The notes under the pieces were generated by a model. It had not been told where the DNA came from, did not search any database, and was given only the letters and a program-made list of their open reading frames with translations. Below are positions 1 to 64,000 of a DNA stretch of 64,000 nucleotides, piece by piece. Position 1 is the stretch's first letter; every line of letters begins with the position of its first letter. The translations under genes were made by a program, and so were the position numbers. Source of the stretch: Sphingobacteriaceae bacterium (GTDB lineage: Bacteria > Bacteroidota > Bacteroidia > B-17B0 > Aurantibacillaceae); the NCBI GenBank assembly GCA_002319075.1, contig NVQB01000001.1:4650001-4714000 (forward strand). Reading direction: 5' to 3'.

Positions 1-367
1 TGAATAATTCAAAGCCGCCATATGGCCTATAATCTATGTTTTTATCTTTCAGGCGATCTCTTAAAATTTGGAGGCCATCGCTTCTCATTTTTACTGTTTT
101 CCACACGCTTGTTTCAGGCATCTGGCTGAGGTCATCCAACACTTCGCCCGCACTGCCAAAACAGGCAAAACCGGCGTTTTTGGTACTTGCTCCATTAGGC
201 ATGAATCCCGATTCAAGAATTAACACAGAGGCCCTGGGATTCTTTTCCCTGAAAGAAATGGCTGTACTAAGCCCTACAATCCCGCTTCCAATGACCAGTA
301 AATCAAAGGGATTAAAAAAATGTTTTCTTTCCCAATAGCTATAGTTTTGGTCGTTAATAAATTGCAT
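1..367 (-). CDS. FAD-dependent oxidoreductase (DAO family), 5' part only
   Basis: The gene begins with an ATG at 367 on the minus strand and runs off the left edge, so only about 122 N-terminal residues are visible. The protein starts MQFINDQNYSYWERKHFF and soon shows a Rossmann dinucleotide-binding stretch, DLLVIGSGIVGLSTAI, with a GxGxxG glycine pattern, followed by an acidic strand end (LILESG) as expected for FAD binding. A later stretch, NGASTKNAGFACFGSAGE, is typical of glycine/D-amino-acid oxidase-like (DAO) enzymes. The substrate cannot be told from this fragment. It is divergent from the Ala/Lys repeat protein gene at 435, with a 67-bp shared upstream region. Confidence 0.8.
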   Translation of the reverse strand, partial: MQFINDQNYSYWERKHFFNPFDLLVIGSGIVGLSTAISFREKNPRASVLILESGFMPNGASTKNAGFACFGSAGEVLDDLSQMPETSVWKTVKMRSDGLQILRDRLKDKNIDYRPYGGFELF

Positions 368-434
368 AAAACGTGCGTTTAAGGAAGGATTTTTTTTGTA
401 AATTTATTTCCTTAATTAGAGTATTCCAATAGAC

Positions 435-3400
435 ATGTTTTTTAATTTTAAGCGGGTAGTATTTTTCACTTCTTTAGTATTTAGTTGTTTTTCTTTTTTT
501 GCACAAGACATTTTGGTCGAAGTTCAGGGTACCGTCTCTGATGAAACTTCCGATTTGAGTGGAGTGAACCTCCAGGTTAACCAGGGAGGCAAGGTTCTTA
601 ATAATGCTTTAACCGATCCAACGGGAAAGTATAATTTCAATGTTCCCCTCGGCGGCGAATTTTTGATTGTAGTTTCCAAAGCCGGTTATGTATCGAAAAA
701 ATTCACCATTAGTACTAACGGTGTAACACCTGAGCGTGCAGCTTTAAAATTTAAGCCCATTGGTGCAGAGATCTCTTTATTTAAAAAAGTGGATGGAGTA
801 GATTATTCTGTCTTAAATCAACCTATTATTAAATACGTTTATAATCCCACAAAAGAAAACTTCGAATACGATAAAGGATATTTAAACCAGATGCTTGAAG
901 CCCTTGAAACTGTTAAAGAAGCAGAGAGAGCTGTCAAAAATAAGGAAAAAGCATTAGCGGGAAATTACACGGACCTTTTAAAAGACGGTGATAAGCTTTT
1001 TGCTGCAAAAGATTGGCCGGGAGCAACAAGTAAATATCAGGAAGCCTTAAAATTAAAGCCAGCAGAAACCTATCCTAAGACACAGATAGCAGCCATTAAC
1101 AAGGCAATGGCAGATGCAGAGGCAAAAGCAAAGGCAGATGCGGAAGCAAAAGCAAAAGCAGCGGCAGATGCAGCAGCTAAGAAGGCGGCCGAGGAAGCAG
1201 CTGCGAAGGCAAAAGCAGACGCAGAAGCTAAAGCAAAGGCAGAAGCAGACCGATTAGCAAAAGAAAAGGCAGCTGCAGACGCTGCAGCTAAGGCCAAGGC
1301 AGAAGCAGACGCATTAGCAAAAAAACAAGCAGAAGAAGCAGCCGCTAAAAAAGCCGCAGACGAGGCAGCAGCAAAGGCCAAAGCAGAAAAAGAATTAGCT
1401 GACAAATTAGCAAAAGAAAAAGCAGAAGCAGAAGCAAAAGCCAAAGCTGACGCAGAAGCAAAAGCTAAAGCCGAGGCAGCTGCACTTGCAAAAAAACAAG
1501 CAGATGAGGCAGCAGCAAAAGCTAAGGCTGAAGCAGAGGCCAAGGCAAAAGCGGAGGCTGAAGCAGCCGCTAAAAAAGCGGCCGAAGAGGCAGCGGCTAA
1601 AGCAAAAGCGGAAGCAGAAGCATTAGCGAAAAAACAAGCAGAGGAAGCAGCAGCTAAAAAGGCAGCGGATGAAGCAGCTGCAAAGGCAAAGGCAGATGCT
1701 GAAGCACTAGCCAGGAAACAAGCAGAAGAAGCTGCGGCTAAAAAAGCAGCGGATGAAGCGGCGGCAAAAGCAAAAGCAGAAAAAGAATTAGCAGATAAAT
1801 TAGCAAAAGAAAAGGCGGAAGCAGAAGCTAAAGCAAAAGCTGAAGCAGATGCCAAAGCAAAAGCGGATGCTGAAGCATTAGCGAAAAAACAAGCAGAAGA
1901 GGCAGCGGCAAAAGCTAAGGCTGATGCCCTGGCAAAAGCAAGGGCTGAAGCTGAGGCAGCAGCAAAAAAGGCAGCCGATGAAGCGGCAGCAAAAGCCAAA
2001 GCAGATGCGGAAGCATTAGCGAAAAAACAAGCAGAGGAAGCTGCGGCTAAGAAAGCTGCAGAAGAGTCTGCCGCCAAAGCCAAAGCAGAGGCTGAAGCAT
2101 TGGCAAAGAAACAAGCAGAAGAAGCTGCGGCTAAAAAGGCGGCTGACGAAGCAGCGGCAAAAGCAAAAGCGGAAAAAGAATTAGCAGATAAATTAGCAAG
2201 GGAAAAAGCGGAAGCTGAGGCAAAAGCAAAAGCCGAGGCCGAGGCAAAGGCGAAAGCAGATGCAGAAGCTTTAGCGAAAAAACAGGCTGACGAAGCAGCA
2301 GCAAAAGCTAAGGCAGAAGCCATGGCAAAGGCAAGAGCAGATGCAGAAGCCGCGGCTAAGAAAGCAGCAGATGATGCAGCAGCAAAGGCTAAGGCAGAGG
2401 CTGAAGCATTGGCAAAGAAACAAGCTGAAGAAGCTGCGGCTAAAAAAGCGGCAGATGAAGCGGCAGCCAAAGCAAAAGCAGCGGCAGATGCGGCAGCCAA
2501 GGCAAAAGCCGACGCGGAAGCTTTAGCAAAAAAGCAGGCAGAAGAGGCAGCTGCTAAAAAAGCAGCTGAAGACGCAGCTGCGAAAGCTAAGGCAGAGTCA
2601 GATGCGAAAGCAAAAGCGGAGGCAGAAAGATTGGCGAAAGAAAAAGCAATGGCAGACGCAGCCGCGAAAGCCAAAGCAGACGCAGAGGCAGCTGCGAAAG
2701 CCAAAGCCGAAGCAGATGCGTTAGCAAAAAAATTAGCAGATGAAGCAGCAGCTAAAAAAGCAGCGGAAGATGCAGCAGCAAAAGCGAAAGCAGATGCGGA
2801 TACTAAAGCCCGATTAGAAGCAGAAAGACTTGCGAAGGAAAAAGCCTCTGCCGACGCGGCCGCCAAGGCGAAGGCAGATGCTGAAGCAGCAGCGAAATTA
2901 AAAGCAGAAGCAGATGCGAAAGCGGCGGCAGAAGCGGCAGCAAAGGCTAAAGCAGCAGCTGACGCAGCCGCCAAGGCGAAGGCAGATGCTGAAGCAGCAG
3001 CGAAATTAAAATCAGAAGCAGATGCAAAAGCAGCAGCAGATGCAGCAGCTAAGGCTAAAGCAGAGGCGGATGCCAAAGCAAAAGCAGATGCTGAAAGAAT
3101 AGCAAAAGCCAAAGCGGATGCCGACGCAGCCGCCAAGGCAAAAGCAGAAGCAGATGCAAAAGCGGCAGCAGATGCAGCGGCTAGAGCAAAAGCTGAAGCG
3201 GATGCCAAAGCAAAAGCAGATGCTGAAAGAATAGCAAAAGAGAAAGCAGCAGCAGATGCAGCGGCGAAAGCCAAAGCTGACGCAGATGCGAAAGCGGCAG
3301 CAGATGCAGCAGCCAAAGCAAAAGCAGAGGCGGATGCCAAAGCAAAAGCAGATGCTGAAAGAATAGCAAAAGAGAAAGCAGCAGCAGATGCAGCGGCGAA

Positions 3401-4220
3401 AGCCAAAGCAGACGCAGATGCGAAAGCAGCAGCAGATGCAGCAGCTAAAGCAAAAGCAGAGGCTGATGCTAAGGCAAAAGCAGAAGCAGATAGAATTGCG
3501 AAAGAAAAAGCAGCAGCAGATGCAGCGGCGAAAGCCAGAGCTGACGCGGATTCAAAAGCAGCAGCAGATGCAGCAGCTAAGGCAAAAGCAGAGGCTGATG
3601 CTAAGGCAAAAGCAGAAGCAGATAGAATTGCGAAAGAAAAAGCAGCAGCAGATGCCGCAGCGAAAGCTAAGGCAGATGCTGAAGCAGCGGCGAAAGCCAA
3701 AGCTGACGCAGATGCAAAAGCAGCAGCAGACGCAGCCGCTAAAGCAAACGCCGAGGCAGATGCTAAAGCTAAGGCCTTGGCTGACGCCGCTGCCAAAGCC
3801 AAAGCAGCAATGACAGCGGGTGCAGCCGATCAGAAATTTAAAGATGCCATTAAAAAAGCAGATGGATTTTTCGCAGCGAAACGCTATGCAGACGCTAAGG
3901 GTGTTTATGAAGAAGCTTTATTATTGAAAGGTGGAGATGCTTACGCAAAGGCTCAACTTATAGAATGTGAAAAAGTAATTAATGCTGATGCTGCGCAGAA
4001 AGTAGATCAAAGACAAAAGGCATTATTAGCAAAATATCCTGCAGGGGTTACGGAAGAAATGCTCCCTGGTGATGGGGTGGTTATTATTAAACGTGTACTG
4101 GTTAAAGGTCAGGTGGCTTATGTTTACGAGAAGAAGATCTTCAATTGGGGCGGGATAGCTTGCTTTAGAGATGGAAATTCGATTACTGAGGTTGTATTTG
4201 AGCAGGAAACAAAAAAATAA
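435..4220 (+). CDS. Exported Ala/Lys/Glu-repeat protein with carboxypeptidase-like and TPR-like ends
   Basis: 1261 residues. There is a signal peptide at about 1-23 (hydrophobic, ending FAQ), then a carboxypeptidase-regulatory-like beta-sandwich at about 28-110 (VQGTVSDETSDLSGVNL, DPTGKYNFNVPLGG). A TPR-like helical pair at about 165-205 contains LFAAKDWPGATSKYQEALKL. From about 213 to 1130 the chain is a TolA-like low-complexity helix of AKAKADAE, AAAKAKAEADA and LAKKQAEEAAAKKAA units. A second TPR-like pair follows (FFAAKRYADAKGVYEEALLL), then a compact C-terminal domain of about 80 residues ending EVVFEQETKK. The middle is predicted to be a very long rigid helix or coiled coil able to span the periplasm; this is inference. 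It may be co-transcribed with the methyltransferase 8 bp downstream. Precise function is unknown. Array length may vary between strains. Confidence 0.9.
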   Translation: MFFNFKRVVFFTSLVFSCFSFFAQDILVEVQGTVSDETSDLSGVNLQVNQGGKVLNNALTDPTGKYNFNVPLGGEFLIVVSKAGYVSKKFTISTNGVTPERAALKFKPIGAEISLFKKVDGVDYSVLNQPIIKYVYNPTKENFEYDKGYLNQMLEALETVKEAERAVKNKEKALAGNYTDLLKDGDKLFAAKDWPGATSKYQEALKLKPAETYPKTQIAAINKAMADAEAKAKADAEAKAKAAADAAAKKAAEEAAAKAKADAEAKAKAEADRLAKEKAAADAAAKAKAEADALAKKQAEEAAAKKAADEAAAKAKAEKELADKLAKEKAEAEAKAKADAEAKAKAEAAALAKKQADEAAAKAKAEAEAKAKAEAEAAAKKAAEEAAAKAKAEAEALAKKQAEEAAAKKAADEAAAKAKADAEALARKQAEEAAAKKAADEAAAKAKAEKELADKLAKEKAEAEAKAKAEADAKAKADAEALAKKQAEEAAAKAKADALAKARAEAEAAAKKAADEAAAKAKADAEALAKKQAEEAAAKKAAEESAAKAKAEAEALAKKQAEEAAAKKAADEAAAKAKAEKELADKLAREKAEAEAKAKAEAEAKAKADAEALAKKQADEAAAKAKAEAMAKARADAEAAAKKAADDAAAKAKAEAEALAKKQAEEAAAKKAADEAAAKAKAAADAAAKAKADAEALAKKQAEEAAAKKAAEDAAAKAKAESDAKAKAEAERLAKEKAMADAAAKAKADAEAAAKAKAEADALAKKLADEAAAKKAAEDAAAKAKADADTKARLEAERLAKEKASADAAAKAKADAEAAAKLKAEADAKAAAEAAAKAKAAADAAAKAKADAEAAAKLKSEADAKAAADAAAKAKAEADAKAKADAERIAKAKADADAAAKAKAEADAKAAADAAARAKAEADAKAKADAERIAKEKAAADAAAKAKADADAKAAADAAAKAKAEADAKAKADAERIAKEKAAADAAAKAKADADAKAAADAAAKAKAEADAKAKAEADRIAKEKAAADAAAKARADADSKAAADAAAKAKAEADAKAKAEADRIAKEKAAADAAAKAKADAEAAAKAKADADAKAAADAAAKANAEADAKAKALADAAAKAKAAMTAGAADQKFKDAIKKADGFFAAKRYADAKGVYEEALLLKGGDAYAKAQLIECEKVINADAAQKVDQRQKALLAKYPAGVTEEMLPGDGVVIIKRVLVKGQVAYVYEKKIFNWGGIACFRDGNSITEVVFEQETKK
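1070..3802 (+). repeat. Internal coding tandem repeat (Ala/Lys/Glu units)
   Basis: About 2.7 kb of imperfect short repeats inside the 435-4220 gene, built from GCA/GCG/AAA/GAA/GAT-type codons. The dominant peptide units are 8- and 11-residue A/K/E/D blocks. Larger blocks recur, for example the stretch around ELADKLAKEKAEAEAKAKA at least three times, and an IAKEKAAADAAAKAKADAD block in the second half. This indicates duplication of multi-unit segments as well as of single units. The composition also creates a long open frame on the opposite strand, which is not a gene. Confidence 0.85.
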
Positions 4221-4228
4221 GGTTTAGT

Positions 4229-5194
4229 ATGTCTGGTTTACCCGCCTTTATGGCCGAAGAAATTTACTGTTCTGTTTGTGGAAATAAAGATCCGAATCAT
4301 TTTACAGTCAAGTATGAAAAAGAGAATTTTGCGGTAGTTACCTGCAATACCTGTTTATTCCATTTTATACCGCCGTATTACCGTAAAAAGATTGAATACA
4401 CACAATATAAAAATGCCGATGTTACTGCTGCCGTGCGTGCAGGAAATAACTGGATTAAAGTACAAAGGCATAAGTTAAGGTTTAAGTTTATTCAGAAATT
4501 TATCAAGTCCGGAAAATTATTTGATCTCGGAGCTGGGTGGGGACACTTTATGCTTGCGGGAAAAGAGTTAGGTTATGACGTTTATGGGGTAGAGATTTCA
4601 GAACAGCCTTATTTATATTGTGTAAACGATTTAAAGTTACCTGTAGATCACATTGATTTTTTTGAAATGGACGAGTCTAAAAAATTCGACGTGATAACCA
4701 TGTGGGACGTTTTAGAACATATAGATAAGGCGAATCCGTTTTTAGCAAAATGCTCGAAGCTTACAAAGCCGGGTGGTTACTTGTTTTTGCAAGTGCCGCA
4801 AATAGATAGTTATTTCGCGAAAAAACATAAGGATAACTGGAAAATGATGGGTCTCGATCACGTAAATTATTTTGGAAAAGAAACTATCACTAAAATTCTT
4901 GCAAATAATGGCTATGAAGTGGTGCAGATAAAATCTTCTTTCGAGATCAAGTTATTTATCATGTACACATTACTGCCGCTTATTAAAAAACTAAGGAAAA
5001 ATAAAAATCAAAACCTTCGCCAAACTAATACAACCATTAATGCTGCTGAACGTCAGCAGTATTTCAATAAGTTTACAAGCCGACCTATGTGGCAACTGAA
5101 ACTTTTCGTTTTTGTGCATAACCTTATTTACAACACCTTATCTTCTTTAAATGTTGGTGAAGAAATGATGGTGGCTGCCAGAAAAATAAAATAG
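4229..5194 (+). CDS. Class I SAM-dependent methyltransferase with N-terminal zinc ribbon
   Basis: 321 residues. The N-terminus has two CxxC pairs (C14/C17 and C39/C42) that would bind zinc. The Rossmann core begins with the glycine-rich SAM motif KLFDLGAGWGHFMLAG near residues 86-101, followed by the acidic strand end VYGVEIS, then DVITMWDVLEHI (motif II) and LTKPGGYLFLQVPQ (motif III). This is the Methyltransf_23 arrangement seen in sugar and natural-product methyltransferases. A hydrophobic stretch (LFIMYTLLPLIKKL) and a C-terminal FVFVHNLIYNTL may mediate membrane contact. It sits 8 bp after the repeat protein and 4 bp before the next gene, so the three probably form an operon. The alternative start at 4250 (MAEE) is also possible. 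The acceptor is unknown. Confidence 0.87.
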   Translation: MSGLPAFMAEEIYCSVCGNKDPNHFTVKYEKENFAVVTCNTCLFHFIPPYYRKKIEYTQYKNADVTAAVRAGNNWIKVQRHKLRFKFIQKFIKSGKLFDLGAGWGHFMLAGKELGYDVYGVEISEQPYLYCVNDLKLPVDHIDFFEMDESKKFDVITMWDVLEHIDKANPFLAKCSKLTKPGGYLFLQVPQIDSYFAKKHKDNWKMMGLDHVNYFGKETITKILANNGYEVVQIKSSFEIKLFIMYTLLPLIKKLRKNKNQNLRQTNTTINAAERQQYFNKFTSRPMWQLKLFVFVHNLIYNTLSSLNVGEEMMVAARKIK

Positions 5195-5198
5195 AACA

Positions 5199-5756
5199 AT
5201 GAGTAGGTGGAAAGTCTTTTGTTTAATGTTTTTGATTGTAAGAGCTGTCGCTACCTCTCAAAACTTAGTTCCTGCAGTAGTAGAAAGTAATTTAATTTTT
5301 GTTTCAGAAGACAAGGCTGGTCACGCGGTTAAATATTCGGTTGGCAATGCTTATATGCTTTTATCGCTTTCGAACGGAGATTTTACTTTAAATGCAGATC
5401 TCTCTGCAATTTCCACAGGAAATAAAAGACAGGATTCTCTTGTTTCCAGTTATGGTAGTCAGATGCTTTCATTCAAAGGAAATATCGGAGAAAATTTAAT
5501 GGTCTTTAACCGCCAGGAAAATGATGAGAAATCTTATCCTATGTCGGGTGTTCTAACTGTAAATACTAATTCAGTTTCGGGCGTGGCTCAATTCGATCCT
5601 ATAAATCTTGCTGAAAAAGGAGAAACTAAAAATTACAGAATGGATTTTCTGCTTTCTATTGACCCTTCCAAAATAGTAATCAAAGGCATGGAGAATATGT
5701 TTGCCAAGCAGATCGTTTTGGAGATTGTAGCAGGGAAATTGAATGTTCAACAGTAG
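5199..5756 (+). CDS. Exported hypothetical protein
   Basis: 185 residues with a cleavable signal peptide at about 1-20 (MSRWKVFCLMFLIVRAVATS). The mature part is beta-rich (NAYMLLSLSNGDFTLNADLSAI, GVLTVNTNSVSGVAQFDPI, MDFLLSIDPSKIVI). The pattern of a phenotype-free soluble beta-barrel loosely recalls YceI-like lipid-binding folds, but no diagnostic motif is visible, so no function is assigned. It lies 4 bp after the methyltransferase and is the last gene of that probable three-gene operon. A tandem repeat array starts directly at its stop codon. Confidence 0.75.
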   Translation: MSRWKVFCLMFLIVRAVATSQNLVPAVVESNLIFVSEDKAGHAVKYSVGNAYMLLSLSNGDFTLNADLSAISTGNKRQDSLVSSYGSQMLSFKGNIGENLMVFNRQENDEKSYPMSGVLTVNTNSVSGVAQFDPINLAEKGETKNYRMDFLLSIDPSKIVIKGMENMFAKQIVLEIVAGKLNVQQ

Positions 5757-6235
5757 TGTTCTCGACTACGCTCGAACTGACATCCTGCTATGCTCGAACT
5801 GTTCTCGACTACGCTCGAACTGACATCCTGCTATGCTCGAACTGTTCTCGACTACGCTCGAACTGACTCCCGCTATGCTCGAACTGACATCCTGCTATGC
5901 TCGAACTGTTCTCGACTACGCTCGAACTGACATCCTGCTGCGCTCGAACTGACTCCTGCTATGCTCGAATTGTTCTCGACTACGCTCGAACTGACTCCTG
6001 CTATGCTCGAACTGACATCCTGCTGCGCTCTCATTGACATTTTGCTATGCTCGCACTGACGTTGCTTGCGCTATTGCTGGCCTTAACATCCGCTGGATGT
6101 TAATCCTGCTCGAACTGTTCTCGACTACGCTCGAACTGACATCCTGCTGCGCTCGAACTGACATCCTGCTGCGCTCGAACTGACATCCTGCTATGTTCGA
6201 ACTTACATCCTGATACGCTCAGCAAGACAACATCT
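5757..6235. repeat. Tandem array of about 21-22 bp intergenic repeats
   Basis: About 480 bp of degenerate tandem units with two alternating forms: GCTCGAACTGACATCCTGCTAT (shown in two parts: GCTCGAACTGACATCC + TGCTAT) and GCTCGAACTGTTCTCGACTAC. The core GACTACGCTCGAACTGACA recurs throughout. Units toward the right end are more degenerate. No long spacers separate the units. A perfect hairpin interrupts the array (6083-6103). The array fills the gap between two convergent genes and begins immediately at the stop codon of the 5199-5756 gene. Confidence 0.9.
6083..6103. repeat. Perfect 9-bp inverted repeat inside the tandem array
   Basis: TTAACATCC, a 3-nt loop GCT, and GGATGTTAA. It interrupts the regular repeat units, between two blocks of the array. 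Confidence 0.7.
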
Positions 6236-6264
6236 GGCAATGTCACTTCGTGGTAGTGGCGAAA

Positions 6265-6302
6265 ATAAAAAAACCGTTTCGATCTGAAACGGTTTTTTTT
6301 AT
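6265..6302. terminator. Bidirectional rho-independent terminator
   Basis: Stem AAACCGTTTC (6271-6280), loop GATCT, stem GAAACGGTTT (6286-6295), with an A-run on the left and a T-run on the right. It can serve both the rightward 435-5756 operon and the leftward aconitase gene. Confidence 0.9.
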
Positions 6303-6322
6303 GTGTTGAGGTTTGTTATAAA

Positions 6323-8590
6323 TTAAGCTTTGATACTTGCTCTGATAATGTTAAGAGCGCCACCGGCTTTAAACCATTCAATTTGTTGCTGGTTATAAGT
6401 ATGATTTACACTTATTTCTTCCTTACTTCCATCCGCGTGGTTTAATACCAGTGTTAATGGTGTATTTGGAGCGAAAGAGGTCAAACCAATAATGTCAATT
6501 GTATCGTCTTCTAAAATTTTATCGTAATCCGATTTTTCTGCGAAAGTTAAACCCAACATGCCTTGTTTTTTCAAATTGGTTTCGTGAATACGAGCAAATG
6601 ATTTTACAAGTACAGCACGTACACCTAAGTGACGAGGTTCCATTGCCGCGTGTTCACGTGAAGATCCCTCGCCATAGTTCTCATCGCCCACAACAATAGA
6701 TCCGATGTTTTGTGCTTTGTAAGCACGTTGAACAGCAGGCACAGCTTCGTGTTTACCGTTTAATTGGTTTTTAACGCTGTCAGTTTTTTCGTTGAAGAAA
6801 TTAACGGCGCCAATAAGCATGTTGTTAGAAATGTTATCTAAGTGTCCGCGGTATTTTAACCATGGACCCGCCATAGAGATATGGTCTGTAGTACATTTCC
6901 CTTTTGCTTTAATAAGAAGTTTTAGTCCTTTTAAATCAACACCTTCCCAGGGAGTAAAAGGATCTAACAATTGTAAACGATCACTTGTTGGAGAAACATT
7001 TACCTGAACACCACTTCCATCTGCTGCAGGTGCCTGGAATCCTGCGTCATCCACAGCAAATCCTTTTTTCGGTAATTCATCTCCTTTTGGCTCATCTAAT
7101 TTTACATTTTCTCCTTTTTCATTTACTAAAGTATCTGTTAAAGGATTAAAAGTAAGATCACCTGCAATAGCCATAGCTGTTACGATTTCAGGTGAGGCTA
7201 CAAAAGCAAATGTGTTTGGATTACCATCGGCACGTTTCGCAAAGTTTCTGTTGAAAGAGTGAATGATGGTGTTTTTTTCTTGTTTTTCGGCACCCATTCG
7301 GTCCCACATGCCAATACATGGTCCACAAGCGTTGGTAAATACTTTTGCTCCGATTTCATCAAAAACATCTAAAAATCCATCACGTTTAATCGTGAAACGA
7401 ATTTGTTCTGAGCCTGGATTGATCAGGTATTCTGATTTTGATTTTAAGTTTTTTGCGGATACTTGTTTTGCCAGGCTTACTGCGCGAGAAATGTCTTCAT
7501 ACGATGAGTTAGTGCAAGATCCTAAAAGTCCCACCGATATTTTTAAAGGCCAACCATTTTTAATAGCCTCTTCTTTTAATTTTGAAATAGGAGTCGCTAA
7601 ATCCGGGCTGAAAGGTCCGTTTACATGCGGCTCTAGTTCAGATAAGTTAATTTCGATAATTTGATCAAAATATTTATCAGGATTTGCATACACTTCAGGA
7701 TCTGCTGTTAAATGCTCGCGGATACCATTTGCTAATTCAGCAACGTCGGCACGACCAGTAGCTTTAAGGTAACGCTCCATAGAATCGTCGTAACCAAAAG
7801 TTGAAGTAGTAGCTCCGATCTCAGCGCCCATATTACAAATAGTGCCTTTACCTGTGCAGCTCATTGAAGTTGCACCTTCACCAAAATATTCAACTATTGC
7901 ACCTGTTCCACCTTTTACAGTAAGAATACCAGCTACTTTTAAAATCACATCTTTTGGCGCTGTCCAACCGCTTAATTTTCCTGTTAACTTAACGCCAATT
8001 AATTTTGGAAATTTTAATTCCCATGCTAAGCCTGCCATCACATCGCAAGCATCAGCTCCACCAACACCAATTGCTAACATACCTAAACCACCGGCATTTA
8101 CCGTGTGAGAATCAGTACCAATCATCATTCCACCTGGAAAAGCATAGTTTTCTAAAACTACCTGGTGAATGATACCTGCTCCTGGCTTCCAGAAACCAAT
8201 TCCGTATTTATTGGAAACAGATCCTAAGAAATCAAATACTTCTTTACTTTCTTTATTAGCAAAAGCTAAATCTTCAGCGGCGCCATTTTTCGCTGTGATT
8301 AAGTGATCACAGTGTACCGTAGAAGGTACTGCTACTTTTGGTCTGCCTGCCTGCATAAATTGCAGTAAAGCCATTTGGGCAGTTGCATCCTGCATAGCAA
8401 CTCTGTCTGGTGAGAAGTCAACATATGATTTTCCTCTTTCAAAAACATCCGGACTTTGATCGCTGTGTAAGTGCGAATAAAGAATTTTTTCTGTAAGTGT
8501 TAAAGGGCGGCCGACCAATTTGCGGGCGGCTTCAACTTTAGAAGGTAATTGTGCGTAAACCTTCTTAATCATGTCAATATCAAAAGCCAT
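6323..8590 (-). CDS. acn: Aconitate hydratase (mitochondrial-type)
   Basis: 755 residues, the length of the mitochondrial-type aconitase family. It converts citrate to isocitrate in the TCA cycle using a [4Fe-4S] cluster. The cluster cysteines are visible: C359 in [14 protein letters not shown], and C422 and C425 in [12 protein letters not shown]. Other family signatures are [23 protein letters not shown] near 158-180 and the swivel-domain active-site loop [19 protein letters not shown] in the last quarter. The start [10 protein letters not shown] is natural for this family. It is monocistronic as far as can be seen; convergent with the repeat protein operon and separated by 167 bp from chorismate synthase. 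Confidence 0.97.
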
Positions 8591-8757
8591 AGGAGTTATT
8601 TTTATAGACCCCTAAATTATGTAATTATTGGGAATATTAAAACATACATAAACTAAACTTTTGAGTTTTTTGACTGTAACAATAGGGCAAAGCCCTTAAC
8701 AGATAAGCAAATCGGGACTAATTAGAATTGAAATAAATATCGCTAAAAAGGTATAGT

Positions 8758-9843
8758 CTAAAGTCTATTGCATCTTGCAAGCAGCAGGAAGTCAGCAATA
8801 ACGAGGGCAGCCATGCTTTCTACAATAGGAACAGCCCTTGGTAAAACACAAGGATCATGCCTGCCTTTTCCTTCTAATATAATTTCTTCGTTGTTTTTGT
8901 TTATGGAATTTTGTTTTTGAAGAAGGGTTGCCACAGGTTTAAAGGCTGTATTAAAGTAAATGGGCATTCCGTTACTTATACCACCCTGAATGCCGCCACT
9001 GTTATTGGTTTTAGTAAGACCAGCCGTGTTTTGTTCTTTTGAATTAAAAAGATCGTTAAGTTCAGAGCCTTTAAAGTTCACACTTTCAAATCCGCTTCCA
9101 ATTTCAAATCCCTTTACTGCATTTATACTTAACATGGCATGGCCTAGTACCGCGTGCAACTTGTCAAATACGGGTTCTCCAAGACCAATGGGTACATTCT
9201 GAATAACGCATTGAATAACTCCACCAACAGTATCGCCTTGTTTTTTTATTTCTTCAATGTAAGCAATCATTTTTTCAGAAATCTCCGAATCAGGACATCT
9301 CACAATACTTTGCTCTGTTTTTGAAAGATCCAGTTCTGAAAACGATTTTGTGACTTTAATTTCACCAACCTGTTTTACAAAAGCCGCTACAGTTATATTT
9401 TTTTGCCTGAGAAATAGTTTGGCGATGGCTCCGGCAACAATTCTGCAGGCTGTTTCACGTGCGCTACTTCTTCCGCCGCCTCTGAAATCTCTGAGTCCAT
9501 ATTTATGTTCGTAGGTAAAATCTGCGTGAGAAGGACGAAAGGCATCTTTTAAGTGAGTGTAATCATTTGATTTTGCGTCTTCATTCTTGATTGTAAACCC
9601 TATGGGTGTACCGGTTGTTTTTCCTTCAAAAATTCCGGATAAAAATTCTACGGTATCTGGCTCTTTGCGTTGTGTGGTAATGTGCGATTGTCCGGGTTTT
9701 CGGCGATCAAGTTCTGATTGAATAAAAGCGACGTCGATTTCAAGACCTGCCGGACAACCTTCAATGGTTCCTCCAATTGCGGGACCATGACTTTCGCCAA
9801 AAGAACTCAGTTTAAAAAGTGTGCCAAAAGAATTTCCTGCCAT
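8758..9843 (-). CDS. aroC: Chorismate synthase
   Basis: 361 residues, full length. It catalyses the last step of the shikimate pathway, 5-enolpyruvylshikimate-3-phosphate to chorismate, needing reduced FMN. Diagnostic motifs are the N-terminal [44 protein letters not shown] in the middle, and [18 protein letters not shown] toward the C-terminus. The start MAGNSFG matches family N-termini. No other aro genes are in the window. It lies in line with aconitase, but the 167-bp gap makes co-transcription uncertain. Confidence 0.97.
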
Positions 9844-9901
9844 AAGCAGTAAAGATATTAAAATTAAACCAGAGGTTTTTTTATTCTCCGGGTTTTCGAA
9901 T

Positions 9902-10627
9902 CTAGAATTTATAGAATAAACTTACATCTGAGATCAGGCCATTAAAATTCGTATCTCCCATGCGCGAAGTCCCTTGAGGAGTCTTAACGTTATAAGTTTT
10001 GAATGAAACAAGGAGGCCTGTGGTGATGACCCATCTTTTTGAGATTTGGTATCTTAGAGAATAATTGAGATTGATACCGAATTTATCGAAGTTCTGCGAT
10101 CTGTTCACCCTACCAGAATCCAGCGTTGTGGTATGTGCGAAAACATGTCCCTTTGAATCAATAGAATCGCTGGCAGTAGAATAATAAGTTCTTTCGCGTT
10201 CAAATTTGTTATTGTAAAGAAGGTCAAGTCCAATTACGTGTTTAATTTTTCCTTTACCCAGAATGTATTCATATCCCAAACCCATTTGAAAATTGGAAGG
10301 AGTGGCTTTTTCGTAGGTGGAATAAAGCGTAGTATTATTTACGCTGGATAATTTTGTCGATTCCAGTTTATTTGCTTCCGAGTTAAAAATACTGGCACCT
10401 GCAAATAATTTAACAGCCTGTTTTTCGGTAAACAAATAGCGGTAAGTTACGTTGGTATATCTTTCATTAAAGTCAGAAACACCCGCTAACAAAAAGAAAA
10501 CGGAAGATACACTAAATCCTATTTCGTGAGGTTTTGCTGGTTTCTTTTTTATGGATAAAGTGTCCTGGGCTGAGACAGCAAATGTGAGTGCTACAAACAC
10601 CAAAGTGAAATTCTTTTTACGCATCAT
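9902..10627 (-). CDS. Probable outer-membrane beta-barrel protein
   Basis: 241 residues with a signal peptide ([21 protein letters not shown]; the second Met is an equally good start). The remainder alternates hydrophobic and polar residues as in a beta-barrel, with strand-like segments ([76 protein letters not shown]) and the last residue Phe (VSLFYKF), a usual C-terminal signature of barrels inserted by BAM. Specific function is unknown. It is divergent from hutI. Confidence 0.75.
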
Positions 10628-10732
10628 GGCATTTAATTTAAAACGGTTTTTATACCTTAGGGCGCTTTAGAACAGGGTATTATCGGTACTTTAATCCCTT
10701 TGAACCTCTAACGTATAAAATAGAATTTTAGT

Positions 10733-11983
10733 ATGCAAAAATTGCTTTTAAAAAATATCAAAAACCTTATAGGAGTGCATGATATAGCACCTGAGCGCTT
10801 GAAAGGAAAAGAAATGAAAGTGTTGCCAGGTATAGAAAATGCCTGGCTAGCCTGCGATAACGGATTGATAGCAGATTATGGAAGTATGGACGATTTTCCC
10901 GGAATTACAGACTGGAAAGGGCTTGAAGTAATTGACTGCGCCGGGAAAATTGTGATGCCATCGTTTGCTGACAGTCATACACACATTGTTTATGCAGGTA
11001 ATCGTGAACAGGAATTTGTGGATCGTATCAGTGGTTTGAGTTATGAGGATATCGCAAAGCGGGGAGGGGGAATTTTAAATTCAGCAAAAAAATTACGCGA
11101 GACTTCAGAAGACGAGCTGTTTGAACAATCTAAACAAAGGCTGAAAGAAATTATTTCTCAAGGAACCGGAGCGGTAGAAATTAAAAGCGGTTATGGCTTG
11201 AACCTGGAAAGCGAATTAAAAATATTGCGTGTTATCAAGCGTTTAAAAGATCTTAACTGGATTCCGGTAAAAGCTACTTTTTTAGGCGCACACGCGGTGC
11301 CTGTTGAATTTAAAGATAATAAAAAAGGATACATCGCTCTTATCATTTCTGAAATTTTGCCTGCAATTGAAAACGAAAAGCTGGCTGATTTTATTGATGT
11401 GTTTTGCGAGAAGGGGTATTTTGATGAATTTGAAACGAAACAGATTTTAGAAGCCGGCAAAAAACACGGGCTCACCGGCAAAGTGCATGCAGAGCAAATG
11501 AGTCATGCTAATGGTATTAAAGCCGCTGTTGAATGCGGTGCCATTAGTGTTGATCACCTGGAATTTTGCAATGATGACGACATTCGTTTACTCGGTAAAT
11601 CTTCAACCATGCCAACCATTTTGCCGGGAGCCGCCTTTTTCCTGAGTTTACCTTTACCACCTGCCCGTAAAATGATTGATGCAGGATTATCTGTTGCTTT
11701 TGCAAGTGATTATAATCCTGGAAGCTGTCCGAGTGGCAATATGAAGTTGGTTTTAAGTATGGCTTGTGTACAATACCGTTTAACTCCTGAAGAAGCCATT
11801 AATGCAGTGACATTAAACAGTGCTTATGCTATGCATTTACAGCATCAAGTTGGTTCAATTACTCCAGGTAAATTGGCTAATCTCATTATTACAAAAGAAA
11901 TAAGTACTTACGGTTACCTGCCATACGCATTTGGAAGTGACCTGATTGATAAAATAATTCTTAACGGAAAGATATGGGCATAA
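10733..11983 (+). CDS. hutI: Imidazolonepropionase
   Basis: 416 residues. It hydrolyses 4-imidazolone-5-propionate to N-formimidoyl-L-glutamate in histidine degradation. The metal site HTH is at 82-84 (SFADSHTHIVYAG), followed by the family signature FVDRISGLSYEDIAKRGGGI and then TGAVEIKSGYGLNLESE. Later ligands are seen in KVHAEQMSHANG, VDHLEF and ALASD-like FASDYNPGSCPSGNM. It is alone; the other hut genes are not in the window. It ends in a strong terminator. Confidence 0.96.
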   Translation: MQKLLLKNIKNLIGVHDIAPERLKGKEMKVLPGIENAWLACDNGLIADYGSMDDFPGITDWKGLEVIDCAGKIVMPSFADSHTHIVYAGNREQEFVDRISGLSYEDIAKRGGGILNSAKKLRETSEDELFEQSKQRLKEIISQGTGAVEIKSGYGLNLESELKILRVIKRLKDLNWIPVKATFLGAHAVPVEFKDNKKGYIALIISEILPAIENEKLADFIDVFCEKGYFDEFETKQILEAGKKHGLTGKVHAEQMSHANGIKAAVECGAISVDHLEFCNDDDIRLLGKSSTMPTILPGAAFFLSLPLPPARKMIDAGLSVAFASDYNPGSCPSGNMKLVLSMACVQYRLTPEEAINAVTLNSAYAMHLQHQVGSITPGKLANLIITKEISTYGYLPYAFGSDLIDKIILNGKIWA

Positions 11984-12018
11984 AAAAACCGCCCAGCGAT
12001 CACGAGGGCGGTTTTTTT
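11982..12018. terminator. Rho-independent terminator after hutI
   Basis: A-run, CCGCCC (11989-11994), 11-nt loop, GGGCGG (12006-12011), T-run (12012-12018). It is symmetric, so it can also end leftward transcripts of the lipoprotein gene at 12036. Confidence 0.9.
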
Positions 12019-12035
12019 ACTAAGTTTAGGTTTGA

Positions 12036-12269
12036 TTACTTAATAACACAAACAACTTTAGAAGTGTAACCTCCTGAGCTAGCATCAGAACTTCCGTTTT
12101 CACATGTTGTTTTTGCATCATCTTTTTTGTCCTTAATAGTTGTGCTTGCAGTAGTCGATGTAGTGCTACCGTTTTGACCTACAGTTGCTGTACACTCGCA
12201 AGTGTATTCTTTTTTACATGAAGTCATTGCGAACATTGCTACAGCAGCTACTAATAATACTTTTCTCAT
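12036..12269 (-). CDS. Small lipoprotein, Ser/Thr-rich
   Basis: 77 residues. A short lipoprotein signal ends in the lipobox AMTSC with the acylated Cys at 18, followed by KKEY. The mature part has three further cysteines (CECTA, TTCENG, KVVCVI), possibly two disulfides, and a Ser/Thr/Gly-rich middle. Similar small Cys-containing lipoproteins with an EYTCECT start are common in Bacteroidota, without known function. Upstream on the minus strand a TATATTTA stretch approximates the -7 box. Confidence 0.75.
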   Translation of the reverse strand: MRKVLLVAAVAMFAMTSCKKEYTCECTATVGQNGSTTSTTASTTIKDKKDDAKTTCENGSSDASSGGYTSKVVCVIK

Positions 12270-12433
12270 AATTTGGTTTGTTTAGGGGTTATAATTCCGG
12301 TAAATATATATGTGGGAAATTACTAAACAAAATAGTTGGTATTAATTTTGTATGATAGTTTGTGGATGGCTGGTTTTAATTTGTGAAAATGCAGTCTGAG
12401 TTTGTGGAATGATAAAACGGAGGATTTCTAAAA

Positions 12434-12466
12434 TAAAAAAGGCCCCTGAAGCAGGGGCCTTTTTTA
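12434..12466. terminator. Bidirectional rho-independent terminator
   Basis: A-run, GGCCCCTG (12441-12448), loop AAG, CAGGGGCC (12452-12459), T-run. It lies just downstream of the coiled-coil lipoprotein gene (leftward). Confidence 0.92.
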
Positions 12467-12497
12467 CTCATAATTTAATACTTCTTTTTGGTAATAA

Positions 12498-13355
12498 TTA
12501 ATCAATAACAATCACAAGGTATTTTGAAGCATCCCAAAACTCTTTTGCGTTTGTAATTTCGATTTTTTCAATAGGTTTTTCACCCACCAATTTGTATGAG
12601 TTTTTAGGGTGAGTAGATAACAATTTTACTTTTTTAGCACCAATGTTAATGCTCGTAGTTTGCTCGATGTTGATTTTGGTAAAGTATTCTTTGTTAAAAT
12701 CGTCAGTTACTTTCGTTGATTTACCTAAACCAATAAAGCCACCTTCTTTAGAAATCACTTTTTTGTCTTGTAATTCTTTGCGGGTACCAATAGTGTAATA
12801 GGCTGTATTTAACATATCTGTTTTTTGCAAGCTTTCTCCTTCTACAACTTTATAGTTTGTGTTAAGGTTAGCCAGTTCAATGTTCAGACCTTCCATTCTT
12901 GTTTTTAACTCAGCAATTTCTTCGTCTTTTAGCGTAATAGTATTTTGAAGATTCTCAATCATCTTCTCCATGCCAGCAAGTTTGAGGTTGCTTTGTTTCA
13001 ATTTTGCGCTTAAAGAAGCAATCCTGTTTTTATTCTTGGCCATTAAATCATAGATAGCCTGAATATCTTCCTTAATCTGGTTGCCTTTATTTTTAACATC
13101 GCCTTTGCTGCTTGCGTTGTCTACAATTTTTTCTTTTTCTTTAATGGCATTTAGGTTTTCCTGGATCTCGTTAAACGATTCAATAAACTCCTGTAAGGCA
13201 GCTGATTTTTCGTTGAGTTGTCCGGATAGATCTCCGTTAGCTGTTTTTAGACTATCGGCCAAAGGATTTCCTTTATCCTCTTCTTTACAATTTGTAACGG
13301 TAAGACTTGAGAATGCAAGAAATAAGCAGGCAATAATAATTTTTATACTTTTCAT
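12498..13355 (-). CDS. Coiled-coil lipoprotein
   Basis: 285 residues. The lipoprotein signal ends TVTNC with the modified Cys near 23. Residues of about 35-175 form a long heptad-rich coiled coil (LNEKSAALQEFIESFNEI, AKLKQSNLKLAGMEKMIENL, LKDEEIAELKTRMEGLNIEL). A C-terminal globular part of about 110 residues contains AYYTIGTRKELQDKKVI and FIGLGKST, followed by an IEKIEITNAKEFWDASKYLVIVID end. This coiled-coil plus YTIGTxxEL arrangement is a recurring Bacteroidota lipoprotein type of unknown role. A perfect -7 box lies upstream at 13394-13401. Confidence 0.8.
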   Translation of the reverse strand: MKSIKIIIACLFLAFSSLTVTNCKEEDKGNPLADSLKTANGDLSGQLNEKSAALQEFIESFNEIQENLNAIKEKEKIVDNASSKGDVKNKGNQIKEDIQAIYDLMAKNKNRIASLSAKLKQSNLKLAGMEKMIENLQNTITLKDEEIAELKTRMEGLNIELANLNTNYKVVEGESLQKTDMLNTAYYTIGTRKELQDKKVISKEGGFIGLGKSTKVTDDFNKEYFTKINIEQTTSINIGAKKVKLLSTHPKNSYKLVGEKPIEKIEITNAKEFWDASKYLVIVID

Positions 13356-13393
13356 AATGTTAAGTTTAAGTTTTGTTGGTCGTTGGTTCGGGA

Positions 13394-13401
13394 CAAAAGT
13401 A
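13394..13401 (-). promoter_or_regulatory. Bacteroidota -7 promoter box
   Basis: On the minus strand TACTTTTG, an exact match to TAnnTTTG, 39 bp upstream of the coiled-coil lipoprotein start. A clear -33 TTG at the usual distance was not seen. Confidence 0.55.
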
Positions 13402-13423
13402 AAAAATTATTCTTCGGGAAATG

Positions 13424-13447
13424 AAAAAAGACGCTTAAAGCGTCTTT
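13424..13447 (-). terminator. Terminator after the bacilliredoxin gene
   Basis: Stem AAAGACGC / GCGTCTTT with a short TTAAA loop. Read leftward it is followed by a T-run, as needed to terminate the 13472-13882 gene. Confidence 0.8.
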
Positions 13448-13471
13448 AAAATTACTAGTTTGGTCTAATGT

Positions 13472-13882
13472 CTAGCAGAATTCGTCATAAACCGCCTTCA
13501 GATGTTCTGAAATTGCGTTTGCATTATGACCTTCAATATTGTGACGTTCAACAAAGTGAACCAATTCTCCGTTCTTAAACAAAGCAATAGCAGGACTGCT
13601 AGGAGGATAAGGACTAAAATGTTTTCTCGCCTGGTTTACAGCATCTACATCATACCCTGCAAACACAGTAGTTAACTTCGATGGTTTTTTTGCATTGTCA
13701 AGACTTTTCTTAACACCCGGACGGGCTGCACCTGCAGCGCAACCGCAAACAGAATTTACTACTAAAAGAACAGTGCCTTCATTTTGAATGGCTTTGTCTA
13801 CATCTTCTGGATTTATTAATTCCTGAAAACCGGCGGTAGTTAACTCGGCCTTCATCGGACTTACAATAGCTTCTGGATACAT
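13472..13882 (-). CDS. BrxA/BrxB family bacilliredoxin
   Basis: 136 residues, full length. It has the CGC redox motif at 46-48 (VVNSVCGCAAGAARPG) and a thioredoxin-like fold with VFAGYDVDAVNQAR and YPPSSPAIALFKNGELVHFVERHNIEG, all typical of the YphP/YqiW (DUF1094) family. A Cys is the last residue. In Firmicutes these proteins remove bacillithiol from modified proteins; in Bacteroidota a thiol-disulfide role is inferred. A perfect -7 box lies at 13904-13911. Confidence 0.93.
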   Translation of the reverse strand: MYPEAIVSPMKAELTTAGFQELINPEDVDKAIQNEGTVLLVVNSVCGCAAGAARPGVKKSLDNAKKPSKLTTVFAGYDVDAVNQARKHFSPYPPSSPAIALFKNGELVHFVERHNIEGHNANAISEHLKAVYDEFC

Positions 13883-13903
13883 GATTTGGTTGATTTTGTT
13901 TTA

Positions 13904-13911
13904 CAAAGGTA
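13904..13911 (-). promoter_or_regulatory. Bacteroidota -7 promoter box
   Basis: TACCTTTG on the minus strand, exact to TAnnTTTG, 22 bp upstream of the bacilliredoxin start codon. Confidence 0.55.
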
Positions 13912-13992
13912 GCTACAATTTATCAACCCTAGTCAGAAGCATGTTAAATTGTTTTAAAACGTTTTAATTTATGAATTGCAAAATTCTACTCT

Positions 13993-14000
13993 ATATTTGC
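13993..14000 (+). promoter_or_regulatory. Bacteroidota -7 promoter box
   Basis: TATATTTG, exact to TAnnTTTG, 17 bp before the ATG at 14018. It implies a very short leader and excludes the TTG at 13976 as translation start of the M16 protease. Confidence 0.6.
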
Positions 14001-14017
14001 CGGACAAAATTCAATTC

Positions 14018-16879
14018 ATGCAAAAATCAATTATTACCGGTGCCCTGTTATTGTTTGGTTTAACGGCGGCCATTGCTCAAAAACCCGCTTCCAATACCAG
14101 CACCAAAGCGAGTGAAAAGCCCGTGTTCTTGGAAGAAGTTAAAAAGACAGGAAATGAGATTGTTATTCCCTACAAGCGCTATAAATTACCGAATGGTTTA
14201 ACGATCATCATTCACGAAGATCATAGTGATCCGATTTGTTACGTAGATATCACTTATCATGTGGGAAGTGCTCGTGAACAGGAGGGTAGAAGTGGTTTCG
14301 CCCACTTTTTTGAACACATGATGTTCCAGGGTTCTAAGAACGTAGCAGACGAACAACATTTTAAGATCATAACAGAAGCAGGTGGGACTTTAAATGGTAC
14401 AACCAACACCGATCGGACCAATTATTTTGAAACAGTTCCCAGCAATCAATTAGAAAAAATGCTGTGGCTGGAAGCCGACAGGATGGGATTTTTATTAGAC
14501 TCTGTAACACAGAGAAAATTTGAAGTACAACGTGCTACTGTAAAAAATGAAAGAGGTCAGCGTTACGATAATGCTCCTTACGGTGTAGTTGGCGAAAAAA
14601 TCGGAGAAGCGCTTTATCCACAAGGCCATCCTTACAGCTGGACCACCATTGGTTATATCGAAGATTTGAATCGCGTAGATGTAAACGATTTGAAACGTTT
14701 TTATATGCGCTGGTATGGGGCTAATAATGCCGTGTTAACAGTTGCCGGTGATGTAAAAACAGAGGAAGTATTAGTTCTAGCTCAAAAATATTTTGGAAAG
14801 ATCGATAAAGGTCCTGCTGTTACCAACCAGGTGGTGGCCCCTTTTAAATTAGACGCAGACCGTTATATTTCTTATGAAGACAATGTGAAGTTTCCGATGT
14901 TAAACATCGCATATCCTACAACTCCGGCTAACACCAAAGACGATGCCGCTTTAGATGTACTTGCTGAAATTTTATCTGGAAGTCAGGGATCTCCTTTGTA
15001 CAAGTCTTTTATTGAAAGTAAAAAGGCGGTAAGTGCCCAGGCGTACCAGTATTCGCGTGAACTGGCGGGGCAATTTCAAATTGTTATACGTGCAAATGCT
15101 GCCAGTTCTTTAGCTGATATTGAAAAAGAGTTAAAAACAGTTTTAGCTGAGTGGGAGAAAAAAGGCGCTACAGACGATGATATTGTGAAATTTAAGGCAC
15201 AATTTCAAAGCAATCTTTATAACCAGTTAAGCACTGTTCAGGGTAAGGGCGCAAGTTTAGCTTCGTATTACACCTTAACAAAAGACGCTAACAATCTTAA
15301 AAAAGAAATTGCGCGCTACATGTCGGTTACTAAGGCTGATGTTATGCGTGTTTACACTACTTACGTTAAAAATAAGCCGGCTGTTATTTTAAGTTGTCTT
15401 CCTAAAGGAAAAGGAGATATGCGCGCTCATGAAGATACCTGGAAAATGTACCAGCGTAAAGTGGAAACAGAAAGCGCCGAGTATAAAAATTTAAGTTATA
15501 TTGAACCAAAAGATGACTTTAAACGTTCGGAAATGCCTGCTGCAAAAGCGGCCGTAGCTATTTCTGTTCCTGATTTTTATACAGCGAAAGTTAATTCTAC
15601 TATACCTATAATTGGTATAAACGAAAATGAAATTCCAAAAGTAAATATCCTGATCACTTTTAAAGCAGGTCATCGTTTTGAGCCGAAAGAAAAGTCAGGT
15701 CTGTCACAGTTGTTAGCATCAATGCTTGAGCAAAGCTCTCAAAAAACAAATGCTGAAGAAGTAGAAAATAAATTAAACCGTTTGGGGTCAACTTTAAGTA
15801 TCTCTTCTGGTGATGAAGATTTTAACATCAGCATTCAGGCTCTAAAACAAAATTTAAAAGCCACTTTAGCAATTGTGGAAGAAAATTTATTTGAACCAAA
15901 ATTTGATGCTTCAGAATTTGAGCTTGAAAAGAAAAAACAATTGGATGGCATTACGCAAAGTCAGACTAACGCTTCGGCAATTGCCGATATGGCTTATCGT
16001 AAAATACTTTATGGTACTAATCATGCTATGGGATATACAAGCAATGGTACTATTGAAACGGTAGCGGGAATTACTTTAGATGATGTGAAAAACTATTATG
16101 CCCAATTAAATTCGGGAATGGTTTCGATAGCAGTGAGTGGCGACATCAGTAAAGATGAAATTACAGCCGATCTTGCATTTCTTTCAAAACTAAAAAGTGG
16201 CAATGCATTAATGGCTGATGTTTCTCCAACGCCTACCATAGAAAAAACAAGGATTTATTTTGTAGACAAAAAGAACGCGGCACAAAGTGAAATTCGTATC
16301 GGTTATATAGCTATGCCCTATGAAGCTACCGGCGAATTCTTTAAAAGTACCATCATGAATTTTAGTTTCGCTGGCGCTTTTAATAGCCGAACCAATTATT
16401 TGTTACGTGAGATCAAAGGCTGGACTTATGGTACACGCGGCGGATTCAGCGGAACAAGATACCCAGGTGCATTTACTATAAGCGGCGGCTTTAAAGCCAA
16501 TACAACTGACAGTGCTCTTGTAGAATTTTTCAATGAATTTAAAAAATACACAGCAGAGGGGATTACGGATGAAGAAATAAACTTTACAAAAAATGCCATG
16601 GCACAAAGTGATGCTTTAAAATATGAGTCTCCGATCCAAAAACTAGGATTTATTAAACGCGTTCTGGATTATGATCTTCCGAAAGATTACGTGGCTCAGC
16701 AAACTGCTATTTTAAATTCAATTTCAAAGGAAGAAGTGAATATACTTGCTAAGAAACGTCTACCGTATAATAACATGGTTGTTATAGTGGTAGGTGATAA
16801 AGCCAGCAACTTCGAGAAAGTGAAAAAACTTGGTTTTGATGTCATAGAGATCGATGCTAATGGTAAAATTATTAATTAA
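14018..16879 (+). CDS. M16 family zinc metallopeptidase (two-domain)
   Basis: 953 residues from the ATG at 14018, which gives a proper signal peptide (MQKSIITGALLLFGLTAAIAQ). A TTG-initiated reading from 13976 would be longer, but a promoter box lies between them. The inverted zinc motif HFFEH is at 96-100, with family context GRSGFAHFFEHMMFQGS and later RATVKNERGQRYDNAPYG. A second M16 half (from about 545, INENEIPKVNILITFKAGHR) lacks HxxEH and is the usual inactive partner. It is predicted to be periplasmic, degrading peptides. It is followed 60 bp later by lpdA, probably separately transcribed. Confidence 0.95.
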   Translation: MQKSIITGALLLFGLTAAIAQKPASNTSTKASEKPVFLEEVKKTGNEIVIPYKRYKLPNGLTIIIHEDHSDPICYVDITYHVGSAREQEGRSGFAHFFEHMMFQGSKNVADEQHFKIITEAGGTLNGTTNTDRTNYFETVPSNQLEKMLWLEADRMGFLLDSVTQRKFEVQRATVKNERGQRYDNAPYGVVGEKIGEALYPQGHPYSWTTIGYIEDLNRVDVNDLKRFYMRWYGANNAVLTVAGDVKTEEVLVLAQKYFGKIDKGPAVTNQVVAPFKLDADRYISYEDNVKFPMLNIAYPTTPANTKDDAALDVLAEILSGSQGSPLYKSFIESKKAVSAQAYQYSRELAGQFQIVIRANAASSLADIEKELKTVLAEWEKKGATDDDIVKFKAQFQSNLYNQLSTVQGKGASLASYYTLTKDANNLKKEIARYMSVTKADVMRVYTTYVKNKPAVILSCLPKGKGDMRAHEDTWKMYQRKVETESAEYKNLSYIEPKDDFKRSEMPAAKAAVAISVPDFYTAKVNSTIPIIGINENEIPKVNILITFKAGHRFEPKEKSGLSQLLASMLEQSSQKTNAEEVENKLNRLGSTLSISSGDEDFNISIQALKQNLKATLAIVEENLFEPKFDASEFELEKKKQLDGITQSQTNASAIADMAYRKILYGTNHAMGYTSNGTIETVAGITLDDVKNYYAQLNSGMVSIAVSGDISKDEITADLAFLSKLKSGNALMADVSPTPTIEKTRIYFVDKKNAAQSEIRIGYIAMPYEATGEFFKSTIMNFSFAGAFNSRTNYLLREIKGWTYGTRGGFSGTRYPGAFTISGGFKANTTDSALVEFFNEFKKYTAEGITDEEINFTKNAMAQSDALKYESPIQKLGFIKRVLDYDLPKDYVAQQTAILNSISKEEVNILAKKRLPYNNMVVIVVGDKASNFEKVKKLGFDVIEIDANGKIIN

Positions 16880-16939
16880 GAGAACTATTAAACCTTATAA
16901 AATTTAATAGTAAATTAGAGCCTTTAAAAACAAGCACAC

Positions 16940-18328
16940 ATGAACTACGATATTATAGTTATAGGCAGCGGCCCTGGGGGATATGTAACAGCCATCAGAG
17001 CTTCTCAATTAGGATTTAAAACGGCCATTATTGAAAAAGAAAGTCTTGGCGGAATTTGTTTAAACTGGGGTTGTATTCCAACCAAAGCATTGCTTAAAAG
17101 CGCACAAGTATTTGAATATTTAAACCATGCAAAAGATTATGGTATTGGAGCTGATAATATTAAAGCCGACTTTAGTGCGGTTGTGAAGCGCAGCCGCGAT
17201 GTGGCAGAAGGCATGAGCAAAGGTATTCAGTTCTTAATGAAAAAGAACAAGATCGATGTAATTATGGGCACTGCAAAAGTAAAAGCAGAAAAAAAAGTGG
17301 AAGTAACAGGAGCTGATGGAAAAGTAAGCAGCCTGGCCGCTAACCACATTATTATTGCAACTGGAGCACGTTCAAAACAACTTCCAAATTTACCACAAGA
17401 TGGTAAAAAAATTATCGGGTACCGTGAAGCGATGAGCCTTCCGAAACAACCGAAATCATTGGTAGTTGTTGGTAGTGGAGCGATAGGTGTAGAGTTCGCT
17501 TATTTTTACGCTACTATGGGCACTAAAGTAACCATCGTTGAGTTTTTACCGAACATTGTTCCTGTTGAAGATGAAGAAGTAAGTAAACAACTGGAAAAAT
17601 CTTTCAAAAAAGCGGGTATTGAAATCATGACTGATGCTTCGGTTGAAAGCGTTGACACTAAAGGAACAGGTTGTAAAGTAAATATTAAAACAAAAACCGG
17701 AAATATCAGTCTTGATGCCGACATCGTTTTATCAGCGGTAGGTATTGAAGCAAATATAGCTGGAATTGGCCTGGAAGAAGCAGGAATTAAAACGGACAAA
17801 GGCAAGATTGTAACAGATAAATTTTACGCAACCAATGTAGCGGGATATTATGCTATTGGTGATTGTGTAAGTGGACAAGCGCTGGCTCACGTAGCAAGTG
17901 CTGAAGGGATTACCTGCGTGGAAAAAATTAAAGGCATGCATGTTGAAGCTATTGATTACAATAATGTACCGGGTTGTACGTATTGTCAACCAGAGATTGC
18001 AAGTGTTGGATTTACTGAGAAAAAAGCAAAAGAAGCGGGTTACGAAATCAAAGTTGGTAAATTTCCATTCTCTGCGTCAGGAAAAGCGAAAGCTGCCGGG
18101 GCTGCTGATGGATTTGTAAAACTGATTTTTGACGCAAAATATGGTGAGCTTTTAGGAGCGCACATGATTGGCGCGAATGTTACCGAGATGATTGCTTCAG
18201 CCGTTGCAATGCGTAAACTGGAAACTACAGGTCACGAAATCATTAAAACTATTCATCCTCATCCAACCATGAGCGAAGCTGTTATGGAAGCTGCTGCTGC
18301 TGCATATGGTGAAGTGATTCATTTATAG
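16940..18328 (+). CDS. lpdA: Dihydrolipoyl dehydrogenase (E3)
   Basis: 462 residues, full length. A FAD-binding GSGPGG is at 9-14, the redox disulfide C40/C45 in GGICLNWGCIPTKALL, an NAD-binding GSGAIGVEFAYFYATMG stretch in the middle, and the dimer-interface catalytic HPHPTMSE with H439/H441 and E446. It reoxidises lipoamide in 2-oxo-acid dehydrogenase complexes. The E1/E2 genes are not adjacent. A terminator follows at 18358. Confidence 0.96.
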   Translation: MNYDIIVIGSGPGGYVTAIRASQLGFKTAIIEKESLGGICLNWGCIPTKALLKSAQVFEYLNHAKDYGIGADNIKADFSAVVKRSRDVAEGMSKGIQFLMKKNKIDVIMGTAKVKAEKKVEVTGADGKVSSLAANHIIIATGARSKQLPNLPQDGKKIIGYREAMSLPKQPKSLVVVGSGAIGVEFAYFYATMGTKVTIVEFLPNIVPVEDEEVSKQLEKSFKKAGIEIMTDASVESVDTKGTGCKVNIKTKTGNISLDADIVLSAVGIEANIAGIGLEEAGIKTDKGKIVTDKFYATNVAGYYAIGDCVSGQALAHVASAEGITCVEKIKGMHVEAIDYNNVPGCTYCQPEIASVGFTEKKAKEAGYEIKVGKFPFSASGKAKAAGAADGFVKLIFDAKYGELLGAHMIGANVTEMIASAVAMRKLETTGHEIIKTIHPHPTMSEAVMEAAAAAYGEVIHL

Positions 18329-18357
18329 TTTTCAACCACTTCAAACAAATTAGAATC

Positions 18358-18384
18358 AAAAACGCTCCCTGTGGAGCGTTTTTT
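18358..18384 (+). terminator. Rho-independent terminator after lpdA
   Basis: AACGCTCC (18361-18368), CTGT loop, GGAGCGTT (18373-18380), then a T-run. Confidence 0.9.
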
Positions 18385-18447
18385 GTTTCCTTTTTTATAC
18401 TTGTCATTACGTATATTTATAAAGACTTAAACGGCTGCCAGTAAAAA

Positions 18448-19857
18448 ATGATTCAAAGTAAATATTATAGTAACAAAAACTTACTTGTAATAATTTGTGT
18501 TTTGCTCTTTGTTTATGCCGTGGCGCGGGCCTGTTTGGTTTCGCTGACGCATGACGAAGCATTGACTTACGATCTTGTAAAAGATCATGACTACTTTGGC
18601 TTTACGGCTAATAATCATTTAATGAACACCTGGCTCATGGCTCTTTTTATCAATATTTTTGGTGAGAAGGAATTAGTTTTGAGACTGGCATCTATCCTTC
18701 TTTTTGCTGTTTATTTGTTTTACAGTGCTAAGCTGTTTCTTAAATCCACCAAATCTGTTTATATTTTTTTCGCTATTCCCCTGGTCTTTTTAAATCCATT
18801 TGTAATAGATTTTTTTGGTCTGGCGCGCGGCTATGGAATTTCCATGGGCTTTATGATGGCAAGTGTTTATTATTTTCTAAGATCAACTTACATAAATGAG
18901 AAGACTTCATCATCTGTAATTATAGACTCTGCTTTTTCTTTGTTATTTGCTGCCGGAGCCCTGATTGCAAATTTGTCGCTTATAAATTTCTATATAGCCT
19001 TGATCGTACTTTTTTGCGGGGACTATTTTTTTGTGCTCAAAAAAAACAGAACTGGAAAAAATAATTTGAAATTTGCCGGACTTCTTTTACTTGCTTGTGT
19101 GCCCTTATTTTTTAGTTTTAAACGGTTATTGGTCTTAAAAGAAGCCAATGATCTTTATGTAGGAGCGAGTGATTTTGATGAGACAATTTCTACACTTATA
19201 GAGCGATCAAGTTATTTTATGCCTTATCCTCTCTGGTTTACGGAGTTTCTTCAAACATTTATTGCCTATATTTTTCCTGTTGGACTCATAATCACGCTTC
19301 TTAGAAAAAATTACAAGGGTCCGCTTTTTAAGCTGGGAGTATTGATGACTTTACTGTTATTAGGATTTCAAGCTGAACACTTTTTATTTTCTACGCTTTT
19401 TCCAATTGGACGCACCGGTGTTTATTTTATTCCTTTGTTTGGATTATTTATCTCTTACCTTTTTATTCAGTTTATCGAAAACAGAAAAGTTTCTCAGAAG
19501 CAAGCTTTTTTAGCTGCAGGTTTGATCATAGTTTCTTTGCCATTAACCATTCATTTTTTTAGGACAATGAATCTTAGTCAGACTTTTGAATGGAAATATG
19601 ATAAACATACCAAGGAGGCGGTAATGACTATAAATGATCTGAATAAGACTGCGGTAGTTGGACATAACTGGATTTTTGGTCCAAGCATCAATTATTATAT
19701 CCGCTCGCGTAATTTAACTATCAAAGCTGTAAAACTGGAAGGTGCTCCGTACGATCAAAATTTTATTTACGAGTTCAAAGACCAGCTAACTGATACCAGC
19801 TGGTTCTCAGTGAAAAAATTTGTAGACACAGGATCTGGAATTTATAAACACGATTAA
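18448..19857 (+). CDS. Polytopic membrane protein, GT-C (family 39-like) glycosyltransferase candidate
   Basis: 469 residues with about 10-12 membrane segments. After the first segment comes SLTHDEALTYDLV, an acidic DEA motif in the first extracytoplasmic loop, as in ArnT/PMT-type GT-C transferases that use polyprenyl-phosphate sugars. It is followed by NNHLMNTWLMALFINIFGEKELVLRLASIL, a typical second-loop pattern. The C-terminal about 110 residues (FFRTMNLSQTFEWKYDKHTK...) form a soluble extracytoplasmic end. Substrate and acceptor are unknown. It is convergent with the receptor gene at 19886. Confidence 0.72.
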   Translation: MIQSKYYSNKNLLVIICVLLFVYAVARACLVSLTHDEALTYDLVKDHDYFGFTANNHLMNTWLMALFINIFGEKELVLRLASILLFAVYLFYSAKLFLKSTKSVYIFFAIPLVFLNPFVIDFFGLARGYGISMGFMMASVYYFLRSTYINEKTSSSVIIDSAFSLLFAAGALIANLSLINFYIALIVLFCGDYFFVLKKNRTGKNNLKFAGLLLLACVPLFFSFKRLLVLKEANDLYVGASDFDETISTLIERSSYFMPYPLWFTEFLQTFIAYIFPVGLIITLLRKNYKGPLFKLGVLMTLLLLGFQAEHFLFSTLFPIGRTGVYFIPLFGLFISYLFIQFIENRKVSQKQAFLAAGLIIVSLPLTIHFFRTMNLSQTFEWKYDKHTKEAVMTINDLNKTAVVGHNWIFGPSINYYIRSRNLTIKAVKLEGAPYDQNFIYEFKDQLTDTSWFSVKKFVDTGSGIYKHD

Positions 19858-19885
19858 AATACTCTCAGCCTTTACGAGAACTTTG

Positions 19886-22765
19886 TTAGCCGCCACCGGG
19901 AGGAGGTCCTCCCGGAGGTGGGCCCTGAGGCATTCCCGGAGGTCTTCCATTTGGAAAAGGATTGTTTGGGTCTTCTGATGTAGGCGCTTTGCTGCCATTC
20001 TTAAATCTCTTGATGGTATAAGTTAAGGTCACCATGCCGTAGCGCCTCAAAACAGACGTATAGTTGTCTTCGGTGTACGCGCCGGTTACCGTTCTGCTGA
20101 TGCTTCTGTTTTGATTTAAAATATCGAAGACAGAAATTTTTGCTTCAAGTGCGTTGTTTTTCAGGAATTTATAACCAATGTAAGCATTCCACAAAAAATA
20201 CCTTTGGTTGAAGCTTTGACTTAGTCCGTTGTATAAGGTCTGACTAATATCACTGTTAATCACAAAGCCTTTATAGATGTAATTTATCTTAGCAGTGGCG
20301 GTATGCGTGAAATAGCTGTTATCTGAATTGGTTTGCGTAGTGTTTTTTACAAGGGTGTAGTTACCACTGTAACCCAAAGAGAAATCAAGGTATTGACTTA
20401 CATTGCTTCCAATAAAAATTCCACCATTAGTAGCGTAAGTATTCGAATAATTTAAAACGTCGTTAATGAGTGTAGGCGTATGATTGTAGTTTACGCCTCC
20501 GTTTACATTCAAATTGCTTTTAATGGCTTTGAGAGGAAAACCATAAACTCCGAATGCTCTCATGCTGTAAAATCCATCTACGTTAACAGGTTTCGTTAAT
20601 TGACTTCCTGCCGACACTGGTAATCCCTGAATTACTGAATCATTTTTTAAAATGTAGGTGGCGTTGCTAATGTAATTCTCTGTGTAATTACCATTTATAA
20701 AAATCATAGCATTACGCGCTGTTTCTTTATTAAAACCACCAAAACGAATATTCAGATTGTTTTCGAAGGTTTGTTTTAAGGCTGCATTTCCTGATTTTAC
20801 CTGTAGAGGATTAGAGATGTCGAGTACATTTTGCAATTGGGAAATATTGGGAATGTTTGTGGAGGTTCTGTAGAAGACGCGCAAGTTTTTTGTTTTGCTG
20901 AATTTGTAGTTCAGCATAGCGTTTGGTAATATGTTTTGAAATGATTGATTCAGATCAAAATCATTGGGATAGGTTTGTTTGCCGGTTAACGTAGATTGCT
21001 GGGCATCTGCACCGAAACTCAGGTTTAATTTATTTTTAGTGTAACGGTATCCAAGTCCCGCACGCTGCGTTTCATAAACATTCGTGTATTTATTAGATAG
21101 CGTTGTATTAAAATCAGAGTATGTATTTGTAACAGCATCGTAATCGTTTGTTGATTTATCAGATTTGCCCTCGGTATAAGAAGGGTTGTAGTTTAATTGT
21201 ATTTGCGCGTATTTACTTAAAGGTTCGGTATACGAGAGATTTGCAGAAACCTTCTTATTATAACTATAAGTGTTATATTTCTGATCGCGAATAGTTTCTG
21301 CTGTGTCGCTATACAATGAGTAATAACTTCCATTGTTATCTCTTTCAGAAAGTGTGGTTCCAACGTTCAAAGAAATTGTTCTGCCCTTTTTTTCGAACTT
21401 GTGCTGGTATAAAATAGAATTATTAAAATCATAACCTGTATTTAAACTTCTTGAGTTTGTTTGGGCGTTGTTTAAAATAATGTTGTCCAAATGACTGGTT
21501 GTTCCATTCATGGCGGTTTTTGCATCATTGTTTTGAAAACTCAGGTTCGGAACAATGGTGAGTTTATTTGAAGAATCAATAGCGTATTCAAATCGAAAAT
21601 TAAAACGGTGGTTTTGATTAATTCGGCTTGTGTTATTTGTTTCTTTGTAAAGTAGATTGTCTTCTGTAAAATAACTGCGCGTGGTATTGGATATATTTTT
21701 ATTATCGGTGTAATTAAAGAAATAACTTCCCGAAACATTTATCTTTTTTCCCCAGGCATCAGAATAATTTAAGCCCGCCGACTGCGTGGCAGTGTTGCCA
21801 TTTTGTGGAGCAGTTAGTAAACTCGAAGCGCCACCGCCGCCACCACCGGGACCTCGGCCACCGCCTCCGTTGCCACTTGAACCTGTGTTGCCAAGAGCGC
21901 CGGTTATATCAGAGATGCTGAAATTTTGCTGGTTAATATTATTCGACAATAATAAAAGAGAAATTCTTCTTTTGTCTTTAAAACTGTTTAGTGTTGCTCC
22001 TCCGTTGTATCTTAGTGTACCCTCTTCATCCGCACCAACACCTCCATAAACTTTGCCAAACTGCCCTTCATTCTTTCCTTTTTTGGTAACGATGTTAATC
22101 GTTTTTTGCTGATCGCCGTCGTTAAAGCCTGTAAACGCTGACTGATCACTCATTTTATCGAATACTTCCACACGATCTACAATGTCGGAAGGTAAATTTT
22201 TAAGAGCGGCATTTGGATCATCGCCAAAAAATGGTTTGCCATCTACCAGAACTTTTTGAACTGTTTCACCATTTACTTTTACACCGTTGTTATCGGAAGT
22301 TACCCCGGGCATTTTTTTAAGAAGATCTTCGGCTGTAGCGTCAGGATTGGTTTTAAAAGCATCGGCATTAAAAGCTGTAGTATCTCCTTTTTGCTCGCCA
22401 CGCTGTTGCAATGTTTTTATTTCTACTTCCGATAACGTAGTTGCATCTTCCTTCAACGAGATCTGTCCCATATTTAATGGAGCTGCCGTTACTTCAATGT
22501 TACGGAATTTGTCGCGGTAACTTATATATGAAAAAACGAGAATGTATTTTCCCGGAATGAGCGACAGGCTGAATTTCCCTTCAATATCTGAAGCAATTCC
22601 CTTAACGTACCCCGAGTCGGAGTTTAAAATTTTTACCGTTGCCCCTGGAAGTACTTGTCCCACTTTATCCATCAGCGTTCCAGTAACTTCAGTTTGAGAG
22701 AAAAGTTTTGAGGAAATTAAAAGGAAAGTAAGGAAACTAAAAAATGATTTGAGAGAAGGTTGCAT
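19886..22765 (-). CDS. Outer-membrane beta-barrel receptor-like protein with Pro/Gly tail
   Basis: 959 residues. Signal peptide about 1-23 (ending LFSQ); carboxypeptidase-like beta-sandwich at 27-110 (VTGTLMDKVGQVLPGATVKI); TonB-plug-like domain (EDLLKKMPGVTSDNNGVKVNG, VLVDGKPFFGDDPNAALKNLPSDIVDRVEV); then a large barrel of the OMP_b-brl_3 type ending near YTIKRFKN. A Gly-rich loop lies near 300 (GSSGNGGGGRGPGGGGGGASS), and the chain ends in a Pro/Gly-rich tail (RPPGMPQGPPPGGPPPGGG). It sits 23 bp after the response regulator and is the third gene of a histidine kinase / LytTR / barrel operon. The transported or sensed ligand is unknown. Confidence 0.88.
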   Translation of the reverse strand: MQPSLKSFFSFLTFLLISSKLFSQTEVTGTLMDKVGQVLPGATVKILNSDSGYVKGIASDIEGKFSLSLIPGKYILVFSYISYRDKFRNIEVTAAPLNMGQISLKEDATTLSEVEIKTLQQRGEQKGDTTAFNADAFKTNPDATAEDLLKKMPGVTSDNNGVKVNGETVQKVLVDGKPFFGDDPNAALKNLPSDIVDRVEVFDKMSDQSAFTGFNDGDQQKTINIVTKKGKNEGQFGKVYGGVGADEEGTLRYNGGATLNSFKDKRRISLLLLSNNINQQNFSISDITGALGNTGSSGNGGGGRGPGGGGGGASSLLTAPQNGNTATQSAGLNYSDAWGKKINVSGSYFFNYTDNKNISNTTRSYFTEDNLLYKETNNTSRINQNHRFNFRFEYAIDSSNKLTIVPNLSFQNNDAKTAMNGTTSHLDNIILNNAQTNSRSLNTGYDFNNSILYQHKFEKKGRTISLNVGTTLSERDNNGSYYSLYSDTAETIRDQKYNTYSYNKKVSANLSYTEPLSKYAQIQLNYNPSYTEGKSDKSTNDYDAVTNTYSDFNTTLSNKYTNVYETQRAGLGYRYTKNKLNLSFGADAQQSTLTGKQTYPNDFDLNQSFQNILPNAMLNYKFSKTKNLRVFYRTSTNIPNISQLQNVLDISNPLQVKSGNAALKQTFENNLNIRFGGFNKETARNAMIFINGNYTENYISNATYILKNDSVIQGLPVSAGSQLTKPVNVDGFYSMRAFGVYGFPLKAIKSNLNVNGGVNYNHTPTLINDVLNYSNTYATNGGIFIGSNVSQYLDFSLGYSGNYTLVKNTTQTNSDNSYFTHTATAKINYIYKGFVINSDISQTLYNGLSQSFNQRYFLWNAYIGYKFLKNNALEAKISVFDILNQNRSISRTVTGAYTEDNYTSVLRRYGMVTLTYTIKRFKNGSKAPTSEDPNNPFPNGRPPGMPQGPPPGGPPPGGG

Positions 22766-22788
22766 GGTATTTAGAATGTGGGCGGATT

Positions 22789-23508
22789 TTAGTGAAATGA
22801 TTTTGTGTCAATGAATTCCTGGAATTTTGTCTTGTATTGTTCTGCAACGGTAATACGCTCGTTGTTTATAAGGATTTGCCCGCGCTCGATGGCAGTTATT
22901 TTATCAAGGGCAATAATAAAGGAACGGTGTACGCGCATGAATTTTTCTGAGGGAAGTTCTTCTTCAAGATTCTTCAAACTCATGAGGGTTAAAATGGGCT
23001 TGGGTTGGCTGGTAAGCCAGATTTTTATATAGTCTTTTAACCCCTCAAAATAGAGTACTTCATTAAGATTAATTTTTATTTGCTTGTACTCTGATTTCAC
23101 AAACATAAAATTATCGCGGGAGTTCTGATTTGTTTTTTCGTCGCCGGGATAAATGCGTTCTATAGCTTTGTTGGCAGATTTTAAAAATTCGGCATAGTTA
23201 AATGGTTTCAGTAGAAAGTCTATAGCATCTACTTTAAAGCCATCAAAGGCGTAATCTTTAAAGGCTGTAGTGAAGATTATTTTGGTATCTGAAGAGAGCG
23301 TCTTACTAAAATCGACGCCATTCATATCTGGCATTTGTATATCCAGGAAAATTAAGTCAATTTTTTGGCTATTAAGAATTTGCATAGCTTCAAAGGCGTT
23401 AAAGCACTTTCCTTTCAATTCGAGAAAGGGTGTTTTCAATACGTAGCCTTCAACCAGATCAAGCGCTAAAGGCTCATCATCGACAACAATACAAGTTAAT
23501 TTTTTCAT
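22789..23508 (-). CDS. LytTR-type response regulator
   Basis: 239 residues. Receiver domain 1-120 with acidic pocket D10/D11, phospho-acceptor D56 (DLIFLDIQMPDMNG) and the conserved K in LLKPFNY. LytTR DNA-binding domain about 135-235 (FMFVKSEYKQIKINLNEVLYFEGLKDYIKI, MRVHRSFIIALDKI). It is phosphorylated by the kinase encoded 18 bp upstream and probably acts on the operon including the downstream barrel protein. The start ATG overlaps nothing and fits the family. Confidence 0.95.
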   Translation of the reverse strand: MKKLTCIVVDDEPLALDLVEGYVLKTPFLELKGKCFNAFEAMQILNSQKIDLIFLDIQMPDMNGVDFSKTLSSDTKIIFTTAFKDYAFDGFKVDAIDFLLKPFNYAEFLKSANKAIERIYPGDEKTNQNSRDNFMFVKSEYKQIKINLNEVLYFEGLKDYIKIWLTSQPKPILTLMSLKNLEEELPSEKFMRVHRSFIIALDKITAIERGQILINNERITVAEQYKTKFQEFIDTKSFH

Positions 23509-23526
23509 CGTTATTTATCTTAATTC

Positions 23527-24594
23527 TTAGGCCTTAGTGTTAATCTCAAGCAAAACAGTGAATACTCTTCCGTCTGACTTTGTTTCAAATTTGTAATTTC
23601 CGGGATAAGTAAGTTCTAACCTCTTTTTCAAGTTGAGTAAACCAATTCCCGAGCCACTCTTATCTTTCTCTGTTTTAGGAAAATTAGTATTCTCTGAAAA
23701 AAAACGAATGCTGTTATCATTCACCGTAAGACTGAAAAACAATTCGGAAGGATGTGTGGCTGAAATTCCGTGTTTAAAGGCATTTTCAAGTAAAGAGATA
23801 AAGAGAAGAGGAGTAATCTGGTGGGATTTTGACAACGTGGGGAAATCTACTTTTATTTTAGTTTTATCAGTTAAACGCAGTTTCATTAACTCTACGTATT
23901 GCTTCATAAAATCAATTTCTTCGTTAAGGTTCACCTTACCACTCTCGGTTTCATAAAGCATGTAACGCATAAGTTTGGCAAGACTGTGCACCGTTTCTTG
24001 CGCTACGGCTGGAGATCTTTCAATAAGCGCATAAATGGTATTCAGTGAATTAAAGAAAAAATGAGGTTGAAGTTGGTACTTCAAATGTTGAAGTTCAGAA
24101 TTCAGGATATCTTTTTCTTTTTCTTTTTTCTGAGCTTCTGTTTCTGCCACCTTCTCATTTGTCTTTACAGCATAAGCTATTATAACAGGAATAAGCATAG
24201 AAATAATGTCCTTGTAAATAAACAGTTTAAAGGGCGGTTTTTGAGGCGGCGGCATTCCACGCATTGGGGCAGGCTTTATTTCTGAGACCATTTTTAAAAA
24301 ATCTTTTATCTCGATCTGTAAAAATGTAAATAAACTTATCAGGGCGATATTGATCAGCACAAACCATAAAGTTTTTTTTCTGAAGAGAAGTTGCTCTGTG
24401 AGAAAAAAATAATTCGTGTAAAAAATAGCAGCGTAAAGGAGAAGTGGCAGCCACGCAAATCTTAAAAGATGAATGAGGTTTGCCGGAGCATTTTGATCCT
24501 GCGTAAGTACAAGAGGAAACAAGAAGAGAACAAACCAGGTTGTAAAATGGAGTAAGATTTTAAGAAGAGGGAGATTTTTATTAGTTAAAACCAT
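23527..24594 (-). CDS. LytS/YpdA-type sensor histidine kinase
   Basis: 355 residues. Four predicted membrane segments in the first 145 residues, a cytoplasmic coiled coil (150-170), the His_kinase (PF06580-type) phosphorylation site H178 in LQPHFFFNSLNTIYALIE, and a C-terminal HATPase with LLFISLLENAFKHGI (N-box) and SGSGIGLLNLKKRLEL (G-box). A Pro-rich loop, KPAPMRGMPPPQKPPFK at 107-123, connects membrane segments 3 and 4. First gene of the HK-RR-barrel operon. Confidence 0.93.
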   Translation of the reverse strand: MVLTNKNLPLLKILLHFTTWFVLFLFPLVLTQDQNAPANLIHLLRFAWLPLLLYAAIFYTNYFFLTEQLLFRKKTLWFVLINIALISLFTFLQIEIKDFLKMVSEIKPAPMRGMPPPQKPPFKLFIYKDIISMLIPVIIAYAVKTNEKVAETEAQKKEKEKDILNSELQHLKYQLQPHFFFNSLNTIYALIERSPAVAQETVHSLAKLMRYMLYETESGKVNLNEEIDFMKQYVELMKLRLTDKTKIKVDFPTLSKSHQITPLLFISLLENAFKHGISATHPSELFFSLTVNDNSIRFFSENTNFPKTEKDKSGSGIGLLNLKKRLELTYPGNYKFETKSDGRVFTVLLEINTKA

Positions 24595-25119
24595 TGTTAT
24601 AATTTACTCAAATTTCGGAAAAAGGAGGGACCTATGTTCATCAAATGGACGTTTGGGGGGTTTTTACCGACAAATATCCACTTTTGTTGTAACAAATAGA
24701 GCTGATTTGTTAACCACTCTTCTGGGCCAGTATTTACTATGGTTCTAAGCATGTTAAATACTCATAAAAATAAACTTGTTTTTCTATAAGTGTACGGTGA
24801 AAAAAACCGCAAATTCTGTTGTGTTTTTAGATTCTTATTTTTTAGTTGACCATAGTGCTGCAATTCCCTTTAAGGAAGTCGCAGCAGAAATCAGAAAGCA
24901 ATTGTATGTTTTAAATGGTAGACGGACAAGTAGATTTATCATGTGAAAAAATGGAGTTAAGTGTAGTCAGGGAATAGTTAGTTTCAGTTATTTTGCTTTA
25001 TTTTATGAGCTACTATTTACCCAAATGACCTTTTGTTAGCGTTGACGGATGATCTGATAAAATGGAGAATAACTTGTTCATTGCTAGTCAAAAGTCTGGT
25101 ATCAATAAAATAATTTAAA
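24595..25119. other. Intergenic region between divergent operons
   Basis: 525 bp with no confident gene, upstream of both the kinase operon (left) and the DUF2339 gene (right). The only coding-like trace is a GTG-started 49-codon frame at 24797-24946 (+), with a residue mix that looks protein-like (FKEVAAEIRKQLYVLNGRRT) but no visible family. No exact TAnnTTTG box was found on either strand; a TATTTTG-like sequence lies near 24980-24990. Confidence 0.5.
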
Positions 25120-28100
25120 ATGGCAGTTTTTATTTCAATTGTTGCTTTTGCAATACTGGTTTATTTAATCAACAAGAATAGTTCCCTTAGAATTAAACAA
25201 GAGGAACTTACCGCCCACTTAAAAAAACTGGAAGTCCGTATTAAAAAATTGGAGCTAAACGAGACTAAACCAGCAAAGGAAACTTCAGAAATTAAGAAAG
25301 AAGTAGAAAAAATAAATCCACCCGAAGATAAACTTCCGGACTTGCCTTTTATTGTCACTGAAGTTGTAGAGACTATAATTCCTGTAGAAGAAGAGATAAA
25401 AAAAGAACTTAAAGAAGTTCCTAAGGTTGTTCTAAATACTAGCGAAAAAGAACCGGTTGTACCTCATTTAACGGAAATCGATCAAGTTGTACCAGAGATA
25501 AAGGTAGTTAAACCGGAAAACGTTGTTAAAGATGAACCTGCAAAGGCTTATTATACTGCGCCCGTGCCAAAGCCAACTGAAGTTAAAAGGCCTGTAGTTA
25601 AAAAAGAGAAAAGCGAATTCTGGGCAAAATTAGAAAAACAATTTATCGAAAACTGGACTGGAATTTTAGGGTCAGTGATAATGGTAGTAGGTGTTGGTTT
25701 TTTAGGAGTTTATGCAGCGTTAAAAATTTCAGCCCTGGGAAGATTTATTTTAATTTCAGGATTTGCGGCCACCCTTGGAGGTTTGTTTTTTTATCTACAT
25801 AAGAAACCGGAGTGGCTTAAACTTGCATTGTGGCTAAGAAGCAGTGCAGGTGCGATTTTTCTTTTTGCCTGCGCAGGATCTATTGCCGTGCCAGGTTTAA
25901 AATGGGTTGAAACCGAAGCCATGCAGTTAGTTATTCTTTCGTCGGGAGTGTTAGTGAATTTATTTTTAGGATACGTCGGTAAGAATCAGGGTCTGGCTTC
26001 TTTGCATGTACTATTGAGTTTAGTCGGCGTTTGGATACTGCCTTCTTCACCGATGACCCTTATAATTGCGGGACTTATCACACTGTTTGGAGTTGCCCTC
26101 ACTTATCGCGAGAAATGGGATTATCACTTGTTGTTGACTATTTCCAGTTTTTTTACGTTCCATTTACTCTATTGGATAAGCATTAAAAGTACTTTCTCAA
26201 ACACTGACCGGATCTATGGAATAATAACTGTTCTTTCTGTGGGAGTAGCGGTAGCATTGGTTCATTACCGTGAAGCTTACTCGAAAAAAACCTTTGAAAG
26301 AATTCCGTTTATCGTACACTTATTTAACTGGTTTTATTTTGCTTTAAGTTTATACCTCTATTCAAATGGAAGCAAGTTTTCAACCTTTGTACTGGCAGCG
26401 GGATCAGTAACAGCGTATCTTTTATCAAGGAGGGCAAAAAAACTGGATATCCGCTGGCTCTTTCTCACGGATAGTCTGGTGGCGCAGATTACGGCCATCG
26501 TTGCGATTATTACGCTCACCAGATGGGAAGTAGACAACTCTATTATATTGGCCAGTATATTTATGGAAGGGCTTCTTTTCTTAGTCATTGCCAGAAAAGA
26601 AAACGATTCAGTCTTGTATAAGATTGGATCTGTTGCCATTAACCTGATAGGAATTGCCTTGCTTTTTTATTGTGTAGCTTCCTCCAACTTTTCCTACACT
26701 ATTTTACGCTACAGACAATCTGCATCACTTTTAGGATCGGCAATAGTTGGAACCATTTTTCTATTTTACTCCACCACTTCGAACACCCTCGATGTAAGTG
26801 GTCTATTCAAAGCATTCAATATTAACGTAGACGAAAAAACCAAGCATCCTATTTTAAGTCTGCTTGTTGGTATTTTCTTTGTGACGTCTTATGCCTATGT
26901 TTTTCAAATTAGCTGGACTATTTATGTTGTTGTTTTCTTACTCGCAGGCATACTTTATTTTCGAAATAAATCACAATCTGCAGAGTTTAATTTAATAACC
27001 CTTATTTTTCTTTTGGGTTCTCACTTTGTAAACTGGGTAGCACTTTCTGATTTAAAGAGTCAACCTGTTTCGCAGATGTTAATTGTGGGCGCTCCCATTC
27101 TGTTAGTTGCACTTTTAAGTATTAAGTTTTCATTTGTCAATGCAGTGTCGAAATATCTCAACTGGATAGGATTATATCTGTTTTCTACTCAATTTATACT
27201 TCTGAGTTATTACTTGTTCAATGCTGTTTCTCCACTAGCGGTGAGTGTGGCGTGGTTGGTTTTATCGTTAATTGCTTTGGGAACAGTTAAGCTTATAGCT
27301 AAAAAAGCACTACGGTACCATCATCTCGATCGCTATATTTTGCATGTTGGTTATTTGCTGATAGGTCTCTTCTTGATACGCCATACATTTTATAATTTAA
27401 ATGTCAATGAATTCTGGGGGCCTTTAAAAGGCCGTGTCTGGACCGAACTAACTGCTTTTGTTGTTTTTCTTATTTGGACTATTGCGAAAAATAAAGAAAA
27501 CGCTAAGTACAAATCCTGGCTCTATCTTCAACCCTTAATGGTGGAATTGGTTCTGGTATTTTCAATTTTGTCTTTAGCCTATGAAGTAAACTATCAATTT
27601 TTATCGCTTATATTTTTAGGCATTTCGGGCATTACTTTTGCTTTGGCGAACTGGAAATATCAATCTGTTGGCAGACTTACGCTCTATTCTTTCGGCTTGT
27701 TTCTTTTCGCCATAGCTCAGCAAATTTACATTTGCTCTATCATGCACTTTAAAGCTAACAATGCCACTCCTTTTCCAGTTCAGGAGCTCATAGTTGCCAG
27801 TGTGTTTACAATTATGGCTTTAACTTACCTTTTTGTATTTTATAAATATGCCAGACTTTCAGATATCCCCACACCGGGTTTACTTAGTAATTTAAAATAC
27901 CTTGGCGATAAGCTGCAGGCCTCAGCAGCTTTTATGGGTGTGTATGCCTTCGGCGTATTTATATTACTGATCACGTATTTTATGTTCGTGCACGTATCAG
28001 AAATAGTTCCTGGAGTTATCTGGCTTTTGTTGTCGCCACTCATCGCCACTTTATCACTTTATTTTTATGGGAAACGATCTGCTATTCTCAATGTTGACAG

Positions 28101-28995
28101 GTATATGCTGCAAATAAGTTATTTTTTTATTAGTGCTTTTGTAATCAGACACTTATTGGTTCATATTCAAATAGAAAGTTATCTTGGCGGTGTTAAAATC
28201 AGGTTGCTAATCGAATTATTGGCTTTGGCTGTATTTACTTATTGCGCCACCCTAAAGAAACCCGAAACCACAACTTACAAGAGTTGGGAATACCTACATC
28301 CTCTATTACTTGAGCTGTTAGTTTTGTTTTCTATTTTTACAATCGCATTAGAGGTCGATGGTATCTGGCAGCCTTTAATATGGGTAGCGCTATCGTTTAT
28401 TTTTTCCCTGGCCGGAAATTCTAAATATGAAAATCTTTCCCGTTTTTTATTTTACGCTCTTGTACTTTATTGGGTGGCCGCGTTTCAAACGGCATTTATA
28501 ACGAGTTCTTATGTTGTGCCGTCTAATGAAGTTTTCGCGCAGCCTTGGGTTTACGGAAGTTTATCTCTTTTGTTTCAGTTTGCTTTCTTGCTTTATTTTT
28601 ATCTGAAATGCAGTTTTGAAAAAGTTGTTTTACCAAAATCCTTATCGTTCTTAACAGAGCTTATTGCTAAAGTTGACAAGAGCAGGAATACTTATGTTTT
28701 TTATCCGCTCATTATTTGTACTGCGATATTTTTATTCTGGACATTTGATAAGTCCTTGCTCACACTGCTCTGGGTAATTGAATGTCTGGCTATTTTTATG
28801 ATAAGTTTGATACTTAAAAAACAACATTTTCGTTACGTAGCATTGGGGGCTCTTGCCCTGTGCATTGTTCGCCTGATATTTTTTGATCTGGCACAATCCA
28901 GTACGCTTACCCGTGCTATCGTTTTTTTAAGCGTCGGAATAATAATGTTGGTGATGAACTCGCTCTACAATAAATTTAAAAATAGGTTTGAATGA
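25120..28995 (+). CDS. DUF2339 giant polytopic membrane protein
   Basis: 1291 residues. One N-terminal hydrophobic segment (FISIVAFAILVYLI), a charged cytoplasmic coiled coil and Glu/Pro/Val-rich linker (about 20-165), then FWAKLEKQFIENWTGILGSVIMVVGVGFLGVYAAL, the DUF2339 opening signature, followed by about 30 further membrane helices in repeated blocks. For example, YILHVGYLLIGLFLIRHTF and YMLQISYFFISAFVIRHLL show an internal duplication. Function is not known for the family; a cell-envelope role is usually suggested. Its stop overlaps the start of the M48 protease gene by 4 bp, so the two are translationally coupled. Confidence 0.9.
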   Translation: MAVFISIVAFAILVYLINKNSSLRIKQEELTAHLKKLEVRIKKLELNETKPAKETSEIKKEVEKINPPEDKLPDLPFIVTEVVETIIPVEEEIKKELKEVPKVVLNTSEKEPVVPHLTEIDQVVPEIKVVKPENVVKDEPAKAYYTAPVPKPTEVKRPVVKKEKSEFWAKLEKQFIENWTGILGSVIMVVGVGFLGVYAALKISALGRFILISGFAATLGGLFFYLHKKPEWLKLALWLRSSAGAIFLFACAGSIAVPGLKWVETEAMQLVILSSGVLVNLFLGYVGKNQGLASLHVLLSLVGVWILPSSPMTLIIAGLITLFGVALTYREKWDYHLLLTISSFFTFHLLYWISIKSTFSNTDRIYGIITVLSVGVAVALVHYREAYSKKTFERIPFIVHLFNWFYFALSLYLYSNGSKFSTFVLAAGSVTAYLLSRRAKKLDIRWLFLTDSLVAQITAIVAIITLTRWEVDNSIILASIFMEGLLFLVIARKENDSVLYKIGSVAINLIGIALLFYCVASSNFSYTILRYRQSASLLGSAIVGTIFLFYSTTSNTLDVSGLFKAFNINVDEKTKHPILSLLVGIFFVTSYAYVFQISWTIYVVVFLLAGILYFRNKSQSAEFNLITLIFLLGSHFVNWVALSDLKSQPVSQMLIVGAPILLVALLSIKFSFVNAVSKYLNWIGLYLFSTQFILLSYYLFNAVSPLAVSVAWLVLSLIALGTVKLIAKKALRYHHLDRYILHVGYLLIGLFLIRHTFYNLNVNEFWGPLKGRVWTELTAFVVFLIWTIAKNKENAKYKSWLYLQPLMVELVLVFSILSLAYEVNYQFLSLIFLGISGITFALANWKYQSVGRLTLYSFGLFLFAIAQQIYICSIMHFKANNATPFPVQELIVASVFTIMALTYLFVFYKYARLSDIPTPGLLSNLKYLGDKLQASAAFMGVYAFGVFILLITYFMFVHVSEIVPGVIWLLLSPLIATLSLYFYGKRSAILNVDRYMLQISYFFISAFVIRHLLVHIQIESYLGGVKIRLLIELLALAVFTYCATLKKPETTTYKSWEYLHPLLLELLVLFSIFTIALEVDGIWQPLIWVALSFIFSLAGNSKYENLSRFLFYALVLYWVAAFQTAFITSSYVVPSNEVFAQPWVYGSLSLLFQFAFLLYFYLKCSFEKVVLPKSLSFLTELIAKVDKSRNTYVFYPLIICTAIFLFWTFDKSLLTLLWVIECLAIFMISLILKKQHFRYVALGALALCIVRLIFFDLAQSSTLTRAIVFLSVGIIMLVMNSLYNKFKNRFE

Positions 28996-29897
28996 GTAGA
29001 TGGAGACTAATTTTTCTATTGCTGATCTTGTTGGGAGGTTTAGCTGTGGTTTATGTTTTATCTAAAAATAAATTGCATGCACCCCTGGGCGCTAATTTTT
29101 CGCCTGCTTTTCAATTACTTGGCAAATCTACAAAAAGCTTAAATACAGCTCTAACAAGAGTAATGCCGATAAACAGATCAGATGAGATGGCTTATGGTGA
29201 TGCTATTGCAGAGAGTTATTCAGCCGTGGCAGATTTAAGTGATACAGATTATGTGTATTTAAATAAGCTCATAAAAGAATTAGCTGTATTTTCAAAAAAA
29301 GGTTTTGACTATCGGGTGTTTCTAATTTCAACTTCGGCACCTAATGCATTTGCCCTGCCAGGCGGGGTTATTTGTGTTACGAAGGGATTGCTAATCACTT
29401 TAAAATCAGAAGCGCAGATCATCTCCGTTCTCTCGCATGAAATGGGACACATAGAGCGCGGCCATTGTTTTGAAGCTATAAAATATGAGCTAAGTTTAAA
29501 AAAAATTAAATCGCAGGCTGTTGGGCAGTTTGCCGATGCTGTTTTCAATTTATTTTTAAGACATAGTTTTAGTAAGACTCAGGAAAATGATGCGGATGAA
29601 TACGGCTACGCACTTTTGTTGAATACGAAATACAATCCTATGGCTTTTAGTGAAGCCTTTGTGGAACTGGAAAAATTGGAAGGAAGACGAACTTCCCGGT
29701 CTACAACCATTATTAGTGATTATTTAAGCACACATCCTCCCTTGCCTTTGCGTATTTCAAAATTCAATCAGATGGCTGCAGAGTGGTGGATGGTTAATAA
29801 GGACCTTGCTAGACGTTATGTGGGAGTAGAAAACTTGACTTGCCGTGTTCCGTTAAAGGAACATTCTTTTCCAGGCGAGTGGGTGAGCAACTTGTAA
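28992..29897 (+). CDS. M48 family zinc metalloprotease
   Basis: 301 residues. N-terminal hydrophobic anchor (LIFLLLILLGGLAVVYVLS). The zinc motif HEMGH is at 149-153 (VLSHEMGHIERGHCFEA), with the third ligand E198 in QENDADEYGYALL. The strand NAFALPGGVICVTKGLL before the active site is the M48 (BepA/LoiP/Oma1-like) substrate-binding edge. The anchored periplasmic M48C/BepA-like proteases handle outer-membrane protein quality control; that role here is inference. ATGA overlap with the DUF2339 gene suggests a functional pair. Confidence 0.92.
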   Translation: MSRWRLIFLLLILLGGLAVVYVLSKNKLHAPLGANFSPAFQLLGKSTKSLNTALTRVMPINRSDEMAYGDAIAESYSAVADLSDTDYVYLNKLIKELAVFSKKGFDYRVFLISTSAPNAFALPGGVICVTKGLLITLKSEAQIISVLSHEMGHIERGHCFEAIKYELSLKKIKSQAVGQFADAVFNLFLRHSFSKTQENDADEYGYALLLNTKYNPMAFSEAFVELEKLEGRRTSRSTTIISDYLSTHPPLPLRISKFNQMAAEWWMVNKDLARRYVGVENLTCRVPLKEHSFPGEWVSNL

Positions 29898-29992
29898 TTT
29901 TCGGAAGGGCATTTGGCAGATGAGTACACTAAAAATTAATCGGCCAATAAGCTCAATGAAATTAGGCCATATTATTTTGGCATCAATGCTAG

Positions 29993-31135
29993 TTAAGCGC
30001 CTACCTCTTCTTGTAAATGTGAAGGATGTTTTTCATTCAGGCGAAGCATTTTATCATACACCGCTGTCATCTGTTCAATACAAGTTTTAAAATCATAGTT
30101 ATCTAAAACATGTTGTCTGCCGAATTTTCCGAGACTCTTTCTCAACTCAGGTGATTCAATTAATTGCATAATGGCCTTTGCCAGTTGTTGCGCATTTTCT
30201 TTTTCTACCACAATTCCAATATCGCTCACAACTTCTTTTAGTCCGGGAGAATTTGAAACAATAACAGGTTTTCCGCAGGCCATGCCCTCTATTACCGATA
30301 CGCCAAAGCTCTCGTTTACAGTGCTCACATTTAAAAGAATGTCGAGCAGGTTGTGATAAGTCGCTATGTGTGTATAGGAGATTTTTCCTGTGAAGACAAA
30401 AGTTTCCTGCAGATTTTTAGAAGCAATCATTTTTTTATAGTAACTAGAACGTTTGCCGGCACCAATCAGGTAAACCCTTAAACTAGTATCCGGCATACAT
30501 TTTTTTACCAGATCAACAGCTTCTACAATAGTTTTAATACCATACATATCTTCCATGGCCTTTATAGTGCCTAAGCGAATAACATCTCTGTTCTCCTCAG
30601 GCTTTTCGCGCATCGGATAAAATACTTTAGTATCCACACCAAAGGGAATAACGTCAACCTCTTTAGAACTGTACTTCCAAAGTTCTCCCTTCATGACATA
30701 ACTCGTAGATAAAATTTTATCGGCACGCTTAAGGTTAAATTTTAAGATGGCTTTATGAAAAAAAGATTTTTGAGGAAATTCATATATATCAGATCCCCAG
30801 GCTGAAATAATGAAAGGGCTAAATCCGCACAAGCTTCCCAATAAGCCGTAGCTGCTGGCGTAATGCGCATGTACAAGGTCTGGTAAAAAACTTTTAATGC
30901 AGGAGTGGAGATAAGTAATATTAAATACGTACGATAACTTTTGAATAAAGCTGCCTGTTATTTCCTGTGGACCATCGTATAATACCTCAATATTTTGATA
31001 GGGGATGTACCACTGCGTTAGTGATTTGTTTAAACTGAAGATACCGATGTGGTAGCCTTTTTTTGCCAGGCCTATGGCCCATTTTTCTGTATGTGATGAA
31101 GAAATGTCGGCAAGTAATAGAACGCGAGGAGCCAT
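29993..31135 (-). CDS. Glycosyltransferase family 4
   Basis: 380 residues. GT-B fold: an N-terminal domain with VLLLADISSSHTEKWAIGLAKKGYHIGIFS and DLVHAHYASSYGLLGSL, and a C-terminal GT4 signature LLNVSTVNESFGVSVIEGMACGKPVIVSNSPGLKEVV, with the E-x7-E pair that binds the nucleotide-sugar phosphate (ESFGVSVIE). It probably adds a sugar to a lipid carrier or envelope glycan. It stands alone. Start ATG at 31135. Confidence 0.92.
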   Translation of the reverse strand: MAPRVLLLADISSSHTEKWAIGLAKKGYHIGIFSLNKSLTQWYIPYQNIEVLYDGPQEITGSFIQKLSYVFNITYLHSCIKSFLPDLVHAHYASSYGLLGSLCGFSPFIISAWGSDIYEFPQKSFFHKAILKFNLKRADKILSTSYVMKGELWKYSSKEVDVIPFGVDTKVFYPMREKPEENRDVIRLGTIKAMEDMYGIKTIVEAVDLVKKCMPDTSLRVYLIGAGKRSSYYKKMIASKNLQETFVFTGKISYTHIATYHNLLDILLNVSTVNESFGVSVIEGMACGKPVIVSNSPGLKEVVSDIGIVVEKENAQQLAKAIMQLIESPELRKSLGKFGRQHVLDNYDFKTCIEQMTAVYDKMLRLNEKHPSHLQEEVGA

Positions 31136-31562
31136 AATAATGTTTTATAAAACCGGAAAAAAAGTATGCGATTTCTAACTTAATGCCACACACCTAAATA
31201 GAAACAATGCATCTTCTTCGCCGGTTATTTTTTTAGAATGAATTCTAAGGTTTGACTTTACAATTCAACGAAAGTTTAATCTTAAAGAACTTTACTTTTA
31301 GAAAACCGGAATAAAAGAGTATGGAAAAAAACCTTTTGCAAGGCGAAATAACTCTTTCATCCCGGTCGTATCTAAACCTGCATAAAGGTAAAACAGGCAT
31401 CAACTGATTTAAAACGCAATATAAGTTCAAGCTTTTTTTACCGATGATTGCCCCTAATTAGTCTTTGGATTTTTTTAATACCCGTAAAAAGTCAAACTTT
31501 TTATATTTGTATAACGAATCAACCAACGACTTTACTTCGTTTTAATTGTACTTTTAGCAACA
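31136..31562. other. Intergenic region between divergent genes
   Basis: 427 bp without a supported gene. It holds the -7 box for the M1 peptidase (31502-31509) and a small palindrome TTAGAA-TGAA-TTCTAA near 31231-31247. Distant CCGGTT and AACCGG arms flank an AT-rich stretch at about 31219-31310. Nothing else is recognised. Confidence 0.5.
31502..31509 (+). promoter_or_regulatory. Bacteroidota -7 promoter box
   Basis: TATATTTG, exact to TAnnTTTG, 53 bp upstream of the M1 peptidase ATG. Confidence 0.6.
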
Positions 31563-33194
31563 ATGAATTCACGAATTATTTCCTTTCCTGTTTTAACGCT
31601 GCTGTTGATGATTTCAACGGTAATAAAGACTCAAACTTACACACACGCAGACACTTTAAAAGGAACGGTCTCGGCTGAGCGCGCCTGGTGGGACGTTCTG
31701 CATTATGATCTGGATGTTACTTTTAATAATGCAGATAGTAGTTTGAAAGGAGTTAATAAAATAACTTATAAAGTTTTAGGAACGAATGCAAAATTGCAAC
31801 TTGATCTTATGACGCCCATGATTCTTGATAGTGTTCTTCTGGATTCTAAAAAGTGCAGTGTTGAACGGGATGGTAACGCGCATTTTATTTATATCGGTGA
31901 AATACAAAAGAAGAATGACCTTAAAACCATTGTCGCTTACTTTCATGGTAAGCCCCGCGTAGCTAAACTTCCCCCCTGGGAAGGCGGTGTTATCTGGTCA
32001 CGTGATCTAAAAGGAAATCCATGGATCTCGATCGCCTGTCAGGGAATGGCTGCGCAGGTTTGGTTTCCTAACAAAGACCATATGTATGATGAAGTAGATA
32101 GTGCTTCCGTTCATATTACTGCTCCCCAGGGTTTGGTAGCGGTTGCCAACGGCCGGTTAAAATCTTCAAAAGTCAACGCTGACCAATCAGAAACGTATTT
32201 CTGGAAAGTTGTAAATCCTATCAATAATTATAACATCATTCCTTACATCGGCAAATACACCAACTTTACGGATACCATTCGTGGTGAGAAAGGATTACTG
32301 GATCTTTCCTATTGGGTGCTTGAAGGAAACGAAGCCAGGGCAAAAAAACAATTTCAACAAGCTAAAACCATGTTGCATTGTTTTGAATACTGGTTTGGAC
32401 CTTACCCTTTTTACGAAGACAGTTATAAGTTGGTAGAAGCGCCTTTTCTTGGCATGGAACACCAAAGTGATATAGCTTATGGAAATGATTTTATGAATGG
32501 TTACAAAGGACGGGACCTTTCGCTTACCGGATGGGGCTTTAAATGGGATTTTATCATTGTGCACGAATCGGGGCACGAATGGTTCGGAAATAGCATCACT
32601 GCTAAAGACGTGGCAGATAACTGGATTCATGAAAGCTTTACGGCTTACGCTGAAAATTTATACACCGAATATTTGTATGGGAAAAAAGCAGGGGCAGAAT
32701 ATGTGATCGGCACACGCAAAGCAATAGCAAATGATAAACCCATCATAAGCGACTATAATGTAAACGCTGGAGGCTCTATAGATCTATATTACAAAGGGGC
32801 AAATATGTTGCATGCTATGCGACAGATCGTAAACAACGATTCTTTATGGCGTGAAATGTTACGCGACTTAAACAGAACATTCTGGCATCAGACAGTAAGT
32901 ACCAAGCAGATAGAAATTTATATGGCCGCTTATTTGCGACTTGATCTTCAAAAAATATTCGATCAGTATTTAAGAACCACAAAGGTGCCTGAACTCGAAT
33001 ACAAAGTCGTAAAAGACAAATTGCTGTACCGCTGGACCAATTGCGTAAAAGGATTTAACATGCCTTTAAAAGTTAGCGCTTCACAAAAAGAATTTGTGTT
33101 AAAGCCTACCGATAAATGGCAGTCTGTTTCTTTTGATGATACTTTCCTTAACGCGGATGTAAATTTTTATGTCACTACAAAAAGACTGGAGTAG
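31563..33194 (+). CDS. M1 family metallopeptidase (short form)
   Basis: 543 residues. A signal peptide (MNSRIISFPVLTLLLMISTVIKTQ), an N-terminal beta domain, then the thermolysin-like catalytic domain. The substrate-anchoring motif LGMEHQ is at 296-301 (in place of GAMEN). Zinc motif HESGHEWFGN with H334, E335 and H338, and third ligand E357 (NWIHESFTAYAE). It lacks the large C-terminal helical domain of aminopeptidase N, ending in a short beta domain. Predicted periplasmic aminopeptidase. A -7 box lies upstream. Confidence 0.93.
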   Translation: MNSRIISFPVLTLLLMISTVIKTQTYTHADTLKGTVSAERAWWDVLHYDLDVTFNNADSSLKGVNKITYKVLGTNAKLQLDLMTPMILDSVLLDSKKCSVERDGNAHFIYIGEIQKKNDLKTIVAYFHGKPRVAKLPPWEGGVIWSRDLKGNPWISIACQGMAAQVWFPNKDHMYDEVDSASVHITAPQGLVAVANGRLKSSKVNADQSETYFWKVVNPINNYNIIPYIGKYTNFTDTIRGEKGLLDLSYWVLEGNEARAKKQFQQAKTMLHCFEYWFGPYPFYEDSYKLVEAPFLGMEHQSDIAYGNDFMNGYKGRDLSLTGWGFKWDFIIVHESGHEWFGNSITAKDVADNWIHESFTAYAENLYTEYLYGKKAGAEYVIGTRKAIANDKPIISDYNVNAGGSIDLYYKGANMLHAMRQIVNNDSLWREMLRDLNRTFWHQTVSTKQIEIYMAAYLRLDLQKIFDQYLRTTKVPELEYKVVKDKLLYRWTNCVKGFNMPLKVSASQKEFVLKPTDKWQSVSFDDTFLNADVNFYVTTKRLE

Positions 33195-33348
33195 TGGATC
33201 TTTGCAAGTTGATGTCCTTTGATAAAAGCTCGTTCTTAACAATTTGGTAACCTGTTTTTTGGAGTACTACCACATTTCGGGTATTGTTTATAATTGATCT
33301 AAATAAGATCTTTGCTGCGGAAAACAATCTAAACCAAATCGAATAAAA

Positions 33349-34491
33349 ATGAAAAGAATTAACCCTGTCCTTTTAGCGGCTCTTTCCACTTTCGTGGTAT
33401 TTACAAACTGTAAAAAAGACGAGAAAGATCCTGAACCTGAACCAGTTGTTGAAACTCCGGCTAGCTATACTGTGCCTGTAACTTATGACTTCGGGGCAAA
33501 CATGAGCCTTACAAGTTCGAACCAGCGTGTGGCTATGTTCAGAGAACTTATTACTTATGTAAGATCTACTCATACTGCCACTGCAAATGTTACTCTCTCA
33601 GAGCAAAAAATGATAAATATGTTTTCCAATACAGGAAACCCTTTTGCTGATGCTGGAAATTTAGGGTTAAATGCGAGTGGAATTTCATTGAAAGAAAAAA
33701 CCAACAATATCTACGGGGCTGCACAGGAATTAGAAGCGATTTTTAAAGAAGCTGCGACCGTTAGTCAAACAACCGTTAGTGGAACAAATGGAACTGCCGG
33801 TAAAGTACTAGGCCCTGTGCCAACCACTACAGGAGCTGTTCAGGCTGCTTATTTAATGAGTTCGAAAGGTTTTGAATACAAAGAACTTGTTGAAAAAGGC
33901 GGAATGGGTGCTTTAATGTATTCTGAAGCAATGACACTTCTTAAAAATATTGGCAGCTATGATAACACAACCGTGATTGCCGGTAAGGGTACTGCTATGG
34001 AACATGCATGGGACGAGGCTTTTGGTTATTTCTCAGTTCCGGTTAGTTTTCCAACTACTACTACAGGTGTTGCTTATTGGGGAAGTTACTGTAATTCTGT
34101 AAACGGTGTTCTTGGTACCAACGCAACTATCATGAATGCCTGGTTAAAAGGTCGCGCTGCTATCAGTAACAAAGACGTGGCCGGTCGTGATGCGGCGCGT
34201 GACATTGTTGTAGCTACCTGGGAAAAAGTGGGTGCGGCACGTTTTATCACTTACATGAAACAAGCGAAAACAAATTTTGCAAACGACGGTGCACGCAATC
34301 ATTCTTTATCTGAAGGTGTTGGTTTTATCCGCGCATTCAAATACAATCCGGCTAAAACTATATCTGATGGAGACATTAACCTTTTAATGGGATACATCGG
34401 AAGCAATTTATACGAAGTAACGGAAACTAACATCCAGCTTTCAATTGATAAGATGGCTGCGGTATTTAACCTTGATGCTACTAAACTTTAA
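33349..34491 (+). CDS. DUF4856 domain lipoprotein (imelysin-like, putative iron acquisition)
   Basis: 380 residues. Lipoprotein signal ending FTNC (Cys at 22) followed by an acidic, Pro-rich linker (KKDEKDPEPEPVVETPA). The body contains NQRVAMFRELITYVRS, AQELEAIFKEAA, GKGTAMEHAWDEAFGYFSVP and FITYMKQAKTNFANDGARNHSLSEGVGFIRAFKYN, the DUF4856 pattern. This family is imelysin-like and is repeatedly found beside imelysin genes, so surface or periplasmic iron binding is inferred. First gene of the rightward metal-uptake cluster. A terminator-like hairpin separates it from the imelysin gene. Confidence 0.88.
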   Translation: MKRINPVLLAALSTFVVFTNCKKDEKDPEPEPVVETPASYTVPVTYDFGANMSLTSSNQRVAMFRELITYVRSTHTATANVTLSEQKMINMFSNTGNPFADAGNLGLNASGISLKEKTNNIYGAAQELEAIFKEAATVSQTTVSGTNGTAGKVLGPVPTTTGAVQAAYLMSSKGFEYKELVEKGGMGALMYSEAMTLLKNIGSYDNTTVIAGKGTAMEHAWDEAFGYFSVPVSFPTTTTGVAYWGSYCNSVNGVLGTNATIMNAWLKGRAAISNKDVAGRDAARDIVVATWEKVGAARFITYMKQAKTNFANDGARNHSLSEGVGFIRAFKYNPAKTISDGDINLLMGYIGSNLYEVTETNIQLSIDKMAAVFNLDATKL

Positions 34492-34506
34492 TACATAGTT
34501 ACTTAC

Positions 34507-34544
34507 ACAAAAACAGATCTGGTTTTTTCCGGATCTGTTTTTGT
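34507..34544 (+). terminator. Hairpin between DUF4856 and imelysin genes
   Basis: Arms ACAAAAACAGATC (34507-34519) and GATCTGTTTTTGT (34532-34544), loop T-rich. The right arm carries its own T-run. It lies 23 bp before the imelysin ATG, so it may be a partial terminator that sets a ratio between the two products. Confidence 0.75.
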
Positions 34545-34567
34545 ATTTTATTACAAAACACCGCAAC

Positions 34568-35698
34568 ATGATTTTTACTAAAAATAAGCTTATAAAATCC
34601 TTCACCGGCGTACTTTTACTGGCTTCCCTTACGCTTATTGTTTGTTGCAAAAAGAAAGATTCAAAGAAAGAAGAAACGCCTGCAGACGAAACGTTTGATA
34701 AACAGGCTCTGCTAACCAACCTGGCAGACAATCTTATTTTACCGGCATATAATGAATTTAAGACAGCATTAGATAGCGTTACACAAACATTCGAAACGTT
34801 TAAAGTTTCCGGGTCCAAATCTGATTTTTTAAGCGTAAGACAAAAATTTGCTATCGCCTATTTAAAATATCAGCGCATCAGTATCTTCGGCTTTGGTCCG
34901 GGTGAGGATGCCGGTGTAAGAACAAATTTTAATATTTTTCCCTGCGACACAACTAAAATAAAAGCAAATATCAGCTCTGGAACCTATAACCTTTCTTCGG
35001 CTACAAACTTTGCCTGCAAAGGCTTACCGGCGCTTGATTACCTTTTTTACGACCTTAATAGATCGGATGATGTGATTGTTCAATCCTTCACTGATGCAAA
35101 ACGCAAAGCTTATGTTAGTGATGTTATTGGTGAAATGTCGGCGAAGCTGGCTACCGTTATTACAACCTGGAATTCAACCTACCGCACAACATTTGTAAAT
35201 TCTTTGAGTACAGATGTAGGAAGTTCTTTGGGCTATGTAATCAACCAAATTAATTATGAACTTGATTATTTAAAGAATTCAAAAATAGCAACACCTTTGG
35301 GTTTGAGAAGTGCCGGAACTCCCTTACCAGCCAATAGTGAAGCATATTATGGCCAACAATCCATGCAGTATGCTTTAGAAACTTTAAACATGATGGAAAA
35401 TGTTTACCTTGGCAGAAGTTTAAAAAATGCAGACGGCTTGGGCTTTGACGACTACCTCGATCATTTGGGAGTAATGCATGTGGATGTTTCATTGAATACG
35501 GCTATAAAAAGCCAGTTTGGAGTGGCACGCGCAAAATTTACTGCGGTTGGAAATCCTCTTTCAGAAAAAGTTTTGACAACTCCAACTGTTGTAAATGAAG
35601 CCTATACGGAATTAGTGAAATTATTAGTGTTATTAAAAACAGATATGCCGTCCAGTCTTGGAGTGGTTATTACATATCAGGATGGAGACGGCGATTAA
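34568..35698 (+). CDS. Imelysin family lipoprotein
   Basis: 376 residues from the ATG at 34568; the upstream TTG at 34541 falls inside the hairpin and would spoil the signal peptide. The signal ends LIVC (C27) with KKKDSKKEE following. Family features: a double four-helix bundle, the GPGEDAGVRTNFNIFPCD region in place of GxHxxE-type motifs, and CKGLPALDYLFYD and YALETLNMMENVYLGRSL helices. Imelysins (IrpA/ICMP) act in iron acquisition, probably binding metal in the periplasm. The 3' end overlaps the HTTM gene by 17 bp. Confidence 0.92.
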   Translation: MIFTKNKLIKSFTGVLLLASLTLIVCCKKKDSKKEETPADETFDKQALLTNLADNLILPAYNEFKTALDSVTQTFETFKVSGSKSDFLSVRQKFAIAYLKYQRISIFGFGPGEDAGVRTNFNIFPCDTTKIKANISSGTYNLSSATNFACKGLPALDYLFYDLNRSDDVIVQSFTDAKRKAYVSDVIGEMSAKLATVITTWNSTYRTTFVNSLSTDVGSSLGYVINQINYELDYLKNSKIATPLGLRSAGTPLPANSEAYYGQQSMQYALETLNMMENVYLGRSLKNADGLGFDDYLDHLGVMHVDVSLNTAIKSQFGVARAKFTAVGNPLSEKVLTTPTVVNEAYTELVKLLVLLKTDMPSSLGVVITYQDGDGD

Positions 35699-37028
35699 AC
35701 GCCTTTTAAAATATTTAAGTTTCCCCGTAAACATTGCCCCGCTGGTTATCTTCAGGATTGCCTTCGGGGCATTGATGTTTATTTCTATCAGCCGTTTTAT
35801 CTATAAAGGCTGGGTTTATTCCATGTATATTCAACCGAAACTATTTTTCCCCTATTATGGTTTCGAATGGGTAAAGCCTTTTTCGGCAATGGGCATGTAC
35901 CTTGTTTTTGCACTTTTGTTGTTGTGTAGTCTGGGAATTATTTTGGGTGCCTTGTATCGTGTTTGCATCCTGACATTTTTCGTTTTGTTTACCTATGTGG
36001 AGCTCATCGACAAAACAAACTATCTCAACCATTATTATTTTGTGAGTATCGTCTCTTTTCTTTTGATTTTTTGTCCTGCCTCAGATAATTTTTCGCTGGA
36101 TACAAAAATTTTCAGAAAGGAAGAGCATTTCACTATTCCACGATTTTACATTTTTATGCTTCAGTTGCAGATGTTTTTGGTTTATTTTTTTGCAGGTGTT
36201 GCAAAACTAAATGCCGATTGGTTGTTTGATGCAAAACCTCTCAGTATATGGCTTCCGGCGTTTTCTCATTTTCCGGTTATTGGAGGGTTTATGGAAGAAA
36301 AATGGCTGGCCTATGTTTTTTGTTGGTTTGGCTGCACTTATGATCTTCTTATAGGGTTTTTGTTATTCAATCGCAGAACTGTTAACGCCGCCTACCTGGC
36401 TGTACTTATTTTTCACCTGGCAACTGCTTTGTTTTTTAATATTGGCATGTTTCCTTACATCATGATCACCATCACCAGTATTTTCTTTAAAGAAGAATTT
36501 CATATAAAATTACTTCACGGTTTAAAAAAACTGACGTCTTATAAAACACACCTCGCCGAAAAATTTGAATCGAATCCTTTAAAGAAATGGATTCCAGCAT
36601 TTTTTCTACTGTATTTTGTTTTCCAATTTGTTATGCCTTTTCGTTATCTGCTTTATCCAGGCAAGTTATTCTGGACCGAACAAGGGTATCGTTTTTCGTG
36701 GCGTGTAATGTTGATGGAAAAAGCAGGCAGCGCTTTTTTTTATGTAAAAGATACAGCAACAGGACGGCAAACCATTATCGATAATAAAGAGTATCTCACG
36801 TTTATGCAGGAAAAAATGATGGCGACACAACCTGATATGATGGTAGATTATGCGAAATTTTTGAAAAAGGAATACCAGGCCAAAGGTTTTACCAATGCCA
36901 GTGTTTATGCGCAAAGCTATGTTACCATGAATGGGTCAGGATCGCGCGAATTTATTGATCCTACAATTGATCTTTCGGCGCAAAGCAATTCTATTTTTGT
37001 TTCTAAAACCTGGGTTAAGAGTTACTAG
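35682..37028 (+). CDS. HTTM domain membrane protein
   Basis: 448 residues from the ATG at 35682, which lies inside the imelysin gene (17-bp overlap). About 8-9 membrane segments followed by a cytoplasmic or periplasmic tail. The HTTM (vitamin K-dependent gamma-carboxylase-like) pattern is seen in ISRFIYKGWVYSMYIQPKLFFPYYGFEWV, NYLNHYYFVSIVSFLLIFCPA and QLQMFLVYFFAGVAKLNADWL. Only a few prokaryotic HTTM proteins have been studied and a carboxylase activity is not established for them. Position between imelysin and receptor genes suggests a role in the same metal-uptake process, perhaps modifying the lipoproteins; this is inference. Confidence 0.9.
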   Translation: METAIKRLLKYLSFPVNIAPLVIFRIAFGALMFISISRFIYKGWVYSMYIQPKLFFPYYGFEWVKPFSAMGMYLVFALLLLCSLGIILGALYRVCILTFFVLFTYVELIDKTNYLNHYYFVSIVSFLLIFCPASDNFSLDTKIFRKEEHFTIPRFYIFMLQLQMFLVYFFAGVAKLNADWLFDAKPLSIWLPAFSHFPVIGGFMEEKWLAYVFCWFGCTYDLLIGFLLFNRRTVNAAYLAVLIFHLATALFFNIGMFPYIMITITSIFFKEEFHIKLLHGLKKLTSYKTHLAEKFESNPLKKWIPAFFLLYFVFQFVMPFRYLLYPGKLFWTEQGYRFSWRVMLMEKAGSAFFYVKDTATGRQTIIDNKEYLTFMQEKMMATQPDMMVDYAKFLKKEYQAKGFTNASVYAQSYVTMNGSGSREFIDPTIDLSAQSNSIFVSKTWVKSY

Positions 37029-39439
37029 TGAAAGCGTTTTATCTGCAAATATTTATTTTTCTGAATCTGACTTTTTTTTCGCAGACTAAAGTTACTGTGA
37101 GCGGCTCCATACAGAATTCTCAATCGGGTTCTTTTGTTAAGTCTGCAATTATTTCCCTCGATAATGTTACGGTAAGCGCCGATTCCAACGGCTACTTTAA
37201 ACTGGAGGCAATGCCGAATGCTTTATCACATCTAAAAATAAAACACGCTGGATTTAAGGCGTATTCCATCTACATAAATTTTAAGAAAGATACTGCGCTC
37301 AGTATTTTTATGGAACCTGATCTTATTTCATTAGAAGAAATAACCATCCAGGCTGAAAAAGATAACAGTTTCGGTATATCGCGTTTAAACAATGTAGAAG
37401 GCACAACAATTTACGCCGGAAAAAAATCAGAAGCCATTTATGTTCAGGATTTAAACGCAAATCTTGCATCTAATAATAGTCGCCAGATTTTTTCAAAAAT
37501 TCCGGGCATAAATGTTTTCGAAAACGATGGTTCGGGAGCAACCATAGGAATAGGAGGAAGGGGACTCGATCCTAACAGGATCTCCAATTTTAATGTTCGC
37601 CAGAATGGGTATGATATTTCTGCTGACGCGCTGGGCTATCCCGAAAGTTATTACACGCCGCCAACCGAGGCTATCGAACGCATCGAGATCTTAAGAGGCG
37701 CCGCGGCTTTACAATTTGGAACGCAATTTGGCGGCATGATCAATTATAAATTTGCTGAAGCGCCTGCCGATAAAAAAATAGCGGGTAACTTTAGACAGAC
37801 AGGCGGCTCTTATGGTTTTGTTAACTCTTTTAACCAGCTATATGGTACAGTCAAAAAACTTTCTTACAATGTGTTTTACCAGTATAAGCATTATGATGGA
37901 TGGAGAGCCAGGTCAGAGCTCAATAGTCACACTGCTTTTGGAAGTTTAAAATACCAATTCACTGAGAGGTTTGCAGTAAAAGCGGAATATACCAAATTAA
38001 ATTACCTTGCCCAGCAACCGGGAGGACTTACCGATAAACAATTTGAGTCAGATAATTCTTTGGTGACCCGCTATAGGAACTGGTTTAAAGTCAACTGGAA
38101 TTTAGTTTCAGTAAGCGCAGATTATAAATTGAACGATAGAACGCGCATTGATCTAAGAACGTTTGGATTGTATGCCGGAAGAGATGCTTTAGGAGTGTTG
38201 GGTCGCGCCAACCGCCAGGACGATACCAGTGCGAATAGGAATTTATTAAGTGACGTTTACAAAAATTATGGTGCAGAGTTTCGTTTTTTACACCGTTACA
38301 CATGGTTGAAGAATAACAGTCATTTCTTAATTGGGGCCAGGTACTATCATGGGCAAACGGTGAGGCGGCAAGGCGATGCAGATAAAAGCAATAAAGCCTC
38401 TTTCACATTTTTACATCCAGACAATCTTGAAAATTCTTCCTACACTTTTCCGTCGCGCAACTACGCTGTGTTTATTGAAAATATCCTTCAACTTACAAAA
38501 AAATGGATGATCACTCCGGGCTTACGTTACGAATACATCAATACTGCCTCTCAGGGATATTACCGTCTTATTAATAAAGATCTTGCAGGAAATAATCTGC
38601 TGGATCAAAAAATAGAAGACACTCGTAAAAGTGAGCGTCATTTCTTATTGGCCGGCATGGGCACACAGTTCAAACTTAATAAAGCAATTGAGTGTTATGC
38701 CAACTTTAGTCAGAATTACCGCGCCATAAACTTTAACGATATGCGGGTTGAAAATCCCAATTTTCAGGTAGACCCAAATATCAAAGATGAGAAAGGATTT
38801 ACAATAGACGGAGGATTTCGAGGTATTATAAAAGATGTTTTATATTTTGATGCCAGCGTTTTTTATTTAGGATACAATAAAAGAATTGGTACTACCTTGA
38901 TTGTAAATCCGCAGACCTTTCAACTTATCCGCTATCGCACAAACATTGGCAGGAGTCGTACACAGGGGGTTGAAGCTTTTGCTGAACTGGATTGGATAAA
39001 ACTCATTACGAAAAAATCAGCTCACAAATTTTCGACCTTCGTAAATTTCTCAGTCATTGATGCAAAGTATATCAGCAACGAAAAAGCATACGATGGCAAA
39101 ATCGTAGAATTTGTACCTAAAACTATTTTGAGAACAGGATTTACTTATGCTTATAAAAAGTTCGGAATGACTTGTCAATATTCACATACGGGCGATCAGT
39201 TTTCAGAAGCAACGAATTCCACCAGCGACAGAGACGGGGGAATTTATGGAATAATTCCAGCTTACAGTATCGTCGATCTTTCTGCAAATTACACGTATAA
39301 AAAAGTGGGTATCATAGCCGGAATTAATAATATGGCCAACTCCAAGTATTTTACACGAAGAGCAGAAGGGTATCCCGGACCCGGTATCATTCCTGCCGAT
39401 CCCATCAATTTTTATGTGACTTTGAGGGTTAAGTTTTAG
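37028..39439 (+). CDS. TonB-dependent receptor, FecA-like
   Basis: 803 residues, GTG start overlapping the last base of the HTTM stop. Signal peptide about 1-19, carboxypeptidase-like domain about 22-97, plug domain with RQIFSKIPGINVFENDGSG, IGIGGRGLDPNRISNFNVRQNG and IERIEILRGAAALQFGTQFGGMINY, then a 22-strand barrel ending in Phe (NFYVTLRVKF). Similar to ferric-citrate/Fe-siderophore receptors. It would move ferric complexes through the outer membrane, driven by TonB. Last gene of the rightward cluster. Confidence 0.95.
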   Translation: MKAFYLQIFIFLNLTFFSQTKVTVSGSIQNSQSGSFVKSAIISLDNVTVSADSNGYFKLEAMPNALSHLKIKHAGFKAYSIYINFKKDTALSIFMEPDLISLEEITIQAEKDNSFGISRLNNVEGTTIYAGKKSEAIYVQDLNANLASNNSRQIFSKIPGINVFENDGSGATIGIGGRGLDPNRISNFNVRQNGYDISADALGYPESYYTPPTEAIERIEILRGAAALQFGTQFGGMINYKFAEAPADKKIAGNFRQTGGSYGFVNSFNQLYGTVKKLSYNVFYQYKHYDGWRARSELNSHTAFGSLKYQFTERFAVKAEYTKLNYLAQQPGGLTDKQFESDNSLVTRYRNWFKVNWNLVSVSADYKLNDRTRIDLRTFGLYAGRDALGVLGRANRQDDTSANRNLLSDVYKNYGAEFRFLHRYTWLKNNSHFLIGARYYHGQTVRRQGDADKSNKASFTFLHPDNLENSSYTFPSRNYAVFIENILQLTKKWMITPGLRYEYINTASQGYYRLINKDLAGNNLLDQKIEDTRKSERHFLLAGMGTQFKLNKAIECYANFSQNYRAINFNDMRVENPNFQVDPNIKDEKGFTIDGGFRGIIKDVLYFDASVFYLGYNKRIGTTLIVNPQTFQLIRYRTNIGRSRTQGVEAFAELDWIKLITKKSAHKFSTFVNFSVIDAKYISNEKAYDGKIVEFVPKTILRTGFTYAYKKFGMTCQYSHTGDQFSEATNSTSDRDGGIYGIIPAYSIVDLSANYTYKKVGIIAGINNMANSKYFTRRAEGYPGPGIIPADPINFYVTLRVKF

Positions 39440-39454
39440 GTGTGCGCGAAAACT

Positions 39455-39551
39455 GACGCAGATTTCACAGATGCTTTTAACTTCCTGCAAGCGAATTGAT
39501 TTATCTGATTTTTATGCGCACAGATCTGTGTTATCGGCTTTAATCTGCGTC
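39455..39551. repeat. Palindromic intergenic element (97 bp)
   Basis: Perfect 10-bp terminal inverted repeats GACGCAGATT (39455-39464) and AATCTGCGTC (39542-39551), with an internal perfect 12-bp palindrome CACAGATCTGTG (39519-39530). It lies between convergent genes. The CGCAGATTTCACAGAT-type sequence is known as a frequent intergenic motif in many Bacteroidota genomes, so this looks like a dispersed palindromic or MITE-like element. Confidence 0.75.
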
Positions 39552-39609
39552 AAACTTTAAGCATACAGATTCTTGCGATCAACGAATCTGATAGTTATAG
39601 AATCTGCAA

Positions 39610-40833
39610 CTAAAAGTACGTCGAGAAGCCAAACTGTATCCCCGACGTCCTGGCCGCTGGATTCCCAAGCAGGTCCGTTTGCCAATGATAGCGATAGTTT
39701 ACACGAATTACCGTTTGTTGTGAGGGACGAAAACTGAGTCCCGGTACTACGGCAAAAATATGATCAGAAATAGTTCCATTTGTTTCTTTAAAAGTCCCGA
39801 CGTTGTAATCTGTATACTCTAAACGCGCTGCAACATTGACTGTACTGTTTTCCCAGCCAAATAATTTTCGTTTTATAAGAGGTTGCACAATGTCTAAAAA
39901 ACCTCCTTGTTGTTGACTGCCGTATTGCTGACTATACGTGCCCGGAACATCTACCAGCACCCAGCACCATTCACCGGTTATATAAGTTTTAATTCGCGGA
40001 ATGACAGAATTAAAATCAATCGCAAATGCATCGACCCTTCTCCTTTTATCCAGCACTAACCCATCGTCTTCAAATTTATTGTAGATGCCTCCCATCCAGG
40101 ATAAGCCGATTTCTCCAACCTTTCGGTGTCTGAATGCCGTTTTAGCTGTAATCAAAGGCACACCATTAAAACTTTCTTCAAACCTATCCCGATTCGGTTT
40201 GCTGGCCGCTAAATGAGTTCTGTTCTGTGCATTAGAAATTATTTTATCATCAAAACCATTGCTTGCATAAAATTCGTAAGCCCAAACAAAATTATTGTGT
40301 GCGTATTTTCCAAACAAACCAAAACCTGCTGTGCTCCAGGTGGCTGGAAGAATAGTGGTAGCCGACAAAGGACGGCTCACAAATTCCCATTTCGGCCCAT
40401 CGTGATTTTGATTAAAGGCACCAATAGGATTCATAACAATACCGCCACGTAAATTAAGCAGAGGGTGTAATTCAATATCCATCGATGCAAACTCAATAGA
40501 AATTTCTTTCCCACCTTCTTCAAATTCGATCTCCGATAAAAACTTGATCCGTTTTTTTATACTAGAGGCGACAAACAAAGTCATGCGCGGCACCTGGAAC
40601 GATAGTCCGTCTGTTACCCCGTCTGTAATAAAATAGCTGCTATTGGCTTCTAAATACCCTCCAAGCGAAACCGGTAGTTTTCCGGCTTGCAGAAAAGGAC
40701 GGTTATAAACTGCATCCATATTCAACTTCATTTTAGAAGTATCTGCCGGAACTCGTTTAAACAAAGCACTGTCGCTTTGCGTAAAATTCTTTGTGAAAGA
40801 CAATATTAAAATTAAAAGTAGTGTTGTTTTCAT
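39610..40833 (-). CDS. Outer-membrane porin-like protein
   Basis: 407 residues from the ATG at 40833, giving signal peptide MKTTLLLILILSFTKNFTQ. An upstream ATG at 40860 adds nine charged residues and is less likely. The mature protein is a beta-barrel (LSFQVPRMTLFVASSIKKRIKFLSEIEFEEGG, MDIELHPLLNLRGGIVMNPIGAFNQNHDG) ending in Phe (IQFGFSTYF), resembling phosphate-selective porin O/P-like barrels. Third gene of the leftward cluster, 102 bp after the Rieske gene, with a 16-bp tandem repeat in that gap. Solute is unknown; metal-related by context. Confidence 0.8.
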   Translation of the reverse strand: MKTTLLLILILSFTKNFTQSDSALFKRVPADTSKMKLNMDAVYNRPFLQAGKLPVSLGGYLEANSSYFITDGVTDGLSFQVPRMTLFVASSIKKRIKFLSEIEFEEGGKEISIEFASMDIELHPLLNLRGGIVMNPIGAFNQNHDGPKWEFVSRPLSATTILPATWSTAGFGLFGKYAHNNFVWAYEFYASNGFDDKIISNAQNRTHLAASKPNRDRFEESFNGVPLITAKTAFRHRKVGEIGLSWMGGIYNKFEDDGLVLDKRRRVDAFAIDFNSVIPRIKTYITGEWCWVLVDVPGTYSQQYGSQQQGGFLDIVQPLIKRKLFGWENSTVNVAARLEYTDYNVGTFKETNGTISDHIFAVVPGLSFRPSQQTVIRVNYRYHWQTDLLGNPAARTSGIQFGFSTYF

Positions 40834-40868
40834 TGTTGTTTCGTGTTTTTGTTCCTTCATGAATCTCT

Positions 40869-40916
40869 TCAGTCTCTCCGGTCCTGATTCCCTTCAGTCC
40901 TGGCTCCCTTCAGTCC
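40869..40916. repeat. Three tandem 16-bp units
   Basis: Units at 40869-40884, 40885-40900 and 40901-40916; the last two share CCCTTCAGTCCTG. They lie between the Rieske and porin-like genes of one operon. Confidence 0.75.
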
Positions 40917-40935
40917 CCTTAGTCTTGTCTCTGCT

Positions 40936-41373
40936 CTAACTCAAATGCACATAAATCTTCAATTCATCACTCGTCACCTTAAATGCATGCAGCTTCTCTT
41001 CAGCCGGACCTTGAATAACTTCCCCTTTGTTGTTAAACTCACTGCCATGAGCTGAGCAGGTCATGATGTCGCCATTTAGGTTCAACTCACTGCTTTGATG
41101 CGTGCAGCGTAAGAGCAGGGCAGAATACTCCGTATCTGAAAAACGGTAAACGACAATCGGAAAATCTGAATGCTCAGGTTTAGTGACAATGCTTCTGCGG
41201 AATTTTTTTTTCTCTTTGTGAATGACTTCAAATTCGCTCTTGTTAATTTGCAATTGGTTATTGGAAGTCACACTTTGAACTTGTTTTGCCGGCTTGCAAT
41301 GTTGTAATAATGACATTGCTGTAACACCAAGACAAGCAGTCCCGCAGGTTTTTATAAATTCTTTCCGGTTCAT
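40936..41373 (-). CDS. Rieske [2Fe-2S] domain protein, exported
   Basis: 145 residues. N-terminal export signal MNRKEFIKTCGTACLGVTAMSLLQHC, Tat-like in outline (N-R-K, no twin Arg) and possibly lipidated at the Cys. The Rieske site is complete: C90-T-H92 and C106-S-A-H109. The Ser/Gly fold is short, a single Rieske domain. It lies 1 bp after the di-heme oxidoreductase gene and probably serves as a periplasmic electron carrier to or from it. Confidence 0.92.
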   Translation of the reverse strand: MNRKEFIKTCGTACLGVTAMSLLQHCKPAKQVQSVTSNNQLQINKSEFEVIHKEKKKFRRSIVTKPEHSDFPIVVYRFSDTEYSALLLRCTHQSSELNLNGDIMTCSAHGSEFNNKGEVIQGPAEEKLHAFKVTSDELKIYVHLS

Positions 41374-41374
41374 A

Positions 41375-42571
41375 TTAAAGACTTTCTAAAAATTGAATGA
41401 GATTATTTTTATCTGTAACCGAGAGGCTCTGATAATTCAGTTTACTTTTTTCTCCTTCACCGCCATGCATTAAAATGGCTGACTCAATAGAGGTAGCTCT
41501 GCCGTCATGCATTAAATAGTAATTGCCACCCTGCGAATTTTTTGATAAACCTAAACCCCAAAGCGCTGGTGTCCGCCATTCGGCCGTTGTTGCTGAGCCT
41601 TCGGTATATCCATCGTCCAGACCAGGTCCCATATCGTGCAACAATAAATCTGTATAAGGATAAAATGTTTTGTTAGCTAACACTGCGATTTTATAATCTC
41701 CGGTTTTTAGTTGTGCTTTATGGCACGTTTCGCAGCCCAGTGACGTAAATACTTGCCGGCCACTTTCTACTTTCGCAGGCTGACGCTGGATAGGTGCTTT
41801 TAGTGTTCTTAAATAAAAGACCACACTATGAATGGCAGCGTTACTTATCTCAGGATCTACTTCTGAATGCGAATAAGTGTCTATAGGTTCAAAAGAGGAA
41901 TTAATCCCCATGTCCTGGTTGTAGGCATTCGCCGTTTGTTGCAGCAGATCGTAAGCGGCTCCTTTTCTTCCGAAGCGACCAATGTGTTTTCCATTGCGCT
42001 CGATGCTTTGCGCACGGTAATCACAATAAGAGGGTGTATGAACCCAATTTGCTACACCAGATATGCCATCTCCATCGGCATCATAAGGATCTGCCATGGC
42101 TAGAATATCTGCATCACTAACCGCATCCAGATATCCAAGGCCTGTATTGGCAGGAGGTAACAGTTTGGAGCTTCTTGCGCCCAGTGGGAGTACTTCAGGG
42201 TTATATCCTGGGATCGCGCGGTTCTGCAATTGTGGACCGCCAAAATCTAAATACTGATTGCCGGTGCTATCGTATTGACCAAAGCGTATTAAAGAAGTAA
42301 AAGGGTGTCCCTTACCATCACCGGCATGGCAACTACCGCAGGAGTTGGCCACGAAGATCGGACCCAGCCCGTTTTCTTTAGTGAAAATGTCATTATTGAA
42401 TGCACGATCTCCTTTTAAGAATTGTTCTTTCTCCTGTCCGCTTAATCCTTCCACCGGACCATCCAGCAGCTCTTCTTCCGCTGCGGCTTTTGGTCCTGTT
42501 TTTTTACAGGCCAGTAAACTAAGACACGCCATCACGATACAAACTATGTATTTTCTTTTTATCATTTTCAT
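41375..42571 (-). CDS. Di-heme oxidoreductase (DHOR) lipoprotein
   Basis: 398 residues. Lipobox LLAC (C22). Two haem c sites: C78-GS-C81-H82 and C280-ET-C283-H284. Further family stretches are GGPQLQNRAIPGY, GYLDAVSDADILAMADPYDADGDGISG and PALWGLGLSKNS (DUF1111/di-heme peroxidase-like thiol oxidoreductase). In Gram-negative iron loci this family sits beside imelysins, which fits the neighbours here. It is probably involved in redox conversion of iron at the outer membrane. First gene of the leftward operon. Confidence 0.93.
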   Translation of the reverse strand: MKMIKRKYIVCIVMACLSLLACKKTGPKAAAEEELLDGPVEGLSGQEKEQFLKGDRAFNNDIFTKENGLGPIFVANSCGSCHAGDGKGHPFTSLIRFGQYDSTGNQYLDFGGPQLQNRAIPGYNPEVLPLGARSSKLLPPANTGLGYLDAVSDADILAMADPYDADGDGISGVANWVHTPSYCDYRAQSIERNGKHIGRFGRKGAAYDLLQQTANAYNQDMGINSSFEPIDTYSHSEVDPEISNAAIHSVVFYLRTLKAPIQRQPAKVESGRQVFTSLGCETCHKAQLKTGDYKIAVLANKTFYPYTDLLLHDMGPGLDDGYTEGSATTAEWRTPALWGLGLSKNSQGGNYYLMHDGRATSIESAILMHGGEGEKSKLNYQSLSVTDKNNLIQFLESL

Positions 42572-42578
42572 TACTTAA

Positions 42579-42625
42579 AGGTCTATTTTAATTTATGAAT
42601 AAGAATTATTAAATTTGGTAGACCT
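42579..42625. promoter_or_regulatory. Divergent promoter with inverted repeat, candidate metal-regulator operator
   Basis: AGGTCTA (42579-42585) and TAGACCT (42619-42625) form a 7-bp inverted repeat that encloses the exact -7 box TAAATTTG (42610-42617) of the regulator gene. The arrangement, directly between the DtxR-type regulator and the haem protein operon, suggests autoregulation plus control of the leftward genes. Confidence 0.55.
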
Positions 42626-42637
42626 AATATTTTTTTT

Positions 42638-43294
42638 ATGCGGAACGAAACCATTGAGAATTACTTAAAAACGATCTACCATTTGTCGCAGGATAATAAA
42701 GCTGCGGTAGGGAATTTTCAACTTGCTAAAAAACTAAATATTAAACCTTCGTCGGTTACTGAGTCTCTTCGTAAATTACATGAGCTTAATTATGTGATCT
42801 ATGAAAAATCTTATGGAACACGTCTCACAGCGCAAGGTTCAAGACTGGCTTTAAATATTATACGCCGTCATCGTATCTGGGAAACTTACCTGGCAAAAGA
42901 ACTAGGATTTGGCTGGGACGAAGTGCATGAAATAGCAGAAGCTTTAGAACATGTTCAAAACGATAAGCTCATTCGGAAGCTTTCTGAAATATTAGGTAAC
43001 CCTAATTATGATCCGCACGGAGATCCGATTCCTGATGAAAAAGGAAAAATCATCAAAAGTAATTTCCTAAGTCTGACCGAAGTAAAAGGAAAATCGGAGT
43101 ACCGTATCATGGGTGTTTCAGATCACTCACCTGCTTTTTTAAAATACCTCGACAAAAATAAACTGGTTATCGGCGCACGCATAAGCATTAAATCTATAGA
43201 AGAGTTTGATAATTCTATGATTATTTTATGCGATAACAAACAACTCATCATCACACCTAAGGTGGCAGAAAATATTATTGTGGAGGAGGTTTAG
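42638..43294 (+). CDS. DtxR/MntR-type metal-dependent transcriptional regulator
   Basis: 218 residues. N-terminal winged helix (TIENYLKTIYHLSQ, FQLAKKLNIKPSSVTESLRKLHELNYV), then the dimerisation/metal-binding domain (LALNIIRRHRIWETYLAKELGFGWDEVHEIAEALEHVQNDKLIRKL, DPHGDPIPDE), and an SH3-like C-terminal FeoA domain about 140-215. Metals are Mn(II) or Fe(II) in the family; which is used here cannot be told. It probably controls the surrounding uptake genes. Confidence 0.95.
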   Translation: MRNETIENYLKTIYHLSQDNKAAVGNFQLAKKLNIKPSSVTESLRKLHELNYVIYEKSYGTRLTAQGSRLALNIIRRHRIWETYLAKELGFGWDEVHEIAEALEHVQNDKLIRKLSEILGNPNYDPHGDPIPDEKGKIIKSNFLSLTEVKGKSEYRIMGVSDHSPAFLKYLDKNKLVIGARISIKSIEEFDNSMIILCDNKQLIITPKVAENIIVEEV

Positions 43295-43379
43295 GAGTTG
43301 GGGTAAATAGTTGGGAGCCTGCATGCAATTTCCTTTCCCTTACCCTCGCTGGTTATAAATGCAATTAGAACGTATTGAA

Positions 43380-44786
43380 CTAGTTAATATTCTTACCATC
43401 CATCATCATCAACTCCCTAATATATTTCACCGGGGCACTTCCATAACTTAAAAATTTCTCATGAAAAACTTTGAGATCAAATTTATCTTTTTGTTTTGCT
43501 TTTAAGTCTTCGCGTAATTCATAAATTTCTTTAAAGCCGGTGAAGTAGGAGCAGAGCTGTACCTGGCTCAGGGTTACGCGTCTCCATTTTCCCTCCGCTT
43601 CGGCCTTTTGTTGAAAGGCTTCTTTGGTCAAGAGGTCGAGAGCTTCCTGTTTCTCCATGTTTTTGGCATGCACTGAATAATCTAAAATGGTATTGCAGGT
43701 ACTTCTTAAATTCCATTTATAATACATGAGCCACATTTCGGCACTAGCCGTCTCTGCTCCGTTATCAGCACCATAGCCATTTTCCAGCATCATACGTTCT
43801 GTGTAAACAGCCCAGCCTTCTACCATAGCACCGTTACCAAGTAGTGCTTTGATGATACTTGGTGATTGGTTCGAATAAATAAGTTGCGTATAATGTCCGG
43901 GAATGGCTTCGTGTATGTTTAAGATCTGTAAAATGTAATGGTTGTATTCACGTAAATAACTTTCCGATTTTTCCTTGCTCCAGCCATTCATGCTGCCTAC
44001 GTTGTAATAAGTGTTTCCGTTTTTATCATAGGGACCCGGAGAAGAAATCGAAGCGCCTGCCAGTCCAGCCATATAAGCCGGTTCTTTGCGCACTACTAAA
44101 GGTTTTGAGGGGTCTAAATAAAGGAGTTTCTTTTTGTTGACGAAGGCCACAAGTTCCGGAATTTGATGTTCGATGGCCGACTGAAAGGAATCAGGTTGCA
44201 CATGTTTTACAGATAGCACCTCAATCATTGACTTAATGGCGTCTAATTTGTTTTCAGGAATAGGTGTGTCTTTTAAATATTTTGGCCAGAGTTCCTGGGT
44301 CAAAGCAAACATTTTTTCATGCAGCTCTTTTTTATGGGCCAGGGCCTTTTCAAAGATCTGATCAGCGCTATAGCCAGACTGAATATCAAACTCAAACTTT
44401 TTAGCATAGAGCTCCTTTCCTAAACGAAAACTTCTTGGATTTTTATTTTTGTAAGTCTTTAAAAATACTGCGTAGTCTTTAACAGCTGCGGCACAGTTCT
44501 TAGAGCGGGTTTTTAGTTTTTCTTTTTCGTCAGCACTTCGTTTCGATTTTTTTAAAACCTCTTCCAGGTCCGCCTCAAAAGTGGACACTCCGCCAAGATT
44601 TTGACTGATCGCCAATTCGGTATGTTCTAAGGTAGGACTTTTGATATTTTTCTTCGCGGCTTCATAGTACCCTGGAACTGCGGCCATTCTCAAATAAAAA
44701 TTATCGAGCCGTGTATCAAGACTATCGTAAGTGTTGTTCATCAACTCTGCAAAACTTCCGCAGACATTATAAGTAGAAGGATCCAA
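43380..44786 (-). CDS. DUF885 family zinc metallopeptidase, truncated at the 5' end
   Basis: 468 residues if read from the TTG at 44786, but no ATG is present and the frame closes at a TAA about 40 bp further upstream. The zinc motif HEAIPGHYTQL has H292, E293 and H298, with a later E in GAMVEGWAVYTERMML. Family members are about 580-600 residues with an N-terminal signal peptide and helical domain; roughly the first 110-130 residues are missing, and alignment-like similarity begins at DPSTYNVCGSFAEL. The upstream DNA is unrelated and shows a different gene content. So the gene looks broken and the fragment probably not exported. Confidence 0.85.
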   Translation of the reverse strand: MDPSTYNVCGSFAELMNNTYDSLDTRLDNFYLRMAAVPGYYEAAKKNIKSPTLEHTELAISQNLGGVSTFEADLEEVLKKSKRSADEKEKLKTRSKNCAAAVKDYAVFLKTYKNKNPRSFRLGKELYAKKFEFDIQSGYSADQIFEKALAHKKELHEKMFALTQELWPKYLKDTPIPENKLDAIKSMIEVLSVKHVQPDSFQSAIEHQIPELVAFVNKKKLLYLDPSKPLVVRKEPAYMAGLAGASISSPGPYDKNGNTYYNVGSMNGWSKEKSESYLREYNHYILQILNIHEAIPGHYTQLIYSNQSPSIIKALLGNGAMVEGWAVYTERMMLENGYGADNGAETASAEMWLMYYKWNLRSTCNTILDYSVHAKNMEKQEALDLLTKEAFQQKAEAEGKWRRVTLSQVQLCSYFTGFKEIYELREDLKAKQKDKFDLKVFHEKFLSYGSAPVKYIRELMMMDGKNIN

Positions 44787-44958
44787 GTCTTTTAAATTCG
44801 GCCGTCTTGTATTGCATTATTTCTTTATCGGTAAAATCAGGGTTTTTGTTTGTTTCTAATTCTGGGAATCTTCTCAAAAAATCGGAAATTTTCTCCATTT
44901 CACTTAGAAGAGCACGTATACTCCTTTCTTGAAATTGGATTTCCAGTTCTCTTGTCAT
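44767..44958 (-). CDS. Small hypothetical protein, 3' end overlapping the DUF885 gene
   Basis: 63 residues (MTRELEIQFQERSIRALLSEMEK...). Its last codons lie inside DUF885 sequence but in another frame, so the C-terminus is probably artificial and the original protein longer. It starts 4 bp after the upstream small gene, suggesting co-transcription. No family recognised. Confidence 0.4.
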   Translation of the reverse strand: MTRELEIQFQERSIRALLSEMEKISDFLRRFPELETNKNPDFTDKEIMQYKTAEFKRLGSFYL

Positions 44959-44962
44959 GGCC

Positions 44963-45223
44963 TTAATAGTTTACTCTTTCAGCCCAAACAATGTTGTTAA
45001 TATCAACCTTCTCTTCCAAAGAGTTTTGTTTTTGCTTGTTCCCGTTTTCTTCAGCTCGTTTCCACTCAATCATATTAAATGTTGGAATAAAGCGATAAAC
45101 GGTTCTAGATTCACCATCCTCATGATGCGTCGGGTCATAAAGCACTCCAGATAGTTCCTTTCCATTTTTAAGTTTAAAAACGATGTGCTTGTTATGATAT
45201 GGAAAAAAATCTACCTCATTCAT
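44963..45223 (-). CDS. Small hypothetical protein, Sm-like outline
   Basis: 86 residues from the ATG at 45223. The start HNKHIVFKLKNGKELSGVLYDP resembles the first strands of an Sm/SH3-like small barrel, but the rest is not diagnostic. It ends VDINNIVWAERVNY. An upstream non-ATG start would add 19 residues. First of a small two-gene unit at the edge of the accessory region. Confidence 0.5.
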   Translation of the reverse strand: MNEVDFFPYHNKHIVFKLKNGKELSGVLYDPTHHEDGESRTVYRFIPTFNMIEWKRAEENGNKQKQNSLEEKVDINNIVWAERVNY

Positions 45224-45342
45224 TTCTTGAAAATTAAATAAAAAATATGAGTATCCAAAATCATTTGGCAATGCTATCAACGCCTAAGCTTATCAGGATA
45301 ATTCTTGGGTTTTAGAGGGGTTGTACGACCACTTGTATGAGA

Positions 45343-45813
45343 TCATCCAGCTTCGTCGATCTCATCAGCTCTTTCTTTAGGGATTGGCTCTCCTATCAAT
45401 TCTTCGGCTGCCCCTTCTTTAATTTCTTCTTCCTTTTTTATTGACTCACCGTATTTTTCATTTAAAGCTATTGAGATGTATTCCCGTAATTTCTCTTCAC
45501 TACCTGGAAGGGTTGCCTCTGCTAATTCTGTTTTGTCTTGGAAGTTTGCCTTTCGCTGGCCTGATTCAGGGCCATTTCCACCTTTGGCTTCACCTACCTT
45601 GACAGCAACCGTTTGAGCATTTTGACCATCTGAGCCAAGTTCATTGGCCATTTGATTCATTTTAATGTCAGAGATTGGATCACCGAACTCCTGAGCTTTA
45701 GAATTGTCTTCTAGCTGTTTGGTGTTAGTTTCTGCATCTTTTTGAAGGAAATTATTTACTCCTTCCATCAATGTTTTGCGGACTAGGTTTCTTATTTCTT
45801 GTAGTTTATTCAT
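45343..45813 (-). CDS. Acidic hypothetical protein
   Basis: 156 residues, Glu/Lys/Asn/Gln-rich, no signal peptide or membrane segment. The N-terminal MNKLQEIRNLVRKTLMEGVNNFL looks like the short helices found at the ends of phage structural proteins, which is only a resemblance. Ends EPIPKERADEIDEAG. It is divergent from the HEPN-like gene. Confidence 0.5.
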   Translation of the reverse strand: MNKLQEIRNLVRKTLMEGVNNFLQKDAETNTKQLEDNSKAQEFGDPISDIKMNQMANELGSDGQNAQTVAVKVGEAKGGNGPESGQRKANFQDKTELAEATLPGSEEKLREYISIALNEKYGESIKKEEEIKEGAAEELIGEPIPKERADEIDEAG

Positions 45814-45895
45814 AACAGCATTTTCTTATAAATAGAAAAAAAAAGACTTTTTTGAGTGGGTTATTTTTACTAATTTGAAATAAAGTAGGATAACT

Positions 45896-46885
45896 ATGTC
45901 ATCAAAAAAGAACAACAAAAATATAGCAGAACATATACGGCAATTACGGAGCCGAAAAGAGTTTGAGACTTTTTGGGAACTAAGAGAAGCATTTACCAGA
46001 ATTGGTAAAATTTTAATAGAGTTGAAGAAATCTGACACTCCTGTACATAAGGAACTGATAAAATATGTGCCAGTCAATTTAGTCGGATCAATGGAATCAT
46101 TTTTAAGATCAACCTGTGCCAAGCTCATAAATCATGATGAGAAATACTTGAACAATGCAAAAGATCTTCTTAAATCAAATTTGGACTGGGAGCTAATGCG
46201 GCAAATTCAAAAAAGAGAATTTACTTTAGGGGAACTCATATCGCATCAACTTTCTTTTAGCAACTTCGATCAAATTGCGACAAATTTTAAGACGATTCTT
46301 GGCACAAATTTTATTAAAACGCTCCAAGAATTTGATCCAACTCCATACTTTATTAAACCATACTTCAGCGACAAAATCAAGAGTTTTAATTCAATTTCAA
46401 AACACATTTTTTCTGATCTGAATGATCTTTTTGAAATTCGACATATCGTTTGCCATGAGATGGCTTCAACAATGGAATTAGATTTAAAAAAGGTAACTAG
46501 GATTGTAACGAGTACAAGATTATTTAATTACCAGGTGTACTACTTTGTTTATCCGATCCTCTTTCCAGATACCTTCGAAGAAGAAGAAATTTTGGCAGAA
46601 CGAGCAAAAGAAGAATTTTTTAAAGCGGAAAAAGACTTGGAAGAATATGTGGCTGCTATTAAAGAAAACCCTATGGGTCCTATGGAGTGTAACGTAGACT
46701 ATGATTTACTTATTAAGTCACAAGAGCACTGGATAAACTATAGGAACACGTATTTGGAAGCGGTATGTGCGAACTTAAAGGATGATCCCCGTAATACCCT
46801 CTACTATGAGGAGGCCAGAGACTTAACAATAGAAAGAATTACAGACTTAAAATTTGATTTTGAAAATCTTGTAGTAAAACCTTAA
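45896..46885 (+). CDS. Helical protein with HEPN-like motif and LprI-like C-terminus
   Basis: 329 residues, no signal peptide. The middle shows LFEIRHIVCHEMAS with R182-x4-H187, the R-x4-6-H pattern of HEPN ribonucleases, preceded by a run of helices. The C-terminal segment SQEHWINYRNTYLEAVC (275-291) followed by a second Cys-free helix resembles the LprI (DUF1311) repeat unit, with W279, R283 and C291 at the expected places. HEPN domains are frequent in abortive-infection and toxin proteins, and the neighbourhood has other defence-type genes. Activity is not shown by sequence alone. Confidence 0.65.
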   Translation: MSSKKNNKNIAEHIRQLRSRKEFETFWELREAFTRIGKILIELKKSDTPVHKELIKYVPVNLVGSMESFLRSTCAKLINHDEKYLNNAKDLLKSNLDWELMRQIQKREFTLGELISHQLSFSNFDQIATNFKTILGTNFIKTLQEFDPTPYFIKPYFSDKIKSFNSISKHIFSDLNDLFEIRHIVCHEMASTMELDLKKVTRIVTSTRLFNYQVYYFVYPILFPDTFEEEEILAERAKEEFFKAEKDLEEYVAAIKENPMGPMECNVDYDLLIKSQEHWINYRNTYLEAVCANLKDDPRNTLYYEEARDLTIERITDLKFDFENLVVKP

Positions 46886-46887
46886 TC

Positions 46888-47037
46888 TTAAGAATAAAGT
46901 GCAGCTGATAGAATATTCGTTTCAAATTTATAGTCGGCATCTGCTATATTTTTAATCTCACTTCTTTCGAGAGTAACTGTATAAAAATCAACGAAATTTA
47001 AATTGGGTATATTAGGTATAACTAATTTTTCAAGTGC
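46888..47037 (-). other. Coding-like stretch without start, -1 frame to the upstream gene
   Basis: About 49 codons open in the -1 frame right after the 129-residue gene, with no ATG, GTG or TTG start. The translation (ALEKLVIPNIPNLNFVDF...) has normal protein composition. It ends at a TAA at 46888-46890. Either a C-terminal extension reached by frameshift in the AAAAA run before the stop codon, or a decayed gene end. Confidence 0.35.
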
Positions 47038-47411
47038 TCAAAATGTCCGTTATCATTAAAATCGCCGCAAATGCCATGTTTCTTCTCAATTTTTCCTTGG
47101 GCGACATGTGTGCCTAATTTCTTGTATAAATTAGGCTTGTCGTGACATATTCTATCTAATTCCTTCACCGCAAAGTCTTCAGCGGTAAACAAGGACAGTG
47201 ACCAGCCACCACATTCTTTGCCAATTTTTTCTCGACTGGGGTTTGAAGGGTCCATTACTCTTGGTCTAAAGTTGCGTTCATCATTAATATCTTCAAATGT
47301 CCAACGATAAGTATCACAATCCATCTCCGAATAATCTTTCCCAACACAAGGAGTTTTTTTTGCGTCCTCCACAGTAGATATTTGCTCTTTATACTTTGGT
47401 ACTTTCGCCAT
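47022..47411 (-). CDS. Hypothetical protein with conserved Cys and WTFED motif
   Basis: 129 residues. Recognisable pattern: KYKEQISTVEDAKKTPCVGKDY, CDTYRWTFEDINDERNF, GGWSLSLFTAEDFAVKEL, and GTHVAQGKIEKKHGICGDFNDNGHFEHL. Five cysteines, no signal peptide. Proteins of this pattern occur scattered in Bacteroidota and other accessory regions without a known role; an immunity-type function is possible. The frame ends in an A-rich LKN stop, followed by an open -1 frame. Confidence 0.6.
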   Translation of the reverse strand: MAKVPKYKEQISTVEDAKKTPCVGKDYSEMDCDTYRWTFEDINDERNFRPRVMDPSNPSREKIGKECGGWSLSLFTAEDFAVKELDRICHDKPNLYKKLGTHVAQGKIEKKHGICGDFNDNGHFEHLKN

Positions 47412-47528
47412 TCATACTAGTCTACAGCGGCACAATAAATGTCAGGTTGGCCTCCAAATGGAACACTATCAATTGAACAATTATAAATGTAAAGATATTT
47501 ACGCACTAGAACGAAATTTCTAATCCAA

Positions 47529-48938
47529 TTATTCCTTAAGGATTTTAAACACCTTATGTTTATTACCGTCTTGAACTTTTAAATAATATAATCCGGCTGG
47601 AAAATTACTCAAATCTATTTCCTTGTATTGTATACTATTATCAAAACTGCAAACGGTTTGACCTAGAGAGTTAATTAACTGCAAAGTGATCTTATTCGTT
47701 TCAAAACCTGAGAAATCTAATTTTAATTTGTCTTTTACAGGATTAGGGTAAATATTCATATTAGATTTATTTATACTCTCTCTTATACCAACTGTACTCA
47801 TATAAATACCAACATCTTGACTGCATTCGGTCACGGTATTTCCACCATTCCATTTTAAAAACCCCAATACTGAATCGTTGCCCATCTTTTTTATTGCTCC
47901 AAAAAGATAGACATCATTGTTGTATTCTATTAATCCATTAATTTCATTATCTGACGGAGGGCTAAATAAACACCATTTTTGGCCGTCAAATTTCGCAATG
48001 TTTGTATACAATGGTTCACTTGTTGGATTTCCTATACCCTCAATATAGTTGAAGACGCCCATTGCATAAATTTCTCCATTAATTTTTTTCACACTTTTAA
48101 TAGTTTCCCAACCACTATTAGATAAACCAGACCCAAATCCATACCAATTTTTGCCGTTATAAGCTGCCAGACCCCTACAATTTGTTCCGGCAATACTATT
48201 GAATCGTCCATAAACATATAACATAGAATCAATTACTGTCATTCCTGCAACATACTTCGCAACATCCCCCGATACCCCGACCCACGGCACCCACTTTGCA
48301 CCATCATAGTAAGATATATTCGCTGAAGAAGATTGTTCAGTTATTTGAGCTGCAATGTATGGAACGCCCTTAAATACTTTCATAGCAGTTACCAGATTGT
48401 CTTTCACGGGGTGACCGATATTATACCATTGATTACCATCATATTTTGATATACAATTGGATGCAATGCCACCTATTGTATCAAAACTTCCTGCTACATA
48501 TAATTCATTATTGTAAACATCAGAAAACCAAATATCCCCACGTGGCTTAAAGTTAACTGAATCCCAACTTATCCCATTCCATCTACCAATAAAGCGACAA
48601 AAGTACTTACCTGTTTTTTGAAAAGTTCCAAAAACGTAAAGTTTATTTTGAAATATTTGCATTGATCGCACGACAGTACCACCGTGATCTTGATCATCTA
48701 ATCCACTCTGCAAGGTGTCAAATACCATTCCATCGTAACGAATTATTGCATTTGTATTATGTTGGTTGACTCCTGAGAAGTCTCCTCCTAAGTATAGAAT
48801 ATTGTTAGTGGAATCCACGATTGAAGAAGCAAACCAGCTATAGCTGTTTGGGCCAACATTTGAAATAACATTATTCCAAACCTGCCCCTGCATAAAGCAG
48901 AGACAGGTTGAGAATGTGATGATGAAAAATACTCTCAT
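47529..48938 (-). CDS. T9SS cargo protein, beta-propeller-like
   Basis: 469 residues. Signal peptide about 1-19 (ending MQGQ). A series of about 40-residue blade-like repeats (YLGGDFSGVNQHNTNAIIRYDG, YVFGTFQKTGKYFCRFIGRWNG, YVAGSFDTIGGIASNCISKYDG, YVYGRFNSIAGTNCRGLAAYNG). The last about 75 residues are a type A T9SS sorting domain (NIYPNPVKDKLKLDF ... GLYYLKVQDGNKHKVFKILKE). It is exported across the outer membrane and probably attached to the surface. Its ATG overlaps the stop of the preceding gene by one base. Confidence 0.92.
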   Translation of the reverse strand: MRVFFIITFSTCLCFMQGQVWNNVISNVGPNSYSWFASSIVDSTNNILYLGGDFSGVNQHNTNAIIRYDGMVFDTLQSGLDDQDHGGTVVRSMQIFQNKLYVFGTFQKTGKYFCRFIGRWNGISWDSVNFKPRGDIWFSDVYNNELYVAGSFDTIGGIASNCISKYDGNQWYNIGHPVKDNLVTAMKVFKGVPYIAAQITEQSSSANISYYDGAKWVPWVGVSGDVAKYVAGMTVIDSMLYVYGRFNSIAGTNCRGLAAYNGKNWYGFGSGLSNSGWETIKSVKKINGEIYAMGVFNYIEGIGNPTSEPLYTNIAKFDGQKWCLFSPPSDNEINGLIEYNNDVYLFGAIKKMGNDSVLGFLKWNGGNTVTECSQDVGIYMSTVGIRESINKSNMNIYPNPVKDKLKLDFSGFETNKITLQLINSLGQTVCSFDNSIQYKEIDLSNFPAGLYYLKVQDGNKHKVFKILKE

Positions 48939-51900
48939 TAATTTTTTATCAATTTATAAACTGTTTGAGAATTATTATTAGTAATCTTAATTAAATATAC
49001 TCCATTTGTCCAAGACTCACAATTTATTGCGGTTTTATTATTATCAATTGTTTGATCCAACAATATTTGACCCATTAAATTATATACCTGAATTTTAGCA
49101 CTTGACAATAACTCGCCTTCTAACTCTACAATAAATTGGGTACTGGTTGGATTAGGATAAATACTTAAAAGTGCTTTATCAAAGTCAACATTTGATAAAC
49201 CTGTAACTTGATAATTTATCAAATCAAACCGACTGATATAACCATCATTCGACCCATTATAACTCTGATCAATTAATAAAGCATTTGAAGAGTTATATGC
49301 TATCGGAAAGTCATTACTCGTGGTGTTACCTACTACCCATAATTTGGAATTTTGACCAATATCGGAGCTAGCAATCCTATCATCGGACGAGCCGCCAAAA
49401 TAATGTGCGTGATACAAGGTTTTGCTCGGTGAATATACTGCAATATACCCATCTTCGGAGCCATTTATTGCATTGTCGTTATAAACGACATTAGTTGGTG
49501 TACTAACTGGATATTGTAAGGTATCGTTGTTTGTCCATCCACTTAAATATGTAACACCGTAGTCGTCAACTGACAAGCCTGTTACATTGTAAGTTTTATT
49601 CACACCTTTACCGTAAAAAGACGACCATAACTTAGTTAAACTCCCATCCATCATTCCTATAAACGCATTTCTTTTCACGCGATATTGGCTGTTGGTTGCA
49701 CCAGTTTTAGTATGAAAAGGAAATGCAGAGGATGAGTCGGATTCACCTGCAAAATAGATTTCATCATGGAGAGAATTATAAGCAAGGCGGGTAATTTTAT
49801 CTTGGCCCTTTCCACCAAAAAAAGACCTAAAGTCAGGTGTACCAGATGTTGAAAAGCGAATTAGAAGACCATCAACAGAACCTTTTCTAGTACTTTGATA
49901 AAACGTGTTAGTATTTCCAGTGGAATTGCCAATAGGTGTGCTAAGTGATTCTGTCCATCCCGCACCAATGAGTCGGCCACTATTATCAACAACCACATCA
50001 AGAGCCTCCTCATAAGCAGAACTTGTATTTGTTCCGTTAGCTGCACTGCCATAATAAGTCATCCAAGAGGTTTGCAGATTAGTATTTATTTTCCCAAAAA
50101 TAGCGTCTCTATTATAAACAACATTCCATGTACCCATCGAAGATTGCCAAGCATTGGTCATAATCATGTCCGGTGAATCTGCATAACCACCAAAATATAA
50201 AATGCCGTTTACATCTACACAAACGCTATTAATGCAATCCGATCTTGAACCTCCAACATAACGGCTCCAAGGGAGTTTGTTAGTTGGAGCAGCTGAGGGA
50301 ACGTATTTGAACAAGAACCCATCCGCCTTGAAACCTAGTCCCGGGTTCCCCGCATACCCATTCACTGTTTGGTTAGAAGCTCCTGTTAGGTAAGCGGTGT
50401 AAAAATCTGTTGAAAAAGTTTGACCTCCTACGAATACGTCTCCGGATGAGTTCAACGCTATTGAATTACCCACATCCGCACCGGTGCCACCGAGAAATGA
50501 GGCGTACTTTAAAGTGTCATTAGCAAGATATTTCACGAAAACCACGTCTTTATTGCCTTTATAAGGCTGTAGGGAATTTACGGCCGGAAAAGTAATTGCA
50601 TCGGCGTATCCTACAGCATGTCGGTCACCATTATTAGCAGCAGCTATATCGTTGAACCATTCATTCCCTGGCCCACCGTAGTAAGTTGAATATGCAAGGT
50701 TACCTATACTTCCATTAGGTGTGGAAGTAGGAAGGGTTCCTGATGAGACCTGAATTATTAATGGTAAGGTGGGAGTATAAACAGGTGGTATAATTTTATA
50801 GGTATTGCCCCCAAGACTAGACCAAGAGGCACTTCCGGCGATAGACACTACCTGCCCTAGATTGTCAACGGTATATGCAATTGGTTTCTTGAGCTGTATG
50901 TCATCTAGAACGCCTTGAATTTTCAAGTTGCCAGTTGTTCCGTCTAGTGAAGTCGATGAAGAGCCGTCAACTTGTAAATGCACGTTATCAAGCAAGGCAC
51001 CGGGTTTAACCACTAGATAATATTTTATCCCACTTGGTCCACTAAAGTAATGTAAGTCAATATATGGATAAAAGTTCGGCACAAATACTCTTTGATTCCC
51101 TTTAATATCGGTTATTTCCGGTTTGCTAGCGTAGCCTAGGAAATAGTTATATTCATATCCTGAAGGCACAAAGTCGTGATGATTTGCAAATGAATTTGAA
51201 TGAAGAAATTTGCATTTAATTTTTTCGACCGTGTCTGTTGCAGTTCCGCCTGTATCGGGTCTGTTAATATCTGTTTTTCGATAGACAATATCAAAAGCAT
51301 CTTTCTCAATAAATATTTCCGGGTTAGCGTTTGCTGTATAATAAAGCACTTCGTTAGCTCGGCTTGAGTTGGTTTTAAGTAGTTGACCTTGGTTTTTAAT
51401 ATATAAATGATTCGGATTTACTGGATCATTATTAAAATCAGGCGGCCAATAAACAGGAGTTTGATTTAACTTAATAGTTGTGTAGTCAAACTGAGCACTA
51501 GAATTTCTGGACATAGCCCCAACGTAAACTACTCCAACGCCGTTAACAGCTATAGCTGTTCCAGCATCATTATCGGTATCAATTCCGTCAATGTTCTGAC
51601 GCCAAGAGGTATTGCCGCTCGGAGTTATCTGATAAACATAGATATCTTTCGTACTCATCAGTTTTTCCCCTGCAACATACCAATGATGTGCAATGGTATC
51701 ATTAGCAATTGTAGGATCTGTAACAAGTATTCCTAACCCTGTACTTTCTATGTTCACGGCATACTGAAACCCAAAGCTCGAATATAAAACTGTATGATAT
51801 TCATAGGATGCACCGTTTAACACAGTTCCTACAACACCAATATTTCCCATAGAGTCCCTAACCAAAGCAGTGGCCCGGTTAGCCGTATTATTGTAGTCGT

Positions 51901-52804
51901 AGGAATTTTGCCATAAAATTGTTCCACTAGCTCCGCTGTATTTAATAACAGAATAATCGAGTCCAGTAGTAGCATTAGTTTTTTCGCCACAAATGATCAC
52001 GTCCGTCCCATGCATCATTATTGCATTACTTCTGTCAGTGGCGTTAGCAGAACCATTTGTGACTATCGGTGAAGACCAATATGATGTTCCACTTCCTGTG
52101 TTTAACGCATGAGTTACTATATTCCATCCTGTGCTAGAATTAAATGTATTACCTGTTATGTAAAGATAGGAACCATTAGGGGACAATGCCAATGCTACGC
52201 CGTAATCATCGAAACCACTCCCTGTGTAGGCGGTCGACCACGTTGTTACTCCTGTAGAGCCATTCAGCTTTAGAGTAACTATGTCATAATTTCCACTTGA
52301 ATTTTTGCTTTTTCCAGTTACGTAAACATTTCCATTAGCGTCTACAGCTAAATCGCTTGCTTCGTCATCTCCATTAACGCCGCGATCATAAGTTTTCACC
52401 CATTGTTGAGTTCCTGACGAATTCAATTTCACGATTATATAATTTTTTGCAGTTGTACCGCTTGTCGCTGTTGTCACTCCTGCAACATAAACATTTCCGG
52501 CAGAGCTAACTTTTATTGAATTACCGACATCGAAAGAACCCCCATTGTACGTGTAAACAAATTGTTGTACACCCGTAGAATCGTATTTAATTGCCACTAG
52601 ATCAGCTCCGCTTGTAAAGCCAGAATAGCCTGTTGTATAAACGTTACTATTCGCGTCAATTGAACTTGGCGCACTGCTGACGGTGTCTCGCTGACTATAA
52701 TAATTAATCCAATCTATGTTTGGAACAACATAAGGTGTCGGAAATTGAGCTTTCGCGGTTATAACCACTATGGTTAACACGCAGAATAATATTTTTTTAA
52801 TCAT
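48938..52804 (-). CDS. Large SBBP/DUF7948-type T9SS cargo protein
   Basis: 1288 residues. Signal peptide about 1-19. Two blocks of repeated beta-propeller-like units flank a middle domain. The N-terminal block has IDANSNVYTTGYSGF, VSSAGNVYVAGVTTA, VDANGNVYVTGKSKN and LSPNGSYLYITGNTF. The middle has a DUF7948-like part (PNHLYIKNQGQLLKTNSSRANEVLYYTANANPEIFIEKDAF). The second block has LNSSGDVFVGGQTF, VDVNGILYFGGYAD and VDDYGVTYLSGWTN. It ends in a type A sorting domain (LSIYPNPTSTQFIVEL ... GVYLIKITNNNSQTVYKLIKN). Likely a surface or secreted adhesin-type protein. A row of palindromes precedes it. Confidence 0.92.
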   Translation of the reverse strand: MIKKILFCVLTIVVITAKAQFPTPYVVPNIDWINYYSQRDTVSSAPSSIDANSNVYTTGYSGFTSGADLVAIKYDSTGVQQFVYTYNGGSFDVGNSIKVSSAGNVYVAGVTTATSGTTAKNYIIVKLNSSGTQQWVKTYDRGVNGDDEASDLAVDANGNVYVTGKSKNSSGNYDIVTLKLNGSTGVTTWSTAYTGSGFDDYGVALALSPNGSYLYITGNTFNSSTGWNIVTHALNTGSGTSYWSSPIVTNGSANATDRSNAIMMHGTDVIICGEKTNATTGLDYSVIKYSGASGTILWQNSYDYNNTANRATALVRDSMGNIGVVGTVLNGASYEYHTVLYSSFGFQYAVNIESTGLGILVTDPTIANDTIAHHWYVAGEKLMSTKDIYVYQITPSGNTSWRQNIDGIDTDNDAGTAIAVNGVGVVYVGAMSRNSSAQFDYTTIKLNQTPVYWPPDFNNDPVNPNHLYIKNQGQLLKTNSSRANEVLYYTANANPEIFIEKDAFDIVYRKTDINRPDTGGTATDTVEKIKCKFLHSNSFANHHDFVPSGYEYNYFLGYASKPEITDIKGNQRVFVPNFYPYIDLHYFSGPSGIKYYLVVKPGALLDNVHLQVDGSSSTSLDGTTGNLKIQGVLDDIQLKKPIAYTVDNLGQVVSIAGSASWSSLGGNTYKIIPPVYTPTLPLIIQVSSGTLPTSTPNGSIGNLAYSTYYGGPGNEWFNDIAAANNGDRHAVGYADAITFPAVNSLQPYKGNKDVVFVKYLANDTLKYASFLGGTGADVGNSIALNSSGDVFVGGQTFSTDFYTAYLTGASNQTVNGYAGNPGLGFKADGFLFKYVPSAAPTNKLPWSRYVGGSRSDCINSVCVDVNGILYFGGYADSPDMIMTNAWQSSMGTWNVVYNRDAIFGKINTNLQTSWMTYYGSAANGTNTSSAYEEALDVVVDNSGRLIGAGWTESLSTPIGNSTGNTNTFYQSTRKGSVDGLLIRFSTSGTPDFRSFFGGKGQDKITRLAYNSLHDEIYFAGESDSSSAFPFHTKTGATNSQYRVKRNAFIGMMDGSLTKLWSSFYGKGVNKTYNVTGLSVDDYGVTYLSGWTNNDTLQYPVSTPTNVVYNDNAINGSEDGYIAVYSPSKTLYHAHYFGGSSDDRIASSDIGQNSKLWVVGNTTSNDFPIAYNSSNALLIDQSYNGSNDGYISRFDLINYQVTGLSNVDFDKALLSIYPNPTSTQFIVELEGELLSSAKIQVYNLMGQILLDQTIDNNKTAINCESWTNGVYLIKITNNNSQTVYKLIKN

Positions 52805-52984
52805 TTTAATGTTAGGTTTTTGAATGAATAATTAGTTAAGAATACAGTTCCGGTTTAATTTTGTAACCTCCTTTTTTAAAAATTATAAGATTGAATATAA
52901 ATTGTGTTAGTTTTCTGTCAGAAATAATGGGACAATTGACATAAAAACTTATTTAGCAATTATAAAGAGAAGTATAATATCTTG

Positions 52985-53082
52985 TATACGTAGAATTACG
53001 TGACTTTTGGATTTAACATTCACGTAATTTTACGTGATTTCTTTGCGGAAATACGCAAAAAAAATTTCGTATTAATACGAAA
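52985..53082 (-). promoter_or_regulatory. Row of 18-bp palindromes upstream of the T9SS cargo operon
   Basis: Three palindromes: TCACGTAATTTTACGTGA (53020-53037), TTTGCG-N6-CGCAAA (53042-53059) and TTTCGTATTAATACGAAA (53065-53082), centres 22 and 23 bp apart. A half-conserved fourth, CGTAGAATTACG, lies at 52989-53000. A CGTA-N4-TACG core appears in three of the four. They sit 180-280 bp from the cargo start and directly after a NarL-type regulator gene. Confidence 0.6.
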
Positions 53083-53104
53083 AGAAGACTTTTTGCAAAT
53101 TAAG

Positions 53105-53764
53105 TTATGCGATTAAATTGTGCTCTAACGCATACGTGATAAGGGCGGCGAGATTTTTAGATCCTGTTTTATGCAAAAGATTATATCTAATACCTTCAAC
53201 AGTTCTTTCACTGATATATAAAAGACCTGCAATTTCTTTATTTGTTTTATTCTGCCTAAGTAATTCTAAAACTTTTAATTCGCGAGTCGATAATTTGATT
53301 TTAGATTTCGCAGGATATTCGGAGTTTAAAATGTTTCTAATCTCGTTAGCTAAAATTTCTGATAAATATTTGTCGTAATAATGACCAAATTCATAAACTG
53401 CTTCTATCGCTTCAATAAGCTTTTTTATTCCGCATTCTTTTGGCAAAAATGATTTCGCGCCTATTTTAATAAATTCGATTATAAGATTTGCTGAGTAATG
53501 CTGACTTAATATAATCACTTTAATTTTAGGATATTGATTTACGATTTGTAGTAAAGCTTCCTTACCACTCATGAAAGGCATATCAATATCAAGAATTATA
53601 ATGTCCGGGATATTATTTGCGATTTTAAGTTTTTTCAAGAGGTCTAAGCCATTATTTGCGTCGAGAGAAACCGTAATATTTTCAGTCCTTTTTAACAGAG
53701 CAACAAGACCTTCCCGAGTTATAAGATGGTTATCGGCTAAACCCACTCTTATTTTTTTTCTCAT
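53105..53764 (-). CDS. NarL/LuxR-type response regulator
   Basis: 219 residues from the ATG at 53764; a TTG at 53791 would add nine residues. Receiver with D59 (DIIILDIDMPFMSG), then an HTH domain with LSTRELKVLELLRQNKTNKEIAGLLYISERTVEGIRYNLLHKTG. The first Asp pair is D11 plus the neighbouring N (ADNHLI), so the metal pocket is slightly unusual. No kinase is adjacent. It could control the T9SS cargo operon downstream through the palindrome row. Confidence 0.92.
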   Translation of the reverse strand: MRKKIRVGLADNHLITREGLVALLKRTENITVSLDANNGLDLLKKLKIANNIPDIIILDIDMPFMSGKEALLQIVNQYPKIKVIILSQHYSANLIIEFIKIGAKSFLPKECGIKKLIEAIEAVYEFGHYYDKYLSEILANEIRNILNSEYPAKSKIKLSTRELKVLELLRQNKTNKEIAGLLYISERTVEGIRYNLLHKTGSKNLAALITYALEHNLIA

Positions 53765-53860
53765 TATAATAGTTTCAGTATCAATTAGCAATATTTAGTT
53801 AATAGCTCTTAATCCTAGCATGATTTTCATATTAGAAAAGAAGGAATGTTATTTATTCCA

Positions 53861-54436
53861 CTATATAACACATTCGTTTATATCAAGCTTTATTTTTTTA
53901 TTCAAGATTTTTTTTCTTAAATAAGACCCGGCATTATTAGTTTCTTTTGATAATTCCGCCTTAATGGAATCCTTAAATTTCAGAACATTTAGAAAAACCT
54001 TTTCGTTGCAATAACCAAAATCATTAGCGTATTTCCATTGAATCTGTTGAATTGTCTTACACGAAAACGATTTTAATTTACCTTTGAAATCTTCGTCAAT
54101 CTTAAGCTTATATATTGGTGTGTTGAAAAAATCATCCCAACCATGATCAAGTGCTTTTTTAATTAAGCTAATTTGAAAAATTTTAACAATCATTTTTTTG
54201 TAATTTTCATAGTTGTCATGTAGCCATTTTACAAGGGTATCTATAAGATGCTGTGTAATCAAATCCCTCTCATAGAACATTTCTAATGCCTTACTATTAA
54301 TTAAAAAATTATTGTCCCGGTAAATTTCAATAGCGATAACTTCTTTTTTGTTCATTGTATTTGTGTAGGTTTTCCATTCAGACCAAAAGTCTTCATAACG
54401 TCCGTACCAAACTTTTAATTGTTCTAATTGCAACAT
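53861..54436 (-). CDS. Hypothetical protein
   Basis: 191 residues, helical and charged, no signal peptide, membrane segment or recognised domain. The first third contains YGRYEDFWSEWKTYTNTMNKKEVI and the last KKILNKKIKLDINECVI. It is transcribed away from the 54581 regulator and into the other one, and may belong to the signalling locus by position only. Confidence 0.55.
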   Translation of the reverse strand: MLQLEQLKVWYGRYEDFWSEWKTYTNTMNKKEVIAIEIYRDNNFLINSKALEMFYERDLITQHLIDTLVKWLHDNYENYKKMIVKIFQISLIKKALDHGWDDFFNTPIYKLKIDEDFKGKLKSFSCKTIQQIQWKYANDFGYCNEKVFLNVLKFKDSIKAELSKETNNAGSYLRKKILNKKIKLDINECVI

Positions 54437-54490
54437 AATTATGGGGTTTTGTTTCGAGGTAAAATTATTGAAGAAAAAAGTATTTTACAC

Positions 54491-54512
54491 CTAGCCGCGT
54501 GGCTAGTTTTTT
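54491..54512 (+). terminator. Attenuator-like hairpin before the response regulator gene
   Basis: CTAGCC, GCGT loop, GGCTAG, then TTTTTT (54507-54512). It reads rightward, 69 bp before the 54581 start, where no rightward gene ends, so it may act in the leader of the regulator transcript. A related hairpin follows that gene. Confidence 0.6.
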
Positions 54513-54580
54513 CAATGATGAATTTTCTCTAATTTCGTTTAAACCCCAGATTTTGAATAAAGGTTTAAATCGCCAGATTT

Positions 54581-55270
54581 ATGAAAAAAATAAAAATGAT
54601 GGTTGCAGAAGACCATAAACTTGTTAGAGAACTACTTTTCAAAGAGATTCCATTGTATTCTGATCGAGTTGAAATGGTTGGCGCGGCCAAAAATGGAATC
54701 GAATTGCTTCAATTGTTAAAGGAACATATACCGGATATAATACTTCTTGATATTTACATGCCTGAAATGGATGGCTGGAAAGTACTTAAGGTTCTTCAAA
54801 CTGATTATCCAAATATTAAGACAATAATGTTAAGCAGTGAATTCGATACCCTTACAGTTAAAGAAGCGATTTTGAAAGGAGCTCGCGCTTATATTGACAA
54901 GTTAGATGGGACAATGGAGGAGATAGTAGCAGCGATTGATAGCGTTTCTGAGGATGGATTTTACTTCAATGATTTGATTGCACAGGAAATAATAATTAAG
55001 CTCAGAAGTGGAAAGGACATTTCATCATTAGAAGGCGAGTCGTTTTCAGATAGAGAAGTAGAAATAATGAGGATGATTTGTGACGGAATGCAAGTTAAAG
55101 AGATTGCACATAGTATGAATATTAGTGCAGGCACGGTTAAATATCATAAAGCAAATGTATTTCGAAAAACTGAAAGTAAAACAAACATGGATTTACTAAA
55201 GTATGCGATAAGAAAGGGCATATTTAATAACAATATTCAGCAGCCAAAACCGCGCAAAAAACGAGATTAA
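54581..55270 (+). CDS. NarL/LuxR-type response regulator
   Basis: 229 residues. Receiver with E10/D11 and D57 (DIILLDIYMPEMDGW), then HTH with FSDREVEIMRMICDGMQVKEIAHSMNISAGTVKYHKANVFRKT. A short basic tail (QQPKPRKKRD) ends the protein. It stands between two hairpins sharing CTAGC/GCTAG arms and precedes the coupled signalling operon. Confidence 0.93.
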   Translation: MKKIKMMVAEDHKLVRELLFKEIPLYSDRVEMVGAAKNGIELLQLLKEHIPDIILLDIYMPEMDGWKVLKVLQTDYPNIKTIMLSSEFDTLTVKEAILKGARAYIDKLDGTMEEIVAAIDSVSEDGFYFNDLIAQEIIIKLRSGKDISSLEGESFSDREVEIMRMICDGMQVKEIAHSMNISAGTVKYHKANVFRKTESKTNMDLLKYAIRKGIFNNNIQQPKPRKKRD

Positions 55271-55277
55271 TAATCCC

Positions 55278-55300
55278 CTAGCTACAGGGCTAGTTTTTTT
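55278..55300 (+). terminator. Short terminator-like hairpin after the regulator gene
   Basis: CTAGC (55278-55282), 6-nt loop, GCTAG (55289-55293), T-run 55294-55300. The arms resemble those of the hairpin at 54491. Confidence 0.6.
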
Positions 55301-55334
55301 ATGGTTCATTATAAGCATTTTACTTTGCAACAGT

Positions 55335-55379
55335 GTCAATTTGAAAAAAAATTGACTTATAACGTATATATTTAAGTCA
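55335..55379 (+). promoter_or_regulatory. Two overlapping inverted repeats upstream of the signalling operon
   Basis: GTCAATTT-N6-AAATTGAC (55335-55356) and TGACTTA-N13-TAAGTCA (55353-55379) share their central TGAC. They end 22 bp before the small-protein start. An approximate -7 box (TATATTTA) lies inside the second one. Confidence 0.55.
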
Positions 55380-55401
55380 TTAATCCTCAAAGATAAATTA
55401 C

Positions 55402-55701
55402 ATGTTTACAGACTTCGACCAAACAATCACACTCGCACAAGCAGTAGCATTAACCCAAGCTTTCCGAGCAGCAAACCCTCCAACAGCGGTAAAGGCTGAA
55501 GTATCAGGAAAAACCATAATCGAGCAAATCCTTGCGCAAACCGGTTGCAAGGGGATTCGGGTCTATAAGGGTTTAGACGCAACCGGAGTACCTTCTAACG
55601 TATTGGTAGGAATTGATGCAAATGGCAACGACATGGTTGATGGTGTATTGGGAAATAGGTCAGTTAAAGACCTGGGTTCACCAAACGTTTTGAATTCTTG
55701 A
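55402..55701 (+). CDS. Small conserved protein, first gene of the signalling operon
   Basis: 99 residues, soluble, no signal peptide. N-terminal amphipathic helices (FDQTITLAQAVALTQAFRA), then KTIIEQILAQTGCKGIRVYKGLDATG and NVLVGIDANGNDMVDGVL, the shape of a small one-domain protein with a central Cys49. Proteins of this general pattern are found in many Bacteroidota genomes without known role. Its stop overlaps the start of the 7-TM gene (TGATG), so expression is coupled. The operon context suggests a signalling or structural partner. Confidence 0.7.
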   Translation: MFTDFDQTITLAQAVALTQAFRAANPPTAVKAEVSGKTIIEQILAQTGCKGIRVYKGLDATGVPSNVLVGIDANGNDMVDGVLGNRSVKDLGSPNVLNS

Positions 55702-56351
55702 TGCTTTCAAAAGATTTTTATAATTCACTTACTTACATTTCCATTATAAGTGTAATTATTCCAATTGCAGCCTGTTTTTACATGCGAAAAGCCCTTAGCA
55801 TAACACTAAGGGCTTTATTCGTTTACCTGTGTATCTGTCTTCTTTCGGACATTTTAAGTTATTTTTATTCGGAGTATGACGAAATTCAAAATCTATTTCG
55901 AAATGGTTTTACAGTGATAGAATGCGTTATTATATCACTTATTTACTATATAGAATTTAAAGATCAAAAAATAGAAACTTTCGTGATTGCTTCTTTATTG
56001 CTATTCATAGGACTTTCGTTGTGGCAGTTTCTGTATTTAAATTTATCTACAAAAATCGAGACAATTGCTAGCACTTTTGAGGCGGTTATTTTGAGTATTT
56101 TTTCTATAATTTACCTTTTAAAATTTCTATTTACTTCGGATGTAAATAGTATAAACTATCAATATTTCTTTTGGATTGCTTTCGCTAACCTTTTATATTT
56201 TGGAACGGCTTTTATTTTTTTTATGTTTAGAAATTTTATTAAAAATGCGCCGGACGAAAGCTCTGATTTTATTTGGGGGATTCACGATGGTATTAATGTT
56301 ATTTGTAATACTTTATTTACCATTGCGATATGCAAGACACAAAGGAAATAA
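55701..56351 (+). CDS. Seven-transmembrane protein, candidate sensor
   Basis: 216 residues from the ATG at 55701 with seven predicted membrane helices (examples SIISVIIPIAACFYM, FVYLCICLLSDILSYFY, TFEAVILSIFSIIYLL, FFWIAFANLLYFGTAFIFFMF). No soluble domain, no known family. Its end overlaps the histidine kinase gene by 22 bp. Since that kinase has only one membrane helix and no sensor domain, this protein is the probable receptor. Confidence 0.75.
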   Translation: MLSKDFYNSLTYISIISVIIPIAACFYMRKALSITLRALFVYLCICLLSDILSYFYSEYDEIQNLFRNGFTVIECVIISLIYYIEFKDQKIETFVIASLLLFIGLSLWQFLYLNLSTKIETIASTFEAVILSIFSIIYLLKFLFTSDVNSINYQYFFWIAFANLLYFGTAFIFFMFRNFIKNAPDESSDFIWGIHDGINVICNTLFTIAICKTQRK

Positions 56352-57148
56352 CACTATTTATTGTTTTAACTGTTTTTGCAATTCTTTTTCTTATAGTTCT
56401 TATTGCTGTAGTTATTCTTTGGTCAAAGCGCAAAATTTTAGAAAAAGAAAATAAGTTCGCTTATTTAGAGAAGCAAAGACAAATAGAGCTGATTAAAACC
56501 ATTGTTGAAACAGAAGAATCACAAAAGACAAAGATTGCAAGCGATCTCCACGATCAAATAATACCAGTTCTTACTTTAACGGCATTAAACCTTATAACAG
56601 AAATTGAAAAATTAGAAAAAGGCAGCAACGATTTTTCAAAAGTTAAGACTACAATAGACAATTTTGCTAATCTTGCTGATAATGTTAGAGAAATTGCTCA
56701 TGGGATAATTCCGAAAATGTTTACTACGTTCGGTTTACTTAAATCCATTGAAATTGCACTAAAACAATTGAACAACGAAAATATAAAGGCTGTTTTTAAA
56801 GATAATTCACTTAGCAATATAACAATTCCATTATCTCTTAATAAACAATTAACCATTTATAGAATATTTTTAGAGCTTTTAACTAACTTAGTTAAGCATG
56901 TAAAATATAATAATCTAGTTGTTTCTCTTGAAGAAATGCCAATATGTTTTAGTTTAGTATTTACACACGATGGAATTGGAATTACAAACCAAACAATTGA
57001 AAACCTTACAAATCAGAGTACCGGAATAGGGCTAAAGTCATTAAAAAGTAGAGCGTTATCACTTAACGCAACAATTGATTATTCGATTGAAAAAGAGGTG
57101 TCATTTATAATATTGAGAGTTCCGATAGATCATGAAATCATTAATTAA
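56330..57148 (+). CDS. HisKA_3-type sensor histidine kinase
   Basis: 272 residues. One membrane helix (about 8-31), coiled coil, H74 in KIASDLHDQIIPVLTLTALNL, then HATPase with ELLTNLVKHVKYNNLV (N-box), DGIGI and STGIGLKSLKSRALSL (G-box). HisKA_3 kinases pair with NarL/FixJ regulators, and the next gene, overlapping by 17 bp, is one. It has no periplasmic sensor region, so input probably comes from the upstream 7-TM protein. Confidence 0.92.
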   Translation: MQDTKEITLFIVLTVFAILFLIVLIAVVILWSKRKILEKENKFAYLEKQRQIELIKTIVETEESQKTKIASDLHDQIIPVLTLTALNLITEIEKLEKGSNDFSKVKTTIDNFANLADNVREIAHGIIPKMFTTFGLLKSIEIALKQLNNENIKAVFKDNSLSNITIPLSLNKQLTIYRIFLELLTNLVKHVKYNNLVVSLEEMPICFSLVFTHDGIGITNQTIENLTNQSTGIGLKSLKSRALSLNATIDYSIEKEVSFIILRVPIDHEIIN

Positions 57149-57767
57149 AATAGCACTGGCAGAAGATCATGGTACTCTGCGACAAGGTTATATAAGCTTG
57201 TTAGAAGCTAAACAGAAATTCGAAATACTTTTTGATGTTAGTAACGGTAAAGAGCTGTTAGAGAAACTCAAAGAAATTAGACCTGAAATATTATTATTGG
57301 ATTTAGAAATGCCTGTAATGACAGGACAAGAAGTTCTAAGAGTTATAAGATCGAAATACCCTAAATTAAAGGTGATTATTGTGAGTGGCCACTTTCAAAA
57401 GGATTATATAGTCGAGTGTTTTAAACTTGGAGTTAAAGGGTTTTTAAGAAAGGAGTATAAAATTGACAAGATTGTTGAAGCGATTGAAACTACCCATATT
57501 GCAGGTGGATATATTGATAATGAAGTAGCACTCATTTTAGCTAGCGAACTCAGCACACTTTACGACACTCAAAAACTGGATCTAACCGAACACCAAACAG
57601 AAGTCTTAAAATTAATTTGTAAAGGCCACACAAATAAAGAAGCTGCTGAGATTTTGGAAGTTTCGGTGGCTGCTATTAAATTCCACCGGGCAAATATTAT
57701 GGATAGAACCAAGTGTCAGAATTTACAGGACTTGATGGCGTTCGCTATATTTAATAAATTGATTTAA
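57132..57767 (+). CDS. NarL/LuxR-type response regulator
   Basis: 211 residues. Receiver with E11/D12 and D57 (EILLLDLEMPVMTGQE), then HTH with LTEHQTEVLKLICKGHTNKEAAEILEVSVAAIKFHRANIM. It is the cognate partner of the overlapping kinase. Two similar regulators within 4 kb (53105, 54581) lack their own kinases and may be further targets. Confidence 0.94.
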   Translation: MKSLIKIALAEDHGTLRQGYISLLEAKQKFEILFDVSNGKELLEKLKEIRPEILLLDLEMPVMTGQEVLRVIRSKYPKLKVIIVSGHFQKDYIVECFKLGVKGFLRKEYKIDKIVEAIETTHIAGGYIDNEVALILASELSTLYDTQKLDLTEHQTEVLKLICKGHTNKEAAEILEVSVAAIKFHRANIMDRTKCQNLQDLMAFAIFNKLI

Positions 57768-57803
57768 ATAAGAATTACCGTGGCTGACAAAACAGTAAAT
57801 CAT

Positions 57804-59045
57804 ATGACTGAAAATAAGTATAACGAAGCTAAAAAAGACGACAAGAATCTAATTGTTATTTCTATTTCAATATTTTTCTTAATTATAGCTTTATGGTTAT
57901 TGACATTGTATACATTGAGCGGAAAGACAGAGACGGCCAGAGGTACTTTCGGCGATATGTTCGGTGGTGTTAATGCACTATTTTCAGGTTTGGCTTTTGG
58001 AGGAATAATTATTACAATTCTCCTACAGCGTAAAGAGCTGGCTTTGCAGCGAGAGGAGTTAAAAGATACCAGAGAAGAGTTGAAGCGATCAGCGGATGCA
58101 CAAGACGCGCAAAATACAGTCTTGTTAAGTCAGCAATATCAAACAACTTTTTTTAGTTTACTTAATGCGCATACTACATTAATTGAAGGCCTAAACTTTC
58201 ACAATAAGATAGGTATTCAAGGCCTATCTAATTTCTACAATGAGCTTTTCCACGATACTTCAAATTACAATGAACGGATAAAAAAGAGGCATTTTGAAAG
58301 CGCGAAATTCACTAATAATAATCCCTTCTACACCTTACAAAATTATAGCCATGCATTTCATTCGTTTTTTGGTGACTTAATTACTTTAATAAAAGTAGTA
58401 GACGAGAAACTGCCAGAAACCTTATACTATGACATTCTATTCAATTATTTAACTGTTTATGAAAAATTTATAGTCGGATTATACTGTGATTGTATTGAGG
58501 ACGAATACAGCAGCTTTATAATTAATCATCAGTATGACTTTCTCAAATATTATAAAGCTCAGAAATCGAAATACAAACTTGAACCTTCTAATTATTTCCC
58601 TAATATAGTTATTCAGAGAAAGTCAATAAATACTGTATACATCAACGAGACTCTAGCTCCTGACAATTTTTTTGAATTTAATATTTGGATAGAATTTGAC
58701 TTCTATTCACGCGCTTTAACTGTTGAAAAAGTTAATATACATTTATATGATTACGACAGTGATAATAATGTAAAAACACTGTTTCAGAAAACCATTGACG
58801 GGTCTGCTCCACCTGCAATAGGGAATTGGCAGGATAATTATGAAGTCGATCTTACCAGATTTGTAAGTGAAGAAATTATTAAAAGTCAAAACGGCTATTA
58901 TTACGTCGATTTTAATTTTCATTTTAAATATCAGTTACAAAAATATACAGTTCTTTACAGAAGCAATTTTAACTTGCTTACTAATCCACCGATAGTTAAA
59001 GACCGGAATGAGGGGAGAATGTTAACTTTCCTTCATGGGGAGTAG
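57804..59045 (+). CDS. Putative phage abortive infection protein (putAbiC type)
   Basis: 413 residues from the ATG at 57804 (a GTG at 57780 would add eight). Two N-terminal membrane helices (VISISIFFLIIALWLLTLY and ALFSGLAFGGIIITILL), a coiled coil (LALQREELKDTREELKRSADAQ), then the putAbiC core TTFFSLLNAHTTLIEGL, LQNYSHAFHSFFGDLITLIKVVDE and YYDILFNYLTVYEKFIVGLYC. Membrane-anchored putAbiC proteins are presumed to act against phage. It follows the response regulator by 36 bp in the same direction, so it could belong to that operon. Confidence 0.85.
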   Translation: MTENKYNEAKKDDKNLIVISISIFFLIIALWLLTLYTLSGKTETARGTFGDMFGGVNALFSGLAFGGIIITILLQRKELALQREELKDTREELKRSADAQDAQNTVLLSQQYQTTFFSLLNAHTTLIEGLNFHNKIGIQGLSNFYNELFHDTSNYNERIKKRHFESAKFTNNNPFYTLQNYSHAFHSFFGDLITLIKVVDEKLPETLYYDILFNYLTVYEKFIVGLYCDCIEDEYSSFIINHQYDFLKYYKAQKSKYKLEPSNYFPNIVIQRKSINTVYINETLAPDNFFEFNIWIEFDFYSRALTVEKVNIHLYDYDSDNNVKTLFQKTIDGSAPPAIGNWQDNYEVDLTRFVSEEIIKSQNGYYYVDFNFHFKYQLQKYTVLYRSNFNLLTNPPIVKDRNEGRMLTFLHGE

Positions 59046-59142
59046 AGGACTTAATATTAGTAAAGAAAACTGGTGTCTATAAATATTCAGAAATTTTATA
59101 TTACAATTGGCTATTGTTTAACTATGGAAATAAAAGCGTACC

Positions 59143-60276
59143 ATGCTATTTGAAAGTAAAGAACGATATGATAATGCAATTGGCTCCCAGTCAGAAAGTC
59201 AATATGACTTTTTAGATCGATTCCCTAATGAAGAGTGCGAGAAAATAAGAAACTGCTTAAATGAGTGGTTTTCTGTTTATCCCACTGCTGAACAATCTGA
59301 ACTCAGGACTCGATTTAAAGATTCATTTTCGCCTGCATTTTATGAACTCTATATCTATACTCTATTCATTAAACAAGGCTTTAAACTATCATGTCATCCT
59401 GAGATTTTAGGGTCCCTAAAGCGACCAGACTTTTTAGCTACAAAAGGGGGCATCCAATTTTACATTGAAGCCACAGAAGTTAATCCATCAATGACAAAGA
59501 AGGGCGTTAATAATCTTAAAAATTCTTTATACGATGCATTAAATAAAATAGAGATTAGAGGCATGCTATTTAGTATTGAGGAATTTTCTTTAAAAACGTC
59601 AAATCAACCAAATAGTAATTTAATTGTAAAATTTTTCAAAACTGAGTTGGCTAAGCATTCTTATCAAGAAGTGAGTTATAATTTGATTAATAATCATCAA
59701 AAAACTACTATCAAATATGAAGATTCGGCTATTCTGGTCATAATTTCATTAATTCCTGTGATAGAGAATTTCAAAGAAAACAAAATCGCTCATCCAATAG
59801 GTATTTTTCCCGCTGAGGAATATGAAAGTCCTACAGAGTCTATAAAAAATTCAATAATAAAAAAGTCAAATAGATATGGCGCTTTGGATAAACCATTGAT
59901 TCTCTGCGTTAATTCACCTTACTCATTTGGATTTTCTGAAATATTAGTGAATGATGTATTCTACGGTGCAAACAAAATTACGTATTCGCTCGATGCACCC
60001 CATAAAGACGAGAAGATGGAAAGGTGCTGGGAAGGAGTATATGGGAGTCCAAAAAATCCAAAGCTAAAGCGAGTTTCCGGTGTATTAATATCACATGTGA
60101 CCGCAAGTTCAATGTTGTCAAATAATTCTTGGTTATCTAAAAATCCTTTCAGCAGCAAAACACTTGATTTTGATTTATTATCCTTATCCTATTCAACGGT
60201 ACAAGACAACAGAATAAAAAAAATTGCAAACAAATCTATTCAAGATATTTTATTGCCTGATCAAATTATGAAATAA
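59143..60276 (+). CDS. Orphan protein with PD-(D/E)xK-like nuclease motif
   Basis: 377 residues. N-terminal third: SPAFYELYIYTLFIKQGF with E68, then HPEILGSLKRPDFLATKGGIQFYIEATEV with P95-D96 and E109-A-T. This is the usual E...PDF...xEAT layout of restriction-like nucleases, with Thr in place of the usual Lys. The rest is a mixed alpha/beta region of unknown family (NSPYSFGFSEILVNDVFYG; WEGVYGSPKNPKLKRVSGVLIS). No methylase is next to it. Defence role is inferred from context. Confidence 0.65.
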   Translation: MLFESKERYDNAIGSQSESQYDFLDRFPNEECEKIRNCLNEWFSVYPTAEQSELRTRFKDSFSPAFYELYIYTLFIKQGFKLSCHPEILGSLKRPDFLATKGGIQFYIEATEVNPSMTKKGVNNLKNSLYDALNKIEIRGMLFSIEEFSLKTSNQPNSNLIVKFFKTELAKHSYQEVSYNLINNHQKTTIKYEDSAILVIISLIPVIENFKENKIAHPIGIFPAEEYESPTESIKNSIIKKSNRYGALDKPLILCVNSPYSFGFSEILVNDVFYGANKITYSLDAPHKDEKMERCWEGVYGSPKNPKLKRVSGVLISHVTASSMLSNNSWLSKNPFSSKTLDFDLLSLSYSTVQDNRIKKIANKSIQDILLPDQIMK

Positions 60277-60500
60277 ATAGGGCTTACAAAAGGATACTTC
60301 GAAAAACCTGCAACAAAAAAGAATTGCAGCTTATCATATCAGACATATTAAAAGATATTTAATTGTCATTTTTTTCCTATTTATTTTTTCTCTTAGCTAT
60401 AAGCTAAACTAACAAGTAATGAAGCTTTGCGAGTATTTACACGACAGGGGATTTTTTATTTAGTCCTTTAAACCATGAATGCATCAGATACTTAATTAAT
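60277..60500. other. Convergent intergenic spacer
   Basis: 224 bp between two converging genes; the only structure seen is CTGCAA...TTGCAG near 60309-60330, without a T-run, so it is a weak terminator candidate at best. Confidence 0.4.
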
Positions 60501-62015
60501 TTAAAAAGAAATTTTATCAAAAGCATCTATATTACTTGCCCTTTCTTCGTTCCATGCGTCTTTCGTCTTATTAATATTTGTGAAGAAGTTTGCGATACTT
60601 GTGATTATTTTTTCTACGGTTTTATCGTGAAATTTATATGCTGTGATGTAAGTGGTAATTTGATTTTGCTTTTTATCCTCATAACCAGTATACTTAAAGT
60701 CAAAGAGGTTTTTGGCAAGACCTAAACCAAATTGTGCTTGAAAAATGGTGATGAGAACCCCAAAAGAAACGCCACGAACATCTAGAGATTTAAAGTGGAT
60801 CGAAAGGGCGATAATGTCGGCATGCTGAAAGTTTATACTATAATGCGTGCTGTATTTATCCTGTTGAGTAAAAGCATCAATAAAACTGAAAACTGAGCGC
60901 TTATTTTCACGCTTTGTTGTTTGTAGCACATCATTTAAGGAAAATATTTTCTTACTATCAGCTGCTTTTACTATTTCAATTTCCAATTCGTCTCTGACCG
61001 TGTGATAAAAGTAGTCTCCACCATTTCCCTCCGTAATTTTATAGTTATCTAAGTTTACCGACTTTACCCAGCTATCTTTATTTTTTGCAATTTGGACCTT
61101 CAGTTCTTCGAAAACCTGTTTGCGAATTTCTAACGGAACGTCAGGGAAGTGTTCTTTGCCTATTTCAGTTTTCTTTAAATCCTTTTTATTTTCCATAGTT
61201 TTATTAGGTTTAATTTTCTCAGAAATACCGACTTTTTTTGAGGAAGCTTTTACTTTTTGAGTTTCGGTAATAATCGCAAATGGATAGAGACCTATCGCTC
61301 TACTCTCAATGACAGGCGTCTGTTTGAACTTACTGTCTTTAGCAGTTTCTCTAGTTACCGAATCCATTATTCTATTTACGGTAAGTGTGCCTTCTTCATA
61401 GTTTTTATCATTTCTTATAGCGCTAAGAAAATGATGAGTAAAGCGGCCATGCTGCAAGTTGCCTAGCTCTGTTGCTGACTCATCTTCTGCGGCAGCAAAC
61501 ATAAAACATATTCCCTTACTCTTATTTAAATAGCTAGTAATTATTTCTTTGGAATTTTCTTTGGTACTTCGAGAAAGAACTTTTGCACCGGATTCACAAG
61601 CATCGATAACATAGCATTGATATTTTGGCTGGAGTGCACTAATTTTATCAAATATTGCTCTCATTTCTACAAAGCTGTCATTAAATAGTAGGGAAGAATT
61701 TTCAAAGGAAAATTTACCGTGACCAGCAAAGTAAAAAAATAAAGAATCCTCATTTTGGATCATTTTTTCTTTTATTTCGTCAAGAGCTTTTTCAAAATTC
61801 TTCCAAATATCCTTAATCGATAATTCTTTGCTACTTGTGATTAAATAAATATCATCTTCCAAAAAACCGCACCGCTCGATCATCACCGATGAAACTGCGT
61901 TAGCATCATTTACACAGAACTTCAGAGGCCTGTCATCATAATCGTTGATTCCTATGATTATAGCGAATCTCCTATCGAGCACTGGTATAGTTTCGTTACG
62001 TGATTTCTTATTCAT
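60501..62015 (-). CDS. Caspase family (peptidase C14) protein with unknown C-terminal domain
   Basis: 504 residues. Residues about 15-255 form a caspase/metacaspase p20-p10 fold with catalytic H99 (SLFFYFAGHGKFSFE) and C140 (YVIDACESGAKVLS), RRFAIIIGINDY at the start and the substrate-pocket FAAAEDESATELGNLQHGRFTHHFLSAI. A Lys-rich linker (260-300) leads to a C-terminal domain of about 200 residues (FPDVPLEIRKQVFEELKVQIAK ... FQHADIIALSIHFKSLDVRG ... AKNLFDFKYTGYE) that I do not recognise. Prokaryotic caspases often serve as effectors of defence systems. It is divergent from the nuclease gene. Confidence 0.92.
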   Translation of the reverse strand: MNKKSRNETIPVLDRRFAIIIGINDYDDRPLKFCVNDANAVSSVMIERCGFLEDDIYLITSSKELSIKDIWKNFEKALDEIKEKMIQNEDSLFFYFAGHGKFSFENSSLLFNDSFVEMRAIFDKISALQPKYQCYVIDACESGAKVLSRSTKENSKEIITSYLNKSKGICFMFAAAEDESATELGNLQHGRFTHHFLSAIRNDKNYEEGTLTVNRIMDSVTRETAKDSKFKQTPVIESRAIGLYPFAIITETQKVKASSKKVGISEKIKPNKTMENKKDLKKTEIGKEHFPDVPLEIRKQVFEELKVQIAKNKDSWVKSVNLDNYKITEGNGGDYFYHTVRDELEIEIVKAADSKKIFSLNDVLQTTKRENKRSVFSFIDAFTQQDKYSTHYSINFQHADIIALSIHFKSLDVRGVSFGVLITIFQAQFGLGLAKNLFDFKYTGYEDKKQNQITTYITAYKFHDKTVEKIITSIANFFTNINKTKDAWNEERASNIDAFDKISF

Positions 62016-62024
62016 AAACTAGAT

Positions 62025-62213
62025 ATGGGATTTAGCCTAACTGATTGTAAAAATAATGACTTTTCAGATTCAAAACTTCCTTCTATATGTATTTGGCTTG
62101 AAATTTTTTGGGATAGGTTAAAGAATCTTTCGGTTAAACAACTTTTAAGTTTAGATTTGGTACATTCAATTACGCACAAATATACCACAACTTTCAACAA
62201 TAGATCGTTATGA
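62025..62213 (+). CDS. Possible leader ORF before the nuclease gene
   Basis: 62 codons from an ATG, ending in TGA that overlaps the ATG of the nuclease gene by 4 bp (ATGA). Translation has normal composition (IWLEIFWDRLKNLSVKQLLSL). It starts 9 bp from the caspase start on the other strand, leaving no room for ordinary promoters, so it may be only leader or regulatory DNA. Confidence 0.3.
   Translation: MGFSLTDCKNNDFSDSKLPSICIWLEIFWDRLKNLSVKQLLSLDLVHSITHKYTTTFNNRSL
62152..62159 (+). promoter_or_regulatory. -7 box candidate for the nuclease gene
   Basis: TAGATTTG, exact to TAnnTTTG, 50 bp before the ATG at 62210. Confidence 0.5.
62177..62184 (-). promoter_or_regulatory. -7 box candidate for the caspase gene
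   Basis: TATATTTG on the minus strand, exact to TAnnTTTG. It lies beyond the plus-strand box, so the two promoters would face each other and their transcripts would overlap. Confidence 0.5.
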
Positions 62214-63436
62214 ATAAAAAGGGGATCGAATCGAAACGACTCAAAAACTATCGAGAAGGCCAAATATCAAACGTACAAAGATTTCTACAACTTTATAAGG
62301 TTTTGGATGAAACTCAGAATTTTGAAGAATTTTTATCAGGGAATTATATTAAAATACAATCTAAAATCGACGAGTATTGTTGTAAACAGAAGAGCAACGG
62401 TGCAATAGTGAATTTGGTATGGCTTGTCACCCTAGCTGATGCTTTACACACAACTACAGAGCAAACTAAAAAAAGTGTTGTAGTATCTAATGCTGATAGA
62501 TTAAAAGATCTCATTGGCTTAAAGATAGTTGACGAGCTCAATCCACAAATGCGGAACATTTTAACTTGGGATTTTGAGCGCCGAACGTGGAAAAATAAAG
62601 AAAATAAAATAGCTTTTCTTAATGCCACAATTGAAACAATTAAGGCAGAAATAAACGGAGAAAAGGACAATCTTATTGAGAAATACATTGGAATATTACT
62701 AGATTTTTGTCTTTATCATTTTGATAAGATTATCAATGACTTGAAGGATATTGATTTTCAAGGTAGAGGTTTCGACAGAGAGAGTGTTCACGACACCTGT
62801 AATAAACTAAAAGAGATTTCCAATAAAACTATGTTGAAAGACGCTATTGATGATGAAATGAAATCCGGATTTTTAAACATGTATAAGCCTATAGCACAAT
62901 CATTTTTAGAAGGACTTTTTAAATCGTCAAAAAGATATGATTATATTATAACTGCATTCATAACAGCACAAGACGATTTTAGAAACTACATGGAGGGTTT
63001 GCTTGGTTCAATAACAAGTAACAATATTTCGAACTTAAAAGCGAGTCTTCAAAATGAAAACGTTGACGAGTTTATTGATATTATTCACACAGTTTTCGCA
63101 GGTATTCCTTACCATTTATCCAAAAAATCTGGCGAGAATTACTATCACTCAATTATTCATTCAATGATGTACGTCACCGGATGCAACGTAAAGTCAGAAG
63201 AAGCTGTAAACAATGGAAGAATTGACTCGGTTGTTGAGTTTGATAATCTTACTTATATAATAGAATACAAAACTTCTGACAGTACTTCTGCTATTAAACA
63301 AATAAAAGAACGCAGGTATTACGAGAAATACTCTGGTAATAACAAAAAGATTGTTATGCTGGGAATTTCGTTTAGTTTATCTGAGAGAAATATTAATCGA
63401 GAGTATGAAAAGGAATATTATAATAACGGACAATAA
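62210..63436 (+). CDS. PDDEXK_9-type nuclease domain protein with helical N-terminus
   Basis: 408 residues. The first about 265 are helical with no recognised domain. The C-terminal 140 match the PDDEXK_9 (DUF1703) nuclease pattern: SNLKASLQNENVDEFIDIIHTVFAGIPYHL, ENYYHSIIHSMMYVTG, E330, D339 in NNGRIDSVVEF, E352-Y-K354 in YIIEYKTSDS and QIKERRYYEKY. This domain usually follows an AAA-ATPase-like domain (PF09820), which is absent here. All catalytic residues are present. It is divergent from the caspase gene, so a two-part defence system is plausible. Confidence 0.85.
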   Translation: MNKKGIESKRLKNYREGQISNVQRFLQLYKVLDETQNFEEFLSGNYIKIQSKIDEYCCKQKSNGAIVNLVWLVTLADALHTTTEQTKKSVVVSNADRLKDLIGLKIVDELNPQMRNILTWDFERRTWKNKENKIAFLNATIETIKAEINGEKDNLIEKYIGILLDFCLYHFDKIINDLKDIDFQGRGFDRESVHDTCNKLKEISNKTMLKDAIDDEMKSGFLNMYKPIAQSFLEGLFKSSKRYDYIITAFITAQDDFRNYMEGLLGSITSNNISNLKASLQNENVDEFIDIIHTVFAGIPYHLSKKSGENYYHSIIHSMMYVTGCNVKSEEAVNNGRIDSVVEFDNLTYIIEYKTSDSTSAIKQIKERRYYEKYSGNNKKIVMLGISFSLSERNINREYEKEYYNNGQ

Positions 63437-63562
63437 AGGTAGAACTTCAACATGGCGTTAAGGTATTCTTAAGCAGTTTTCCGTGGATGTACACTAAAAT
63501 TAAGAGAAGAAATTATATTAAACATCTGAGGTACTCAAAAGGTAACCAATCAAAACAGGCGA

Positions 63563-63588
63563 ATTATCCATCAATATTGACGGATAAT
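63563..63588. repeat. 26-bp near-perfect palindrome
   Basis: ATTATCC-a-TCAATATTGA-c-GGATAAT with a single mismatched pair. It lies in the gap between the nuclease gene and the tandem array. Confidence 0.7.
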
Positions 63589-63625
63589 ATTTAGAATACA
63601 GCTTTTAGTCTGTAGATTTTTAGCA

Positions 63626-63633
63626 TATCTTTG
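63626..63633 (+). promoter_or_regulatory. -7 box candidate pointing into the tandem array
   Basis: TATCTTTG, exact to TAnnTTTG, about 25 bp before the first repeat unit. It would drive transcription through the array. Confidence 0.4.
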
Positions 63634-63655
63634 TACAAGCGACTTCGACATTTTG

Positions 63656-64000
63656 ACCCTCCGCCTGACAGTCAAACCGTGCTTAAATGCGCTGGTCATG
63701 GACTACGCTCGATCTGACAGTCAAACCGTGCTTAAATGCGCGGTCATGGACTACGCTCGATCTGACAGTCAAACTGTGCTTAAATGCGCGGTCATGGACT
63801 ACGCTCGATCTGACAGTCAACTGTGCTTAAATGCGCTGGTAATGGACTACGCTCGATCTGACAGTCAAACCGTGCTTAAATGCGCGGTCATGGACTACGC
63901 TCGATCTGACAGTCAAACTGTGCTTAAATGCGCTGGTAATGGACTACGCTCGATCTGACAGTCAAACTGTGCTTAAATGCGCTGGTAATGGACTACGGTC
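63656..64000. repeat. 48-49 bp tandem repeat array, runs off the right edge
   Basis: At least seven units, with GACTACGCTCGATCTGACAG beginning at 63700, 63749, 63797, 63845, 63893 and 63942, and a last variant copy at 63991 (GACTACGGTC). Period is 48 or 49 bp, the difference being a C(T)GGT variant. The core GACTACGCTCGA(T/A)CTGACA is shared with the array at 5757-6235. No spacers, so it is not a CRISPR. Units of 48 bp keep one frame open (encoding MDYARSDSQTVLKCA units), which is probably incidental. Confidence 0.9.

Follow-up and report, generated by a model that had tools for sequence, protein, structure and literature searches.

Many short histidine kinases in the Bacteroidota and related phyla lack a sensor domain, and their inputs are not known. 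Among the described systems closest to the locus reported here are intramembrane-sensing kinases that work with an accessory membrane protein, such as LiaFSR, in which LiaF is the accessory protein (PMC3543457). Receptor kinases of the BtsS/LytS type have seven helices and a periplasmic N-terminus, with the ligand held inside the membrane domain (PMC10653868), and in QseG-QseE signalling is controlled directly by QseG, an accessory (lipo)protein whose gene accompanies that of the kinase (PMC12691602). In the operons of ABC importers, internal terminators follow the binding-protein gene in the form of intergenic stem-loops (PMC9045158).

The locus consists of four intact open reading frames on the + strand, encoding in order a small protein, a seven-helix membrane protein (7TM), a histidine kinase and a response regulator, and spans 55402-57767 of the window, by which is meant the whole 64-kb stretch of DNA that was analysed. 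It is regarded here as a two-component system whose receptor, made of two proteins, is exchangeable and previously undescribed. A literature search of openly licensed papers returned no description of the 7TM, of the small protein or of the four-gene layout, in keeping with an earlier note on this DNA whose author knew of no system with exactly this arrangement.

Components and borders of the operon

The genes and the upstream border are as follows.

55278..55293, + strand: terminator-like stem followed by T7, from a consensus scan; 6 pairs, 3 of them G-C; a consensus match only
55402..55701, + strand: ORF for a small soluble protein of 99 aa, predicted to be a dedicated partner of the 7TM
55701..56351, + strand: seven-helix membrane protein of 216 aa, N-out/C-in by its AlphaFold2 model and positive-inside charge bias
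56330..57148, + strand: one-helix histidine kinase of 272 aa, NarL/UhpB-type, no sensor domain (HATPase_c E 2.7e-8; HisKA_3 0.018, sub-threshold)
57132..57767, + strand: NarL/LuxR-type response regulator of 211 aa (Response_reg 2.4e-24, GerE 1.3e-12)

The ORF coordinates bear out the earlier observation that every gene junction overlaps, by 1, 22 and 17 bp; the ORF listing opens the 7TM gene at a TTG three bases before the ATG from which its 216 residues are counted. Upstream, the stem at 55278..55293 putatively closes a solo regulator gene (54581-55270) and parts it from the four-gene operon. The case for an inverted repeat at the operon promoter, sought as a regulator motif, is imperfect (p ~0.04 by shuffle), and an Rfam scan of the operon gave no match at the gathering score, the best being a sub-threshold Thr_leader (E 0.18, 23.6 versus 55 bits). 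The gene at 57780-59045, 12 bp downstream, has no counterpart in relatives and was therefore not counted as a fifth member of the operon.

The kinase and regulator form a two-component pair of a NarL/UhpB-type kinase and a NarL regulator, an assignment in which the HisKA_3 match is weak and the residues of both proteins were read by eye. More specifically, the kinase has its histidine, N-box and G-box residues (H74, N186, D214/G215/G217 and G232/G234, with an H-box of LHDQI) and a single membrane helix near the N-terminus; the regulator has receiver and LuxR-type helix-turn-helix domains, with D57 present. The best NCBIfam models for the kinase are UhpB/MctS-like and far under their cut-offs, and the LiaS model is not reached (34.9 bits against a cut-off of 450). 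The earlier description of the kinase as sensor-less holds, since it has one membrane helix and no sensor domain; one such helix is likewise predicted in 96 of 111 homologues.

The AlphaFold2 model of the 7TM contains seven membrane helices (mean pLDDT 93.7, pTM 0.90). Counts of lysine and arginine across 199 sequences, at 1.6-2.4 per inner loop or C-terminus versus 0.9-1.1 per outer loop, place the N-terminus outside and the C-terminus inside. Scans against Pfam and NCBIfam found nothing above any cut-off, no Pfam family was found in 53 members, and a profile search of PDB sequences gave no clear relative. The Pfam models of 7TMR-DISM, the LytS-type sensors (5TM-5TMR) and HisKA_7TM match 0 of the 53 members at E <= 0.01, and the 7TM and the kinase are separate reading frames in the loci examined, in contrast to the fused layout of 7TMR-DISM and LytS-type sensor kinases. 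The 7TM gene lies outside the characterised sensor families covered by Pfam, NCBIfam and PDB sequences, a point on which the earlier proposal depended. A Ceramidase or HlyIII identity, each suggested by a single member of 53 at E 0.003-0.005, was judged a chance result.

Structural matches of the 7TM model in the PDB are mostly GPCRs within the top 50, with LYCHOS and rhodopsins among them. The first-ranked match, 7xp6, has a Z of 13.2 at 3.5 A over 205 residues, and helical bundles reach a Z of about 13 by arrangement alone. Because the best Foldseek E is only 0.1, homology to GPCRs is not claimed; as modelled, the protein appears GPCR-like in shape only. The microbial rhodopsin criterion of a retinal lysine in helix 7 finds no lysine among the columns conserved in >=60% of the 199 sequences, and in the window copy the lysine of helix 7 is restricted to the cytosolic end.

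The small protein likewise gave nothing above any Pfam or NCBIfam cut-off, as did the 43 relatives scanned, and its profile found no clear relative among PDB sequences. In an alignment of 43 members the invariant residues are T18, R22, G51, R53, Y55 and D77. Its AlphaFold2 model has a pLDDT of 88.5, and a solved fold for that model, sought by Foldseek and VIA, was not found (best Z 3.8, to CopG), which does not prove a new fold and means that no function can be assigned from the fold. The window copy has no signal peptide, and its reading frame, measured from stop to stop, has only 105 codons.

Other genes surround the operon. The solo NarL-type regulator (54581-55270, +) is preceded by a divergent gene (53861-54436, -) for a 191-aa protein with no assigned family, and homologues of both in the same place at L067, L073, L077 and L087 (loci are cited by L numbers) indicate that in this subclade the conserved neighbourhood extends beyond the operon. 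Farther downstream, 59143-60276 (+) and 60501-62015 (-) give weak matches to PD-T7-5/PD-T7-1 and caspase defence models and may constitute a small defence patch beside the operon.

Conservation of the pair and exchange of its outputs

The genome of the window holds a second full copy at 2.783-2.786 Mb, identical in order and overlaps, and, at 4.13 Mb, a third and more distant copy, in which the upstream partner has 288 aa and carries a CPPNC motif close to the C-terminus. Among genomes of the family the small protein occurs in 39 of 87 and the 7TM in 35 of 87; in a sample of 296 well-assembled genomes of the phylum the figures are 33 and 57, respectively. When the match lists for these 296 genomes were compared by hand, 43 of the 45 small-protein matches adjoined a 7TM match, and of the other two one is a full operon (G127, contig 22) and one lies at a contig end. 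Of the family loci that could be evaluated, 50 of 51 have the small gene ahead of the 7TM gene, as do 32 of 33 loci from the phylum. The 80 named loci place the unit in the Bacteroidota (Flavobacterium, Mucilaginibacter, Pedobacter, Pontibacter, Ohtaekwangia and Chitinophaga) and beyond them in Ignavibacteria, Edwardsbacteria and Zixibacteria, with Pontibacter lucknowensis DM9 and Pedobacter steynii DSM 19110 among the cultured carriers; no relatives were found on viral contigs or plasmids.

For 156 distinct small proteins, a 7TM gene lies directly downstream in 138, a kinase comes next in 119 of these 138, and a regulator then follows in 109. Most exceptions are loci at the end of a contig, tandem copies of the small gene, 7TMs that have diverged beyond the threshold or satellite copies, and some involve other output proteins. 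The earlier note had proposed a search for co-occurrence with the kinase/regulator pair; run here, it finds that the small protein and the 7TM are not mostly apart from kinases. Overlap of the 7TM and kinase genes is seen in 104 of the 119 junctions, most commonly by 22 or 25 bp. The four-gene layout is therefore far beyond chance, having been seen again in dozens of diverged genomes. The view that a two-component pair stands beside unrelated genes, brought together by accident or by shared transcription, could point to the small-7TM pairs without a kinase, as the kinase association is not absolute; it is nevertheless exceedingly improbable and already contradicted by the survey, in which the order is fixed across phyla, the 7TM-kinase overlap recurs and different outputs are swapped in behind the same pair.

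The commonest output after the small-7TM pair is a HisKA_3 kinase with a NarL regulator. In other loci the pair is followed by PAS/GAF-HisKA_3 kinases (L286, L195), by a HisKA-HATPase-REC hybrid kinase (L236) or by a PAS-GGDEF-HD-GYP protein (L294); at L257 a LytS-type His_kinase follows a diverged partner and its 7TM. In five named loci (L306, L307, L313, L320, L322) no signalling gene comes immediately after the pair. The pair itself may be doubled, as in L209 (small-7TM-small-7TM-kinase), and some loci place two or three 7TM genes ahead of one kinase.

That outputs are swapped while the small-7TM pair ahead of them stays the same argues more strongly than anything else for the 7TM and its small partner as the input, and it upholds the earlier proposal that the 7TM is the obvious one. 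Very probably, then, the 7TM serves as the input of the kinase. Permeases play such a role for BceS/GraS-type kinases, and the 7TM might by analogy be a transporter or an enzyme whose activity the kinase senses; the small size of the protein, the polar residues in its helices and the weak single-member Ceramidase and HlyIII matches would suit this. The widely conserved 7TM columns contain no conserved HxxxH or metal motif, however, and tandem 7TMs ahead of one kinase suit receptors at least equally, which leaves a transporter or enzyme improbable.

Evidence tying the small protein to the 7TM comes from pairwise divergences across 111 complete loci, in which the partial correlation is 0.46 between small protein and 7TM, 0.07 between small protein and kinase and -0.18 between small protein and regulator (sd 0.04 on 70% subsampling); because operon genes have a common history, this co-divergence is suggestive only. 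Residue covariation between small protein and 7TM (139 pairs, MI-APC) gave top couplings above those of shuffled pairings, and among these neither the tail nor the body of the small protein favours the outer or the inner half of the 7TM, so that neither a side nor an interface is given. The small protein is likely a direct partner of the 7TM. The earlier suggestion that it is a subunit of the 7TM draws support from adjacency, co-divergence and duplication of the pair; as such it may bind a ligand, gate or modulate, the roles then named.

Individual loci provide further observations. Three tandem family 7TM genes precede a single kinase at L187 (2257-4632) and L216 (2888-5362), and may correspond to heteromeric receptors. 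The kinase-less pair of Ohtaekwangia koreensis (L306, 5867-8299) adjoins a DUF4134 gene of conjugative-transposon type, suggesting that the pair can travel on mobile elements. At L313 a gene resembling PrnB (monodechloroaminopyrrolnitrin synthase family; 5908-7002) lies downstream of the kinase-less pair.

A terminator-like hairpin behind the small gene

A second kind of conserved element lies within the operon.

55788..55816, + strand: putative internal attenuator within the 7TM gene, a terminator-like RNA hairpin whose 11-bp stem is perfect and followed by a U-rich tail

The stem is one of four perfect short-loop stems of that length in the 64-kb window, and the segment 55776-55838 folds with a minimum free energy of -20.8 kcal/mol (z -4.9). 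Neither this hairpin nor the wide distribution of the operon was mentioned in the earlier note.

When 111 7TM genes were folded in 18 windows and compared with synonymous-codon shuffles, a clear excess of structure appeared only at codons 22-44, with a mean z of -0.90 and 23% of values below -2, against means of -0.24 to +0.16 in the other 17 windows. A stem-only score was significant in 20% of cases at 7TM codons 20-52, versus 0-14% for the other segments tested across the four genes. Where the small and 7TM genes are spaced apart, the hairpin is found in the spacer, usually with a T-run. More specifically, family loci with a spacer of at least 28 bp have an intergenic hairpin in 20 of 22 cases and those with a gap of less than 12 bp an intragenic one in 13 of 26; kinase-regulator spacers, taken for comparison, have one in 3 of 30. 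A significant hairpin is present in 33 of 50 small-7TM pairs of the family and in 18 of 82 elsewhere; it is common and not universal, none being significant in 17 of the 50 and 64 of the 82. Spacer and intragenic hairpins occur together in 0 of 132 pairs.

Covariation and pairing were assessed in 12 aligned intragenic hairpins, picked for having a hairpin. In this pre-selected set both sides have changed in 10 of 13 base pairs, the covariation score is reached by 0 of 500 shuffles and abolished by sliding the partner by one column, and 140 of 156 pairs are Watson-Crick versus 92 +/- 5 in synonymous shuffles. The stem thus varies in sequence with its pairing kept and its tail U-rich, which fits an RNA hairpin better than a protein-binding DNA site. 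Such a hairpin would most simply be a partial terminator: a stem-loop with a U-tract, conserved in place after the first gene, corresponds to the sequence description of an internal terminator, partial termination itself being predicted. Spacer hairpins end a median of 17 bp ahead of the 7TM start, and this position, at the end of the spacer or else within the gene, leaves little or no room for a later separate promoter. Expression of the receptor, kinase and regulator would accordingly need read-through, and on balance the small protein is probably made in excess through partial termination, the effect that internal terminators behind binding-protein genes have in ABC importer operons (PMC9045158).

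The partner protein and a model of the receptor

The upstream partner of the 7TM is often larger in other lineages. By N-terminal hydropathy and lipobox, judged by eye, 24 of 181 classified partners have a signal peptide, a lipobox or an N-terminal anchor (for example L204, L223, L225, L233, L244 and L259), whereas the other 157, among them the window copy, lack both an export signal and the space for one. Profile comparison joins the partners with export signals to the small family, with probabilities of 99.5 (A1-A5), 97.3 (A1-A4) and 96.8 (A5-A4), and many of them share its CPPxC or Pro-Pro tail at the C-terminus. Signal-peptide labels change 17 times on the 7TM tree, which is poorly resolved, so that "several" changes are claimed at most. 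Either the side of the membrane on which the partner acts varies with lineage, or the forms without a signal are released from the cell by another route.

The C-terminal CPPxC motif is present in most relatives of the small protein and has been lost from the window copy; one or both tail cysteines are gone there and in the close relatives L067 and L077. Beside the operon in Mucilaginibacter (L317, 2674-3609, -; also L327, L330, L334 and L338), a divergent gene encodes a protein of about 310-330 aa that matches the small-protein profile and carries a CPxxxxCP motif.

Partners with predicted export signals raise the possibility that the small protein is itself a released signal, exported without a signal peptide, made in excess for that reason and perceived by the 7TM as its receptor in autocrine or cell-cell fashion. 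The hairpins suggest excess production, the 24 partners with an export signal or anchor are linked by profile to the small family (probability about 97-99.5), and the conserved CPPxC tail could be the part recognised. Set against this are the 157 partners without an export signal, the lack of any protease or exporter gene accompanying the operon and the loss of CPPxC in the window copy. Known pheromone precursors have a hypervariable tail, in contrast to the conserved tail of the small protein. A released signal is accordingly held to be quite unlikely.

A different possibility is negative regulation from the cytosol, with the small protein keeping the 7TM-kinase complex off until a stimulus arrives. 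The protein is soluble and without an export signal, the C-terminus of the 7TM and the kinase helix would meet on the cytosolic side, and an excess over the receptor would suit a stoichiometric inhibitor. The related partner domains predicted to be extracytoplasmic in other lineages and the near-zero partial correlation with the kinase both speak against inhibition of this kind, and it is considered rather unlikely, if less so than release from the cell.

The favoured reading, held with moderate confidence, is an exchangeable receptor made up of two proteins, the small protein and the 7TM, that feeds a two-component output, with a partial terminator after the small gene. The 7TM would detect a stimulus in the membrane or at the outer face, and its conformational change would pass to the single helix of the sensor-less kinase through contacts between membrane helices; the kinase would then phosphorylate the NarL-type regulator, which would act on DNA. 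We infer that the small protein binds the 7TM, not the kinase, and that it may set or enable the response of the 7TM much as a binding protein does for its membrane partner. The partial terminator, here within the 7TM gene, would hold the receptor, the kinase and the regulator at lower levels than the small protein. Counting against this explanation, the signal peptides and lipoboxes on the partners of other lineages fit poorly with a cytosolic role here. A broader version, in which the operon represents an unnamed, phylum-wide class of GPCR-like seven-helix receptors that require a dedicated small protein ligand or partner, oversupplied by means of an attenuator inside the receptor gene, and that have interchangeable kinase or c-di-GMP outputs, is possible and put forward tentatively.

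A separate 7TM receptor with an obligatory soluble partner would offer a specific, testable input for a large class of sensor-less kinases, and a single sensor pair joined to varied output enzymes offers a natural system for studying how a receptor communicates with a one-helix partner. The internal hairpin putatively illustrates that signals for operon stoichiometry can sit in coding sequence and shift between spacer and gene. The parts of this undescribed receptor class are mostly found together, across the Bacteroidota and other FCB phyla.

Comparison with known systems places the operon near several of them. Like GPCRs and microbial rhodopsins, the 7TM is predicted to form a seven-helix, N-out bundle, but it has no sequence relationship to them, no widely conserved retinal lysine and no G protein. 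BtsS also has seven helices and an outside N-terminus; its 7TM domain is built into the kinase, whereas the 7TM of the operon is encoded separately, comes from another, unnamed family and has a soluble partner. The predicted lipoprotein partners in relatives of the present system recall the accessory (lipo)protein of QseG-QseE, yet QseG binds the kinase, while in the operon co-variation links the small protein to the 7TM rather than to the kinase. As in ABC importer operons, a stem-loop lies just downstream of the first gene and the soluble component is in predicted excess over the membrane components; the operon differs in being sensory rather than devoted to transport and in carrying its hairpin inside the coding sequence where the genes overlap. 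The LiaFSR system of the Firmicutes is similar in having a NarL-family kinase whose sensor domain is minimal or absent, a neighbouring gene for an accessory membrane protein and a NarL-type regulator. LiaF, however, is short and inhibits LiaS, whereas the accessory protein here is a 7TM that has its own soluble partner and also serves other kinases and c-di-GMP enzymes.
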